From Candidatus Latescibacterota bacterium (GTDB lineage: Bacteria; Krumholzibacteriota; Krumholzibacteriia; WVZY01), in contig CP070677.1 in NCBI GenBank assembly GCA_020352495.1, forward strand, positions 838,249 through 888,752: a DNA stretch of 50,504 bases. Direction: 5' to 3'. Shown piece after piece: positions 1 through 50,504 of this stretch. The notes beneath the pieces were generated by a model. It was not told where the DNA came from. It worked only from the letters and a program-made list of their open reading frames with translations, and searched no databases. Positions within the stretch are counted from its first letter, which is position 1. Each line of letters starts with the position of its first letter. Both the position numbers and the translations under genes were made by a program.

Positions 1-2
1 GC

Positions 3-989
3 GGATACGTCGACCAAACCGTTGATCTGTATTTGGGCCCGATCGACTATGGGATTCTCAAGAGCTTTGGCCGTGGGCTCGAACGAAATGTCGACATGGG
101 CGTAAAGATATTTCGCCCGGTCAGTCAGGGGATTCTCTGGAGTCTGGTCAAGCTCTACAAGGTCATCCCCAACTACGGTATTGTCATTATCATTCTCTCG
201 GTTTTCACCAAGATCCTTTTCTATCGCCTCACTCACAAAAGCTTCAAATCGATGCGTGACATGCAGGCGCTCCAGCCCAAGCTCCAGGCGCTAAAGGAGA
301 AATACAAGGACGACCGGCAAAAAATCAGCCAGGAAACGATGAAGCTCTACAAGGAGGCCGGGGTAAACCCACTCGGGGGCTGCCTTCCGATGCTTCTTCA
401 GATGCCGGTGTTCATCGCGTTGTTCAACGTGCTCCGCAACACGATTGAGCTTCGCCGGGCGCCGTTCGCCGGATGGATCAACGATCTATCCCAGCAGGAT
501 GTGCTTTTTAGACTCCCCGTCAGTCTCCCCTTTATCGGCGATGCATTTAGCGTGCTCCCCATCCTGATGGGAGCGGGAATGCTCTTCCAGTCAAAGATCG
601 GCGGCTCGATCGCGGGTCCCTCATCGAGCGCGACCCAGCCCAAGGCATTCACTTACATGCTGCCCATCGTATTTACCGTGCTCTTCTACCGGATGCCCTC
701 CGGGCTGGTGCTGTATTGGATCGTGAACACGGTGCTATCGGTCGCGCAGCAATACTACATCAACAAAGGCGTCGACAAGGAAGAGCGAGCAAAGGCCAGT
801 AACTCCCCTACACCTCCCAAACCCACCGAGGAGCCTCAGCCGAACGGCCCCAGCTCCGGCGAGGCTGCCAAAACAGATAAGATCGGCAAACCCGACAAGC
901 CTGGCAGGCCGGCCAGGACAAAAAAACAGAGAACATCCAATAGAAGACCCAAGTCAAAACGAGCGAGAATGAAATCCAAGGAAAGGTGA
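3..989 (+). CDS. yidC: Membrane protein insertase YidC, C-terminal part (5' end outside window)
   Basis: YidC inserts and folds inner-membrane proteins, alone or with SecYEG. The reading frame is already open at base 3 and has no start in the window, so the gene is cut by the window edge; the TTG at 33 lies inside the protein. Visible are the end of the periplasmic domain (LGPIDYGILKS), the conserved insertase core with a first membrane segment near IVIIILSVFTKILFY, a charged cytoplasmic hairpin rich in K, Q and E, the segment VNPLGGCLPMLLQMPVFIALF, further membrane segments, and a basic tail ending in K/R-rich residues. A periplasmic domain in front of the core points to a Gram-negative type YidC. 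khpB follows after 7 nt, as in many origin-proximal clusters. Confidence 0.95.
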   Translation, partial: GYVDQTVDLYLGPIDYGILKSFGRGLERNVDMGVKIFRPVSQGILWSLVKLYKVIPNYGIVIIILSVFTKILFYRLTHKSFKSMRDMQALQPKLQALKEKYKDDRQKISQETMKLYKEAGVNPLGGCLPMLLQMPVFIALFNVLRNTIELRRAPFAGWINDLSQQDVLFRLPVSLPFIGDAFSVLPILMGAGMLFQSKIGGSIAGPSSSATQPKAFTYMLPIVFTVLFYRMPSGLVLYWIVNTVLSVAQQYYINKGVDKEERAKASNSPTPPKPTEEPQPNGPSSGEAAKTDKIGKPDKPGRPARTKKQRTSNRRPKSKRARMKSKER

Positions 990-996
990 GACGTCC

Positions 997-1680
997 ATGC
1001 CGCAGACTATTGAGACATCTGGCAAAACGATCGAACAAGCTCTCCAAAAAGCGCTCAAGGAACTGGACGCCCGCCCTGAAGACGTGGACATCGAAATACT
1101 TCCCGGGGCGAACAAGGGGTTTCTCGGCGGTCTTTTTGGAGCCAAGACGGTGAGCATTCGGGTGACCCGTCGCGATGCCAAACGCTCCGAGAACCATGTC
1201 GATATCCTCAAGGAAATCATAGGCAATCTTCTCAATATGATGGGGGTCGAATACGACGTCACCATCGAAACCATGCCCGACACGACGTTTATCAATGTCA
1301 ACTCGTCGGGTCTCGATGGCCTTCTGATCGGCCGGCGAGGCGAGACGCTTGGCTCGCTTCAGCATGTCGTAAACCGTGTGTTCACCAGCCGAACGGGCGA
1401 GCACAGCAAGATAACGATCGATGTCGGCGGGTACATCAAACGGAAACACCGGCTCCTGGTGGAACGCGCGCGTAAAATAGCCGACCGCGTGAGAAAGACC
1501 GGAAAAGAGTTCGACTTCGAGCCGCTCAAGGCGTCCGACCGCCGGATCATCCACCTGGCCGTCTCCGAGCTGAGCGACGTCACGACGTACACGATCGGTG
1601 ACGGTTTGCTCCGCAAGGTCGTCGTGACGCCAAAAACCGACGACGCTGCCGAGAGCACGGGCAAATCCAAGGACGAGTAA
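997..1680 (+). CDS. khpB: RNA-binding protein KhpB (Jag/SpoIIIJ-associated)
   Basis: 227 residues with the three-part Jag layout. The N-terminal Jag-N domain spans about 1-55 (SGKTIEQALQKALKELD, then the family motif GFLGGLFGAK). A KH domain follows at about 75-150 with the loop GLLIGRRGETLGSLQ. The C-terminal R3H domain is at about 155-215 (RRIIHLAVSEL, then VVVTPK). KhpB binds RNA and in Gram-positives acts on cell elongation and division with KhpA; its role elsewhere is less clear. It sits 7 nt after yidC and 22 nt before mnmE, its usual place. The start has a purine-rich stretch (GAAAGGTGAG) overlapping the yidC stop. Confidence 0.93.
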   Translation: MPQTIETSGKTIEQALQKALKELDARPEDVDIEILPGANKGFLGGLFGAKTVSIRVTRRDAKRSENHVDILKEIIGNLLNMMGVEYDVTIETMPDTTFINVNSSGLDGLLIGRRGETLGSLQHVVNRVFTSRTGEHSKITIDVGGYIKRKHRLLVERARKIADRVRKTGKEFDFEPLKASDRRIIHLAVSELSDVTTYTIGDGLLRKVVVTPKTDDAAESTGKSKDE

Positions 1681-1702
1681 CCCGCCGCGGGAATCTGCCG
1701 AC

Positions 1703-3097
1703 ATGCCGGGCGAGCACGATCAGACGATTGCGGCGCTCTCGACGCCGCCCGGCGAGTCGGGTATCGCCGTTGTTCGCATATCCGGGTCGCACGCCCTCCC
1801 CATTCTTTCCACGATATTTCGAACAAAAGACGGATCGATCGGTAAAGACGCGTGGGAACACCGACGGCTCTATCACGGCGTCATCTATGACGGCGCATCG
1901 GAAGCGATCGACGATGTGATCTGCGCGGTGATGCGCTCACCCGAGTCGTACACGGGAGAGGACGTCGTCGAAATCAGCTGTCACGGAAACACGCTTCTCG
2001 TGTCGCGAATCCTGAGGCTCATCTTCGACAACGGCGCGCGATCCGCAGAACCCGGCGAATTTACAAAACGCGCGTTCTTAAATGGCAAAATCGATCTGAT
2101 ACAAGCCGAGGCGGTAAGCGATCTCATCCACGCAAAGAGCGAGCTCCAACGAAAGGTGGCACGCGAACAACTCTCCGGGACGTTGTCCAACCGTATCAAC
2201 AGACTCGCCGAGGAGCTTCTCGATCTGTTGGGCATTGTCGAAGCCAACATCGACTTCATCGAGGAAGGAATCGAAACGCTGGACTTCGATGCCGCGGTTT
2301 CCATGGTGAAAACGCATCGGCAAGAGCTGGGCGATCTTCTCGAGTGGTCGTCGTTGAGCCGACCGTTTCGGGAAGGCTACCGGGTGGTGATCGCGGGCCC
2401 GGTTAATGCCGGTAAGAGCAGTATTTTCAACCGGTTGATCGGGGAGAATCGGGCGATCGTCACTGAGGTTCCGGGCACGACGCGCGATGTGATTCGCGAG
2501 CCCATCGTCGTCGACGGGCTGCTCTTTGTTCTCCAAGACACTGCGGGGCTTCGAGGAACGCGTGATCTCGTCGAAAGCATCGGGGTCGATCTTGCCGAAA
2601 CAACGGCCGGCGAGGCGGACGTTGTCGTGTTTGTCGTTGATGGTTCGGAGCCTTTAAGCACGGAGACGTGTTCGCGGCTCGAGCGGCTCGAATCGGACAG
2701 GTCATTTGTCGTCGTCAACAAAATCGATTTGCCGGCGGAAGTAACCGCGGGTAGATTAAAAACTACATATCCGCGGCTGCGGATCATCTCGGTCTCAGTC
2801 GAGACCGGGGATGGATTCGGCGAGCTCAAGCAGACACTGGTCGAGAGTGTCGGGCGTGATCAGCTAAATTGGATTGCGCGCGAACGCGTCGTACTCAATT
2901 CGCGGTTGATTTCGCTTTTGGAAGGGGCCAAGACTAGGCTCGCGAGTTGTGAGAAAAGCTTTGCGGGGCGCGCGCCGCTCGAGATTCTAGCCCTTGAGGT
3001 GCGCGAGGTGTTGTCGCTATACGAAACGGCAACCGGCAAACGCTATACGGACGATCTTTTGGACAGCATCTTCTCGAGATTCTGTATCGGGAAATGA
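1703..3097 (+). CDS. mnmE: tRNA uridine-5-carboxymethylaminomethyl modification GTPase MnmE
   Basis: 464 residues, normal for the family. MnmE works with MnmG on the wobble uridine (U34) of certain tRNAs. The N-terminal folate-binding domain begins DQTIAALSTPPGESGIAVVR. A helical domain follows, with an inserted G domain: P-loop GPVNAGKSS near residue 232, switch region EVPGTTRDV, DTAGLRG, and NKID near 341. The C-terminal signature CIGK, whose cysteine is needed for the reaction, is the last four residues. The start ATG has no strong Shine-Dalgarno, but the family N-terminus begins here. It lies in an operon between khpB and mnmG. Confidence 0.97.
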   Translation: MPGEHDQTIAALSTPPGESGIAVVRISGSHALPILSTIFRTKDGSIGKDAWEHRRLYHGVIYDGASEAIDDVICAVMRSPESYTGEDVVEISCHGNTLLVSRILRLIFDNGARSAEPGEFTKRAFLNGKIDLIQAEAVSDLIHAKSELQRKVAREQLSGTLSNRINRLAEELLDLLGIVEANIDFIEEGIETLDFDAAVSMVKTHRQELGDLLEWSSLSRPFREGYRVVIAGPVNAGKSSIFNRLIGENRAIVTEVPGTTRDVIREPIVVDGLLFVLQDTAGLRGTRDLVESIGVDLAETTAGEADVVVFVVDGSEPLSTETCSRLERLESDRSFVVVNKIDLPAEVTAGRLKTTYPRLRIISVSVETGDGFGELKQTLVESVGRDQLNWIARERVVLNSRLISLLEGAKTRLASCEKSFAGRAPLEILALEVREVLSLYETATGKRYTDDLLDSIFSRFCIGK

Positions 3098-3151
3098 CCA
3101 GATGGCAAGATGGCGGACCGGGTGCCGCAAATGTGAATCGGGCAAGAGTCG

Positions 3152-5053
3152 ATGACAAAAACATACGGTCTCATAGTAATCGGTGGCGGTCACGCGGGGT
3201 GTGAAGCCGCGCTTGCAGCGGCGCGGCTCGGGGTTCGGACCGCGTTGGTCACGCTAAAGACGGATCGCATTGGTCACATGCCGTGCAACCCCGCTGTCGG
3301 CGGGTTGGCAAAGGGGCATCTGGTCAAGGAAGTCGACGCGTTGGGTGGTGAAATCGGCCGCGCAACCGACCGGGCGGGGATCCAGTTTCGGATGCTCAAC
3401 CGGGCGAAGGGCCCCGCAGTGTGGTCCCCACGCGCGCAGGTGGACAAGTTTCACTATCGTCAGATAATGAAACATACTGTTGAAAATCAGACAAACCTTC
3501 AAGTAATCGAGGCCGAGGTCGAAAAAATCCTCGTTGACCACTCGCGATTTCGTGGAATCGTAATACGTGAAGGAGCCACGCTCGCAGCGCCTTGTTGCGT
3601 GCTCACCGGAGGGACCTTCCTAAAGGGATTGATGCATATCGGGGAGAAAAAGATCCGCGGCGGACGTGAAGGCGAACCGCAAGCGGGATCACTTTCCGAG
3701 TCGCTTCGCGCGCTCGGGCTTCGGGTGGGGCGGCTCAAGACGGGCACCCCCCCAAGAGTTCTCAGATATTCGGTTGATCTCTCGCGATTCGAACCCCAAC
3801 ACGGAGACGATCCGCCAGCTCCCTTCTCGCACCGCACACCTGCCATCAGACAGCGTCAGGAGACGTGTTACCTTACCTACACGAATGAGAAGACGCACGA
3901 TATACTCCGGCGCGCTCTCGATCGATCTCCCCTCTACCGGGGTGACATCGAAGGCATTGGGACGCGGTACTGCCCATCGATCGAGGACAAGATCGTACGC
4001 TTCCCGGACAAGACACGACATCAGATTTTTGTCGAGCCAGAGGGGCGTGATCACCCCGAGCTCTACCTCAACGGCATTTCCACGAGCATGCCCGTCGATG
4101 TGCAGCTCGAGATGCTCAAATCGATCCCCGGGCTGGACATGGCTGTGATGCGGCGCCCCGGGTATGCGGTCGAGTATGATTTTTTCCCACCGGAGCAGCT
4201 CAAGAGATCCCTCGAGTCGAAGTGCATCGACGGTCTTTACTTTGCCGGACAGGTCAACGGGACTTCCGGTTACGAAGAAGCCGCCGCACAGGGGCTTGTG
4301 GCAGGAGTCAATGCCGTCTTGATGTCTCGGGGTGAGCCGCCGTTTGTGCCGGGGCGTGACGAAGCGTATATTGGTGTTCTGATCGACGACCTCACGACGA
4401 AGGAGATCGACGAACCGTACCGTATGTTTACGTCTCGAGCGGAGTTCCGGTTGTTGCTCAGGCAGGACAACGCCGACGAGCGTCTCATGCGCTACGGTGT
4501 GCGGTGGGGGTTGGTCAACGAGGAGGCCTGGGAAAGGACCCGGGAGCGAATCGATGGAGTTCAAAGCATCGTCAGTCGGCTCGAGCAAACACAGTTTCCT
4601 TCGGAGTCCGGAAACGAGCTTTTGGAGTCTCTTGGACTCGAGAAGGTCAATAAGCCGTCTTCGTTGTTACAGGTTCTCAAGCGTCCCGGAGTCCGTTTTT
4701 GTGACATCGAACCCCTGGTCTTTGGGAAAAAGGGATCGTCCGATGGGCTCGGTACCTACGTGGAATGCTCGGTGAAGTACCTGGGGTACATCGGACGGCA
4801 GGAGAAGGACATCCAAATGGTCCGGGAGATGGAAGATAAACCGATTCCGCTCGATTTTCCGTATCAAGAGATTGCCGGTTTGAGCACGGAGGCACGGCAG
4901 AAGCTCACCACAAAACGCCCCGAAACAGTCGCGCAGGCTTCACGCATCTCCGGTGTGAGGGCATCGGATCTGTCGATTCTCGTGGTTCATCTCGAGCGAC
5001 GCCGTTCCTCACGGCGGGAAACCGTCCAAGCGGGAGCCAATGTCAGCCGATAA
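3152..5053 (+). CDS. mnmG: tRNA uridine-5-carboxymethylaminomethyl modification enzyme MnmG (GidA)
   Basis: 633 residues. This is the FAD-dependent partner of MnmE. The N-terminal dinucleotide-binding motif is [15 protein letters not shown] (residues about 8-22), followed by the family signatures [44 protein letters not shown] and [16 protein letters not shown]. The C-terminal helical domain carries the [15 protein letters not shown] block. It starts 54 nt after mnmE and its last 14 nt overlap rsmG. The last residues ([19 protein letters not shown]) are a basic tail beyond the conserved part. Confidence 0.97.
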
Positions 5054-5708
5054 GACCAATGATGTTTCAAAGGTGTTAGACGCCCTTACCGACATCACCC
5101 ACCGCTTGACCCCAGGTACGTTTCGTCTCTTCATCGAAGATCTCCTCCGTTGGAACCCACGGCTTGGTCTTGTCTCCAAACGCAACACAGGAGATGTAAC
5201 CGTCAAGCTGGTTCGGCAAAGCGTCCGTCTTTGGGACTTTACGCTGAAAAACTCGGGGCTTCGGGCCACGCAACATCGTCTACGGGTGGTGGACTTTGGC
5301 ACCGGTGGCGGGTTCCCCGGGCTTGTCTGGAAGCTGGTCAGCCCCGAAATCGATCTCACGCTCGTCGACCGGAAGGATCGAAAAGTAGCGTTCTTGGAAC
5401 GAGTTATTGCCAGGCTGGGGCTTACGTCGGTAGAGGCGTTTACGCTTGATATCAGGGAGTTTTCGCGGCGGGAGACGTTCCAGGGGAAGTTCGATCTAGC
5501 TGTTTCGATGGCGGTGTCCCAACCCGAACCCATGGCGGCCGACGTCAGCCGCATCCTCAAGAGCCCAGGGTTTTTCTGTACGATTCGGCGCCGTGCCGAG
5601 ACACCACCGCGCGTGCTCGGGCGGTCTTTGACGATCCGATCCGAGGACCGGACCCCTGATGGGCGGTTGGTGCTCTACGAAAACACACCCGCTCCGTCCC
5701 TGGGCTAG
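5040..5708 (+). CDS. rsmG: 16S rRNA (guanine527-N7)-methyltransferase RsmG (GidB)
   Basis: 222 residues. RsmG is a SAM-dependent methyltransferase for N7 of G527 in 16S rRNA. The SAM-binding core is visible as [16 protein letters not shown] (about residues 83-98), followed by [17 protein letters not shown]. The N-terminal helix region [17 protein letters not shown] is also typical. The gene overlaps the end of mnmG by 14 nt, so the two are probably translationally coupled. It closes the first operon; no terminator is evident in the 216 nt that follow. Confidence 0.93.
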
Positions 5709-5778
5709 CCCCTCGAATCATCCGATCATTTCCGGGACTCCATCCTGAAACATTATAGGAAACAACGGGTTATCACAA

Positions 5779-5794
5779 CGTTTCACGTGAAACA
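5779..5794. promoter_or_regulatory. parS centromere site (ParB binding)
   Basis: The 16-mer CGTTTCACGTGAAACA is a near-perfect palindrome and differs from the classical parS sequence TGTTTCACGTGAAACA only at the first base. It lies in the intergenic stretch after rsmG, about 1.55 kb upstream of parA. ParB loads here as a CTP-dependent clamp and spreads; ParA then moves the complex. The sequence match is seen directly; its function follows from the well-studied ParABS system and the presence of parA and parB nearby. Confidence 0.92.
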
Positions 5795-5857
5795 ACCCGC
5801 AGCCATCGGGCAAATCGAGGCACTCGCCACCCCAACACAGAATTCTCTCAAAAAAGC

Positions 5858-5887
5858 TTGATTAAATTTCAAGGTTGCGATTACTGT
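5858..5887 (+). promoter_or_regulatory. Candidate sigma-70 promoter for the beta-helix lipoprotein
   Basis: TTGATT (5858-5863), an 18-nt spacer and TACTGT (5882-5887) lie in an AT-rich stretch 38 nt before the ATG at 5925. The match is four of six in each hexamer, so this is only a candidate. A strong ribosome site AAGGAGGGG (5914-5922) lies just before the start. Confidence 0.35.
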
Positions 5888-5924
5888 TTCTTCTGACCCC
5901 ACGGTTCAGCGTTAAGGAGGGGCG

Positions 5925-7265
5925 ATGGACAAGCGTATTATACGATATATCAATTGGTTAGCTGTTTTTGCCCTGGTTGGTTTTGCGGCATGCTCGGATG
6001 ACGAAACCGGCCCCGGGCCAAACAGCTCTCCCACCATTCAATTCACATTTGACAAATTGGCGGTCGAGATGACAAAGGCTGTGACGCTCACGGTCGATGT
6101 GTCTGATCCGGATGATGATCCGCTAACGGTGACCTGGGCCGTGACCCGTGACGGGGCGCCCTCGGGATCGTTGAACCCGGCTGACCAGGGAAGCCCATCG
6201 ATGAGGTGGACGGCACCGGCGCAGACCGGCCGCGACACAATCAGGGTGGTCGTCTCTGACGGCAAAGGCGGGACACGAACCCTAGTGGAAACGATCGTGA
6301 CGGCGAGGTTGGAGGTGGGCGTCACCGTATCCCAGATCTGGAACAAAGCGAGCGGGCCGTATCTCATGAGGCCAGGGACGGCGTTTTTCGTCATCAACGA
6401 AAGGGCCACGCTGACGGTCGACCCGGGAGTCGAGATTTACATCGACGTTGACGCGTTGGATGTCAGCGTCGTCGGCAGTCTCGATGTCAATGGGACGTCT
6501 GGTGAGAGAGTGGTTTTTCGACCCAACTCGAGAAACCCAGAAATGGGTAGTTGGCAAGGGATTACGGCCAGTCCCAGCGGTGAAGTTCCCGTCGTCGATC
6601 TGAGACACACAGACATCCTCTACGCCGTCGATGCGATCAAGGCCAACGAGGTCGCCATCGTGCGACTCGACGGGTGCCGCATCAAATTCTCTCAGGAGAA
6701 CGCGGTTCTGCATCGGTCGACCGGAGAGCTTCGGGTAGAGAACTGTGTGATCACCGACAACAACCGGACCGGCATACGAATAAAACGAGGTCCAGGCGTG
6801 GACGTACCGGAGACCGTGGTCATCTCTGGAGACAGTATCGCGGTAAACGGGGATCTCAGCGGGGCGACGCCGTATGACGACGATGCAGGGATTTTGATCG
6901 ACATAGACGATCCCGTCGGCACTGCGTCTATCGACATTAGCTGCAATGAGATATCGAGGAATGGGACAACCGGCATTCAACTGGCCAACGCCGTATATCC
7001 CTTTATTCACCATAATGCAATTTTTGGGAATGAGCGTGGAAAAAGCGGTGAGCGGTTCAACATTCGGCTGACGAACAACTTTGGTGGGGTCATTCCTACG
7101 ATCGATGCGAGAAACAACTATTGGGGCGCGCCGTTCACAAACCCCGCCGCCGATTCTACGACGATCAAGAGATCCATCCGCGACGTGGAGGACGCAGCCG
7201 GCATCACGGTCAGGGTGCTCATCTATGAGTGGCTCAATGAATGGCCAACGCCGCAATGTCCTTGA
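5925..7265 (+). CDS. Secreted lipoprotein with Ig-like domain and parallel beta-helix repeats
   Basis: 446 residues. A lipoprotein signal peptide ends in GFAAC with Cys23 as the lipidation site, followed by an acidic, Pro/Gly/Ser-rich linker. Residues about 35-130 look like an Ig/cadherin-like beta-sandwich (TLTVDVSDPDDDPLTVTW, then RVVVSDGKGGTRT). From about 190 onward short turns recur (VRLDGCRIKFS, LRVENCVITDNNRTGIRIK, IDISCNEISRNGTTGIQLA, PFIHHNAIFGNERG), the pattern of a right-handed parallel beta-helix. The ending, with NNYWGAP, is common in such surface proteins. Function unknown; surface binding or polysaccharide handling is possible. It interrupts the usual rsmG-parA junction. Confidence 0.8.
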   Translation: MDKRIIRYINWLAVFALVGFAACSDDETGPGPNSSPTIQFTFDKLAVEMTKAVTLTVDVSDPDDDPLTVTWAVTRDGAPSGSLNPADQGSPSMRWTAPAQTGRDTIRVVVSDGKGGTRTLVETIVTARLEVGVTVSQIWNKASGPYLMRPGTAFFVINERATLTVDPGVEIYIDVDALDVSVVGSLDVNGTSGERVVFRPNSRNPEMGSWQGITASPSGEVPVVDLRHTDILYAVDAIKANEVAIVRLDGCRIKFSQENAVLHRSTGELRVENCVITDNNRTGIRIKRGPGVDVPETVVISGDSIAVNGDLSGATPYDDDAGILIDIDDPVGTASIDISCNEISRNGTTGIQLANAVYPFIHHNAIFGNERGKSGERFNIRLTNNFGGVIPTIDARNNYWGAPFTNPAADSTTIKRSIRDVEDAAGITVRVLIYEWLNEWPTPQCP

Positions 7266-7289
7266 ATGAAAAGAGTTAGAAGGTTTTCG

Positions 7290-7331
7290 GGGCCCGAGGA
7301 GGCGTCCCGTTGGGGCGTCCTCCGAGGGCCC
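7290..7331. repeat. GC-rich hairpin before parA
   Basis: GGGCCC at 7290-7295 pairs with GGGCCC at 7326-7331, and the inner parts GAGGAGGCG and CGTCCTCC extend the stem imperfectly. It lies between the lipoprotein stop (7265) and the parA start (7346). There is no T-run after it, so it is not a classical intrinsic terminator. It could limit read-through or affect parA translation; the sequence alone cannot tell. Confidence 0.5.
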
Positions 7332-7345
7332 GGGACAAACAATAC

Positions 7346-8122
7346 ATGGGAAAAATCGTCGCAATCGCCAATCAAAAGGGGGGTGTCGGGAAGACCACGA
7401 CGGCGGTCAACCTCTGCGCGAGTCTGGCGGCCGCCGAGAAAAAAACACGCCTCGTCGATATGGACCCGCAGGCCAACGCCGGATCCGGTGTTGGTGTCGA
7501 CAAACGCGATCTCGGACTCACCGTCTATGAGGTCCTTCTCGACAACACCATGGTAGAGGACGCGATCATCCCCATGTTTCTCGATCGTCTGTTTTTACTC
7601 CCATCAAACGAAAGACTAACCGGCGCCGAAGTGGAACTCGTCGCCCAGGACGGAAGAGAGTTCCGGCTCCGGAGGGCGCTCGAGCGTGTCAAAGAACAAT
7701 ACGAATACATTTTCATCGATTGCCCCCCGGGCATGGGGCTCCTCACGCTCAATGCGCTCGCTGCCGCCGACTCGGTGATCATGCCCGTACAGTGTGAGTA
7801 TTACGCTCTGGAGGGTCTGGGCCAACTCCTCGAAACGGTTCGGCTCGTCCAAACGAGACTCAACCCCGGGTTGGAGATCGAAGGCGTGTTGCTCACTATG
7901 TTCGACCGGCGTCTCAACCTCGCCAACCAAGTGGTTCAGGATGCCATCGCATATTTCGGGGACAAGGTCTTCGAGACGATCATCCCCCGAAACGTCAAAC
8001 TCAGTGAGTCTCCCAGTTACGGAAAACCGATTCTGCTCTACGACGCCCAATCGCAAGGGGCGCAAACGTACCTACGACTGGCAAGAGAGGTGATAAACAG
8101 TGTCGAAGAGAGCGTTGGGTAA
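7346..8122 (+). CDS. parA: Chromosome partitioning ATPase ParA (Soj)
   Basis: 258 residues from the ATG at 7346, chosen because the family begins MGKIVAIANQKGGVGKTTT; the frame is open upstream to a TTG at 7310, but that adds 12 residues foreign to the family. The deviant Walker A motif KGGVGKTT is at residues 11-18, the motif DMDPQANAG follows, and the Walker B region FIDCPPGMG is visible. ParA binds DNA as an ATP dimer and is released by ParB, which moves origin regions apart. The ribosome site is weak and lies just after a GC-rich hairpin. Its end overlaps parB by 23 nt. Confidence 0.96.
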   Translation: MGKIVAIANQKGGVGKTTTAVNLCASLAAAEKKTRLVDMDPQANAGSGVGVDKRDLGLTVYEVLLDNTMVEDAIIPMFLDRLFLLPSNERLTGAEVELVAQDGREFRLRRALERVKEQYEYIFIDCPPGMGLLTLNALAAADSVIMPVQCEYYALEGLGQLLETVRLVQTRLNPGLEIEGVLLTMFDRRLNLANQVVQDAIAYFGDKVFETIIPRNVKLSESPSYGKPILLYDAQSQGAQTYLRLAREVINSVEESVG

Positions 8123-8960
8123 AGGGCTGGAAGCTCTTATTCCACAAGGAGTTATCGATACGCTGGACGCTGAGAAGGTCAGCCACATCCCGATCGACCA
8201 GATCACGGGCAATCCCCATCAGCCCCGCAAGCATTTTGACGAAGACAAGATCCGGTCCCTGGCCGAGAGCATCCGCGCCGACGGTGTTCTCCAACCGGTT
8301 GTCGTTCGGAAAAGGGGTGATCGTTACGAGCTTGTGATGGGAGAACGTCGGCTTCAAGCGGCGAAGCTCGCCGGTGTTCCGTCGATTCCGGCGATCGTAC
8401 GGGCTGTCGCAGATGCGGATTCTCTGCGCCTGGCATTGGTCGAGAACCTTCAACGTGAAGATCTCAACCCGATCGAGGTCGCGGAGGGATACCGTGCGCT
8501 GGTGGACAAATTCGGATTGTCACAACAGGAGCTCGCCGATTTGGTCGGAAAAGACAGAAGCTCCGTGGCAAACACACTTCGCCTGCTTGCGCTCCCCGAA
8601 GAAATCCGGACATATCTCGTCGAGGAAAAGCTGAGCGAAGGTCATGCCCGGGCGCTGCTCTCCTTACCGACAAGGGCCGAACAACTCGCATGCGCCGAGC
8701 GCATCATCCGCAAACAACTCAATGTTCGGCAGGTCGAAGTTGAACTCGGCGGCAAACGCCAACGCGCCGTCAAGGGAAGACCCAAAAAGAAAAAGCCGGC
8801 ACACATCGAACTCTTGGAAAAGGCAATGTCGCAGCATCTCTCTACACGAGTTTCGGTCGAAGAACACCGGGGGGGGAAAGGGAAGATCGTAATCGAGTTC
8901 TACAGCCACGACGATTTCGAGCGGTTGGCTGGGATTCTGAGTATTCCGCTTCCGCGATGA
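8100..8960 (+). CDS. parB: Chromosome partitioning protein ParB (Spo0J)
   Basis: 286 residues, GTG start inside the end of parA. The N-terminal basic segment KRALGKGLEALIP, which stimulates ParA, is present. The CTP-binding ParB/Srx domain includes NPHQPRKHF and the box GERRLQAAK (about residues 80-88). The helix-turn-helix region that reads parS lies around LSQQELADLVGKDRSSVANTLRLL. The C-terminal dimerisation part follows a basic linker KGRPKKKKP. The site it should bind is at 5779-5794. The M23 peptidase start comes 1 nt after its stop, so the genes are very likely cotranscribed. Confidence 0.96.
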   Translation: MSKRALGKGLEALIPQGVIDTLDAEKVSHIPIDQITGNPHQPRKHFDEDKIRSLAESIRADGVLQPVVVRKRGDRYELVMGERRLQAAKLAGVPSIPAIVRAVADADSLRLALVENLQREDLNPIEVAEGYRALVDKFGLSQQELADLVGKDRSSVANTLRLLALPEEIRTYLVEEKLSEGHARALLSLPTRAEQLACAERIIRKQLNVRQVEVELGGKRQRAVKGRPKKKKPAHIELLEKAMSQHLSTRVSVEEHRGGKGKIVIEFYSHDDFERLAGILSIPLPR

Positions 8961-8961
8961 C

Positions 8962-9762
8962 ATGAAGAAGTATCTTTCGTTCATCGTTGTGCCGCACGAC
9001 AATTCCAAGACGCGGAATTATCGATTATCGTATCTCATGCTTTACGGCTTTGGGATCCTGGTGGCCTTGTGTGTGTTGGCAGTGATAGTTCTCGTTGCCA
9101 CGTACGGAAGGATACTGATGAAAGCCCGTCAAGCCGACGTCTTGGCCTCGGAAAACGTGGAACTCCTCAGTCGAAACGCCCGTGTCGATTCGCTGAAGAC
9201 GGAACTCATACGGCTTCAAGCGATGGGTATACAGGTCAAGAAGATGTTGGGCGTCGATCTGTCGGCCGAAGACAGCGCGCTGGTGGCTAATTTGTCGCCC
9301 ACGGTCAGCTCGTCGGGCGTCTCGCAGGCGCTCGAGGGGCCCGACGCGGGTGAAGCTCAACAAAAGCTGATGTTGAAAGCCATCCCATCCATGTGGCCTT
9401 TAAAAGGTTACGTGACACGAGAGTTCCATACCACAGGGGGAGAGAAGAGCGAGGGATATCACCCGGGCATAGATATTGCTGCCCGGCGCAATACACCGGT
9501 GCAAGCGTCCGCTGAAGGGGTCGTAGTCAAAAGCGAATGGGATGAAACCTATGGTCACGTGGTTTTGATCGACCACGGCTTTGGACTGACGACACTCTAT
9601 GGGCACAACACCCGGAATCTTGTCAAGGTTGGAGACCGGGTTGCACGGGGTCAAACGATAGCATTCCTTGGGAGCACGGGCAAGAGTACCGCGCCTCACG
9701 TTCATTTCGAAGTGCGCAAGAACGGTGTGCCCGTCGATCCACGGAAGTATCTGCTCAACTGA
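8962..9762 (+). CDS. Membrane-anchored M23 family metallopeptidase
   Basis: 266 residues. A short basic N-terminus is followed by one membrane segment (about 27-48, LYGFGILVALCVLAVIVLVA) and a helical, probably coiled-coil stretch (50-100). The peptidase M23 (LytM) domain fills the last 120 residues. All four zinc/catalytic positions are present: H167 and D171 in HPGID, H215 in LYGH, and the pair H246/H248 in HVHFEV. It should therefore be an active periplasmic peptidoglycan endopeptidase. It follows parB by 1 nt and precedes a bactofilin, a pairing known from bacteria where bactofilins localise M23 enzymes to shape the cell. Confidence 0.92.
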   Translation: MKKYLSFIVVPHDNSKTRNYRLSYLMLYGFGILVALCVLAVIVLVATYGRILMKARQADVLASENVELLSRNARVDSLKTELIRLQAMGIQVKKMLGVDLSAEDSALVANLSPTVSSSGVSQALEGPDAGEAQQKLMLKAIPSMWPLKGYVTREFHTTGGEKSEGYHPGIDIAARRNTPVQASAEGVVVKSEWDETYGHVVLIDHGFGLTTLYGHNTRNLVKVGDRVARGQTIAFLGSTGKSTAPHVHFEVRKNGVPVDPRKYLLN

Positions 9763-9780
9763 GCGTCGATGAAAGGAAAT

Positions 9781-9813
9781 TTGATCGTTCGGTCTAGTCG
9801 GTTTGTGTACAAT
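9781..9813 (+). promoter_or_regulatory. Weak candidate promoter for bactofilin
   Basis: TTGATC (9781-9786) and TACAAT (9808-9813) stand upstream of the bactofilin gene, but the spacer is 21 nt, longer than the usual 16-18. The -10 element is good and the -35 may be used poorly or with another sigma factor. The bactofilin could equally be read from the parAB-M23 transcript. Confidence 0.3.
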
Positions 9814-9857
9814 CTTCGCGCGTCTTGTCAAAAGACTCTAAAGAGGAGGATGATCGC

Positions 9858-10292
9858 ATGTTTGGTAAGGAAGCTGATAGCGTCGGCGGCGGCGGCGAGG
9901 GCAGCCTGAATTCGATCCTTGGACCGGGGTGCAAAGTCAAAGGCAACATCGAGCTCCAGGGTACGCTTCGGATCGACGGAGACTTTGACGGTGAAGTCAA
10001 ATGCCCCGAGACCTTGATCATTGGAAAATCCGGTGTCGTGAAGGCGAACGTTGCTGTCAAAAACGCTGTCATCGGCGGAAAACTCCTGGGCAACATCCAG
10101 GCGTCGAACAAGATCGAGCTTCAAACCGGTTCCCATGTCGAGGGCGACATACAGACCGCTCGACTGGTGATCGATGAAGGTGTGTTCTTCGAGGGCGCCT
10201 GCAAGATGGGGACTCAGGCACCCGGCGCCGCTCGACCAGGCCCCGAGAGGGAAATGGGGAAGAAGGAGTTGGAAAAACAAGCGGTTAAGTAG
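9858..10292 (+). CDS. Bactofilin family cytoskeletal protein
   Basis: 144 residues from the ATG at 9858, which has a GAGGAGG ribosome site 8 nt upstream; the frame is open further to a TTG at 9825 with no such site. The core (about 20-115) is a run of short hydrophobic beta strands with glycine turns (GCKVKGNIELQGTLRIDGDF, KSGVVKANVAV, GKLLGNI, GSHVEGDI), the compact beta-helix of bactofilins (DUF583). Flexible Gly/Ser and charged tails flank it. Bactofilins polymerise without nucleotides and serve as scaffolds for wall enzymes; the adjacent M23 peptidase is the obvious partner. It ends just before a strong terminator. Confidence 0.92.
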   Translation: MFGKEADSVGGGGEGSLNSILGPGCKVKGNIELQGTLRIDGDFDGEVKCPETLIIGKSGVVKANVAVKNAVIGGKLLGNIQASNKIELQTGSHVEGDIQTARLVIDEGVFFEGACKMGTQAPGAARPGPEREMGKKELEKQAVK

Positions 10293-10316
10293 GCCACGGG
10301 CGCGTCAAAAAAATGA

Positions 10317-10356
10317 GGGGCTTTGGTAGTTGTGCCGAAGCCCCTTTTTGTTTTTT
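10317..10356 (+). terminator. Intrinsic terminator after bactofilin
   Basis: GGGGCTTTGG (10317-10326) pairs with CCGAAGCCCC (10335-10344) in a ten-pair stem with one G-U pair and an 8-nt loop, followed by TTTTTGTTTTTT (10345-10356). This is a textbook Rho-independent terminator for the parAB-M23-bactofilin unit. Confidence 0.92.
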
Positions 10357-10596
10357 GGCGAAATTGTCCACAACCGGACGGTTCGCTGTTGATAAATCGA
10401 TGGCGCCTGTGGAAAACACCCAACTATTTGTCATATTGTAAGTTGAAGAAACTGACGGCGAGAGGCTTTGTGGTTTTTCCACAAAATGAGGCCTAAGACC
10501 CAACCTATCGTGCGGAGATGAAATGGATAAGATGCCCCGATTCAGGCATCGGTGCATCTCAGCAGAGCTAGCGATTGACACCAAAGAAAATGAATG
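10357..10596. other. Non-coding island with four near-consensus DnaA boxes
   Basis: No gene is seen here. Measured against TTATCCACA, four sites match at eight of nine positions: TTGTCCACA at 10364-10372, TGTTGATAA (reverse strand box) at 10387-10395, TGTGGAAAA (reverse) at 10408-10416, and TTTTCCACA at 10475-10483. The last also forms an inverted repeat TTTGTGG-ttttt-CCACAAA (10467-10485). The island lies between two terminators that point at each other, so it is unlikely to be a leader or promoter region and more likely acts as DNA. It could be a DnaA-binding control site or an origin element. Against oriC: the neighbouring genes on both sides run the same way, and in known clusters of this type the origin lies upstream of yidC. 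Confidence 0.5.
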
Positions 10597-10614
10597 CCCT
10601 CCCGACCGGGAGGG
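10597..10614 (-). terminator. Candidate terminator after the selenoprotein gene
   Basis: CCCTCCC (10597-10603) and GGGAGGG (10608-10614) form a seven-pair stem with a 4-nt loop. On the minus strand it lies 11 nt after the stop codon of the selenoprotein gene and is followed by the T-rich stretch CATTCATTTTCTTT. The T-run is broken, so strength is uncertain. Confidence 0.6.
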
Positions 10615-10625
10615 AGTCACACGCC

Positions 10626-10841
10626 TCAGGTTCCGCCAAAACCGATGCTGACCTTGCCCTTCTCAATGATAACGGGAACCTCGCGCCGGCCGCTCGAGTA
10701 CTCGAGCATTTCACCAAGCGCGGACTTGTTCTTTTTGACATCCTTGTACTGGACTTCAAAGTTTCGTGATGCGTAGTCCTCACGGGCCGCGATCGTGTAG
10801 GGTCAGGTGTCTTTGCCAAAGATCAGAACTTTGTCTGCCAT
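10626..10841 (-). CDS. Glutaredoxin-like selenoprotein (UXX-star type), in-frame TGA read as selenocysteine
   Basis: Read on the minus strand from the ATG at 10841 with AAGGAG (10849-10854) 7 nt upstream. The frame gives MADKVLIFGKDT, then TGA at codon 13 (10805-10803), then PYTIAAREDYASRNFEVQY and onward to a TGA stop at 10628-10626, 71 residues in all. The open frame after the TGA keeps a full thioredoxin-fold pattern: beta strand VLIFG, active site U13-P-Y-T where glutaredoxins have CPYC, helix, second strand FEVQYKDV, the cis-proline strand EVPVII, and the C-terminal strand with GFGG. This matches the small UXX-star (seleno)protein family. A candidate SECIS hairpin follows the TGA. A likely role is thiol redox chemistry in the cytoplasm. 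The alternatives are a nonsense mutation or sequencing error. No selA, selB, selC or selD is in the window. Confidence 0.87.
10765..10802 (-). promoter_or_regulatory. Candidate bacterial SECIS element
   Basis: On the minus strand, CGUGA (10784-10780) pairs with UCACG (10769-10765) around the 10-nt loop GGACUACGCA. The loop starts 23 nt after the UGA and begins with GG. Known bacterial SECIS elements lie inside the reading frame just after UGA, with the apical loop about 16-37 nt away and a G in its first two positions, so this fits. The stem is only five pairs and was found by eye. Confidence 0.6.
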
Positions 10842-10956
10842 TACCGGACTCCTTGGATTGGAAGTCTAGCGTCGCACGTGATGCGTCTCTTTTCGAAAGC
10901 ATGTGTTCGATGAGCTTAAGCCATCACGAATTCGATTGGCAAGCCAACATTTGGCC

Positions 10957-10985
10957 GTAACATTTCAGCTGTAGAATGGTATAAT
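10957..10985 (+). promoter_or_regulatory. Candidate sigma-70 promoter for the moxR operon
   Basis: A perfect TATAAT (10980-10985) has a weak -35 GTAACA (10957-10962) at 17 nt. It stands 80 nt before the moxR start, in the divergent region shared with the selenoprotein gene. Confidence 0.55.
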
Positions 10986-11065
10986 TCCAAAGGTTTAAAC
11001 TATTCCCGGACGCGGGGGACGTGGCTCGTGACCGGGCATTTCAACTTCAAAAAGGAACGATGCGG

Positions 11066-12061
11066 ATGTCAGAAGCGAACGAAAGCATGGCAGATGTCGA
11101 AGAGATCAAGCGATTCAACAAGAGTTACCAAGACGTTCGCCGGGAGATCGGCAAAGTAATCGTCGGTCAGGAGACGGTCATCGAGGAGCTTTTGATTGCC
11201 CTTTTTGCCGGTGGGCACTGTCTGGTCGTCGGAGTGCCCGGGCTGGCCAAAACCCTTTTAATTTCGACCGTGGCCAAGGCACTCGAGCTCAAGTTTTCGA
11301 GGATTCAATTTACACCGGACCTCATGCCATCGGACATCACGGGGACCGAGATCCTCGAGGAGGAAACCGGTACGGGAAAACGAGCGTTCAAGTTTGTCCG
11401 AGGACCGGTTTTTGCGAACGACATTCGGGCCGATGACATCACTCGGACACCCCCCAAACCACAAGCGGCTCTTCTCCAGGCCATGCAGGAACACGAGGTG
11501 ACAGCCGGCGGGGAAACGTTCAAACTCGAGTTGCCGTTCTTTGTGCTTGCCACACAGAATCCAATCGAACAAGAAGGGACCTATCCGCTGCCCGAAGCCC
11601 AACTCGACCGGTTTATGTTTCACATCAACGTCGATTATCCAAGCGAATCCGAGGAGCTGGAAATCGTTGAGACCACCACGTCGAGACCGCCCGAAATTCC
11701 TTCGGTCGTGATCCAGTCCGAAGACATCCTTCGAATCCAACGGCTTGTGAAGACCGTGCCGATCTCGAGCCACGTTATGAACTACGCGATTCGTTTGGTC
11801 AGGGCCACTCGCGATGGCACCGTCAAAGAAGTGCAAGACTACGTGAGCTGGGGCGCGGGTCCACGCGCCGGGCAGCATCTCGTGTTGGGAGCCAAGGTCC
11901 GCGCGATCATGCACGGACGACCGACGCCAAGTTGCGATGACATACGGAAGATCGCAGCTCCTGTTCTCAGACACCGGATTGTGACCAATTTCAATGCCGA
12001 CGCCGACGGCGTCGCCACGGACGAGATCATCGAGAATCTTCTGGGAGCGATAGAAGAGTAA
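11066..12061 (+). CDS. MoxR family AAA+ ATPase
   Basis: 331 residues from the ATG at 11066, 9 nt after AAGGA; a second ATG at 11060 is only 3 nt from it, and the frame is open back to a GTG at 11021. MoxR ATPases act with vWA proteins as chaperones or maturation factors, and a DUF58 and a vWA gene follow here. Walker A GVPGLAKT is at 56-63; sensor 1 is ATQNPIEQEGTYPLPEAQLDRF. Odd: the Walker B region, usually hydrophobic residues then ADEINR, reads NDIRADDITR here, with D123-D124 in place of Asp-Glu and polar residues in the strand. It may hydrolyse ATP slowly. Confidence 0.93.
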   Translation: MSEANESMADVEEIKRFNKSYQDVRREIGKVIVGQETVIEELLIALFAGGHCLVVGVPGLAKTLLISTVAKALELKFSRIQFTPDLMPSDITGTEILEEETGTGKRAFKFVRGPVFANDIRADDITRTPPKPQAALLQAMQEHEVTAGGETFKLELPFFVLATQNPIEQEGTYPLPEAQLDRFMFHINVDYPSESEELEIVETTTSRPPEIPSVVIQSEDILRIQRLVKTVPISSHVMNYAIRLVRATRDGTVKEVQDYVSWGAGPRAGQHLVLGAKVRAIMHGRPTPSCDDIRKIAAPVLRHRIVTNFNADADGVATDEIIENLLGAIEE

Positions 12062-12115
12062 CGTCGTGGCCGTTTTCCTTGTTTTTTCGCTTGCCGGTCG
12101 AGCAAGGCGGTTCCA

Positions 12116-13054
12116 GTGATTCTAAGAAAAAAAGAGACGATCACGAAATTTCTCGATCCGGTGGTGGTGAGCCACCTGGCAAACATGGAGCTAAAGGCGC
12201 GTCTGATCGTGGAAGGCTACATCGCCGGCATGCACCGCAGCCCCTATCACGGGTTCTCGGTCGAGTTTGCCGAATACCGGCAGTATATGCAGGGAGACAA
12301 CCTGCGGTACATCGATTGGAAAGTCTTTGGGAAAACCGACCGTTTCTATATGAAGGTTTTCGAGGAGGAGACAAATCTCAAAGCCACGATCATTCTGGAC
12401 AAGAGCGGTTCGATGGGGTTCTCATCGGCCCAAACACGAGACGGCTCGGTGGCCGGCACGGGTGTCGACAAGCTCACGTACGGGGGGCTCCTTGCGGCAA
12501 GCCTTTCGTATCTAATGATCCGACAACAGGATGCCGTCGGGCTTTGTCTCTTCGACGAGAAGGTCCGCGTCCTGACTCCACACAGATCTGTGCGAAAACA
12601 CCTTTTCTATCTGCTCAGCACGCTGGAGAATCTCACTCCCGGCGATCGAACGCAAATCAGCCCGACGCTTCACCATATAGCGGAGCGCGTCAGACGAAGA
12701 GGTCTTGTCGTGCTCATATCGGATCTCATGGATCGGCCCGAGGACGTGCTCACGGGGCTCAAACATTTCCGGCACAGAGGACACGAAGTCATTGTGTTTC
12801 ACGTCTTGGATCCGCGGGAGCTCGATCTCGACTACCGAGACGAAGTCGAATTCCAGGATATGGAAACCGACAAGAAGCTCCGCGTGGAGCCGGCGTTTTT
12901 GAAAGACGAGTACTCGAGAGACGTCAGGGAGTGGATCAAGGACCTCGACAGAGGATGCAAGTCCCACCAGATCGACTATAACTTGCTCTCCTCGCACACG
13001 CCGTTCGATCAGGCGCTCACTGCTTACTTGAACAAACGAATCCGTATGGGTTGA
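12116..13054 (+). CDS. DUF58 domain protein (vWA-like, MoxR partner)
   Basis: 312 residues, GTG start with AAGGCGG 5 nt before it. The DUF58 signature is clear: GYIAGMHRSPYHGFSVEFAEYRQY, then GDNLRYIDWKVFGKTDRFY. A vWA-like fold follows with the metal-site motif DKSGSMG (about residues 98-104) and the conserved segment VVLISDLMD. No signal peptide or membrane segment is seen, so it is cytoplasmic or peripheral. It sits between a MoxR ATPase and a BatA-like membrane protein, the usual trio for envelope stress or maturation functions. Substrate unknown. Confidence 0.9.
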   Translation: MILRKKETITKFLDPVVVSHLANMELKARLIVEGYIAGMHRSPYHGFSVEFAEYRQYMQGDNLRYIDWKVFGKTDRFYMKVFEEETNLKATIILDKSGSMGFSSAQTRDGSVAGTGVDKLTYGGLLAASLSYLMIRQQDAVGLCLFDEKVRVLTPHRSVRKHLFYLLSTLENLTPGDRTQISPTLHHIAERVRRRGLVVLISDLMDRPEDVLTGLKHFRHRGHEVIVFHVLDPRELDLDYRDEVEFQDMETDKKLRVEPAFLKDEYSRDVREWIKDLDRGCKSHQIDYNLLSSHTPFDQALTAYLNKRIRMG

Positions 13055-13063
13055 GGTGACACC

Positions 13064-15160
13064 GTGTTTGGTCTTGGTTTTCTCAACAGCCTTTTTCTTT
13101 TTGCGCTTGGGGCGATGGTTCTACCCATCGCCATACATATCCTCAACCGCCGGCGTTTACGCAAGATACGTTTCAGCTCGCTCGAGTTTATCTATGAACT
13201 CAATAAGCGACGCATGAGCAAGATCAACCTTCGGCGATGGATCATACTCGCACTGAGAACCCTCGCCGTCGTGTTGATCGTGTTCGCGTTTGCCAGACCG
13301 ACGATCCAACGTGGCGCGGGCTTTTTTGTGCCGGGTGAGGCGCCAAAACACGTCGTCATTTGCCTCGACGTCAGTTACAGCATGGGGGCGGAGCAGGAAG
13401 AGGGCACCGCGTTCTCGATTGCGCAAGGTCTCGCCGGGGAGGTCATCGACGAATGCCGGAGAAACGATCTGGTCAACGTCGTGGCCTTCTCCGAGCGGAG
13501 CAATGTTTTGTTCGAGGCGGGTACGCGAAACAAGCAGATCGTAGCGAGTGCCATCGACGAGCTCCGCGTAACGGCGGAGGGCACGTCCATCGACCGGGCG
13601 ATACAAACGGCCAGTGAGCTGGTGCGGAGTTCGGACGTTGCGACATCGGAGATATATATGATTTCCGATTTTCGCGAGACAGGAGACTCGCTAGCCGTCG
13701 TCGATCTCCCCGAAAACACACGTCTCATCCTTGTGCCGGTCTATCGAGAACCGATCGATAACGCGAGCATCGACCGGGTGTTTACACCGCGCAAACTCAT
13801 CAGACCCGGCGAGACCGTTCGTATCGGAGTATCCACCACCAATCACTCACACGAACAACCGGCAAACTTCCCCCTCGAACTGGTGATCGGTGGGAAACGC
13901 AAGGCAGAAAAGATCATCAATCTCTCGCCCGCCTCGTCGGCAACGGAGACCTTTGTGGTTTCGCTCCCGGATAAGGGCACGTACCGATGCCGGGTCGCCA
14001 AAAACCGTGACCGTCTCCCCATCGACGATGATCGGTTTTTTGTCATGGAAGTATCGGAGAAAATCCCTGTGACACTCGTGCGCGGGAAAAACCTCACCGG
14101 AAACGCGCAGACCGAGCGAACAACGGCGGCCTATTTCTTTGTCGACAAAGCGCTTAACCCCCGGAGCACGTCGGAAGGGGAGTTCAGCGTCGATGTGATC
14201 GATCAAAAAGACATCACAGTGGCGAGCCTTCCAAACAAGGGAGTCGTGGTTTGGACCGAACCGCAGACATTGGACCGGCGCCGTTTGGACCTCCTCAAAC
14301 GGTACGTTCACAGGGGTGGCGCGGTCTTGATCTTTTTGGGTGGGGATCGACGGGGTTTCTGGCGTGACGTCGAATTCGCCCGCTATCTGGGGATCCAAAG
14401 AGCCGCTCCAAAGGAAAAACCCGAGGGGGAGCGGCTGACGTCGTTTTCCCAGGGGCACCCCGTGTTCAACCTGTTCAATGAAGAGGAGCTCGAGCTGTTA
14501 TCGAGAAGCCGGGTAACCAAGTATCTCTCCGTAACCGGTGTGGCGCCCGACTCGACCCTTGCGTATCTGCAAAACGGCGACCCGGCGATCTGGGAGTGTG
14601 CGCGGGGTGCGGGGCGGATTATCGTCGTCGCGGCGGCACCGGATCTTGTAAGCGGCAACGTCCCGCTCTCCCCGATGTTTCTTCCGCTCATTCACACGGC
14701 CGTATCCTATCTGGCCGCTTCGAACCGTACCGGTTCACGGCAGGAAAACACTGTGGGGACGGATCTGTTCTTCGACCTGCCGCCAAAATGGAATGCTCAA
14801 ACCGGGGAGCTACGGGTTTTGACCGAAGCCGGTGGTGAAGCGAAACCCATTTTGTATGAATCCAAACAAGGTGAGACAAAAGCGCTTCTCCCTAGACCCC
14901 AGGCTATAGGGTTCTACACGCTGTTGGCAGACACATCGCGGATCGCGGAGGCGTGTGTCAACGTGGATACCCGGGAATCGAATCTGAACCCGCGGCCCCT
15001 CGAAGAGACCGATCTTGGTCAGGCCAGGGTTGTCGAGACATCGGGAGATTTTGCACAGAACCTCCGCCGCGAGACACAGGGGCGTGAAATCTACGCGGTT
15101 TTCCTTCTCCTTGCGCTGTCCGCGCTCGTCGTCGAAGCCCTTCTGGGGCGGAAAGCCTGA
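13064..15160 (+). CDS. BatA/vWA domain membrane protein
   Basis: 698 residues, GTG start. The N-terminal BatA-type region has two membrane segments (about 5-25, then about 60-78 in RWIILALRTLAVVLIVFAFARP) with the motif HILNRRRLRKIRFSSLEF between them. A vWA domain follows with the metal-site start DVSYSMG (near residue 103). A long extracytoplasmic part with beta-rich and glutamine-amidotransferase-like segments (VRGKNLTGNAQ, then VVWTEPQTL) leads to a last membrane segment, YAVFLLLALSALVVEALLG. It completes a MoxR-DUF58-vWA operon. No batB-E genes follow, so this is a short version of the locus. Confidence 0.87.
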   Translation: MFGLGFLNSLFLFALGAMVLPIAIHILNRRRLRKIRFSSLEFIYELNKRRMSKINLRRWIILALRTLAVVLIVFAFARPTIQRGAGFFVPGEAPKHVVICLDVSYSMGAEQEEGTAFSIAQGLAGEVIDECRRNDLVNVVAFSERSNVLFEAGTRNKQIVASAIDELRVTAEGTSIDRAIQTASELVRSSDVATSEIYMISDFRETGDSLAVVDLPENTRLILVPVYREPIDNASIDRVFTPRKLIRPGETVRIGVSTTNHSHEQPANFPLELVIGGKRKAEKIINLSPASSATETFVVSLPDKGTYRCRVAKNRDRLPIDDDRFFVMEVSEKIPVTLVRGKNLTGNAQTERTTAAYFFVDKALNPRSTSEGEFSVDVIDQKDITVASLPNKGVVVWTEPQTLDRRRLDLLKRYVHRGGAVLIFLGGDRRGFWRDVEFARYLGIQRAAPKEKPEGERLTSFSQGHPVFNLFNEEELELLSRSRVTKYLSVTGVAPDSTLAYLQNGDPAIWECARGAGRIIVVAAAPDLVSGNVPLSPMFLPLIHTAVSYLAASNRTGSRQENTVGTDLFFDLPPKWNAQTGELRVLTEAGGEAKPILYESKQGETKALLPRPQAIGFYTLLADTSRIAEACVNVDTRESNLNPRPLEETDLGQARVVETSGDFAQNLRRETQGREIYAVFLLLALSALVVEALLGRKA

Positions 15161-15237
15161 ATGGCCGTTTGTTTGGGCCGCCCCGATCTTGTATTGTGCT
15201 TACTGGTATCCTCGTGGCCAGGGCCGAGTTCGAAAAC

Positions 15238-15307
15238 GGGTGATGACGAACGGTCTCTCTCCATTTTTGCTACGCTCAAAATTAGGTTCGACCGTCCGTC
15301 ATCACCC
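15238..15307. repeat. 18-bp inverted repeat upstream of mfd
   Basis: GGGTGATGACGAACGGTC (15238-15255) and GACCGTCCGTCATCACCC (15290-15307) pair over 18 positions with one mismatch, around a 34-nt AT-richer loop. It fills much of the 183-nt gap between the vWA gene and mfd. No T-run follows, so a normal terminator is unlikely; an attenuator, an operator or a small structured repeat are all possible. Confidence 0.75.
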
Positions 15308-15343
15308 TCGACGATTTCGGGGTAAAGCTCGAAGAGTGACACC

Positions 15344-18300
15344 ATGTCCAAGCCCAGCAGACACATCGAACAACTTGGCGCTGCTACGCTCGTCGAGCGT
15401 ATCCGCCGTGACGAGCAGGTGGGCCGGATCGTCCGATCGATCAGTGGGGGCGCCCACCGTGTTGACATCACGGGTCTTCAGGGGTCTTCGCCTGCGTTTG
15501 TCATCGAAGCGCTGAGGGAATCGCTGTCGAGAACCATAGTGGTCTGTTGTCCCGATGAGGAGACGGCGCGAGACGTATGCGAGGACCTGGGGACGATTTC
15601 GGCCGCGAGGGTGGAGTTGTTTCCCGCAAAGGATATCTTCCCCCAACGGTTTGAACTGAGGGAGAACCTCGCCGTTCGCGGTAAGAGAAATGCCTGTCTC
15701 GACCGAATCCTCCGCGATGACATCGATATCGTTGTGACAAGCCTTCTCGGGTTTCTCGAGAAGACGTTCCCCGCTCCGGTGCTCCGCGACAACACGATCG
15801 AGCTCGTCCGGGGCGACGAGCTGGACCTCGATGGTTTGCGAGGAGATCTCGTCCGGGTAGGCTATGACGCCACGCACACCGTCGAGGAGCCCGGGCAGTT
15901 TGCCGTCCGCGGAGGGATCATCGATGTTTTCGATCCGTCGTGGGACTACCCCTTTCGGCTCGAGTTGCTGGATGATGAGATCACGTCGATCCGGGCGTTC
16001 GACATAGACTCGCAACGATCGTTCGAAAGCCTTGAAAACGTCCGTATTCTCCCGGCGGCAAGCGTCATAGTAAACGAGGAGTCGTTGGACGACCTCGAGG
16101 TCAACCTTCGAAAAAACGGGTTCGCCGAGCAAACGCTCCGGCGAATCCGTCGGGAGATCAGCGATCACCGGTTCTCATTTCTCTTGAGACGCTACGCGCC
16201 GGCGATGGGGATAGACGGATCGGTTCTCGATTTTTTCACGAAACCACCGTTATTGTTCTTCTGGAACGAAACCGGGTTGGCACACGCGCTCGACGGGCTG
16301 CGCAACGAGATCGAACATGTCGGGGCGCTTGCCGACAGCGATGAGCCCGTTCTCGACCTGATCGAATATGTTCATGCTCCGGAGTACTACACCGCGTACT
16401 TGTTCCCGGCCGTCCATCTCTGGGGCCTGGCCCGTCCGGCCGGATCGGCGCCACGCCGCGCCGGGCTCGATTCACGGGAGGGCGAAACCGGCAAAGGAGG
16501 CGAAGAGCTTCCTCGCCCACCGGATGAGGTCATCGAGTTTCGAACCCAGGGGCATCCCAGTGTACTTGGCAAGCTCGATCCACTCGTTCAGACTCTCCGA
16601 CGTCTGCGAAAGAGGGGGGTCGACGTACATATCTTCTCGGAGAGCCCCGCGCAGAGGGAGCGGCTTGCCGACATGCTCGGTGAGGACGAACAACATGTCC
16701 ACCTACCCGTCGGCTGGATGACATCGGGATTTGTGTGGGAATCCAACGCCCTGGCGATTCTCACCGATCATGAGATTTTTCAACGTCGGTTGCCTCGTCC
16801 CTCAAGAAGACCCCCGGCGAGACGTAGGCAGTACCACCGTCCCGATCATCTTCAAATTGGTGACTTTGTCGTTCACGTCGACTACGGGATCGGCCGGTAT
16901 CTAGGTCTGGAGAAAGTCGTCGCCGAGGGCAACGAGGCAGAATGTCTCAATCTGCGGTACCAGGGAACCGACCGCATCTACGTTCCGCTCGAACAGATGC
17001 ATCTCGTGGAGAAATATGTGGGAAAAGAAGGTGTTGTCCCGTCGATCGATCGGTTGGGGAGTTCGAAATGGCAGCGGACCAAGGAGAAAACCAAAAAGGC
17101 ACTCGAGGATATCGCCCGGGATCTGCTCCATATTTACGCGGAGCGTGAGATTGCCGACGGGGTCGCTTTTGGGGCGGACACCCAATGGCAGAAAGAGCTC
17201 GAGGCATCTTTTCCCTTCGAAGAAACACCGCATCAGCTCAAGGCCACCGAAGAGCTCAAGCAAGACATGGAATCGCCTCGCCCGATGGACCGTCTGGTTT
17301 GCGGTGACGTGGGTTTTGGCAAGACCGAGGTCGCCGTCCGGGCGGCCTTCAAAGCGGTAAATCATGGCAAACAGGTCGCCATCCTCGTTCCGACGACGAT
17401 TTTGGCGCTCCAGCATTTTCAGACGTTTCGCGAGCGGATGGAGGCGTTCCCCGTAAAAGTAGAAATGCTCAGCCGTTTTCGTTCGCCGGCGGACCAAAGA
17501 AAAATCGTTCGAGAGCTAAAGACGGGCACCGTCGATGTCGTCATCGGGACCCACCGTCTTCTATCCAAGGACGTTGGGTTCCATGACATCGGGCTCTTGA
17601 TCATCGACGAGGAGCACCGATTTGGCGTGAGGAGCAAGGAGAAAATCAAACGGCTGGCAAGATCGGTCGATGTCATCTCCATGACGGCTACACCGATCCC
17701 GAGGACTCTATATATGAGCATCTCGGGGCTTCGCCGGATATCGGTCATCGATACGCCACCGAGAAACAGACACCCGATCAAAACCGAGGTGCTCCCCTTT
17801 GACGAAGGGACGATTGAACAAGTCATCAGGACGGAGATCAAAAGAGGCGGCCAGGTGTTCTTTGTCCACAACCGCGTGGCATCGATCCATTCGATGCAGG
17901 CGTTTCTCGAACGTCTTCTGCCCGACGTTACTTTTGGCGTTGCCCACGGACAGATGGCGGAGAAGGAACTCGAAAGAGTGGTTCTCAGGTTTCTTGACAG
18001 ACAGTTCGATGTGCTGATCTCTACGACGATCATCGAGTCGGGGCTCGATTTTCCAAATGTCAACACGATCATCATCAATCGGGCAGACCGGTATGGACTC
18101 GCCGAACTCTATCAGCTGCGTGGTCGAGTCGGCCGACGAGAGCAACAAGCGTTCGCGTATCTTCTCGTGCCGCGCAACTTCTCGATCACCGAAACGGCCA
18201 GCAAACGTCTCCAAGCGATCGAAGAGTTTGAAGAGCTGGGAAGTGGATACCGCCTGGCGATGCGTGATCTCGAGATTCGCGGCGCGGGAAACGTGCTTGG

Positions 18301-18883
18301 TGTGGAGCAGCACGGCCAGATCGTCGCCGTCGGGTTCGACCTGTACTGCAAAATGCTCAAAGAGGCCGTGGAGAAGCTCAAAGGAACGGCCAAGGAAGAG
18401 CTCCCACAGTGCCGGATCGAGACACGGCTGCCGAGTTTTCTCCCCGATGACTATGTTGAAGATCAGAACGAAAGGATGGCGATCTACAAACGCATCGCCC
18501 GTTTTGACGATCCCACCCAGGCCGATGAGCTCGCGACGGAGCTGGCGGATCGATTTGGCGAGCTTCCACGGGAAGCCGTTAATCTCATTGATCTTGCGAG
18601 GATGAAACTCCAGGCGATGCGTTTGGGTTTAGCCTTGATCCAGTTCCAGGGGGGACGAGTGGCGGCGGATTTCCTCCCGGAGAAATCGTTCCACCCCCGT
18701 CTCTGTGCTCAACTCGTTGAAACTTTTCAGGGGCGCGTGCTGTTCAAGTCAGGTGAAACCTTCGGGTTGACATTGGCGTTGGAGAAGGGGGCGAGCCCTC
18801 TCGCCGAGGCCAAAAAGCTGTTGCAATCCGCCTTTTTTTATGATAAAACGTACAATCCCGCAAATAGGGAACACCCAACGTAG
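15344..18883 (+). CDS. mfd: Transcription-repair coupling factor Mfd
   Basis: 1179 residues, normal for Mfd. This ATPase removes stalled RNA polymerase at DNA lesions and recruits UvrA. The N-terminal UvrB-like part includes GSSPAFVIEALRESL and the region up to about 250. The RNA-polymerase-interacting CarD-like domain starts near 502 (IGDFVVHVDYGIGRYLGLE). The translocase module has Walker A GDVGFGKTE near 653, the DEEH box (IIDEEHRFGV) near 755, SMTATPIPRTL, and the RecG-like motif ESGLDFPNVNT. The C-terminal TRCF domain ends the protein. It appears to be a single-gene unit. Confidence 0.97.
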   Translation: MSKPSRHIEQLGAATLVERIRRDEQVGRIVRSISGGAHRVDITGLQGSSPAFVIEALRESLSRTIVVCCPDEETARDVCEDLGTISAARVELFPAKDIFPQRFELRENLAVRGKRNACLDRILRDDIDIVVTSLLGFLEKTFPAPVLRDNTIELVRGDELDLDGLRGDLVRVGYDATHTVEEPGQFAVRGGIIDVFDPSWDYPFRLELLDDEITSIRAFDIDSQRSFESLENVRILPAASVIVNEESLDDLEVNLRKNGFAEQTLRRIRREISDHRFSFLLRRYAPAMGIDGSVLDFFTKPPLLFFWNETGLAHALDGLRNEIEHVGALADSDEPVLDLIEYVHAPEYYTAYLFPAVHLWGLARPAGSAPRRAGLDSREGETGKGGEELPRPPDEVIEFRTQGHPSVLGKLDPLVQTLRRLRKRGVDVHIFSESPAQRERLADMLGEDEQHVHLPVGWMTSGFVWESNALAILTDHEIFQRRLPRPSRRPPARRRQYHRPDHLQIGDFVVHVDYGIGRYLGLEKVVAEGNEAECLNLRYQGTDRIYVPLEQMHLVEKYVGKEGVVPSIDRLGSSKWQRTKEKTKKALEDIARDLLHIYAEREIADGVAFGADTQWQKELEASFPFEETPHQLKATEELKQDMESPRPMDRLVCGDVGFGKTEVAVRAAFKAVNHGKQVAILVPTTILALQHFQTFRERMEAFPVKVEMLSRFRSPADQRKIVRELKTGTVDVVIGTHRLLSKDVGFHDIGLLIIDEEHRFGVRSKEKIKRLARSVDVISMTATPIPRTLYMSISGLRRISVIDTPPRNRHPIKTEVLPFDEGTIEQVIRTEIKRGGQVFFVHNRVASIHSMQAFLERLLPDVTFGVAHGQMAEKELERVVLRFLDRQFDVLISTTIIESGLDFPNVNTIIINRADRYGLAELYQLRGRVGRREQQAFAYLLVPRNFSITETASKRLQAIEEFEELGSGYRLAMRDLEIRGAGNVLGVEQHGQIVAVGFDLYCKMLKEAVEKLKGTAKEELPQCRIETRLPSFLPDDYVEDQNERMAIYKRIARFDDPTQADELATELADRFGELPREAVNLIDLARMKLQAMRLGLALIQFQGGRVAADFLPEKSFHPRLCAQLVETFQGRVLFKSGETFGLTLALEKGASPLAEAKKLLQSAFFYDKTYNPANREHPT

Positions 18884-19043
18884 TCATCGCAGACCGAATA
18901 CAACGACACACAAAATGTGGGTGTGACGACTGCGACCCCACGGGAGGGGGCTCATCCGGTCAGCTGCGCACGCACGAGGCCGGTGGGTTATCGAGGCTAT
19001 TTCGACACATCACTCGATCAATTCCAAAAAGGGAGAGGATTCG

Positions 19044-20762
19044 ATGCGTATCGCCAAAGTCATCTCAATGATTGTGTTGCTTCCCGTGCTGCTTGCCGTC
19101 TCCTGCAGCAAGAGCAGGGAGGATATTCTCGTGGCGGAAGTCGCGGACCGGGGCATCAGCCTGGCCACCTTCGAAAAAACGTACCTCGCCGTGGATCCCA
19201 AATACCTACCCGAGGACGAAGGACTCGAGGGACTAAAGGAGTTTCTCGACACGATGATCAACAAGGAAGTCCTTGCAATGAAAGCCGATGAACTCGGCTA
19301 CGACAAGGACCAATATGTCGTTCAGGGTATGGAGGCATTCAAGAAGGTCAGTCTTCAGGCGGGGTATCTGAAGATCAAAGTTGCCGACAGAATCAAGGTG
19401 ACCGAAAAAGATTTGAAAAAAGCCTACGAAAAGTTCGGCACCAACCTTCAGATCAAACAGATTCTCGTGGACACGAAAGAAGAGGGCGACGAAGTCTATG
19501 AGCTTCTTCAGCAAGGCCACGATTTCGAGGCGGTGTGCAAGCAGTATTCCAAGGGCCCCGACGCTTCGATAGGAGGCAATGTCGTCAACGCGCTCTACGG
19601 GACGTTTGAGCCAAACTTCCAGGACGCGCTTTTCGACACACCGGTAGGCGGGTTCACCCCTCCGCTTCTCAGCCGTTACGGCTACTTCGTCGTCAAAGTC
19701 GTCGCGACGAGTCAACCCAAACGCAAAACATTCGAGCAAGTGCGTCCCGACCTCGAAAAACTCGTCCAACAACAGCAGGAGCTTCGATTGACAACAGAAG
19801 TATCCGACGGCATCAGGGAGAAATACGGATTCGAGTGGTACGAGGACAACATCAGGATCGCATTCGACGCCCTCCCCCCGGACCGGCCGCTTACCAACCC
19901 TCCCGATCGGAGTGCGGAGGTTTATCCGCTCCTCGAGTTCGATGCAGCCGATTTGGACAAACCTCTCGTGAGCTACAAAGACAAGTCGATCACAATCAAG
20001 GACTTCTCTGATCTCTATGATCGGGCGTCGTTCTTTGCCCGACCGAGACTTGAGTTCCGATTTGGCGGAGTGAAAAAGTTCCTGCTCGACCTCGTGATGA
20101 ACGAACTCGTGGAAGACGAGATGAAAGCGTCGAACATCGAGGAAGAACCCGAAGTAGCCGACATGCTCAGAAGAAAAAAAGAACAGTTCATGGTCGACAA
20201 ACTCTTCCAAGATCTCGTCGACAAGCAGACCGAGGTCTCGCCTCATGAGCAAGATGCCTACTACCAGGATAACCTCGAGCGGTTCCGGAGGCCGGAACAG
20301 CGTCGCATGGGTATGATCCTCACAAACGACCGAACCACTGCTATGGAGGCGTACAACAAGGTCATGGCGGGGGAGCGGTTCGAACGGGTTTCGGAGGAAT
20401 ACTCAATTGAGGAGCTGACCCGCGAGGAGAGGAGTGGCACCGATTTCGTGGGCAAAGGACAAAAACCGGACTACGACGAAGTGGCATTCGGAATGGAAAA
20501 CGTAGGAGATGTTTCCCAACCCTTCCAAACCTCACGTGGCTGGATGGTCCTCAAGCTCATCGAGCGGCGCCCTGAATCGATTCTTCCGCTGAGCGAGGCG
20601 CGTGATGAAATTCGCCGCGCGCTAAAACAGGTAAAGAACGAAGAGCGTTTGAATTCGCTTCTCGAGAAGTGGCGGGCAGAAGTGGAGATCAAGGTTTATG
20701 AGAAGAATCTCTTGAAAGCGAACATTAAAGAGAGACCCAAAAAGACGGTCAGTTTTACGTAA
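19044..20762 (+). CDS. Parvulin-type peptidyl-prolyl isomerase lipoprotein (PpiC/SurA family)
   Basis: 572 residues. The lipoprotein signal peptide ends LAVSC with Cys21. A SurA-like helical N-terminal part is followed by a parvulin domain at about 133-218 (IKQILVDTKEEGDEVYEL, then the GRYGYFVV-like end LLSRYGYFVVKVV). A second helical and parvulin-like region lies at about 412-509 (RRMGMILTNDRTTAMEAY, ending SRGWMVLKLIERRPE). It is probably a periplasm-facing chaperone for outer-membrane proteins. The start has GGGAGAGG 5 nt upstream. It opens a run of three parvulin genes; the next starts 4 nt after its stop. Confidence 0.88.
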   Translation: MRIAKVISMIVLLPVLLAVSCSKSREDILVAEVADRGISLATFEKTYLAVDPKYLPEDEGLEGLKEFLDTMINKEVLAMKADELGYDKDQYVVQGMEAFKKVSLQAGYLKIKVADRIKVTEKDLKKAYEKFGTNLQIKQILVDTKEEGDEVYELLQQGHDFEAVCKQYSKGPDASIGGNVVNALYGTFEPNFQDALFDTPVGGFTPPLLSRYGYFVVKVVATSQPKRKTFEQVRPDLEKLVQQQQELRLTTEVSDGIREKYGFEWYEDNIRIAFDALPPDRPLTNPPDRSAEVYPLLEFDAADLDKPLVSYKDKSITIKDFSDLYDRASFFARPRLEFRFGGVKKFLLDLVMNELVEDEMKASNIEEEPEVADMLRRKKEQFMVDKLFQDLVDKQTEVSPHEQDAYYQDNLERFRRPEQRRMGMILTNDRTTAMEAYNKVMAGERFERVSEEYSIEELTREERSGTDFVGKGQKPDYDEVAFGMENVGDVSQPFQTSRGWMVLKLIERRPESILPLSEARDEIRRALKQVKNEERLNSLLEKWRAEVEIKVYEKNLLKANIKERPKKTVSFT

Positions 20763-20766
20763 ACGA

Positions 20767-21675
20767 ATGTATTGGCCGAAATCCAGAGCTTTTGATCTAA
20801 CGATAGGGGGCCTGGCGCTCCCTATCGTTTTGTTTGTATGGGCCGTGGGATGCGAGCGGCGCTCGGTTCACACGGGGGAGCGGGAGTCACCCGTTCTGGT
20901 CAGGGTCGACGGCGAAGCGCTCACCAAACACGATTTCGATTTGTTCCTTCCCTCTGATTATCAAGACGTACTGACCGCCGACGAGAAGCGGGAGTGTCTC
21001 GATCGGTGGATCACAACCCAACTGCTCTACGATGAGGCGATTCGACGGGGCCTTGGGGTGTCACCCGATATCGATGCTCGGCTCGAGCATTACAAAAAAG
21101 ATCTTGTAGCCCACGAGCTGGTGCAAAAGGTGATTCAAGAACGAGCGGTAGTGACGGAGGCTGAGGCCCGCGCCTATTATGACGAGCACCGCGAAGAGTA
21201 TCTCAAGGAGTTTCGCGTCAGTCATATTCTTGTCGACACACCGGAAGCAGCCGAGAAGGTCAGGTCACTTCTCGGAAGCAAGAGCTTTACGTATCTGGCG
21301 AGGAGATACTCGATCGACAAACATACCCACGGTGGAGGAGATTTGGGCTATCTCTCGAGGGGAAATATGCTGCCCGAGTTCGAGGACGTGGTCTTCTCGA
21401 TGAAAGTCGGTGACGTTTCCGATGTGATCGAGTCTGAATTTGGTTATCATATAATCAAGATCACCGACATTCGCGACGCCCGTTTCACGCTGGACTTCGC
21501 CGACGTCGCCATGGAGGTGGAACAGATTCTCACTTTGAACAAGCGAAACGCAGTCTACGACAGTCTCGTCGCGACGCTGAGATCCAATGCGAAAATAGAG
21601 ATCGTGGACGATGTCTTTGGCCTCAACCGGAGTGATGACGGCGATTCGCTTTCTCAAACACCGGAGCCGGAATAA
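20767..21675 (+). CDS. Parvulin-type peptidyl-prolyl isomerase lipoprotein (PpiC family), short
   Basis: 302 residues. The signal peptide ends with VWAVGC, putting the lipid on Cys29. A SurA_N-like helical region (40-135) includes LDRWITTQLLYDEAIRRGL. One parvulin domain spans about 145-240: FRVSHILVDTPEAAEKV, YSIDKHTHGGGDLGYLSRGNM, FGYHIIKITD. Key parvulin positions (His of SHIL, GGDLG and the closing GYHIIK) are all kept, so it may be an active prolyl isomerase in the periplasm. It lies 4 nt after the previous parvulin gene, and the surA start follows 4 nt after its stop. Confidence 0.9.
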   Translation: MYWPKSRAFDLTIGGLALPIVLFVWAVGCERRSVHTGERESPVLVRVDGEALTKHDFDLFLPSDYQDVLTADEKRECLDRWITTQLLYDEAIRRGLGVSPDIDARLEHYKKDLVAHELVQKVIQERAVVTEAEARAYYDEHREEYLKEFRVSHILVDTPEAAEKVRSLLGSKSFTYLARRYSIDKHTHGGGDLGYLSRGNMLPEFEDVVFSMKVGDVSDVIESEFGYHIIKITDIRDARFTLDFADVAMEVEQILTLNKRNAVYDSLVATLRSNAKIEIVDDVFGLNRSDDGDSLSQTPEPE

Positions 21676-21679
21676 GCTG

Positions 21680-23020
21680 ATGAATGGCAGAAAATTACAG
21701 ATGAGTTGTCTCGGAAGGAGCCTCGCGTTGGCGGTGTGTTGTTGGCTCTGCGTGGGGATTTGGGGTTCTGAAACCGCTGCGGAGAAAATCCTCGTTGACC
21801 GCGTGGTCGCCGTCGTCGAAGACGAACCGATTCTGCAAAGCGACGTGGATCAAGCGGTCAAACAATTCCTGATCCAGCGCGGGTTGACGAATCTGGGCGA
21901 TGCCGAGGCGGCGGATCTTTGGACGGAAGCCCTCGAGGAGCTGATCGGTAACAAGCTCGTTCTCGCCAAGGCAAGCCGCTTGGGGATTACCGTCTCGTTT
22001 GCCGAAGTCCAAAAGGCGGTCGAGCGGGCCATCGAGGAGAACAAACGCGTGCTCGGTGGCGGAGACGCGTTCAACCGGCAGCTCGAGATGGAAGGGCTCA
22101 CACTCGAAGGGCTCCAGAAACTCTACCGGGAACAGATTCAGAATCGAATGCTCGTCGAACGTGTGCTTGCACGTGAAATCGATCGGGAGGCGGTGGAAAT
22201 CACCGAAGAAGATCTCAAGGATGCCTTCGAAAAGCGGAAGAACGACTTTCCAATGAGACCGGATGTGGTGCATCTCGCCACGATCTATCTCGGGCTCGAG
22301 TCGTCGGGCAAGGCCAGGGCGAAAGCTCTCTCGGAGATAGAAAAGCTGCAAGACCGTATTCTCGGTGGTGAGGATTTTGCCGAGCTGGCGAAGGAGTATT
22401 CCGAAGACCCCAGCGCGGAGACCGGTGGAAACCTCGGTAAACTCAAGCTCGAGGATCTCGGTAACCAAGAGTTCGCCGCTGCCGCCGCGGCTTTGGCCAT
22501 TGGTGAAGTGAGCGACCCCGTGCTGACGCCGTTTGGGTATCACCTCATCCAAGTGATCGGCGCGGACGAGGCGAGCGGTGAGGTCGAACTCAGACACATT
22601 CTCATCCGGATCAAACCCGAAGAACAGGACACTCAGGAGGTTTTCGAGAGGGCAAACGAGGTTCACACACAACTGCTCGAAGGTGCCCCCTTCGATTCCA
22701 TGGCAGTTCGTTACAGCTCGGATCAGGCCACCGCGGCCCAGGGTGGGGATCTGGGGTGGCTTCGGGCAAACGAGCTACCCGATTTCTTTCGCGAGGTACT
22801 GCGGGAAATGGAAGAAGGCGAAATCAGCCAGGTGCTCCGGGAACCGACCGGTTTTCGGATCGTAAAGCTCCTCGAACGCGAGGCGTCCAGACCCTACACT
22901 TTCGACGAGGTCCGGGAGGAACTCAAGAAACTGATTGAACAAGAAAAGGTTGCGGAAACCTACGACGAGTATCTGCGCGGTCTCAGAAACGAATTCTACG
23001 TGGACGTGCGCGCCCAATAG
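21680..23020 (+). CDS. surA: Periplasmic chaperone SurA (two parvulin domains)
   Basis: 446 residues from the ATG at 21680; the frame is open further upstream inside the previous gene, but those residues are not signal-like. A signal peptide (LALAVCCWLCVGIWGSETAA) precedes the SurA start VDRVVAVVEDEPILQSDVDQ, a hallmark of the family. The N-terminal helical domain covers about 35-185. Parvulin domain 1 is at about 193-295 (GGNLGKLK, FGYHLIQVIG) and domain 2 at about 301-395 (VELRHILIRIKPE, GGDLGWLRANELP). SurA escorts outer-membrane proteins to the BAM complex. It is the third parvulin in a row and precedes a small S4 protein by 3 nt. Confidence 0.92.
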   Translation: MNGRKLQMSCLGRSLALAVCCWLCVGIWGSETAAEKILVDRVVAVVEDEPILQSDVDQAVKQFLIQRGLTNLGDAEAADLWTEALEELIGNKLVLAKASRLGITVSFAEVQKAVERAIEENKRVLGGGDAFNRQLEMEGLTLEGLQKLYREQIQNRMLVERVLAREIDREAVEITEEDLKDAFEKRKNDFPMRPDVVHLATIYLGLESSGKARAKALSEIEKLQDRILGGEDFAELAKEYSEDPSAETGGNLGKLKLEDLGNQEFAAAAAALAIGEVSDPVLTPFGYHLIQVIGADEASGEVELRHILIRIKPEEQDTQEVFERANEVHTQLLEGAPFDSMAVRYSSDQATAAQGGDLGWLRANELPDFFREVLREMEEGEISQVLREPTGFRIVKLLEREASRPYTFDEVREELKKLIEQEKVAETYDEYLRGLRNEFYVDVRAQ

Positions 23021-23023
23021 TCC

Positions 23024-23305
23024 ATGCGTATCGATTTGGCGCTCAAGTACTTGTGTATCCTCAAAAGCCGGTCGAGCGCAAAACACCTCTGCAGCGACAA
23101 CGCCATCCTGGTAAATGATCTACCGGTCAAACCGTCGACCAGTGTTCGAACCGGTGACAAAATAACCATACATTTCCCCAACCGTATCCTCTCGATCCGT
23201 CTGCTGGAAGTCCCCGATAAACAGTTGAGCAAATCCACTTCCCCTACGTATTATCAACAAATCGCCAGCATCGATACGCGAGATGTCGAAGACACCCCGG
23301 AATAG
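23024..23305 (+). CDS. Small S4-domain RNA-binding protein
   Basis: 93 residues. The S4 fold is recognisable: RIDLALKYLCILKSRSSAKHLC (helices), AILVNDLPVKPSTSVRTGDKITI (beta hairpin). It resembles the RlbA/Hsp15 class of stand-alone S4 proteins that bind rRNA or stalled 50S subunits. The C-terminal tail is polar and short. It lies 3 nt after surA and overlaps pdxA by 23 nt, so the three genes are likely coupled. The precise RNA target is unknown. Confidence 0.82.
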   Translation: MRIDLALKYLCILKSRSSAKHLCSDNAILVNDLPVKPSTSVRTGDKITIHFPNRILSIRLLEVPDKQLSKSTSPTYYQQIASIDTRDVEDTPE

Positions 23306-24410
23306 GAAACGGATCCGGCACGACTCCCCGCCGGGCCGGGCGCGGCTTGGGAAGCCCGTGATCGCCGTGTCCGCCGGAGATCCCGCCGGGGTGGGGCCGG
23401 AGATCGTAGCCCATCTGTTTGCAAAATATAAACCTGCGAGATCGGTGGCCCTCTTGGTCGGGGCCCGCCAGGTGTTCCGACCCTGGTTCGAACGGTTTGG
23501 TTGTCCCCTAGAGGAGCTTCCGGTGCCGTCCGGGGGCCGCGGTGTGGGCACGTTGAGCCTGGCCGCAGCCGCCGCGATTGAAACACGTCTCCGGACCCGA
23601 GGCATCCCTCGGGTTTTTACGCTGGACACGGGTTGTCGGGAACGGTATTCGCTTGGTCGGGACAGCAAATCCGGTGGCCGGCATGCGGGGATTGCGCTCG
23701 AGCTTGTGTGTCATCTGGCGGCATCTGGGCATATCGCCGGCTTGGTTACGGCTCCCATCTCCAAGAGGTCGCTGGGGCTTGCGGGCTACCCATTTACGGG
23801 GCACACGGAGATGTTTTCGCATTTCTTCGATGCTCCCGACTGTCAGATGGTGATGGTGCACGGGAAGTTTCGCGTGGTTCCGTTGACACGGCACCTGCCG
23901 CTCAAGGATGTCAGCCGCGCGCTCACCGTTGAGCGCGTGACCGTGGGGCTCTTGGCCGTGGCCGCCGCGATCAAAGAGGATTTTGGTGTGGTCAAGCCGC
24001 ACCTTGCCGTGGCCGGGCTCAACCCCCACGCGGGGGACGGTGGCATCGTCGGGAAAGAAGAGATCGACGTGATCGTGCCCGCGATCAAACGAGTCCGCCG
24101 ACGCGGTGTGAGGATCACGGGTCCCGTGCCCGGAGATGCGTTGTTTCAACAGGCCGAAACCGGTGAGTTCGATGTTTTCGTTTCGATGTATCACGACCAA
24201 GGACTAATACCGTTCAAGTTGATCGCGAAACGAAGAGGCGTCAACGTAACCGTTGGACTCCCTCTCGTGCGGACATCGGTCGACCACGGTGTCGCCTACG
24301 ACATCGCGGGCAAAGGTGTGGCTAACGTGGCAAGCCTAGAGGCTGCCTACCGGCTCGCCGAGCAGCTCGTCAACCGGCGGCGGGTTCGGGCGAAGGGCAG
24401 ACGGAACTGA
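23283..24410 (+). CDS. pdxA: 4-hydroxythreonine-4-phosphate dehydrogenase PdxA
   Basis: 375 residues. PdxA makes 3-amino-1-hydroxyacetone phosphate in the DXP-dependent vitamin B6 pathway; PdxJ, its partner, is at 38383. Family motifs: VSAGDPAGVGPEI near 28-40, FTGHTEMFSHFF with a metal-binding His, VAGLNPHAGDGGIVGKEE, MYHDQGLIPFKL with a second metal His, and TSVDHGVAYDIAGKG with the third. A basic N-terminal extension of about 20 residues comes from the chosen ATG, which overlaps the S4 gene; no better internal start is seen. ftsE follows after 12 nt. Confidence 0.96.
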   Translation: MSKTPRNRKRIRHDSPPGRARLGKPVIAVSAGDPAGVGPEIVAHLFAKYKPARSVALLVGARQVFRPWFERFGCPLEELPVPSGGRGVGTLSLAAAAAIETRLRTRGIPRVFTLDTGCRERYSLGRDSKSGGRHAGIALELVCHLAASGHIAGLVTAPISKRSLGLAGYPFTGHTEMFSHFFDAPDCQMVMVHGKFRVVPLTRHLPLKDVSRALTVERVTVGLLAVAAAIKEDFGVVKPHLAVAGLNPHAGDGGIVGKEEIDVIVPAIKRVRRRGVRITGPVPGDALFQQAETGEFDVFVSMYHDQGLIPFKLIAKRRGVNVTVGLPLVRTSVDHGVAYDIAGKGVANVASLEAAYRLAEQLVNRRRVRAKGRRN

Positions 24411-24422
24411 CGGGATGATCAT

Positions 24423-25202
24423 ATGACGGATCCCTTGGAACCCAGAAAAATCTTTGGTGTTTATCACCTGTCGAAGCAGTACGGCGATCGTATGGTGCTC
24501 CGAGATGTGAACCTCCAGGTGGGCAACGGAGAGTTTGTGTTTCTCGTTGGCCCAAGCGGTGCCGGAAAGAGCACGCTGCTACGGCTCATCTACATGGATG
24601 AATCCCCCAATGAAGGGCAAGTAATCGTGGGGTCGTTTGTATCGACCAACATGAAGCGACACGACATCTCGTACCTCAGACGAAAACTCGGGATCATCTT
24701 TCAAGATTTTAGACTCCTCGAAGATCGAGATGTGTTTGAGAACGTCGCCATTGCAATGCGGGTTACGGGTGAAACCAACTACAACATCAAACGCCGCGTC
24801 ATGCAGGTGCTCACCCAAGTCGGGCTTTACCACAAGCGTTATGACCGACCGGTCACCCTCTCCGGCGGTGAACAGCAGCGGGTGGCCATCGCGCGGGCCG
24901 TGGTCAACAGCCCAGAGATCCTGCTCGCCGACGAGCCTACGGGCAACCTCGATCCCGAAGTCACAGCAGAGATCATACAACTTCTCTTCCGCATCAACAG
25001 CGCGGGAACGGCGGTGCTCATGGCTACACACAATCATGAGCTCGTGAAGAACTTTGGACAACGTATCGTATTCCTCCGCGACGGGACGATCGAAGAGGAC
25101 CGCCGACTGGGTCTTGCCGCCTTCAAAAAGGACCGGATAGGCGTCTTTCAGCACGTCGGGAGGACGGCTGGTGACGGGCGCGACATGAGGGAGGACCGTT
25201 GA
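24423..25202 (+). CDS. ftsE: Cell division ATP-binding protein FtsE
   Basis: 259 residues; FtsE is usually near 220-230, and the extra length is a C-terminal tail of charged residues after HNHELVKNFGQRIVFLRDG. Walker A GPSGAGKST is at 43-51, the signature LSGGEQQRVAIARA and Walker B ILLADEPTGN follow. FtsE with FtsX forms an ABC-type complex that does not transport but switches on septal wall hydrolases. Here ftsX overlaps by 3 nt and envC is next, the full activation pathway in order. Confidence 0.96.
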   Translation: MTDPLEPRKIFGVYHLSKQYGDRMVLRDVNLQVGNGEFVFLVGPSGAGKSTLLRLIYMDESPNEGQVIVGSFVSTNMKRHDISYLRRKLGIIFQDFRLLEDRDVFENVAIAMRVTGETNYNIKRRVMQVLTQVGLYHKRYDRPVTLSGGEQQRVAIARAVVNSPEILLADEPTGNLDPEVTAEIIQLLFRINSAGTAVLMATHNHELVKNFGQRIVFLRDGTIEEDRRLGLAAFKKDRIGVFQHVGRTAGDGRDMREDR

Positions 25203-26086
25203 AAGTCAGCCAAGGAGTCTATCTCGTGCAAGAGTCGTTCTCCACGCTGGGACGGCACAAGGCGGTCACTTTTCTTTCCGTGGTGATCATGAGCCTCTCG
25301 CTCCTCGTCCTCGCCGTATTTCTTCTGGCGACCGATAACGTGTTCACGTTTTTCGAAAGGACACGGCAGGAAATGACCGTGTTCGTCTATCTCAGTGACG
25401 ATCTCTCCCTCAGTGATGAAGTCTCCTGGGCGACGGTGGAAGATCACCACAAGTGGCTGCTTTCTATGGAAATGGTTGAAGCTGTCGAATTCATTTCGAA
25501 AGATCAGGCAATGGAGGAGTTTCGAAACGAGCTCGGAGAAGAACGCTCCGTTCTCGACGTGCTGGAGGCAAACCCGTTGCCCGCCTCATTCCGTGTGACT
25601 TTGAAGCCCGAGTATCGGGACAAAGTAAATATCGAAAGATTTGCCGGGGCTGTGACGACGATGGATTTTGTGGAAGAGGTGAACTACGGACGAGATTTCA
25701 TCGAACAGTTTGCCTCGGTCACTCGGGCGTTTTTGTACGTTGACCTCGTGTTGGGGCTGATCGTAATCGTCTCGTCCATCTTCATCATCGCGAACACGGT
25801 GCGTTTGACGATCCTGAGCCGGCGGAAATCGATCGAAATACTCAAACTCGTCGGAGCCACCAATCGATTCATAACCGCACCGTTTGTCATCGAAGGGGCG
25901 TTTCAAGGAGGACTGGCGGCGCTTCTTTCGCTGGTTTTACTCTTTTTGGTCTTTTTGGTGCTCAAGGGAATGCTGCCCGATCTCACATTTCTCGGCTTGA
26001 GCAAGATCCTGTTGTACGTACTGACATGCGTCATGCTGGGGGCTATCGGCAGCTTCGCCTCGCTCCGGAGACATCTAAAACTCTGA
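25199..26086 (+). CDS. ftsX: Cell division protein FtsX
   Basis: 295 residues, TTG start overlapping the ftsE stop (TTGA). The FtsX layout is clear: a cytoplasmic start, membrane segment 1 (about 22-45, AVTFLSVVIMSLSLLVLAVFLLA), a periplasmic domain of about 120 residues that binds the EnvC coiled coil (SDEVSWATVEDHHKW onward), then three membrane segments near 180-205, 230-255 and 260-285. It carries the signal from FtsE at the septum to EnvC in the periplasm. The gene after it encodes exactly that partner. Confidence 0.93.
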   Translation: MKVSQGVYLVQESFSTLGRHKAVTFLSVVIMSLSLLVLAVFLLATDNVFTFFERTRQEMTVFVYLSDDLSLSDEVSWATVEDHHKWLLSMEMVEAVEFISKDQAMEEFRNELGEERSVLDVLEANPLPASFRVTLKPEYRDKVNIERFAGAVTTMDFVEEVNYGRDFIEQFASVTRAFLYVDLVLGLIVIVSSIFIIANTVRLTILSRRKSIEILKLVGATNRFITAPFVIEGAFQGGLAALLSLVLLFLVFLVLKGMLPDLTFLGLSKILLYVLTCVMLGAIGSFASLRRHLKL

Positions 26087-26118
26087 CGCAAGCCCGTACG
26101 TAACGGCGACCGGAGACG

Positions 26119-27336
26119 ATGATGAGCACATCCCCGCAACCAAATCCTTTTCGACGTCTCCGGACGATCGTGGGATGTTTATCACTGGTTTTCCTCGCCG
26201 GTGCCATGTTGTGGCAAACGGCCGCTTCGCAATCGTCCGGTTCGCTTGAGGAGCGGATCAGGTCGCAGAAGAACAAACTTCAGAAGATAGAGCAGGACAT
26301 CAAGCGTCACCGGGAGGAGTCAACGGAGCTCGAACGCAAAGAAACAAACATTCGCAAACAGCTCTCACACCTCGACAAAGAAATTTCGTTGTCAAAAAAG
26401 TACCTGGCTGGACTCGGCCAAAAAGAGGATCTTCTCACACAACAGATCGACAGTCTTCGAGCCAACATTTACACCGAGAGCGGTGTGCTTTCACGTCAGA
26501 AGGGGAAGCTCGCGGAGCGGCTGCGGCAGATGTACAAACGCGGTCCCGATCACCAGTGGCTGTTCATTCTCGGAGGTGAGAATATCGCCGAGAAGGTGCG
26601 CCGGTACAAATTTCTGCGTATGGTGGCGGAACGGGACGCGCAGCTCGTGCGGGAAGTGAGCGAGCGAAAACAGAGTCTGGAGCTCGAACAGGCGGGCCTC
26701 ACGGAAGCGCTTGCCGATATCGCCTCGCTCAAGAGAATCCAGGAGTCCGAGGCTACAAAACTCGAAAAAAGCAAGCGCACGAGAGTCTCGATGCTCAACC
26801 GAATCCGTGGTGACAAATCGAAACACGCGAAAGCTATTGAAGAACTCGAGAGATCGCAAGAGAGACTCAAGGAACTGATCGGCGAGCTCCTTCGCAGGTC
26901 ACGGGACGATCCGACCGGGCTGCCACCCGGAGGATTTACCGGACTCAAAGGGCGACTTGCCCGGCCCGTGGACGGGCAGGTGATCTCGAAGTTCGGCAAA
27001 TCCAGACATCCAACTTTTGGCACGGTGACGTTCAACAACGGAATCGACATCAAGGCTCCCGCCGGCTCGCCGGTTCGCACCGTTGCGGCAGGCCGAGTGG
27101 AATTCGTCGACTGGGTTGCCGGATACGGAAATTGTATTATTATCAATCACGGTGGTGGCTATTACACCCTGTACGCCCACGTCGCCGATATCTTTGTCAG
27201 ACCCGATCAAAACGTATCGGCGAACGAGGTCATCGCGGAGGTCGGGGACACCGACTCACTCCACGGGTTTGCGTGTCATTTTGAGATTCGCAAATCGAAG
27301 CAGGCTTTGAATCCGATGGACTGGCTGGCGAAGTAA
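26119..27336 (+). CDS. envC: Murein hydrolase activator EnvC (degenerate LytM)
   Basis: 405 residues. A membrane/signal segment (about 16-36) is followed by a long coiled coil (about 40-270, rich in E, K, R, Q and L heptads such as QKNKLQKIEQDIKRHREE). The LytM domain fills 285-405. Two of four zinc positions are lost: N306 replaces the His of HxxxD, and A385 replaces the first His of HxH, while D310, H354 and H387 remain. Like E. coli EnvC it should therefore be inactive as a peptidase and work by activating amidases, under FtsEX control. The ftsEX genes lie directly upstream. Confidence 0.92.
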   Translation: MMSTSPQPNPFRRLRTIVGCLSLVFLAGAMLWQTAASQSSGSLEERIRSQKNKLQKIEQDIKRHREESTELERKETNIRKQLSHLDKEISLSKKYLAGLGQKEDLLTQQIDSLRANIYTESGVLSRQKGKLAERLRQMYKRGPDHQWLFILGGENIAEKVRRYKFLRMVAERDAQLVREVSERKQSLELEQAGLTEALADIASLKRIQESEATKLEKSKRTRVSMLNRIRGDKSKHAKAIEELERSQERLKELIGELLRRSRDDPTGLPPGGFTGLKGRLARPVDGQVISKFGKSRHPTFGTVTFNNGIDIKAPAGSPVRTVAAGRVEFVDWVAGYGNCIIINHGGGYYTLYAHVADIFVRPDQNVSANEVIAEVGDTDSLHGFACHFEIRKSKQALNPMDWLAK

Positions 27337-27355
27337 AACCGGAGGCACAAGCACG

Positions 27356-28468
27356 GTGGCTCGTAAACAAATAAAGGAGACGATTCCGCTCCCCGCGATC
27401 GACCTGGAACAGGATCAGGCCCGGACGTTTCTAGATTCGTGTCTGAGAGAGCGTGTTCCAGCCCTTTTGTTTACCGGGCCGGAAGGATCGGGAAAAGAGC
27501 ATACCGCCGTCGATTTCGCGCGCCGCGTCTGTTGCGAGAGAGAACCCAAGTGCCAACTCGAAGGTGAGCTTTGCGAAAGCTGCTCTCAGGCCCTCGCGCT
27601 TGAGCATCCGGGTATTCATCTGATTTATCCAACACCGACTCAGGGAACCGGTGAGAAGGAAGGAGACGACGAAGCTGACATCGGCAAGGTCCTCGAGGAG
27701 AAGCGGCAGGATTTTTTTAGTCCATACGTCTTTTCGAAAAAAGTGTCCATCCGTATCGCTCGCGCGCGATCCGTTATTCGACGCGCAAACACTAAGCCGT
27801 TTGGGAGCACGCACAACGTATTCATCTTTGTTGATGCACACACGATGCGGGAGGAAGCCCAGAATTCTCTTCTCAAACTCGTCGAGGAACCACCGGAGCG
27901 ATGCGTTCTGATCTTGATCACGCCAAACCCCGACACGATCCTCTATACGATTCGTTCCCGTTGCCAACGGGTGAGGTTTGGCCCGTTGAAGGATCACGTG
28001 GTCGAGACCATTCTGACGCGGTTCTTTGGGGTGTCAGAAGACGCGGCCCGTATGGCAGCGTCTCTATCTCGGGGGGACATCCGACGGGCCAAAGAGATCG
28101 CGGCGGAATTTGACGACATCGAACGGAAGACCGTCTATGAAATCCTTTCGAAGATCAAGGATGCTCCGGAGTCGTGGGTCGTCGAGCAGGCGCTCACCAT
28201 ATCCCGCGGAACAAACCGGGACGGTGCGGCTCGGTTTCTCGATGAGTTTGCGACGGCGATCCGCGATGTCATGACGGGGGACGAGAAGATGTTTATCAAC
28301 CGGGATCAGTCGGAACTGATCAAAGCTCAGTCGCCCAGATGGGAAAAAAGAAATCTCCCCCGTGTTCTGGACAAGATCGTGGGAACCCGCGATGGCATCC
28401 TTAGACGCAACCTGAACACCGACGCCGCTCTCGTTCATCTCTTTCTTGATGTCAAGCATTTAGGGTGA
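27356..28468 (+). CDS. holB: DNA polymerase III delta' subunit HolB
   Basis: 370 residues, GTG start. A P-loop-like segment FTGPEGSGKEHTA (about residues 38-50) and four clamp-loader zinc cysteines (CCEREPKCQLEGELCESC) are seen. The delta' motifs VFIFVDAHTMREEAQNSLLKLVEEPP and LILITPNPDTILYTIRSRCQRV (SRC motif) follow. delta' is a stator of the clamp-loading complex. The C-terminal part (about 240-370) is helical. It ends the surA-ftsEX-envC gene run; a structured repeat separates it from metG. Confidence 0.9.
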   Translation: MARKQIKETIPLPAIDLEQDQARTFLDSCLRERVPALLFTGPEGSGKEHTAVDFARRVCCEREPKCQLEGELCESCSQALALEHPGIHLIYPTPTQGTGEKEGDDEADIGKVLEEKRQDFFSPYVFSKKVSIRIARARSVIRRANTKPFGSTHNVFIFVDAHTMREEAQNSLLKLVEEPPERCVLILITPNPDTILYTIRSRCQRVRFGPLKDHVVETILTRFFGVSEDAARMAASLSRGDIRRAKEIAAEFDDIERKTVYEILSKIKDAPESWVVEQALTISRGTNRDGAARFLDEFATAIRDVMTGDEKMFINRDQSELIKAQSPRWEKRNLPRVLDKIVGTRDGILRRNLNTDAALVHLFLDVKHLG

Positions 28469-28499
28469 TAGAATCGTCGGACTCTCCGGTAAAGGTCGT

Positions 28500-28614
28500 G
28501 TTGGCGGTAAGGGCGGGACATCGGCCCATTGCTCGGAGCAAGGGAGGATCCCGCGACGGAGTCGCGTAGCCGACCGCAGCGGAGAGAGGGCCGATGTCCC
28601 GCCCTTCCGCCAAC
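28500..28614. repeat. Structured intergenic repeat, copy A
   Basis: A left arm at 28500-28527 and a right arm at 28588-28614 form a 27-pair stem with one bulged base. The enclosed loop is 60 nt. In it, CGCGAC-gga-GTCGCG (28552-28566) makes an inner hairpin, with GAGGATC just before and AGCCGA just after. The element lies wholly between holB and metG. It shares its loop layout with a second element at 36883-36989 in the opposite orientation, while the stems differ in sequence but still pair. Function is unknown: it may be a REP/MITE-like repeat or a structured RNA. Confidence 0.8.
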
Positions 28615-28656
28615 CAACCAACGATATGTGAGTCACCCGTAAAGGGGAGCGCGGAG

Positions 28657-30198
28657 TTGAAGACGTTTTACGTAACCACAGCCATTGACTACGTCAATGC
28701 GCGCCCACATCTCGGCACGGCGTATGAGAAGATCGGAGCGGATTGTCTCGCACGCTACAAACGGCTTGCCGGTTTCGACACGTATTTTCTGATGGGAACC
28801 GATGAGCACAGCACCAATGTCGAAAAAGAGGCTCGTCGTCTTGGCAAAACCCCCGAAGATTACTCGGCGGAGATGGCCGTGGAGTTCGAGAAAGTGTGGG
28901 AGAAGCTTCACATCTCATACGATCAGTTTATTCGAACCGACCTCCCGATACACAAGACGTCCGTAACGCAGTTGTTCCAGATCATCCACGATAACGGATA
29001 CATATACCAGGGCACGTACAAAGGCTTTTATTGCGCGTCATGTGAAGAATTCGTCCAGGACAAAGATCTGACCGAGGGCGGTCTCTGCCCGAGACATCAG
29101 GAAAAGGCCGAATGGCTGGAGGAAAAGAACTACTTTTTTGCGCTCTCCAAGTTCAGTGACGCGTTGAAAGAATACATCGAGCAAAACCCGGAGTTCATCC
29201 AACCCGAGATCCGGCGAAACGAGATTCTACAGGTTATCGCACACGGTTTGGAGGACGTGAGCGTCTCGCGGGTGGGGAAGACATGGGGGGTGCCGCTTCC
29301 GATCGCCGAGGGTCATGTCGTTTACGTGTGGTTCGACGCGTTGATAAACTACATATCCGCGTTGGGCTACGGTGACAAAGAAGACGACAAATTCAAACGA
29401 TACTGGCCGGCTGACTGCCACGTCATAGGCAAAGACATCACCCGTTTTCATTGTCTGATTTGGCCCGCTATGCTCATGGCCGCCGACGTTCCGGTTCCGA
29501 AAAGTGTTTTTGCCCACGGCTTTGTTTATTCGAAGGGGACAAAGATGAGTAAGACACTCGGTAACATCCTCGATCCCATCGAAATGTCCGAGTTCTTCGG
29601 CGGCGCTGATTCGCTTCGTTATCTGCTCCTGAGGGAAATCGCGTTTGATCGCGATGGTGATTTCACGATCGAACAAGCGGTAACCAGATACAACGCTGAA
29701 TTGGCGAATGAGCTAGGGAATCTTTTTTCCAGAACGTTATCGATGGTGCGCCGTTACCGGAAGGGCGACGTTCCCGGGTGGAACAGCGCGGCGGAGCAAG
29801 ACTTCGAACGGCTCGCCGGTGGTGTGGTTGACGATTACTGTTCGCACATGGATCGGCTCGAGTTCGACGAAGCACTGGCGGCGTTTTGGAAAACCGTGCA
29901 AGCGGCAAACCGGTACGTCGAAGAAAAAAAACCGTGGGAACTGGCAAAAGCCGAGGACCCGGAGCCGCTGGATGTCACGCTACGGGTGCTTCTCGAGGTT
30001 CTCCGAATGAGCTCCGTACTTTGCATCCCGTTCATGCCGGTCAAGTCAGCCGAGATGCGGATCCAGCTTGGGCTCCCCTCGGACATTTCGGCACTCGAGA
30101 TCAGCGAGGCAGCCAGGCCGGGTGATCCGGGTTGGCGAGAAGTGGGCACGCCGTCACCGCTTTTCCCAAAGATCGAGCTGCCGGAATCTGAGCAATGA
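28657..30198 (+). CDS. metG: Methionyl-tRNA synthetase MetG
   Basis: 513 residues, TTG start at 28657 chosen because the family starts with KTFYVTTAIDYVNARPHLG and because AAAGGGGAG sits 7 nt upstream; an upstream ATG at 28594 lies inside the structured repeat. The HIGH motif reads PHLG, zinc-type cysteines are in CASCEEF and the later CPRHQ, and the KMSKS motif is KMSKT in KGTKMSKTLGNI. The anticodon-binding helices follow. There is no C-terminal tRNA-binding dimer domain, so it is the short form. tatD overlaps by 4 nt. Confidence 0.96.
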   Translation: MKTFYVTTAIDYVNARPHLGTAYEKIGADCLARYKRLAGFDTYFLMGTDEHSTNVEKEARRLGKTPEDYSAEMAVEFEKVWEKLHISYDQFIRTDLPIHKTSVTQLFQIIHDNGYIYQGTYKGFYCASCEEFVQDKDLTEGGLCPRHQEKAEWLEEKNYFFALSKFSDALKEYIEQNPEFIQPEIRRNEILQVIAHGLEDVSVSRVGKTWGVPLPIAEGHVVYVWFDALINYISALGYGDKEDDKFKRYWPADCHVIGKDITRFHCLIWPAMLMAADVPVPKSVFAHGFVYSKGTKMSKTLGNILDPIEMSEFFGGADSLRYLLLREIAFDRDGDFTIEQAVTRYNAELANELGNLFSRTLSMVRRYRKGDVPGWNSAAEQDFERLAGGVVDDYCSHMDRLEFDEALAAFWKTVQAANRYVEEKKPWELAKAEDPEPLDVTLRVLLEVLRMSSVLCIPFMPVKSAEMRIQLGLPSDISALEISEAARPGDPGWREVGTPSPLFPKIELPESEQ

Positions 30199-30956
30199 TC
30201 GACTCGCACGTTCACCTCAACCACCCCGATTTCAAAGAGGATTTTGACGCGGTTGTGGACCGGGCGCTCGAAGCGGGTATCACACGTATGGTCAACATCG
30301 GCTTTGACCTCGAATCTTCGCTGGAGACGGCGGCGCTGGGCGAGAAATATCCGTTTATATACGGCGCCGTGGGTGTTCATCCGCACGACGCAAGGACTTA
30401 CAGCGACGATGTCGAGACCGGGCTTGGGGAGCTGCTCGAGAGACCCAGCGTGATTGCCGTGGGAGAGATCGGACTCGACTATTACCGAGACCTCAGTCCG
30501 CGGGACACACAAAGGGCCGTTTTTAGAAGGCAGCTCGCGCTGGCTAGGGAGAAGGGGAAACCGGTTGTCATCCACTGCCGCGACGCGTTCGATGAGGTCC
30601 TCGCGATCCTCTCGGCCGAGGGGAACCGGTACCATGGCATTTTTCACGCCTTCTCGGGGGATACCGCCATGGCGAGGGATGTGATGAGTCTGGGGTTTCA
30701 CATTGGGGTCGGTGGTGTGGTAACCTTTCGAAATGCCCGGCTCTTTGAAGTCGTGACCTCCCTGCCGGCGAAGTCGATCGTACTCGAGACGGACTGTCCG
30801 TATCTGACGCCGGTGCCGTATCGTGGGAAACGAAACGAACCGGCATACCTGACGTATATTGCTGAAGCAGTGGCGACGGCAAAGGGGAAGACCGTCGAGA
30901 GGATCACCGAAACAACGACGGAGAATTTTGCGAGAGCAATGAAACTCGAGAACTGA
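30195..30956 (+). CDS. TatD family metal-dependent hydrolase
   Basis: 253 residues, start overlapping the metG stop (ATGA). The metal-binding motifs of TatD/YcfH are all present: DSHVHL near the N-terminus, GEIGLDYYRD, VIHCRDAFDE, FHAFSGD, and LETDCPYLTPVP. Members act as metal-dependent DNases or 3'-5' exonucleases in the cytoplasm. Placement after metG is common in bacteria. No membrane or signal segment is present. Confidence 0.94.
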   Translation: MIDSHVHLNHPDFKEDFDAVVDRALEAGITRMVNIGFDLESSLETAALGEKYPFIYGAVGVHPHDARTYSDDVETGLGELLERPSVIAVGEIGLDYYRDLSPRDTQRAVFRRQLALAREKGKPVVIHCRDAFDEVLAILSAEGNRYHGIFHAFSGDTAMARDVMSLGFHIGVGGVVTFRNARLFEVVTSLPAKSIVLETDCPYLTPVPYRGKRNEPAYLTYIAEAVATAKGKTVERITETTTENFARAMKLEN

Positions 30957-31030
30957 CCCGAACCAGGAGCTAAGGTCGTTTTCACATCTAATGGATCAAG
31001 GCTAAGGCACCCAGACTTCCGGGGACAGTG

Positions 31031-31465
31031 ATGGAAGACGGTTGCGAACATCTCGAGGCAAGCCCGATAGGGAAATGCGCAATCTGTGGCAAGACCGTTT
31101 GTAGCGAGTGCTATCGGACGATCTTTGGTGAGATGATCTGCGACGAACACGAACCGTTGGAGGAAGAATCGGCGTGGGAGCTGGTAGGGTTGTACGCGGA
31201 TTCGGGTTCTCTGGCGGAGAAACGGTTTCAACTGGAAGAGAACGGTGTTGTGTCGATCGTCATCGAAGGTGACGAGGAAGCCATTGAGCTTTATGTTCCC
31301 GCCGAGGAAAAGGACGACGGTTACGCTGTGCTCAGGTCATCCGGTGACGAATCGAATTTCTGTGCGGAGTGCAAGATACAGTATTCGTTGGAAATGGAAA
31401 TGTGTCCGATCTGTGGGAAGCGTTCCGCGGATTCGGATGCGGAATCGAATCGAATCGACGAATGA
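31031..31465 (+). CDS. Zinc-finger protein, unknown function
   Basis: 144 residues from the ATG at 31031 (a GTG directly before it is in frame). The N-terminus has a B-box-like cluster: CEHLEASPIGKCAICGKTVC, then CYRTIFGEMICDEH. The middle (about 55-105) resembles the DUF2007-type fold found next to zinc ribbons (YADSGSLAEKRFQLEENGV, then VPAEEKDDGYAVLRS). The C-terminus has a zinc ribbon, CAECKIQY followed by CPICGK. I do not know its role; such proteins may bind nucleic acid or protein partners. It lies between tatD and an epimerase gene. Confidence 0.75.
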   Translation: MEDGCEHLEASPIGKCAICGKTVCSECYRTIFGEMICDEHEPLEEESAWELVGLYADSGSLAEKRFQLEENGVVSIVIEGDEEAIELYVPAEEKDDGYAVLRSSGDESNFCAECKIQYSLEMEMCPICGKRSADSDAESNRIDE

Positions 31466-31491
31466 GACAAACAGGATGAAAGGTATTTGAT

Positions 31492-32388
31492 ATGAGAGTT
31501 CTTCTCACTGGCGGCACGGGTTACGTCGGCAGCAGACTCAGAGAGGTCCTTCGAAGTGAAGGACACCAGGTTCGTCTGCTCGTCCGAAAGGAGAGCGCAA
31601 AAAAAGTCCGCGCGCTGGAATCGGCTGGTTCGCATGAAATCGCCTACGGGAGCATTTTCGAGACGAACACGTGTCTTCATGCGTGCGATGGTTGTGATGC
31701 GGTTGTGCACCTCGTCGGGATTATCCGGGAGGTCCCATCCAAAGGGATCACGTTTGAGGAACTCCACCGTGTGGCGACATCCAACATCGTCGATGCCGCG
31801 AGGCGCATGGGCGTCGAACGGTTTGTCCATATGAGCGCGCTTGGCGCGTCGGATGATGCGTCCTCACGGTATCATCGGACAAAACGCGCCGCAGAGAAGA
31901 TCGTCGAAGAGTCGGCGCTCAGGTGGACGATATTTCGTCCGTCATGGGTTTTCTCTCCTGGGGATGAACTGAGCCGGACCATCGCAGATCTCATCCGCAA
32001 ACCCGTGGTGCCGTTGGTGAGCGGAGGGCAATCTCGTCTTCAACCAGTGGCGTTGGATGACGTGTGCACGTGCATGGCTCGTTCGCTGGGCTTGCCCGAA
32101 ACGCAGGGTAGAATCTACGAACTCGGCGGGCCGGATCGGGTAACCTTCAAGGACATCGTCGAACAGGCGGCGTCGACCCTTGGCGGAAAACTCAAAACGA
32201 TGACCGTGCCCGCGTGGTCGGTCCGTCCGTTTGTCTGGGTTCTGCAGCGGTTCGAATCGTTCCCCCTGACGCTGGATCAATTGCAGATGCTCTCCGAAGA
32301 CAACGTCTGTGAGATCGATCCCTACGTAAAGACGTTCCAGATCGAGCCAAAATCGTTTTGCAGCTCGATCCCCGCGCTCTTTGGTTAA
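31492..32388 (+). CDS. NAD(P)-binding epimerase-like protein, NDUFA9 type
   Basis: 298 residues. The N-terminal Rossmann motif is LTGGTGYVGSRL (residues about 4-15), and the family run VHLVGIIREVPSKGITFEELHR and FVHMSALGA is clear. This atypical short-chain group, related to the complex I subunit NDUFA9, often lacks the Tyr-x-x-x-Lys catalytic pair; here YHRTKRAAE is near, with Y-x3-K spacing. Substrate unknown. It could act in quinone, nucleotide-sugar or complex I assembly functions. It is soluble and in a run with tatD and the zinc-finger gene. Confidence 0.85.
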   Translation: MRVLLTGGTGYVGSRLREVLRSEGHQVRLLVRKESAKKVRALESAGSHEIAYGSIFETNTCLHACDGCDAVVHLVGIIREVPSKGITFEELHRVATSNIVDAARRMGVERFVHMSALGASDDASSRYHRTKRAAEKIVEESALRWTIFRPSWVFSPGDELSRTIADLIRKPVVPLVSGGQSRLQPVALDDVCTCMARSLGLPETQGRIYELGGPDRVTFKDIVEQAASTLGGKLKTMTVPAWSVRPFVWVLQRFESFPLTLDQLQMLSEDNVCEIDPYVKTFQIEPKSFCSSIPALFG

Positions 32389-32472
32389 AGAGCGGCGCCA
32401 GATAAACCGACGCCGCCAGCTCGATCGAGGATCCGATCTGGGTGGTGGAAAAGACCTGCCCCCCTCGGTATC

Positions 32473-32501
32473 TTGACGTCTTGGCGAAGTTCCGCTATAA
32501 T
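32473..32501 (+). promoter_or_regulatory. Sigma-70 promoter upstream of rsmA
   Basis: TTGACG (32473-32478), a 17-nt spacer and TATAAT (32496-32501). The match is close to perfect. The transcript would begin near 32508, giving a leader of about 120 nt before rsmA, with a TACCA-TT-TGGTA hairpin in it. Confidence 0.88.
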
Positions 32502-32626
32502 CAAGTTTGTTCCTGCGCTTTTAGGAGGTTTCTCCCCTGCCGACTGCTACCATTTGGTACGTATCTTTCTTTTGATTTCTGGGATCGTCCTATATTTTTG
32601 TCGGTTTGGTCAATTGGGGTAACCAT

Positions 32627-33472
32627 TTGAAACAAAAAGCGTTTCACCCGAAGAAACGATTGGGGCAAAATTTCTTGTATGACCCGGCGATCGCAAGACG
32701 GATCGTCGAGGCGGCGGACCTATCGCCGGACCAAGTAGTTGTCGAGTTGGGGTGTGGCAAGGGAATTTTGACCAAACCGCTGTCGGAAAAGCGTGTCCGG
32801 CTGATTGCCATCGAGGTGGACCGGGATCTCTACACCGATCTCGCCGCGTATTTCGAGACCCTCGAGCCGCGCGAACAGGCGGTGGGCGTCGAGTTGTTGA
32901 ACACCGATTTCACAAAGCTCTCGATTACAGGTTTGCTCACGTCGAGGGGCTTCGAGCGTTGCGTGCTTTTTGGAAACATCCCGTACTATCTTACGCGTGA
33001 GGTGCTCTTCTCGTTTCTCGTGGACGAATTCGAAATGATCGGCGCAGCCTATCTAATGGTTCAACGCGAGGTGGGGGAACGGATCGTATCTCCACCCGGC
33101 AGTCGAGTGTACGGGATCACCAGCGTAATTCTTCAGACGCTCTACGATGTTCGCTCGCTGTTTCGGGTTGCGGCGGGGTCTTTTTTTCCAAAGCCCAAGG
33201 TTGGGTCGATGGTGCTCGAATTCAAACAGCTCGATGACTTACCGATCGAACCCGGCGAGCTAAAGGGGCTCTTGTCCCTGGTGAAGAACCTATTTCAACA
33301 ACGAAGGAAAACGATTCACAACACGATCAAAAAGTTCTATGCACTATCGGAGCCGGAATTGACGGAGATCCAAAACACCGCCGGTGTTGAACTGAACAGA
33401 CGTCCCGAGGAGCTTGGCAAGGAGCAGTTTATCGAACTCTCCAGGGCGGTGGCGGAGGTTACGGCGGCGTGA
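32627..33472 (+). CDS. rsmA: 16S rRNA dimethyladenosine transferase RsmA (KsgA)
   Basis: 281 residues from the TTG at 32627, 6 nt after GGGGT; the frame is open to a TTG at 32606, but the family begins close to KQKAFHPKKRLGQNFL. RsmA dimethylates two adjacent adenines near the 3' end of 16S rRNA. Motifs: LGQNFLYDP, the SAM-binding VVELGCGKGILT, and the catalytic GNIPYYLT (NxPY). The C-terminal helical part ends with the typical RPEELGKEQF. A strong promoter lies about 130 nt upstream. Confidence 0.95.
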   Translation: MKQKAFHPKKRLGQNFLYDPAIARRIVEAADLSPDQVVVELGCGKGILTKPLSEKRVRLIAIEVDRDLYTDLAAYFETLEPREQAVGVELLNTDFTKLSITGLLTSRGFERCVLFGNIPYYLTREVLFSFLVDEFEMIGAAYLMVQREVGERIVSPPGSRVYGITSVILQTLYDVRSLFRVAAGSFFPKPKVGSMVLEFKQLDDLPIEPGELKGLLSLVKNLFQQRRKTIHNTIKKFYALSEPELTEIQNTAGVELNRRPEELGKEQFIELSRAVAEVTAA

Positions 33473-33527
33473 AGAACATGTGGCGCATGACGAGGCCGGC
33501 ACATTTGAGACCGGTTACTGGAGAATC

Positions 33528-35426
33528 GTGAAACGAGTACCGTTGATTATACTCGTGGTAGGATTGCTGGGCTTCCCGCTCGTGGGATGGGCACAGCTTC
33601 CGACAACACCCCCAGAAGATTCGGATACGACATCGACCGAAGTCCCCAGTTATACGAAGCTCCTCAAGTACGACGGCACCATCAAAGGCAACGTCACGAA
33701 CGTCTCTCTTTCAAACCGTGCGACCGGAACCCTTGCCTTTACCAACGGAATGACGTTTATCACGATGTTCAGCGCGGAGGAGTCTCATTACCGGATTCAA
33801 GATCGAATCAGCAACATGAAGATTTTTTCGACAAACATGGTCTACCCGATCAACTCCGCACTCAATATGGACGGCACGCTCTCCGACAACCGGTTTTTCA
33901 ACCGAGTGATCACGGGTTCGAACGCGACTCAAGATCTCATGAACAACTCTCAAACGGCAAAGGCAAATCTGCAGTTCAAGAGAAGGATCGCTATGCTCGC
34001 GTTGAATTCGAAGTCGTCGGTCTCGGCTACCAAAAGCGAGCAGACGTTTCAGAACACCCAGACCGAAGAGGGCGCGATTGCCGGACAAATCCAGTACGTC
34101 AAAGGAAAACGGTTCTCCGCTACGGCGAGGGGATTCGTAATGAAATCGTTTGAGAAATCCGACGTCCAAGACCGGAATTTCGGGGGGCTGGGCGCCGATG
34201 AGGACAGCGTTTCCGCAAAGGCGATGATCACGATCAGCGACAGCTCGACGGTCCAGGTTCGGTATATGCGATACACAAAGACGCATGAGTATCTCAATCA
34301 ACCGAGCGGTGTCCACGGCGGAACGCGGTTCGACGCGGATCTTCGTGCCGAATTCGAAACAAAAGACGTCGATGCGCTTAGGTTCGAGGCTGAGACATAC
34401 CCGTTACCGGGTGTCAAGCTGGGGCTCGTTGCCGAGCACCGTGACGACGCGGAGATTTTCACAGTGGACGACAAACGCTCAAAAATAAACGTGAGCGATT
34501 ACATCACGGCGGATCTGACCTACAAACCAAGTGAAAAGACGATGCTCACGGCAAAAGTGGAAAACAGGGAGTCCACTAGCGAGTTTCCGACAAAACCCGG
34601 AACCTTTGACGACGAGCACAAAAGGATCACGCTCAATTGGAACCAGACCATCTCGTCCACGCTCCGGTTTACCGCCCAGTCGGGGATCTCTCTCGTCCAA
34701 ACGTTTTACATCGACACGGACAGCGATCGGGACCAGAGATACCAGTTTGCCAGTATGAGACTCAGCTCGGATCTGTTTCCAAAGGTCAAAGCGACCGTCT
34801 TTGTCGAGGCCGCCAAAACGGACAAGTTGAACATACGGAGCAGTCGGTCGCAAAACAACGAGACGGAAACCCGGTTCGATCTGCGGCCCGAATTCACGTA
34901 CAGGATCAACGACCGGATCACGCTCACACAGAAATACGGCTTGAACATCGAGTTTTCGGAGTTTTTATTTCAAGAGGATCAGAACTTCCTCGACCGGAAC
35001 ATCACATTCTCGAACACGGTCGACGTTCGGCTGACCCCAGCGCTCTCGACGGAGGTTTTCTACTCGTACCTGCTTCACAGCAAGGGTAGTTATCTTCGCC
35101 CGGAGGAGGGAGGCGAAAGACTCCTCGAAATCGACCAGAAGGACAGACGGGACGAGATCGAAATCAGCTTCAAGTACCAAATCAACAAACATCTGGCTCT
35201 CGTTGGGGCGAACGACTACAGCCAGAGAAAAGACCTGTTTGCCCCCGCGGGCAGTGGCGCATTCAAAAACGGTGGACTGGAGATCGGGGTGGAGGGCAAC
35301 TACGAATTCGGGGCACAGCGTGGTTTGACGTTCGTCTTGAGACGGGTCAAACGATTTGGCCGGTTCAACAGCCCCGAACAACAGGATTTCTGGGTGATGG
35401 ATTCGTCGCTCAATTACACGTTTTAG
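33528..35426 (+). CDS. Probable outer-membrane beta-barrel protein
   Basis: 632 residues from the GTG at 33528, chosen because it starts a good signal peptide (KRVPLIILVVGLLGFPLVGWAQ); the open frame upstream overlaps rsmA and lacks one. After a short polar linker the whole protein consists of alternating hydrophobic/polar strands separated by charged turns, as expected of a transmembrane beta-barrel, and the last residues are LNYTF, ending in Phe like the C-terminal strand of BAM substrates. No named family recognised. It may be a porin-like or surface protein. Two small lipoproteins follow. Confidence 0.72.
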   Translation: MKRVPLIILVVGLLGFPLVGWAQLPTTPPEDSDTTSTEVPSYTKLLKYDGTIKGNVTNVSLSNRATGTLAFTNGMTFITMFSAEESHYRIQDRISNMKIFSTNMVYPINSALNMDGTLSDNRFFNRVITGSNATQDLMNNSQTAKANLQFKRRIAMLALNSKSSVSATKSEQTFQNTQTEEGAIAGQIQYVKGKRFSATARGFVMKSFEKSDVQDRNFGGLGADEDSVSAKAMITISDSSTVQVRYMRYTKTHEYLNQPSGVHGGTRFDADLRAEFETKDVDALRFEAETYPLPGVKLGLVAEHRDDAEIFTVDDKRSKINVSDYITADLTYKPSEKTMLTAKVENRESTSEFPTKPGTFDDEHKRITLNWNQTISSTLRFTAQSGISLVQTFYIDTDSDRDQRYQFASMRLSSDLFPKVKATVFVEAAKTDKLNIRSSRSQNNETETRFDLRPEFTYRINDRITLTQKYGLNIEFSEFLFQEDQNFLDRNITFSNTVDVRLTPALSTEVFYSYLLHSKGSYLRPEEGGERLLEIDQKDRRDEIEISFKYQINKHLALVGANDYSQRKDLFAPAGSGAFKNGGLEIGVEGNYEFGAQRGLTFVLRRVKRFGRFNSPEQQDFWVMDSSLNYTF

Positions 35427-35445
35427 CCGTTTGGGAGGGGAATCG

Positions 35446-36021
35446 ATGAACAAGAGCAGGATTTCGAGTCGGCGCGCCATAGGAGTGGCACTCACCTTGC
35501 TGCTCTGTACCGGGTGCGGGATCTTCGAGACACGGGATCCCGAGCCCCCCGGGGGCGACACCACACCGTGGAACCCCCCGACGGTCCCGTCTATCGTGTT
35601 TATCAACATGGAGAATGGTCTCGAGGATGGTACGGGGGTTAACTACGAGAAGAGTCTGGCTGACGACTTCACCTTCGTGGCGATGCCGGGCGACAAGGAC
35701 AAATTGGGTGAGGGGGTGTACCAAAACTGGACAAAAGAGGTGGAGGTCGGTGTAACGCAGCAGATACTAGCCGCCGCATCCGCGATCCAGGTGTCTTTTC
35801 TCAACCCGGAGCAGAAAGTCGACGACGATCCTTTTGCCACTTTTGAAGCGCCATACGAGTTCGAGATCACGGACACCCAAAACCAGAAAACAACGTACAA
35901 AGGCAAGGCCCGATTCGAGATGCAGCGGCTCAGTCAGGGCTGGCATTTGATCAAGTGGGAAGACCTGGAGGGTGTGGAGGGCTTTGCGACGTGGGGGTAT
36001 CTAAGGGGCACAACGCGGTAG
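35446..36021 (+). CDS. Small lipoprotein, NTF2-like candidate (copy 1)
   Basis: 191 residues from the ATG at 35446 with GGGAGGGG 5 nt upstream. The signal peptide ends LLLCTGC with Cys24 as lipidation site, then a Pro/Gly/Thr linker. The folded part begins VFINMENGLEDGTGVNYEKSLADDFTF and ends GWHLIKWEDLEG, the pattern of an NTF2/DUF4783-like cone fold. It resembles the next lipoprotein (36174), with the same linker style and the same helix-strand start. Function unknown; the barrel gene directly upstream suggests a cell-surface partner. Confidence 0.75.
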   Translation: MNKSRISSRRAIGVALTLLLCTGCGIFETRDPEPPGGDTTPWNPPTVPSIVFINMENGLEDGTGVNYEKSLADDFTFVAMPGDKDKLGEGVYQNWTKEVEVGVTQQILAAASAIQVSFLNPEQKVDDDPFATFEAPYEFEITDTQNQKTTYKGKARFEMQRLSQGWHLIKWEDLEGVEGFATWGYLRGTTR

Positions 36022-36100
36022 TTCGAGTTAATTGGAGGGCGAACAGGAACGCCTATGACCGTAAGTTATTGCGCTAAAATGAAGTAAGGCTGAACCATCC

Positions 36101-36129
36101 TTGACGTGCGGGGCAGATTGTGCTATTAT
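36101..36129 (+). promoter_or_regulatory. Sigma-70 promoter for the second lipoprotein
   Basis: TTGACG (36101-36106), a 17-nt spacer and TATTAT (36124-36129). The start codon follows 44 nt later with AAAGGAAAGG in front. The second lipoprotein thus has its own transcript, which the terminator at 36807-36844 closes. Confidence 0.85.
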
Positions 36130-36173
36130 ATGACCACCTGCGCGAACGTTCAGGAGCAACAGAAAGGAAAGGC

Positions 36174-36779
36174 ATGAAACGGATCATAGCCGCCGCAGTA
36201 ATATTGGCGTTTGGTTTCCTGTCGTTCAATTCGTGTATTCTCGACCCCAAAGAGACAAAAGATCCCGGCGACGACCCAAAGACACCTTACAAACCGCTCG
36301 ATGGTCCCCGGGACAACGTTCTCTTCAACCTTCAAAAGGCGTACGTGGAGAGAAACGACGACCAGTATGACAGGTTGTTGGACGCCGGCTTTGTCTTTCA
36401 CTTCTCCCAGGTAGACTTCAAGGAGGGGAAAGTAACGGTCGAGCAGTGGGACAGGGCTGCTGAGATGTCTTCCGCGCGAAACATATTTGACCGCAATTTC
36501 AGCAAGCCGGGTGTCGATCCGGTGAGCAAGATCGACCTGACGCTGACATATCCCGCGGGTGACGACAACTGGACTCAGGTGACACCCGAGGATCAGATAA
36601 ACTACCCGAACGAGACCTGGTACGAGAAAACGGTGCGTTATGACTTGATCGTAACCTCGGGGCCGATCGACTATACCGGTTTGAATATTCAGGCGTCGTT
36701 TACGGTTCGAAAAGCCGAGGTGAACGGGAAAGAAATCTGGCGGATCATCTCATGGCGTGACGACACGGAAAATCAGTAA
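36174..36779 (+). CDS. Small lipoprotein, NTF2-like candidate (copy 2)
   Basis: 201 residues from the ATG at 36174 with AAAGGAAAGG directly before it. The signal peptide ends LSFNSC with Cys21, followed by an acidic Pro/Asp linker. The body starts NVLFNLQKAYVERNDDQYDRLLDAGFVFHFS and ends GKEIWRIISWRDD, matching the layout of the lipoprotein at 35446, so the two look like diverged duplicates. The fold is probably NTF2/SnoaL-like. Function unknown. It is flanked by its own promoter and a strong terminator, so it is a single-gene unit. Confidence 0.75.
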   Translation: MKRIIAAAVILAFGFLSFNSCILDPKETKDPGDDPKTPYKPLDGPRDNVLFNLQKAYVERNDDQYDRLLDAGFVFHFSQVDFKEGKVTVEQWDRAAEMSSARNIFDRNFSKPGVDPVSKIDLTLTYPAGDDNWTQVTPEDQINYPNETWYEKTVRYDLIVTSGPIDYTGLNIQASFTVRKAEVNGKEIWRIISWRDDTENQ

Positions 36780-36806
36780 CCTAGTTTTTTCTAGATCGAG
36801 TTTGTG

Positions 36807-36844
36807 AAAACCCGGAAGGTCTGACCCCTTCCGGGTTTTCCTTT
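36807..36844 (+). terminator. Intrinsic terminator after the second lipoprotein
   Basis: AAAACCCGGAAGG (36807-36819) and CCTTCCGGGTTTT (36827-36839) form a perfect 13-pair stem with a 7-nt loop, followed by CCTTT. The flanking A and T runs could also let it work on the minus strand. Confidence 0.9.
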
Positions 36845-36882
36845 GTGGTGAGGGCGGCTGTCACACGTTCGCCATGACCGCA

Positions 36883-36989
36883 GGCCCCCCCGGATAACCC
36901 AGACCCGACGCCCACTTCGCTCGGCTTCCCACCTAGCGGCGGGCGATCCTCGCTCGTTCCGCGCAAGGGTTTGGGTTATCCGGAGGGCC
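36883..36989. repeat. Structured intergenic repeat, copy B (reverse orientation)
   Basis: Arms at 36883-36906 and 36967-36989 form a stem of about 22 pairs with one G-U pair and a bulge, and weaker pairing continues outward. The loop is 60 nt, the same size as in copy A. Read on the minus strand, it has GAGGATC, an inner hairpin CCCGCC-gcta-GGTGGG, then AGCCGA, in the same order as copy A. It lies in the 361-nt gap between the second lipoprotein and the YibQ-like gene, after a terminator and before a promoter, so it is outside any transcript that I can predict on the plus strand. Confidence 0.8.
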
Positions 36990-37034
36990 TTGGCCATACC
37001 CACGACTTTACACAGCACTACCAACTGCGCGTGC

Positions 37035-37064
37035 TTGACATGGTGGTGGGCGGGTTTCTATAGT
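37035..37064 (+). promoter_or_regulatory. Sigma-70 promoter for the yibQ-like and pdxJ genes
   Basis: A perfect -35 TTGACA (37035-37040), an 18-nt spacer and TATAGT (37059-37064). The transcript would start about 70 nt before the ATG at 37141. A GGAGGAGG (37081-37088) lies too far upstream to serve that start. Confidence 0.8.
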
Positions 37065-37140
37065 CCGTGGATCGAAACCCGGAGGAGGACAACGTCCCAG
37101 CGCGGTAGCGGCGCACAGGGTTGATACCCACTTCGTAACC

Positions 37141-38310
37141 ATGGCAAAAAGACGACGATCCACTCGGTCAACAAAGACCCCGGTCCGAATCCGGTTGCTC
37201 ATCGTGGCGCTGGTCGTAGTCGTGGTGGCGGGTGTCGTCTCGGTGAAGTATCTCGAAACGCCACGGGGCAAGGTGTTTCTCCTGGACAGGGGGTTCTCGG
37301 ATTACTACAGCCAAGTCCAGGACACACTGGACGTCGAACTGCGCCGTGTCATCCGCGAGCTTGGGCTCGAACGAAATCTCAAGGAGACGTCCAGGGCCAT
37401 TCTCGTCCGAGGCAACCGGTTTGCCACTCGGCGTTGGGTGACGTCGTGCGATCAAGCGTGCAGTCTTTTCCGGGTCAATCTCGCGTTGACAGAGGCAACA
37501 CAGCGGGTCGGTGGGGTCGTGCGGTCCAGTCGGGAGGTTCGGGCCGGTGAGGTGCTTCGCATCGAAGTGGGGAGCCAAAAGTTCACGACTCTCCGGATCG
37601 ACGTGCACCAGACAACCGAACGATCGGAAAAGACGTCACCACCAGAGCCAACTTCAAAAATTGCCCTGGTCATCGATGATTTCGGGTATTCAAAGGATGA
37701 GATCGCCGAGGCATTTCTCGACATCGACCTCCCGCTCACTTTCTCGGTAATTCCCACGCTCCCCTATTCGGGGTACGTCCTGTCTCGCGTAGTAGAGTCT
37801 GGAAAGCAAGCTATTCTTCATCTTCCCATGGAGGCGGAAAATAGTGTGTACGATGTCGAACCGGTATTGACATCGATGTCCGATCGTGAGATCGCATCGC
37901 TCGTCGAGATGTACATTGGCAAAACCCCCGGGATTATTGGTATCAACAACCATATGGGGTCGGTGGCGACTCAGGATCTTCGTGTAATGAAAACCGTGCT
38001 CGGGGTGATCAGAACTCGCGATCTCTTTTTTCTCGACTCTTTGACTTCCAGCAAATCTATCGCGTATAATACGGCCAAAGATTTGGGAGTCCCCACGGCG
38101 AGAAACGATTTGTTTCTAGACGCCGACACCGAAGAGCAAGAGGTAGTGGAGGCACGGCTCGAACGGCTCATCGATATCGCACGCACGCGAGGCTTTGCAG
38201 TCGGGATCGGCCACCCGAAGCCGTGGACGTTCAACGCGGTGAAATCGTACGAGGAATTGTTGAAAAACTCGGATATCAAGCTCGTGTTTTTGTCGGCGCT
38301 CGTCGAGTAG
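37141..38310 (+). CDS. Divergent polysaccharide deacetylase (YibQ family)
   Basis: 389 residues. A basic start and one membrane segment (about 16-36, RLLIVALVVVVVAGVVSVKYL) anchor it. The C-terminal domain (about 175-389) is the divergent polysaccharide deacetylase domain: KIALVIDDFGYSKDEI, LTFSVIPTLPYS, AILHLPMEAE, GINNHMGSVAT and GFAVGIGHPKPWTF. The Asp pair IDDFG and the His residues keep the metal-site pattern. The family often sits beside envC; here it lies 10 kb away. Substrate unproven. No strong ribosome site precedes the ATG, yet no other start codon lies upstream in the same frame. Confidence 0.88.
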   Translation: MAKRRRSTRSTKTPVRIRLLIVALVVVVVAGVVSVKYLETPRGKVFLLDRGFSDYYSQVQDTLDVELRRVIRELGLERNLKETSRAILVRGNRFATRRWVTSCDQACSLFRVNLALTEATQRVGGVVRSSREVRAGEVLRIEVGSQKFTTLRIDVHQTTERSEKTSPPEPTSKIALVIDDFGYSKDEIAEAFLDIDLPLTFSVIPTLPYSGYVLSRVVESGKQAILHLPMEAENSVYDVEPVLTSMSDREIASLVEMYIGKTPGIIGINNHMGSVATQDLRVMKTVLGVIRTRDLFFLDSLTSSKSIAYNTAKDLGVPTARNDLFLDADTEEQEVVEARLERLIDIARTRGFAVGIGHPKPWTFNAVKSYEELLKNSDIKLVFLSALVE

Positions 38311-38382
38311 TCCGGCGGCCGGGAGCGGTGGAACCAGACGGGGCAAAGAGACGTTCGTCGGACGAGTGAAGGAGAGTCAGTG

Positions 38383-39099
38383 ATGATTCGATTGGGTATT
38401 AATGTGGATCACGTGGCTACCATTCGTGAAGCGAGGAAAACCGTCGAGCCCGATCCCGTTGCGGCGGCCGTGGCCGTCGAGATGGCCGGAGCTGACCAGG
38501 TGACCGTTCACCTGCGGGAGGATCGCAGGCACATCCAGAATCGGGATGTCCGGTTGATCCGCGAAGTGGTGAGAACGGCCATGAATCTGGAAATGGCCGC
38601 AACTGCTGAGATGCAGGAGTTCGCGCTGGCGCTACATCCGGATTCGGTGACGTTGGTGCCGGAAAAGCGCGAAGAGGTAACGACCGAGGGGGGTCTCGAC
38701 CTCAAGAATGCGCCACCGGCTGTTGGGGATCTCGTTTCGACGATTACCAAAGCCGGCATCAAGGTATGCGCGTTTCTCGATCCCGATATCGACCAGATCA
38801 AACAGGCCGCTCACCTCCAGTTTCACGCCGTCGAAATTCACACGGGGAGTTACGCAAACGCATCGGGGAAGGCGAAGGAGGAGGAACTCCAGAAAATCAA
38901 GGATGTAGCCGCGGCGATCCGCCATCTCGGACTCGCTGCCCACGCCGGTCACGGGCTCGGATATCACAATGTAACGCCGATCGTTGAAATCACCGAGATC
39001 GAGGAGCTCAATATCGGCCACGCCATAGTCTCCCGGGCCGTCTTTGTGGGGCTGGACCGCGCGATCCGAGATATGCTCCGCCTAATGGGCAGGTTCTAG
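38383..39099 (+). CDS. pdxJ: Pyridoxine 5'-phosphate synthase PdxJ
   Basis: 238 residues from the ATG at 38383, 6 nt after GGAGAG; a GTG directly before is too close to that site. PdxJ joins 1-deoxyxylulose 5-phosphate with the product of PdxA (23283) to make pyridoxine phosphate. Motifs: LGINVDHVATIREAR at the N-terminus, DQVTVHLREDRRHI, LVPEKREEVTTEGGLDL, VEIHTGSYA, and AHAGHGLGYHNV. The TIM barrel is complete. It follows the YibQ-like gene by 72 nt and probably shares its promoter. Confidence 0.97.
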   Translation: MIRLGINVDHVATIREARKTVEPDPVAAAVAVEMAGADQVTVHLREDRRHIQNRDVRLIREVVRTAMNLEMAATAEMQEFALALHPDSVTLVPEKREEVTTEGGLDLKNAPPAVGDLVSTITKAGIKVCAFLDPDIDQIKQAAHLQFHAVEIHTGSYANASGKAKEEELQKIKDVAAAIRHLGLAAHAGHGLGYHNVTPIVEITEIEELNIGHAIVSRAVFVGLDRAIRDMLRLMGRF

Positions 39100-39123
39100 G
39101 TGCTTCTGTGGTCGACTTTTCCG

Positions 39124-39151
39124 TTGACTCCAGCGGCAAAAATTGTATAAT
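39124..39151 (+). promoter_or_regulatory. Sigma-70 promoter for secDF
   Basis: TTGACT (39124-39129), a 16-nt spacer and a perfect TATAAT (39146-39151). It gives a transcript with a leader of about 205 nt before secD, which is unusually long. Confidence 0.85.
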
Positions 39152-39157
39152 TTTCAA

Positions 39158-39362
39158 TCTGTTTTGGTAGTCAGCCTCTCACCCTGATTCCTGCAGGTAC
39201 TTCTTCTCAACGAGCGAGGAATAGTGTTCTTGTACGGGTTCGGCCGGCAAGTCCGCAGGTGTTTGAGTAGGATGTGGCCCGAGGTACCGCCGTCTCTTTT
39301 GGGACGGTATGACCTGGCCTGGAAGCGGAGCGACTCCAGGTAGATTAATATCGAGGTTTCTC
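39158..39362 (+). other. Long structured leader of secD or a small RNA
   Basis: No protein start fits here other than weak ones. Several stems are visible: UUCUC-GAGGA around AACGAGC (39200s), CCTGC/GCAGG enclosing about 60 nt, CCGTCTC-tttt-GGGACGG (39289-39307), and CCTGGA-agcggagcgac-TCCAGG (39318-39340). A strong promoter precedes it. It could be a regulatory leader for secDF or a separate RNA; it does not match a class that I know. Confidence 0.45.
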
Positions 39363-41165
39363 ATGAAGAAGTGGAGATATATTCTCATCATAGCGGTCCT
39401 TCTTTACTGCGTGTACGCGTTGATCCCAACCGTTCGGTTCTACACGATGCCCTCGGATGAGCGGTTGACCCTCGCCGAGGATCAGAAAGCGAAGTACCTC
39501 GAATCTGCGATCAAACTTGGATTGGACCTTCAGGGAGGCATGCATCTCGTCCTCGAGGTCGCCAGCGATCAATTGGATTCGGACGCCAGAAAGGACGCAC
39601 TCGACCGGGTGCTCAAAATCATACGAAACCGTGTCGACCAGTTTGGCGTATCCGAGCCGGTTATTCAAAAACAGGGAGACCGCCGGGTCATCGTTCAGCT
39701 CCCCGGTCTTCAGGACGCCGAGCGCGCCAAGAACCTGATCGGGCAAACGGCGCTTCTCGAGTTCAGGATGGTTCGTGAACAAGAAGACGCTTACCGGGTC
39801 CTAAAGGATCTCGATCTGGCGTTAATGGGGGTCGAGGTCAAAGGGGCCGTCGTGGATTCGACGGGTCAAGTCGATACGCAGCCAAGTGGAGAAGAGCAAC
39901 CGCCCGTCGGCGAAGAGGAAGCCGCCACTGCCGAGATTGCGCAGGACACTACGGCGGTCGAAGCGGATACGACGGTAGCCAAAGCGGATACAACGAAGGC
40001 CGAAGCGGACACAGCACTCGCCAGCGTACTTCAAGAACAGACAGCATTTGACACGTTGATACCGACCCTCCCGGGAACCGAAGACATCGAGGTGCCGCTC
40101 GAAGAGTTCTCGGAAGATCGTCCGTTCACATCCTATCTGACCACCCTCTACGGGGGCGCCGCCGTAGTAGATGAGAGGAACAGGCAGGCCGTGGATCTGT
40201 TGCTCAGTACCTCTCAGGCACAGCGGGTCCTCCCAAGGAATACGGAGTTTCTCTGGGAGTCCGAATCGCGGCCACTCGAAGGCGGCGGAACGGGACGACT
40301 CATTTATCTCGTAGAAAAAACGCCGATTCTAACAGGTCGTACTCTTGTGAACGCCACAACGCGCCCCGATCCGGACGACCCGAGCAGCCTAAATGTCTCC
40401 TTTCAATTGAACCGCGAGGGAGCGCTGATTTTTTCCCGCGTCACCGGCGAGAACATTGGCCGGCGGATCGCGATTGTCCTGGACCGGAAGATCCGTTCGG
40501 CCCCGGTCGTTCAAACCAAAATTCCGGGTGGCGAAGGACGAATCACGGGACAGTTCACCGATGAAGAAGCCAACGATCTGGCGATTGTCCTGCGCGCGGG
40601 TGCACTCCCTGCTCCCGTCGATATCATCGAGGAGCGAACCGTCGGTCCGACCCTGGGCCGCGACTCGATCGTGCTCGGCGTGCGGGCCGCGCTTGTCGGG
40701 TTTGTTCTCGTTATGATCTTTATGCTCGTCTACTACCGTCTATCCGGGTTGCTGGCCTGTGCCGCGCTGGTCTTCAACCTTGCTATCGTACTCGCCGCGC
40801 TTGCCCAACTTCGCGCGGCGCTCACACTCCCGGGGATCGCCGGGTTGATTCTCACAATCGGAATGGCTGTGGATGCCAATGTGCTGATCTTTGAACGAAT
40901 TCGTGAGGAGTTGGCCAAGGCAAAAACCGTCAGGAGCGCTATCGACAGCGGCTACGATCGCGCGTTTACGACGATCCTGGACGCTAATATCACCACGTTG
41001 ATCACCGCCTTCGTGTTGTGGCAGTTTGGGACGGGTCCCATCAAGGGCTTCGCTACGACGCTGAGCATCGGCATCATCGCAAGCATGTTCACGGCACTGC
41101 TGTGTACACGGGTGGTATATCATCTGATAACGGCGAGATGGGCGATAAGGAAACTGAGTATTTAG
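39363..41165 (+). CDS. secD: Protein translocase subunit SecD
   Basis: 600 residues from the ATG at 39363, with GAGG 8 nt upstream. SecD with SecF pulls exported proteins through SecYEG using the proton gradient. Membrane segment 1 is near the N-terminus (YILIIAVLLYCVYALIPTV); GLDLQGGMHLVLEV is the first family motif. The periplasmic P1 region has a low-complexity Thr/Ala/Asp/Glu-rich insert at about 162-235. The C-terminal five-segment membrane domain includes GMAVDANVLIFERIREEL with the functional Asp and ANITTLITAFVLWQFGTGPIKGFA. secF follows after 18 nt. Confidence 0.95.
   Translation: MKKWRYILIIAVLLYCVYALIPTVRFYTMPSDERLTLAEDQKAKYLESAIKLGLDLQGGMHLVLEVASDQLDSDARKDALDRVLKIIRNRVDQFGVSEPVIQKQGDRRVIVQLPGLQDAERAKNLIGQTALLEFRMVREQEDAYRVLKDLDLALMGVEVKGAVVDSTGQVDTQPSGEEQPPVGEEEAATAEIAQDTTAVEADTTVAKADTTKAEADTALASVLQEQTAFDTLIPTLPGTEDIEVPLEEFSEDRPFTSYLTTLYGGAAVVDERNRQAVDLLLSTSQAQRVLPRNTEFLWESESRPLEGGGTGRLIYLVEKTPILTGRTLVNATTRPDPDDPSSLNVSFQLNREGALIFSRVTGENIGRRIAIVLDRKIRSAPVVQTKIPGGEGRITGQFTDEEANDLAIVLRAGALPAPVDIIEERTVGPTLGRDSIVLGVRAALVGFVLVMIFMLVYYRLSGLLACAALVFNLAIVLAALAQLRAALTLPGIAGLILTIGMAVDANVLIFERIREELAKAKTVRSAIDSGYDRAFTTILDANITTLITAFVLWQFGTGPIKGFATTLSIGIIASMFTALLCTRVVYHLITARWAIRKLSI
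39957..40019 (+). repeat. Three 21-bp tandem repeats inside secD
   Basis: Units at 39957-39977, 39978-39998 and 39999-40019 encode VEADTTV, AKADTTK and AEADTAL. They are in phase and lie in the low-complexity insert of the SecD periplasmic domain. The unit count may vary between strains. Confidence 0.85.
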
Positions 41166-41183
41166 AATAGAGGACGACAGACG

Positions 41184-42092
41184 ATGCAGTTTTTCAAGAA
41201 TCCGCGTGTCAATTTCATTGGGCTTCGAAGAAGAGTCATGCCTATCTCGCTGGCGCTGATCCTGGTGGGGGCCGTCTCGGTCGCGATACATAAAGGATTC
41301 AACACGAGTATCGACTTCGCCGGCGGCACGCTCGTCGAGGTTCAGTTCGAGGAACCGATCGCTCTTCAGGAAGTCAGGGCGGTAATTGAACGCGCGGATC
41401 TCTCCGGTACGGAAATCACGAACTTTGGCTCACAGCGCGAGGTTCTGATCAAAGTCAAACATATCGGCGAAGCCGCCGAGGTGGCGCGTCAGATCGAGAA
41501 TATCCTCAAAGAAAGCATGTCGGAACATACAATCGACGTACGCCGAGTGGAGTCGGTGGGGCCAAAGATCGGGGCCGAACTCAAAACGGCTTCGTTCTGG
41601 GCGATCATTTACTCGCTCGTCGGGATCGTCGTCTACATTACCTGGCGGTTCGAGTTCAGGTTCGCTATCGCGGCGATCATCGCCTTGATCCATGATGTGC
41701 TTTTCACGCTCGGGTTTTTCTCCGTTACGAACCGGGAGATCTCGATCCCGGTGATCGCGGGACTCCTCACCATCGTCGGCTACTCGCTCAACGATACCAT
41801 CGTGGTATTTGACCGGATCCGTGAGAATCTCTTTGCCCGAAAACGGGAGGGTTACCCGGTTGTCGTCAACGCTTCGATCAACGAGACACTCTCGAGAACC
41901 ATCATCACCTCGTTGACGACGCTTGTCGTCGTTCTCTGTCTCGTGATCATCGGCGGGCCGGTGATCCGTGACTTTGCTCTCACGCTTCTCATTGGTGTGC
42001 TGATCGGTACGTACTCTTCGATTTTTGTCGCCAGCCCCGTACTCGTCGAATGGGAAAACTGGCGAGCCAAGCACCGTAAACGGAGAAAATGA
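41184..42092 (+). CDS. secF: Protein translocase subunit SecF
   Basis: 302 residues. Membrane segment 1 is near 20-36 (MPISLALILVGAVSVAI), followed by the SecF signature FNTSIDFAGGTLVEVQFEEP. The periplasmic part is short (to about 130). Five C-terminal membrane segments follow, with IVGYSLNDTIVVFDRIREN (the functional Asp region) and SRTIITSLTTLVVVLCL. It lies 18 nt after secD and overlaps the next gene by 4 nt. The pair is unfused, as in most Gram-negatives. Confidence 0.96.
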   Translation: MQFFKNPRVNFIGLRRRVMPISLALILVGAVSVAIHKGFNTSIDFAGGTLVEVQFEEPIALQEVRAVIERADLSGTEITNFGSQREVLIKVKHIGEAAEVARQIENILKESMSEHTIDVRRVESVGPKIGAELKTASFWAIIYSLVGIVVYITWRFEFRFAIAAIIALIHDVLFTLGFFSVTNREISIPVIAGLLTIVGYSLNDTIVVFDRIRENLFARKREGYPVVVNASINETLSRTIITSLTTLVVVLCLVIIGGPVIRDFALTLLIGVLIGTYSSIFVASPVLVEWENWRAKHRKRRK

Positions 42093-42619
42093 GTTTGGCC
42101 GAAGTGCTGCCGGTTCTCTACAAAATTCTTCTCGTACTCTTCTACGTCATACTCTCTCTGTCGCTGCTCTCGACCATGATCGGGGTGCCGGGGAACTGGA
42201 TTCTCGTGGGTCTGGCGTTGATCGTGGGTCTGGTGACCGGTTTTTCCAAGCTGACAATCTGGTATTTTCTTCTCTGTGTGGGGCTTGCCGTGGTTGGCGA
42301 GATCATCGAGAGTTTTCTTGGCATGGTGGTCGTCGCCAAACGCGGTGGTGGGAAGCTCGGAATACTCGGGTCGTTTGTGGGTGGTATCATCGGTGTCATC
42401 CTTGGCAGCGCGTTTGTGCCACCGCTCGGGAGTGTTCTGTTTGGCTTTGTGGGTGCTTTCGCCGGTGCGGTGCTGGGGGAGCTCGCAAAACATCGCCAGA
42501 TGGACACGGCGATTCGAATCGGGTTCTGGTCGTTTGTGGGTCGGGTGGCGGCGATCGCGGGAAAGCTCTCCGTTGGCTGCGTGATCCTGTGGATCATTAT
42601 TACGACAACCTGGCCGTAA
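42089..42619 (+). CDS. DUF456 family membrane protein
   Basis: 176 residues, start overlapping the secF stop (ATGA). It is strongly hydrophobic, with about four to five membrane segments: 8-30 (VLYKILLVLFYVILSLSLLS), 35-52, 55-75, a Gly-rich pair across 85-125 (LGSFVGGIIGVILGSAF, LFGFVGAFAGAVLGEL), and a final one at 150-172. The motif GVPGNWILVGLALI and the glycine-zipper centre match DUF456. Function unknown. Coupling to secF suggests expression with the translocase. Confidence 0.87.
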   Translation: MSLAEVLPVLYKILLVLFYVILSLSLLSTMIGVPGNWILVGLALIVGLVTGFSKLTIWYFLLCVGLAVVGEIIESFLGMVVVAKRGGGKLGILGSFVGGIIGVILGSAFVPPLGSVLFGFVGAFAGAVLGELAKHRQMDTAIRIGFWSFVGRVAAIAGKLSVGCVILWIIITTTWP

Positions 42620-42769
42620 TTGTCCTCTCTTGGCTACACCCAGTACACAATAAAGGACAGATTCGACGCCTGGATCACCGTAACCCGTTGGTTTACAACC
42701 ACGGGGTACTGGCACAAAGATTGCCAATTTATAACTGATTCGGCCACAACGACCCAAGGCCGTGCCGTC

Positions 42770-43324
42770 ATGAAAACGCTACTTGTATCTGGACTTTCCC
42801 TGCTTCTCCTCTGCGGATGGGTGTGTGGTGCGGCGGCCGATCCGCCCATCAGATCCTCGTCCAAGAAGACGTCGAGCAAAAAAAAGCTACAGGCCAATCA
42901 GGTCAAAGAGGTCACGGATTCCGAAGCGAAACCTGTGCCGGAGGGTGCCGACTCGATTGGCCCGATTGGTGTTTTTGCCGACATTGAGGCTGGATGGAAA
43001 AAGGAAAACGTCCGGCAGATTTTGCGTCACTACGGTAAGGGTAAGGTTGCTATCGCCATCGAGGGGAGCGGTCCCGCAGGTGGCACATTTAGCCGGAATC
43101 AGAGTTATTACCTGCTAAAAGACCTGTTCAAATATACGATCACAGAGAAGTTCGAGTTCGTCCAGTACCGCAACGTTTCGGACGGTCGGAGTAAGGTGTA
43201 CGCAGTTGCGGAGCGTCAATACAAGCGAAACGACGACGGCAGGCTCTTCAAGGACAAGATTTACGTGTCGCTTCACTTGGAAGAAACACGCTGGGTGATC
43301 GACGAGATCAAATCCATCCGTTAA
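42770..43324 (+). CDS. Secreted small protein, DUF4783-like
   Basis: 184 residues from the ATG at 42770, chosen because it starts a clear signal peptide (LLVSGLSLLLLCGWVCGAAA); 150 nt of open frame upstream is not signal-like. A basic Ser/Lys linker (RSSSKKTSSKKK) follows. The rest, from GVFADIEAGWKKENVRQILRHY to WVIDEIKSIR, has the helix-then-sheet pattern of NTF2/DUF4783-like domains. Function unknown. Only AAGG 10 nt upstream is seen as ribosome site. The 150-nt gap after DUF456 holds no clear promoter. Confidence 0.72.
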   Translation: MKTLLVSGLSLLLLCGWVCGAAADPPIRSSSKKTSSKKKLQANQVKEVTDSEAKPVPEGADSIGPIGVFADIEAGWKKENVRQILRHYGKGKVAIAIEGSGPAGGTFSRNQSYYLLKDLFKYTITEKFEFVQYRNVSDGRSKVYAVAERQYKRNDDGRLFKDKIYVSLHLEETRWVIDEIKSIR

Positions 43325-43410
43325 TACCCCCTCGTGCGGCGAGAAATCCGATCTCTTTTCTGTTATCATGTTTTGCGGCCTCGTAATCGTGTAAGGGCTT
43401 GATCCAAAAC

Positions 43411-46400
43411 ATGAAAACTCTTCTCGATAGACCAAGACTCTCCATGCTGCTCCTGCTCCTTGCATGGACGGTCTTGTTTGCGCGTCAATTCATACAGGTC
43501 GGTTGGCTCGGCGGCATCTCACCCCTGATTCCACTGCTGGTGGTTCTTCTCGCGATCTTGCTCGTTCTTTTCCCCCCAGCCAACCGACGGGTGCGCGTCT
43601 CCATAATTGGGACCGGGGTTTTGGTGCTTGTGTCCAGTCTCCTTCTATTTGGGATCCGCGACGAAAATCGAAAGCTAAGGGAGGAATGGCGTCACCAAGA
43701 GTCCCAAGATATTGCCAGCGTTCTCGCCGCCTTGGGAGAACGGATCCAGAACCTTCTCGATCTTTCGACTTCGGTCGGGGAAGCAACCAAACGGTTCCTG
43801 CTGTCGAGACCAGTGGCTGATCACGAGGGGATGGAAACGCGGCTCGAAGCGTTCCGGGAGCTCGGCGCCCTGTCGGAGCAGATCAAAAAGGGCGAGCTCC
43901 TGCCCGCGGGCACCGAGATCGGGATACAGCTTTTCGACGAGCACGGCAACCGGATTGCGTGGGCGGGTTGGCCACAAGCCGTCGAGCCATTGGACGCCGG
44001 GTTCATCGCGAGCTCTCGCGAGCTGGTCTATTCGCGACAGGTGTCACTTTACCGGATTCTTACGCATATCATCCCGATATACGGCGGTGGGGAAGGAGAT
44101 GAGGTAGATCGATTGCGTGGTGACAGGGAAAAACGCGGCACCGTTCTAGTCGATATGCCGCTCGAAGTCAATTACAAAGTGAACAACAAGTTTTTGAAGA
44201 GCAGCAGCCTGGCCGACGATATTGCCGGTGGCGAAGCGGCGAATATCCGATTCAATTACTACGCCGCCGATGCTGGTTTGTCGGCCACGATAGGAGGATT
44301 TGAACGGCGACCCGAAGACCGACCACGTCCCAAAAAAAGGACAACACCATCCCCAGACGACGAGCGGGCGAGTCCGGATACGGAGCGGCAGCCCTCTCGG
44401 TCGGCCCAAGAGGCAAAAGAGAGAACTCAGGCACGGACGAAGACAACGCCTGACACGGCAAGCGTTTTCTCGACATTGCCCTCTTTTGTCGAGCCGTTGG
44501 GAAGCATTTCGGGCAGCCAGACCGCGGGACTCAGCGGGCGTGCCGTGGTGCGAAGTCCTTTGGGAAACGCGCTCTTCAATGTCACAGTGGTGGGCCGACC
44601 GTTTACCCACTATCTCGAGAATCGGAACAACTCGTTCCTGCTGGTGGCCAACCTCTTAGCTTTGCTTGCTCTCCTCATCGGTTTTGCCGTATCGCTGAAT
44701 TACTTCCCCGAAAGAATTAGCGGTCCCCTCCATGTCGTAAAGGCCCTCTACCTCGTCGCGATTCTCACACTCGTGCGTTACTCGCTGTTGTGGTTTCAAC
44801 CCACTTTATTGACATCGCAGCTAAAGGTTTTTGAACCAGCGGTTTTTGCCACGCCGATCCTTGGAGGTCTGATGAGGAGTGCTGGTGATCTGCTCATCAC
44901 CGCCGTGTTTTTCGTCACAGCACTCTACGGAGTGCTCAGGATCGCAAGGGAGACGGAAGCGTCACCTGAGGGAGAAGCGGTGGGGCACGATGGCTGGCTC
45001 TTTGTAGTAAAGGGGTTTGTTGCCGCCTGCGCGATCGTCGGTGTTTTCGAACTCGCGCGGAGATTCATCGGAAGCGTGGTGCTCAATGCCAATCCACGAC
45101 TCGTCGGAGAAACGGTAAAAGTGTTTCAACCCGAGGTTACCATCCTTCACCTCAGCGCGTTTCTGATGGTTACGGGCATCTTTCTAGCCGGGATGATTTG
45201 CGTTTGGGGCGTCTATCGAGTAAAGGGCAAATCGGACACCGGGAAAGCCTCGATCCTGGCAGCGGTGGTCGTCGTCACCGTTTCACTCGTTGTGTCGCGC
45301 TGGGATCTCGCATTCATATCCCTGCTCGTGCTCTTGTTCATCGTCTTTGCTCCTCGTGTGGTTCAAAGAGAGGATCTGGTATCGATAGTTATTACCGCCT
45401 TCTGTTTTGTCATCATCGTTTCAGCGGCCGCCTACGTCTTTTTCAATCAGGAATATCAGGGTCTGAGACGCACATTCATCCAGGAGAAAGTTGCAGAGGT
45501 TACCCACCCGTCGGACAACTGGAAGGTGTTCATTCTCGAGGACATTCTCGAAAATCTTTCCCAAGACAAGTCGTTACATCAAGCGCTGAGAGAACCGGTA
45601 TCTGCAAATGTTCAACGTCTCGCTTTCGATGTGTGGGCCGACAGCCCGCTGAGTCTTTTGGGGTATAGCTCTGCGATCTACATCTTCGATGAGGCGGACA
45701 GCCTGGTCAGCCGGTTTGCAGTTGAGATGCCGTATCGGATCACGGCAGCGGAGCCTGGCGAGCGAATGGAAACCACGTCGTCAGAAGAGTGGGTTGTATT
45801 GGATTTGACAACCCAGACCCCACAGGGTGCCGTTAGGTTTTACAGGGGAATCGCCAATCTCAAGGGTTACGGGACCGATCTGGGCGGCGTCCTTCAACGG
45901 GTTCCTATTGGGAAGATTGTCGTGGATGTCCCCTTCTTCTTTGAAAACCTGGCGTGGGCAGCGAGGACAGGACCGCAGACGCCAGAGGTTCTGAGAAACA
46001 TACAGGAAGGTGGCATCGCACCGCGGCTCGAAGAGACCGAGGCGATCTTGTTGGCGAAACTCAAGGGTGAAAGGGTTCTAGAGTCCTCGTCCGAGGTTCT
46101 CCCGGTCGGGCACACAATCGAGCGAGACGTGATGGGAAGGGCAATCGATCTGGACTGGCCTCTTCTGAAAACCACTGGGTCGACGTATCGTTTTCTAGCG
46201 CAGGAAACGGACGAGAGTCTTTCGTATCTTCTCGCGGGGTTTCCAGTCCCATCACCCGGCCAACACGTCCTTCGTTGGTCGACGATTCTCTCCCTGTACT
46301 TCTTTTTCACCGTCGCGTTTATTGTCCTGATAATCATTCTCAAACGACTGCCCGTTCTCGGAGAAGTCCTTCCAACACTGACCCCTGGAAGGCAACTCGG

Positions 46401-48537
46401 ATTTCAACAAAAACTGCTTGGTTCCTTCTTGATCGTTGCTCTCCTTCCGGCGGTGATCCTCGGTGTTTTTTCGGTTCGGATGATCAAAGAGCGGTTTGTT
46501 CAAGAGAACAAAAACGAGGCGGTTTACAAAGCGTCAAGTGCTGAGAAGGCATTGAAAGGGGAGCTCGTTGGGGAGCTGCACGATCTGCTGGATCGCCACG
46601 ATCTACGCAGCCTGATAGATGGAGAACTGCCACCGTTTTACGTTCACGACCCGAGTCGCCGGGTGATGGTGTTCAAAGAGAGCGAGCTTCCCACGGTCGA
46701 CACCGGTTTGGACTTCGATAAAAGGAGGGTGAAACACCTCGCCGCCGACGCGGTACCGGGTGCTGAAGACGATCGTTCTGCGGGGGAATACCTCGACCTG
46801 GCCAGACGGCTGGTTGGGATGCCTCCGGAGCAGGTGTTTGTCCACTGGGCGGAAGGCGAGCCGTATCTTGGTGTCTTGAGTTATCCGATCAGTCTTGTGT
46901 CTGGAGAAGAGAAAGAAACCGTCATCGTTTATTGTGCGCGAGTTGTCGACGGAGAGATTCTCGGTGCAATTGCCGATCAGATCGGCGCTGATGTAAGCCT
47001 TTTTGATGGGGGAGAGCTCGTATCGACAAGCAGAGAAGGACTGCTTTCCGGTGGATTTATCAGCTCGACGATGAGTTCCGACGCCTTTGTTGGGGTGTGC
47101 ATCATGGGTGTCGACCAGTCGCTCGTGACCGAACGTGCGGGACGCTATCGTTATCAGGTCGCCTATATTCCGATTCAAAGCATGGAGGCGGGGGAATACG
47201 CCGCGATCGGTGTGCCACTCTTGTTTAGACCCGAGTCGTACAGTGTCGAAGTCGAGAAGGCAACATCGATTGTTCTTAGTCTGTTCGCGCTACTCTCCGC
47301 GGCGACGATTGGACTCGGACTCCTTCTGGCGCGAGGGATTTTTGAACCGCTCAAGGGACTGCTCGAAGCGACGAAGCGGATCGGCCGAGGGGATTTCTCA
47401 TTCAAACTACCGTCAAAACGGCACGACGAAATCGGGACGGTGGTCGAAGCGTTCAATGAGATGACAAGCCAAGTGTCAACATCTCAAGCCGCGCTGGAGG
47501 AACGACGAAAATACCTCGAGGTTATCCTTTTCAACATCGGAACAGGTGTCATTACAACCGATTCCGACGAGCGGATACGGGCGGTGAACAACGCAGCCGC
47601 GCGGATCCTGGGGATTCAAAGCGCAGATCTGGTTGGCAAGACGACGGAGCAGCTCGTCAACGAGAACGTTCTGCCGAGTTTTTTCTCTCGGCTGGGAACC
47701 GAATCGGGTCCTGGCTGGCCCCATGACTCTTCCGAGGTCGATATCATAAAGGACGGGCACAAACGAACGATCAAGTATATGAAAACGGGACTCAGCACAG
47801 AGGGCCGCCATCTCGGCACGGTTTTTGTGTTCGAAGACCTTACGGAGTTGATCAGCTCGAAAAAGCTCTCAGCCTGGGTAGAAATGGCCCGACAGATCGC
47901 CCACGAAATAAAAAACCCACTGACACCGATCAAGCTCTCGACGCAGTTTATGGCGAGGGCGCACGAGGAGAAATCGGACGATTTCGACAAGATCTTTAAG
48001 GAGAGTTCGGACACAATCATTCATCAGGTCGAGGTGTTGCGAAACATCGCAAGCGAGTTCTCGAGCTTTGGCCGTCTTCAACAGCTCGACCTGTCGGCGC
48101 ACCGAATCGTTCCGCTTCTGCGGGATATCGTGTCGCCGTATCAGAAGAACACATTTGGGGTGATCGTGTCCTTTGATATTCCAAACGGTGAGATCGAGGC
48201 GCTTGTCGATCCGGAGGCGCTCCGAAGGATCTGCTCGAACCTCATCGAGAATGCCATGGAGGCGATGCCCGGCGGCGGCACGCTCGAAATCTCGTGTGGC
48301 CTAGCGACCTATGACGGGCAGGATATGAGGATATCGTTTACGGACACGGGGCCGGGGCTTAGTGAGGACGTCGAGGAGAAACTCTTCGAACCTTACTTCT
48401 CGACGAAAACGACGGGAACCGGTCTGGGACTCGCCATTTGCCGAAGCCTTTCGCGTGAGATGGGTGGGGACGTGACGGTGGAAAATCTCACCGGTGGTCG
48501 CGGTGTCGAAGCGATCCTCTATCTCAAACCTGCGTAG
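43411..48537 (+). CDS. Very large multi-pass sensor histidine kinase, NtrY-like
   Basis: 1708 residues from the ATG at 43411 (an in-frame TTG at 43399 is nearer to AAGGG). Three membrane segments lie before residue 90, then an extracytoplasmic region to about 405 with a Pro/Arg/Thr-rich linker near 299-350. More membrane segments fill about 407-675, a second outer domain about 680-950, two membrane segments at 954-1020, a third outer domain, and a last segment near 1281-1304. The cytoplasmic part has HAMP (about 1305-1360), PAS (1368-1464), the H-box HEIKNPLTP with phospho-acceptor H1498, the N-box NLIENAMEAMPGGG and G-boxes DTGPGLS, GTGLGLAI. Core motifs are intact. No response regulator gene is adjacent. 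Confidence 0.9.
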   Translation: MKTLLDRPRLSMLLLLLAWTVLFARQFIQVGWLGGISPLIPLLVVLLAILLVLFPPANRRVRVSIIGTGVLVLVSSLLLFGIRDENRKLREEWRHQESQDIASVLAALGERIQNLLDLSTSVGEATKRFLLSRPVADHEGMETRLEAFRELGALSEQIKKGELLPAGTEIGIQLFDEHGNRIAWAGWPQAVEPLDAGFIASSRELVYSRQVSLYRILTHIIPIYGGGEGDEVDRLRGDREKRGTVLVDMPLEVNYKVNNKFLKSSSLADDIAGGEAANIRFNYYAADAGLSATIGGFERRPEDRPRPKKRTTPSPDDERASPDTERQPSRSAQEAKERTQARTKTTPDTASVFSTLPSFVEPLGSISGSQTAGLSGRAVVRSPLGNALFNVTVVGRPFTHYLENRNNSFLLVANLLALLALLIGFAVSLNYFPERISGPLHVVKALYLVAILTLVRYSLLWFQPTLLTSQLKVFEPAVFATPILGGLMRSAGDLLITAVFFVTALYGVLRIARETEASPEGEAVGHDGWLFVVKGFVAACAIVGVFELARRFIGSVVLNANPRLVGETVKVFQPEVTILHLSAFLMVTGIFLAGMICVWGVYRVKGKSDTGKASILAAVVVVTVSLVVSRWDLAFISLLVLLFIVFAPRVVQREDLVSIVITAFCFVIIVSAAAYVFFNQEYQGLRRTFIQEKVAEVTHPSDNWKVFILEDILENLSQDKSLHQALREPVSANVQRLAFDVWADSPLSLLGYSSAIYIFDEADSLVSRFAVEMPYRITAAEPGERMETTSSEEWVVLDLTTQTPQGAVRFYRGIANLKGYGTDLGGVLQRVPIGKIVVDVPFFFENLAWAARTGPQTPEVLRNIQEGGIAPRLEETEAILLAKLKGERVLESSSEVLPVGHTIERDVMGRAIDLDWPLLKTTGSTYRFLAQETDESLSYLLAGFPVPSPGQHVLRWSTILSLYFFFTVAFIVLIIILKRLPVLGEVLPTLTPGRQLGFQQKLLGSFLIVALLPAVILGVFSVRMIKERFVQENKNEAVYKASSAEKALKGELVGELHDLLDRHDLRSLIDGELPPFYVHDPSRRVMVFKESELPTVDTGLDFDKRRVKHLAADAVPGAEDDRSAGEYLDLARRLVGMPPEQVFVHWAEGEPYLGVLSYPISLVSGEEKETVIVYCARVVDGEILGAIADQIGADVSLFDGGELVSTSREGLLSGGFISSTMSSDAFVGVCIMGVDQSLVTERAGRYRYQVAYIPIQSMEAGEYAAIGVPLLFRPESYSVEVEKATSIVLSLFALLSAATIGLGLLLARGIFEPLKGLLEATKRIGRGDFSFKLPSKRHDEIGTVVEAFNEMTSQVSTSQAALEERRKYLEVILFNIGTGVITTDSDERIRAVNNAAARILGIQSADLVGKTTEQLVNENVLPSFFSRLGTESGPGWPHDSSEVDIIKDGHKRTIKYMKTGLSTEGRHLGTVFVFEDLTELISSKKLSAWVEMARQIAHEIKNPLTPIKLSTQFMARAHEEKSDDFDKIFKESSDTIIHQVEVLRNIASEFSSFGRLQQLDLSAHRIVPLLRDIVSPYQKNTFGVIVSFDIPNGEIEALVDPEALRRICSNLIENAMEAMPGGGTLEISCGLATYDGQDMRISFTDTGPGLSEDVEEKLFEPYFSTKTTGTGLGLAICRSLSREMGGDVTVENLTGGRGVEAILYLKPA

Positions 48538-48545
48538 ATTCCAGG

Positions 48546-50216
48546 CTAACAGACCTTGCCACCAACCGGAACTGTTGGGCCGGTGTCGGGGAGTTCTTCT
48601 TCGTCGGTGACCGGTTCGCCCCCAAACGCGCGCACGGCTTCGACGATCAGTACGACGGCGAGCGCAAAGAGAAACGCGGAGATGACTCGAATAACAAGGA
48701 AATCATTCTTGAAGAACAGCATCACGAGGGCGAGCAGCGTGACCGCAAACATGAACACCATCGGCACGATGACAAATATCGCCCGCCGTCCGGTGCGTTT
48801 GAGCCAGACACCAACGGTGAGAAGCGCGAGTGCTCCGAGAAGCTGATTCGTCGACCCAAAGACGGGCCAGATGGCCCGCCACGCGGGGATGACCTGCCCC
48901 TGGGCATCTTTGAATTCGGTGAGCGCAAGCCACAACGGGAGAATTAGGGTCGCCGTGGTGGCAAGGATATGCCATTTGAGTCCCCACCGATCAAAGAACT
49001 CCTCGAAGATATATCGGCCAAGTCGTGTTCCCGTATCGAGAGTCGTCAGAAGAAACGTGCTCACCGCAAGAAGCCCAAACGAGGTGCCGAGTGCAGTTGG
49101 GATCCCGAGCGATCCCACAAACGTGCCCATCCCCGAGGCAAATACCTGCGCGGGAGAGCTCCCGGCGAGCGCCCCACCCGCGACGACAATCGCGCTTACC
49201 GCGATGAGCGCCAGCATTCCCTCCACGAGCATCGATCCGTAGGCGACCGGTCGCGCGGCTCGTTCGTTGCTCAACTGTTTGGCCGTGGTCCCCGACGCGA
49301 CGATCGAGTGAAAACCCGAGCACGCCCCGCATGCAATCGTTATGAACAGCGCCGGAAAGAGGTAACCGAGGTTGGCTTCGAAACCGAGAAACGCCTTCGT
49401 GTCGAGCGCGTGTCCGCCGATTGCGATTCCACCGAGACCACCGAGGATGCAGGCGAGGAGAAGATACGACGAGAGATAGTCCCTCGGCTGGAGAAGGATC
49501 CACACGGGTGTGATCGACGCGACAAAACAATAGAGGAGAAGAATGAAAGTCCAGGTCGTCTTGGGATCTCCGTGCGCGAGGGCCGGTGGCGTTCCCATCG
49601 GGGCGAGTTGACCCAAATAGATCGCCAGGAACACCAACGGCACAAAGACGAGGCTCGCCTTGCCAAGCGACAGATCCATCCGATAAACGGAAAGCCCCAT
49701 CAGAATGGCCAGGACAATGTACATGAGCGAGGAACTGGCCACACCACCGTCTTTGGTAAAGCTGTCTGCTGTGAGATCTACGAACACAGTGAGGACGTAG
49801 ACCATCGTGAACCAGATAAACGCCAGATAAAGCTTGTGGGCGACGGGGCTCATCATCCGTTTGGCGACCTGCGCGATCGAGCGCGCTTTGTGACGAACCG
49901 AAACGACAAGCGCGGAGTAGTCGTGGACCCCACCGATGAAAATGGCACCAAGGACGATCCACAACACGGCGGGCAACCACCCGAAAAACGCAACGGCAAT
50001 GATCGGACCGACGATCGGCCCGGCACCAGCGATCGACGAAAAATGATGTCCCATGAGCACAGGGGTCTTCGCCGGCATATAGTCGAGACCGTCGTAGTTC
50101 GTATGGGCGGGGGTTTTGCGTTCCGGGTTGATGCCAAACTGTTTATCGAGAAATGCGCCGTAGATACGATAACCGAGGATGAACAGCACGACGCCGGTGA
50201 GGACCAGCAAAATCAT
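48546..50216 (-). CDS. cstA: Carbon starvation protein CstA (peptide/pyruvate transporter family)
   Basis: 556 residues with about 14-16 membrane segments. The N-terminal family signature DYMPAKTPVLMGHHFSSIAGAGPIVGPIIA is intact, with VHDYSALVVSVRHK, YLLLACILGGLGGIAIGG and GFHSIVASGTTAKQL further on. It is shorter than E. coli CstA (701), like many non-enteric members. The family includes pyruvate (BtsT) and peptide transporters, so the substrate is unproven. AAGGACGG lies 5 nt before the ATG on the minus strand. It converges with the kinase gene, with 8 nt between the stops and no terminator. Confidence 0.93.
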   Translation of the reverse strand: MILLVLTGVVLFILGYRIYGAFLDKQFGINPERKTPAHTNYDGLDYMPAKTPVLMGHHFSSIAGAGPIVGPIIAVAFFGWLPAVLWIVLGAIFIGGVHDYSALVVSVRHKARSIAQVAKRMMSPVAHKLYLAFIWFTMVYVLTVFVDLTADSFTKDGGVASSSLMYIVLAILMGLSVYRMDLSLGKASLVFVPLVFLAIYLGQLAPMGTPPALAHGDPKTTWTFILLLYCFVASITPVWILLQPRDYLSSYLLLACILGGLGGIAIGGHALDTKAFLGFEANLGYLFPALFITIACGACSGFHSIVASGTTAKQLSNERAARPVAYGSMLVEGMLALIAVSAIVVAGGALAGSSPAQVFASGMGTFVGSLGIPTALGTSFGLLAVSTFLLTTLDTGTRLGRYIFEEFFDRWGLKWHILATTATLILPLWLALTEFKDAQGQVIPAWRAIWPVFGSTNQLLGALALLTVGVWLKRTGRRAIFVIVPMVFMFAVTLLALVMLFFKNDFLVIRVISAFLFALAVVLIVEAVRAFGGEPVTDEEELPDTGPTVPVGGKVC

Positions 50217-50275
50217 GGGGTCCGTCCTTGTTTGTGTGTTGTCGAACAGGGTCAGAAAGAGAGCGATCTGAGGGA

Positions 50276-50304
50276 ATCGTAATAAAGGCCAAGGGGTTGG
50301 GCAA
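50276..50304 (-). promoter_or_regulatory. Candidate promoter for cstA
   Basis: On the minus strand, TTGCCC (50304-50299), a 17-nt spacer and TACGAT (50281-50276) lie about 60 nt before the cstA start. Each hexamer matches four of six. Confidence 0.35.
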
Positions 50305-50449
50305 GATGTTTGGCGGGGGAGAGCAAACCTGGATCAGACCGATCGAACACGTACTCCCTGCGCTGCCGTTCTCAATACCTCGCCGAAAGCCCGGCCCACG
50401 ATCCGACCGAGAGACAAGACAACACCGACGAGCGACCGGCAGACCCCAA

Positions 50450-50478
50450 TTGCGCCCAAGGCCCGTTTTTTCTATACT
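50450..50478 (+). promoter_or_regulatory. Candidate promoter reading out of the window
   Basis: TTGCGC (50450-50455), a 17-nt spacer and TATACT (50473-50478), five of six at -10. It would serve a gene beyond the right edge. The rest of 50217-50504 shows no gene, repeat or terminator that I can support. Confidence 0.45.
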
Positions 50479-50504
50479 TTAGAATAGCCCGTACGCATCA
50501 AACA

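Follow-up and report, generated by a model that had tools for sequence, protein, structure and literature searches.

Does a short frame broken by in-frame UGA codons encode a genuine selenoprotein, and if it does, at which UGA does translation end? The question is raised by a locus on the minus strand of a 50,504-nucleotide stretch of a Candidatus Latescibacterota genome (contig CP070677.1, positions 838,249 to 888,752; hereafter, the window, with positions counted from its first letter). From the ATG, the frame reads MADKVLIFGKDT-TGA-PYT... as far as the TGA at 10626-10628, beyond which the same frame encodes Gly-Val and then reaches another TGA. The reading that we favor, at a probability of about 0.92, is that of a 74-residue protein of the NF041114 family with a glutaredoxin fold, in which both of the first two UGAs would be decoded as selenocysteine (Sec) and the third would serve as the stop.

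The frame of a predicted hidden selenoprotein

A first-pass annotation had proposed a hidden UXX-star selenoprotein with U at codon 13, missed by ordinary gene calling, with a ribosome site 7 nt before the ATG. The standard open reading frame call on the window indeed did not report the selenoprotein frame, and the putative ribosome binding site, AAGGAG, was seen at 10854-10849; in the relatives, purine-rich sites are also present upstream of the ATG. The core of the proposal, a UXX-star protein with Sec at codon 13, was supported by the match to NF041114 (113 bits) and by the presence of TGA at this codon in seven of the seven genomes compared. The features of the locus, as revised here, are listed in Table 1.

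Table 1. Features of the UXX-star locus (window coordinates)
Feature	Position	Strand	Description and basis
Ribosome binding site AAGGAG	10849..10854	(-)	7 nt upstream of ATG; read directly
Start codon ATG	10841	(-)	Read directly
Coding sequence of the predicted 74-residue double selenoprotein, stop TGA included	10617..10841	(-)	Relatives and NF041114 match
Codon 13 TGA, predicted first selenocysteine, active-site UPYT	10803..10805	(-)	TGA in 7/7; aligns with glutaredoxin active-site Cys
Codon 72 TGA, predicted second selenocysteine, GFGGTUGV	10626..10628	(-)	TGA in 7/7, then two codons and stop; within NF041114 span
Codon 75 TGA, predicted real stop	10617..10619	(-)	TAA or TAG at this place in L009, L010, L003, and L004
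Candidate SECIS 1, for U13	10768..10794	(-)	Short hairpin, apical loop GTGA 10783-10780, 19 nt after UGA
Candidate SECIS 2, for U72	10597..10614	(-)	7-bp stem CCCTCCC/GGGAGGG, loop GGTC 10607-10604, 18 nt after UGA

Family assignment, fold, and predicted function

The read-through protein matched the NCBIfam model NF041114 ("UXX-star selenoprotein family 1," also "distant Grx-like protein 1") above the cut-off (113 bits vs 72; E = 5.7e-33). When the genome was searched with this model, the match (102.4 bits) covered model positions 1-70 and contained two TGA codons. A 2026 review (PMC13188914) gives the UxxT motif and two Sec residues as features of NF041114. Both are found here (U13-P-Y-T16; two Sec, including U72), the likeness extends over the whole length, and we found no feature that would separate the protein from the family. 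The gene is thus a new member of a catalogued family, and the two Sec residues are already known for NF041114, given that the review lists it so.

Pfam Glutaredoxin (PF00462) was also matched, with 35.8 bits against a gathering cut-off of 22.9. AlphaFold modeling yielded a glutaredoxin fold (pLDDT 85.2), for which Foldseek returned thioredoxin-like BC3987, glutaredoxins, and cGrx1, the last of these being also the first match in a profile search. U13 lies at the N-terminal end of the first helix, the position of the glutaredoxin catalytic Cys, and T16 takes the place of the usual second Cys. The selenoprotein glutaredoxin cGrx1 from Clostridium oremlandii (PDB 7c10, 7c12) has the same fold and a Sec/Cys at the same N-terminal active-site position. 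However, cGrx1 contains a second active-site Cys (the structures are of C16S and dithiol forms), whereas the protein described here has T16 and a second Sec in the C-terminal tail.

The protein is predicted to be a monothiol-glutaredoxin-like oxidoreductase. U13, in a UPYT motif without a second Cys, would be the nucleophile of this enzyme, and U72, in the short C-terminal tail, would be the resolving residue, yielding a U13-U72 diselenide that would be reduced by a reductase or a thiol. We put the odds of this division of labor between U13 and U72 at about even. By analogy, U72 may resolve U13: in yeast Grx5 and Chlamydomonas Grx3, the Cys of the active site can be resolved by forming a bond with a C-terminal Cys; in the monothiol glutaredoxin GrxS12, the C-terminal Cys is 9.6 Å off and no such bond is formed (PMC3866529). 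The protein in question shares with Grx5 and Grx3 (PMC3866529) an active-site motif without a second Cys and a further chalcogen residue close to the C-terminal end. Unlike in Grx5 and Grx3, both residues here are Sec, the sequence and the tail differ, and the bond is put forward as a proposal.

A genuine double selenoprotein could also lack oxidoreductase activity and bind a metal or metalloid through its two selenols, given that Sec residues of UXX-star proteins may be metal ligands (PMC13188914). We consider this unlikely, although far from negligible: no metal-handling genes adjoin the gene in any genome examined, and the fold and the position of U13 match those of catalytic glutaredoxins.

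The predicted second selenocysteine codon and its candidate SECIS

To locate the end of the gene, we relied on seven genomes from three phyla with a clear family member, including the window gene (L002 is the same locus as L009). Another candidate, L005, was discarded as a false match with an early in-frame TAA and no UXX-star features. Alignment of homologs across the codon 13 TGA had been set as a check in the first-pass annotation; the relatives, with protein identities of 54-80%, align over both TGAs in the seven genomes. Codons 13 and 72 are TGA in every genome, and both U positions are among the 25 invariant columns of the alignment. Codon 72 is always followed by two codons (for G, A, or S and then for V or I) and a stop, which is TGA in the window gene, L006, and L008, TAA in L009 and L003, and TAG in L010 and L004. 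Because codon 72 is TGA throughout, with two codons and a varying stop behind it, and because the NF041114 match spans two TGAs, the host gene most likely encodes a 74-residue protein with two selenocysteines, U13 and U72. Accordingly modified is the original description of a complete 71-residue protein with one Sec, in which codon 13 stands and the length and the single Sec do not. UGA also doubles as the stop of the same gene, as had been claimed, but this role falls to the third UGA, three codons further, and not to the TGA at 10626-10628.

The 3' untranslated region holds a G+C-rich hairpin (10614-10597). The bSECIS model calls for a loop of 3-9 nt with G in the first two loop positions, an upper stem of 4-16 bp, a UGA-to-loop distance of 16-37 nt, and an energy of at most -7.5 kcal/mol (PMC13188914). 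With its 4-nt loop starting with GG, 7-bp stem, distance of 18 nt from codon 72, and energy of -15.7 kcal/mol, the hairpin agrees with this model. Like the Escherichia coli fdhF SECIS (sequence checked against E. coli genomes), the hairpin carries an apical GGTC at a distance of 18 nt from the UGA; it differs from that element in stem sequence and in its location past the stop codon. Five of the seven family genomes have a stem of 7 bp or more at this place after codon 72, whereas of 73 other long open frames in the retrieved regions, one has such a stem after its stop. Among five genomes, compensatory changes affect six of the seven pairs of the stem, and the closing C-G pair is constant. The position of the hairpin is kept in the relatives; it is imperfect in L008, the loop in L004 is at 15 nt, and the loops in L008 and L010 contain GTG. 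Only 9 nt separate the third UGA (codon 75) from the apical loop, a distance outside the bSECIS range, which fits the use of this codon as the stop.

The stem after the stop had been described as terminator-like; considering the GGTC loop and the 18-nt spacing, it is best read as the putative SECIS of codon 72. With CATTCATTTT behind it, the hairpin matched a loose terminator pattern in a scan, so it may have a double role, as SECIS and as terminator. The same pattern would be expected if a protein with a single Sec, U13, ended at the codon 72 TGA with an intrinsic terminator behind it. This appears very improbable: codon 72 is never TAA or TAG in the seven genomes, with the stop varying exactly three codons later; the NF041114 match runs past codon 72 with both TGAs inside; the review assigns two Sec to the family (PMC13188914); and the loop sequence and distance of the hairpin fit the bSECIS model.

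The element downstream of U13

For the first predicted Sec codon, a hairpin had been placed at 10765-10805, where a SECIS would lie. Its sequence is conserved, but its fold is no better than that of shuffled sequences (z = 0.31). Candidate SECIS 1, the best hairpin here, fits the bSECIS model in its place and G-containing loop; its energy, -5.4 kcal/mol, is above the limit, and the apical stem has 2 bp. RNAalifold produced a consensus of -1.88, with no convincing structure, and no Rfam SECIS family reached the gathering score at the locus, where matches at E up to 10 were chance ones. The constraint on the sequence is evident from the CGTG located 18-21 nt after the codon 13 UGA, which is invariant (7/7). 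All seven genes use CGT for Arg at codon 20, but for only 1 of their 27 other Arg codons (Fisher p = 1.5e-6, which treats related sequences as independent and therefore overstates the case). We take the U13 element to be a putative SECIS that is constrained but weakly folding.

Selection, genomic context, and distribution

Comparison with the same-genus gene gave pS of 0.68 and pN of 0.035 before codon 13 and pS of 0.45 and pN of 0.14 after it; pS well above pN on both sides of the TGA points to selection on the protein on both sides. In the same-genus genome (G001), the UXX-star sequence is the same as in the Latescibacterota record CP070631.1, which assigns the host to this group.

In the family to which the window belongs, the gene sits by itself between bactofilin and MoxR, on the strand opposite to theirs. 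The gene order is gidA-rsmG-parA-parB-M23 peptidase-bactofilin-(UXX-star)-moxR-DUF58-batA (neighbors named by reading the sequences). This conserved order covers positions 3152-15160 of the window, and the UXX-star gene is always an antisense insert between bactofilin and moxR (L044, a short contig, includes the moxR side only). The members from Desulfobacterales and Binatia have different neighbors, and comparison of the neighborhoods in these two groups and in the window's family suggested no partner gene. Within the phylum, UXX-star family 1 turned up in 5 of 80 genomes, all of them from the family to which the window belongs. A search of the phylum for Cys homologs with the full UXX-star architecture yielded, as the nearest proteins, CSHC glutaredoxins without the GGTU tail, and the plasmids searched encode an ordinary glutaredoxin 3 only.

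A pseudogene or a sequencing error, in which point changes to TGA disrupt a cysteine glutaredoxin, would account for the bare presence of the stops and nothing more; its probability is negligible and it is already contradicted by the relatives, given that the same two TGAs recur in independent assemblies from three phyla, including the same-genus genome at 80% identity, that the genomic place is conserved in the family, and that non-synonymous change is kept low.

Selenocysteine machinery and proposed decoding

A selenoprotein implies selenium incorporation genes elsewhere in the genome, as the first-pass annotation had anticipated, and all of those sought were found in the host genome (one contig, 4.3 Mb). 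It encodes SelA (408.6 bits), SelB (382.9 bits, cut-off 242), tRNA-Sec with the anticodon TCA (identified by both Rfam and ARAGORN), and two copies of selD, both above the cut-off, one of which has its own in-frame TGA. SelA was present in 57 of the 58 searched genomes of the class (own and relatives).

The TGA-bearing selD (genome positions 57158-58081; L037; L046) contains the in-frame TGA in the context …CAGUASKF… and is an independent selenoprotein candidate; just upstream of it is a TusA-like frame (named by eye from the sequence). The other selD (L036, genome positions 4096329-4097252) sits within a 764-residue open frame; because this is over twice as long as the SelD match, a fusion protein seems likely.

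Comparison across genomes establishes both predicted Sec codons, a frame of 74 residues, the presence of the machinery, and where the second hairpin lies, and it strongly supports the decoding of both UGAs as Sec, which we infer. SelB and Sec-tRNA-Sec would decode the UGA at codons 13 and 72, each served by its own downstream element, in the case of codon 72 the terminator-looking hairpin. Translation would end at the third UGA, three codons past the second, a codon to which the hairpin would lie too near to work as a SECIS.

Implications

Gene callers cut this gene at residue 12, and accepting the first UGA alone still loses the second Sec, so that the corrected 74-residue model is what expression or annotation of the protein needs. 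The UGA-x-x-UGA pair before one hairpin is a compact system for testing the bacterial SECIS distance rule. More tentatively, and with odds somewhat short of even, the locus may provide a natural test of SECIS position, in which a Sec UGA and a stop UGA located 9 nt apart share one 3'-UTR hairpin (here, in L006, and in L008), combined with U13-U72 diselenide cycling in the encoded protein.
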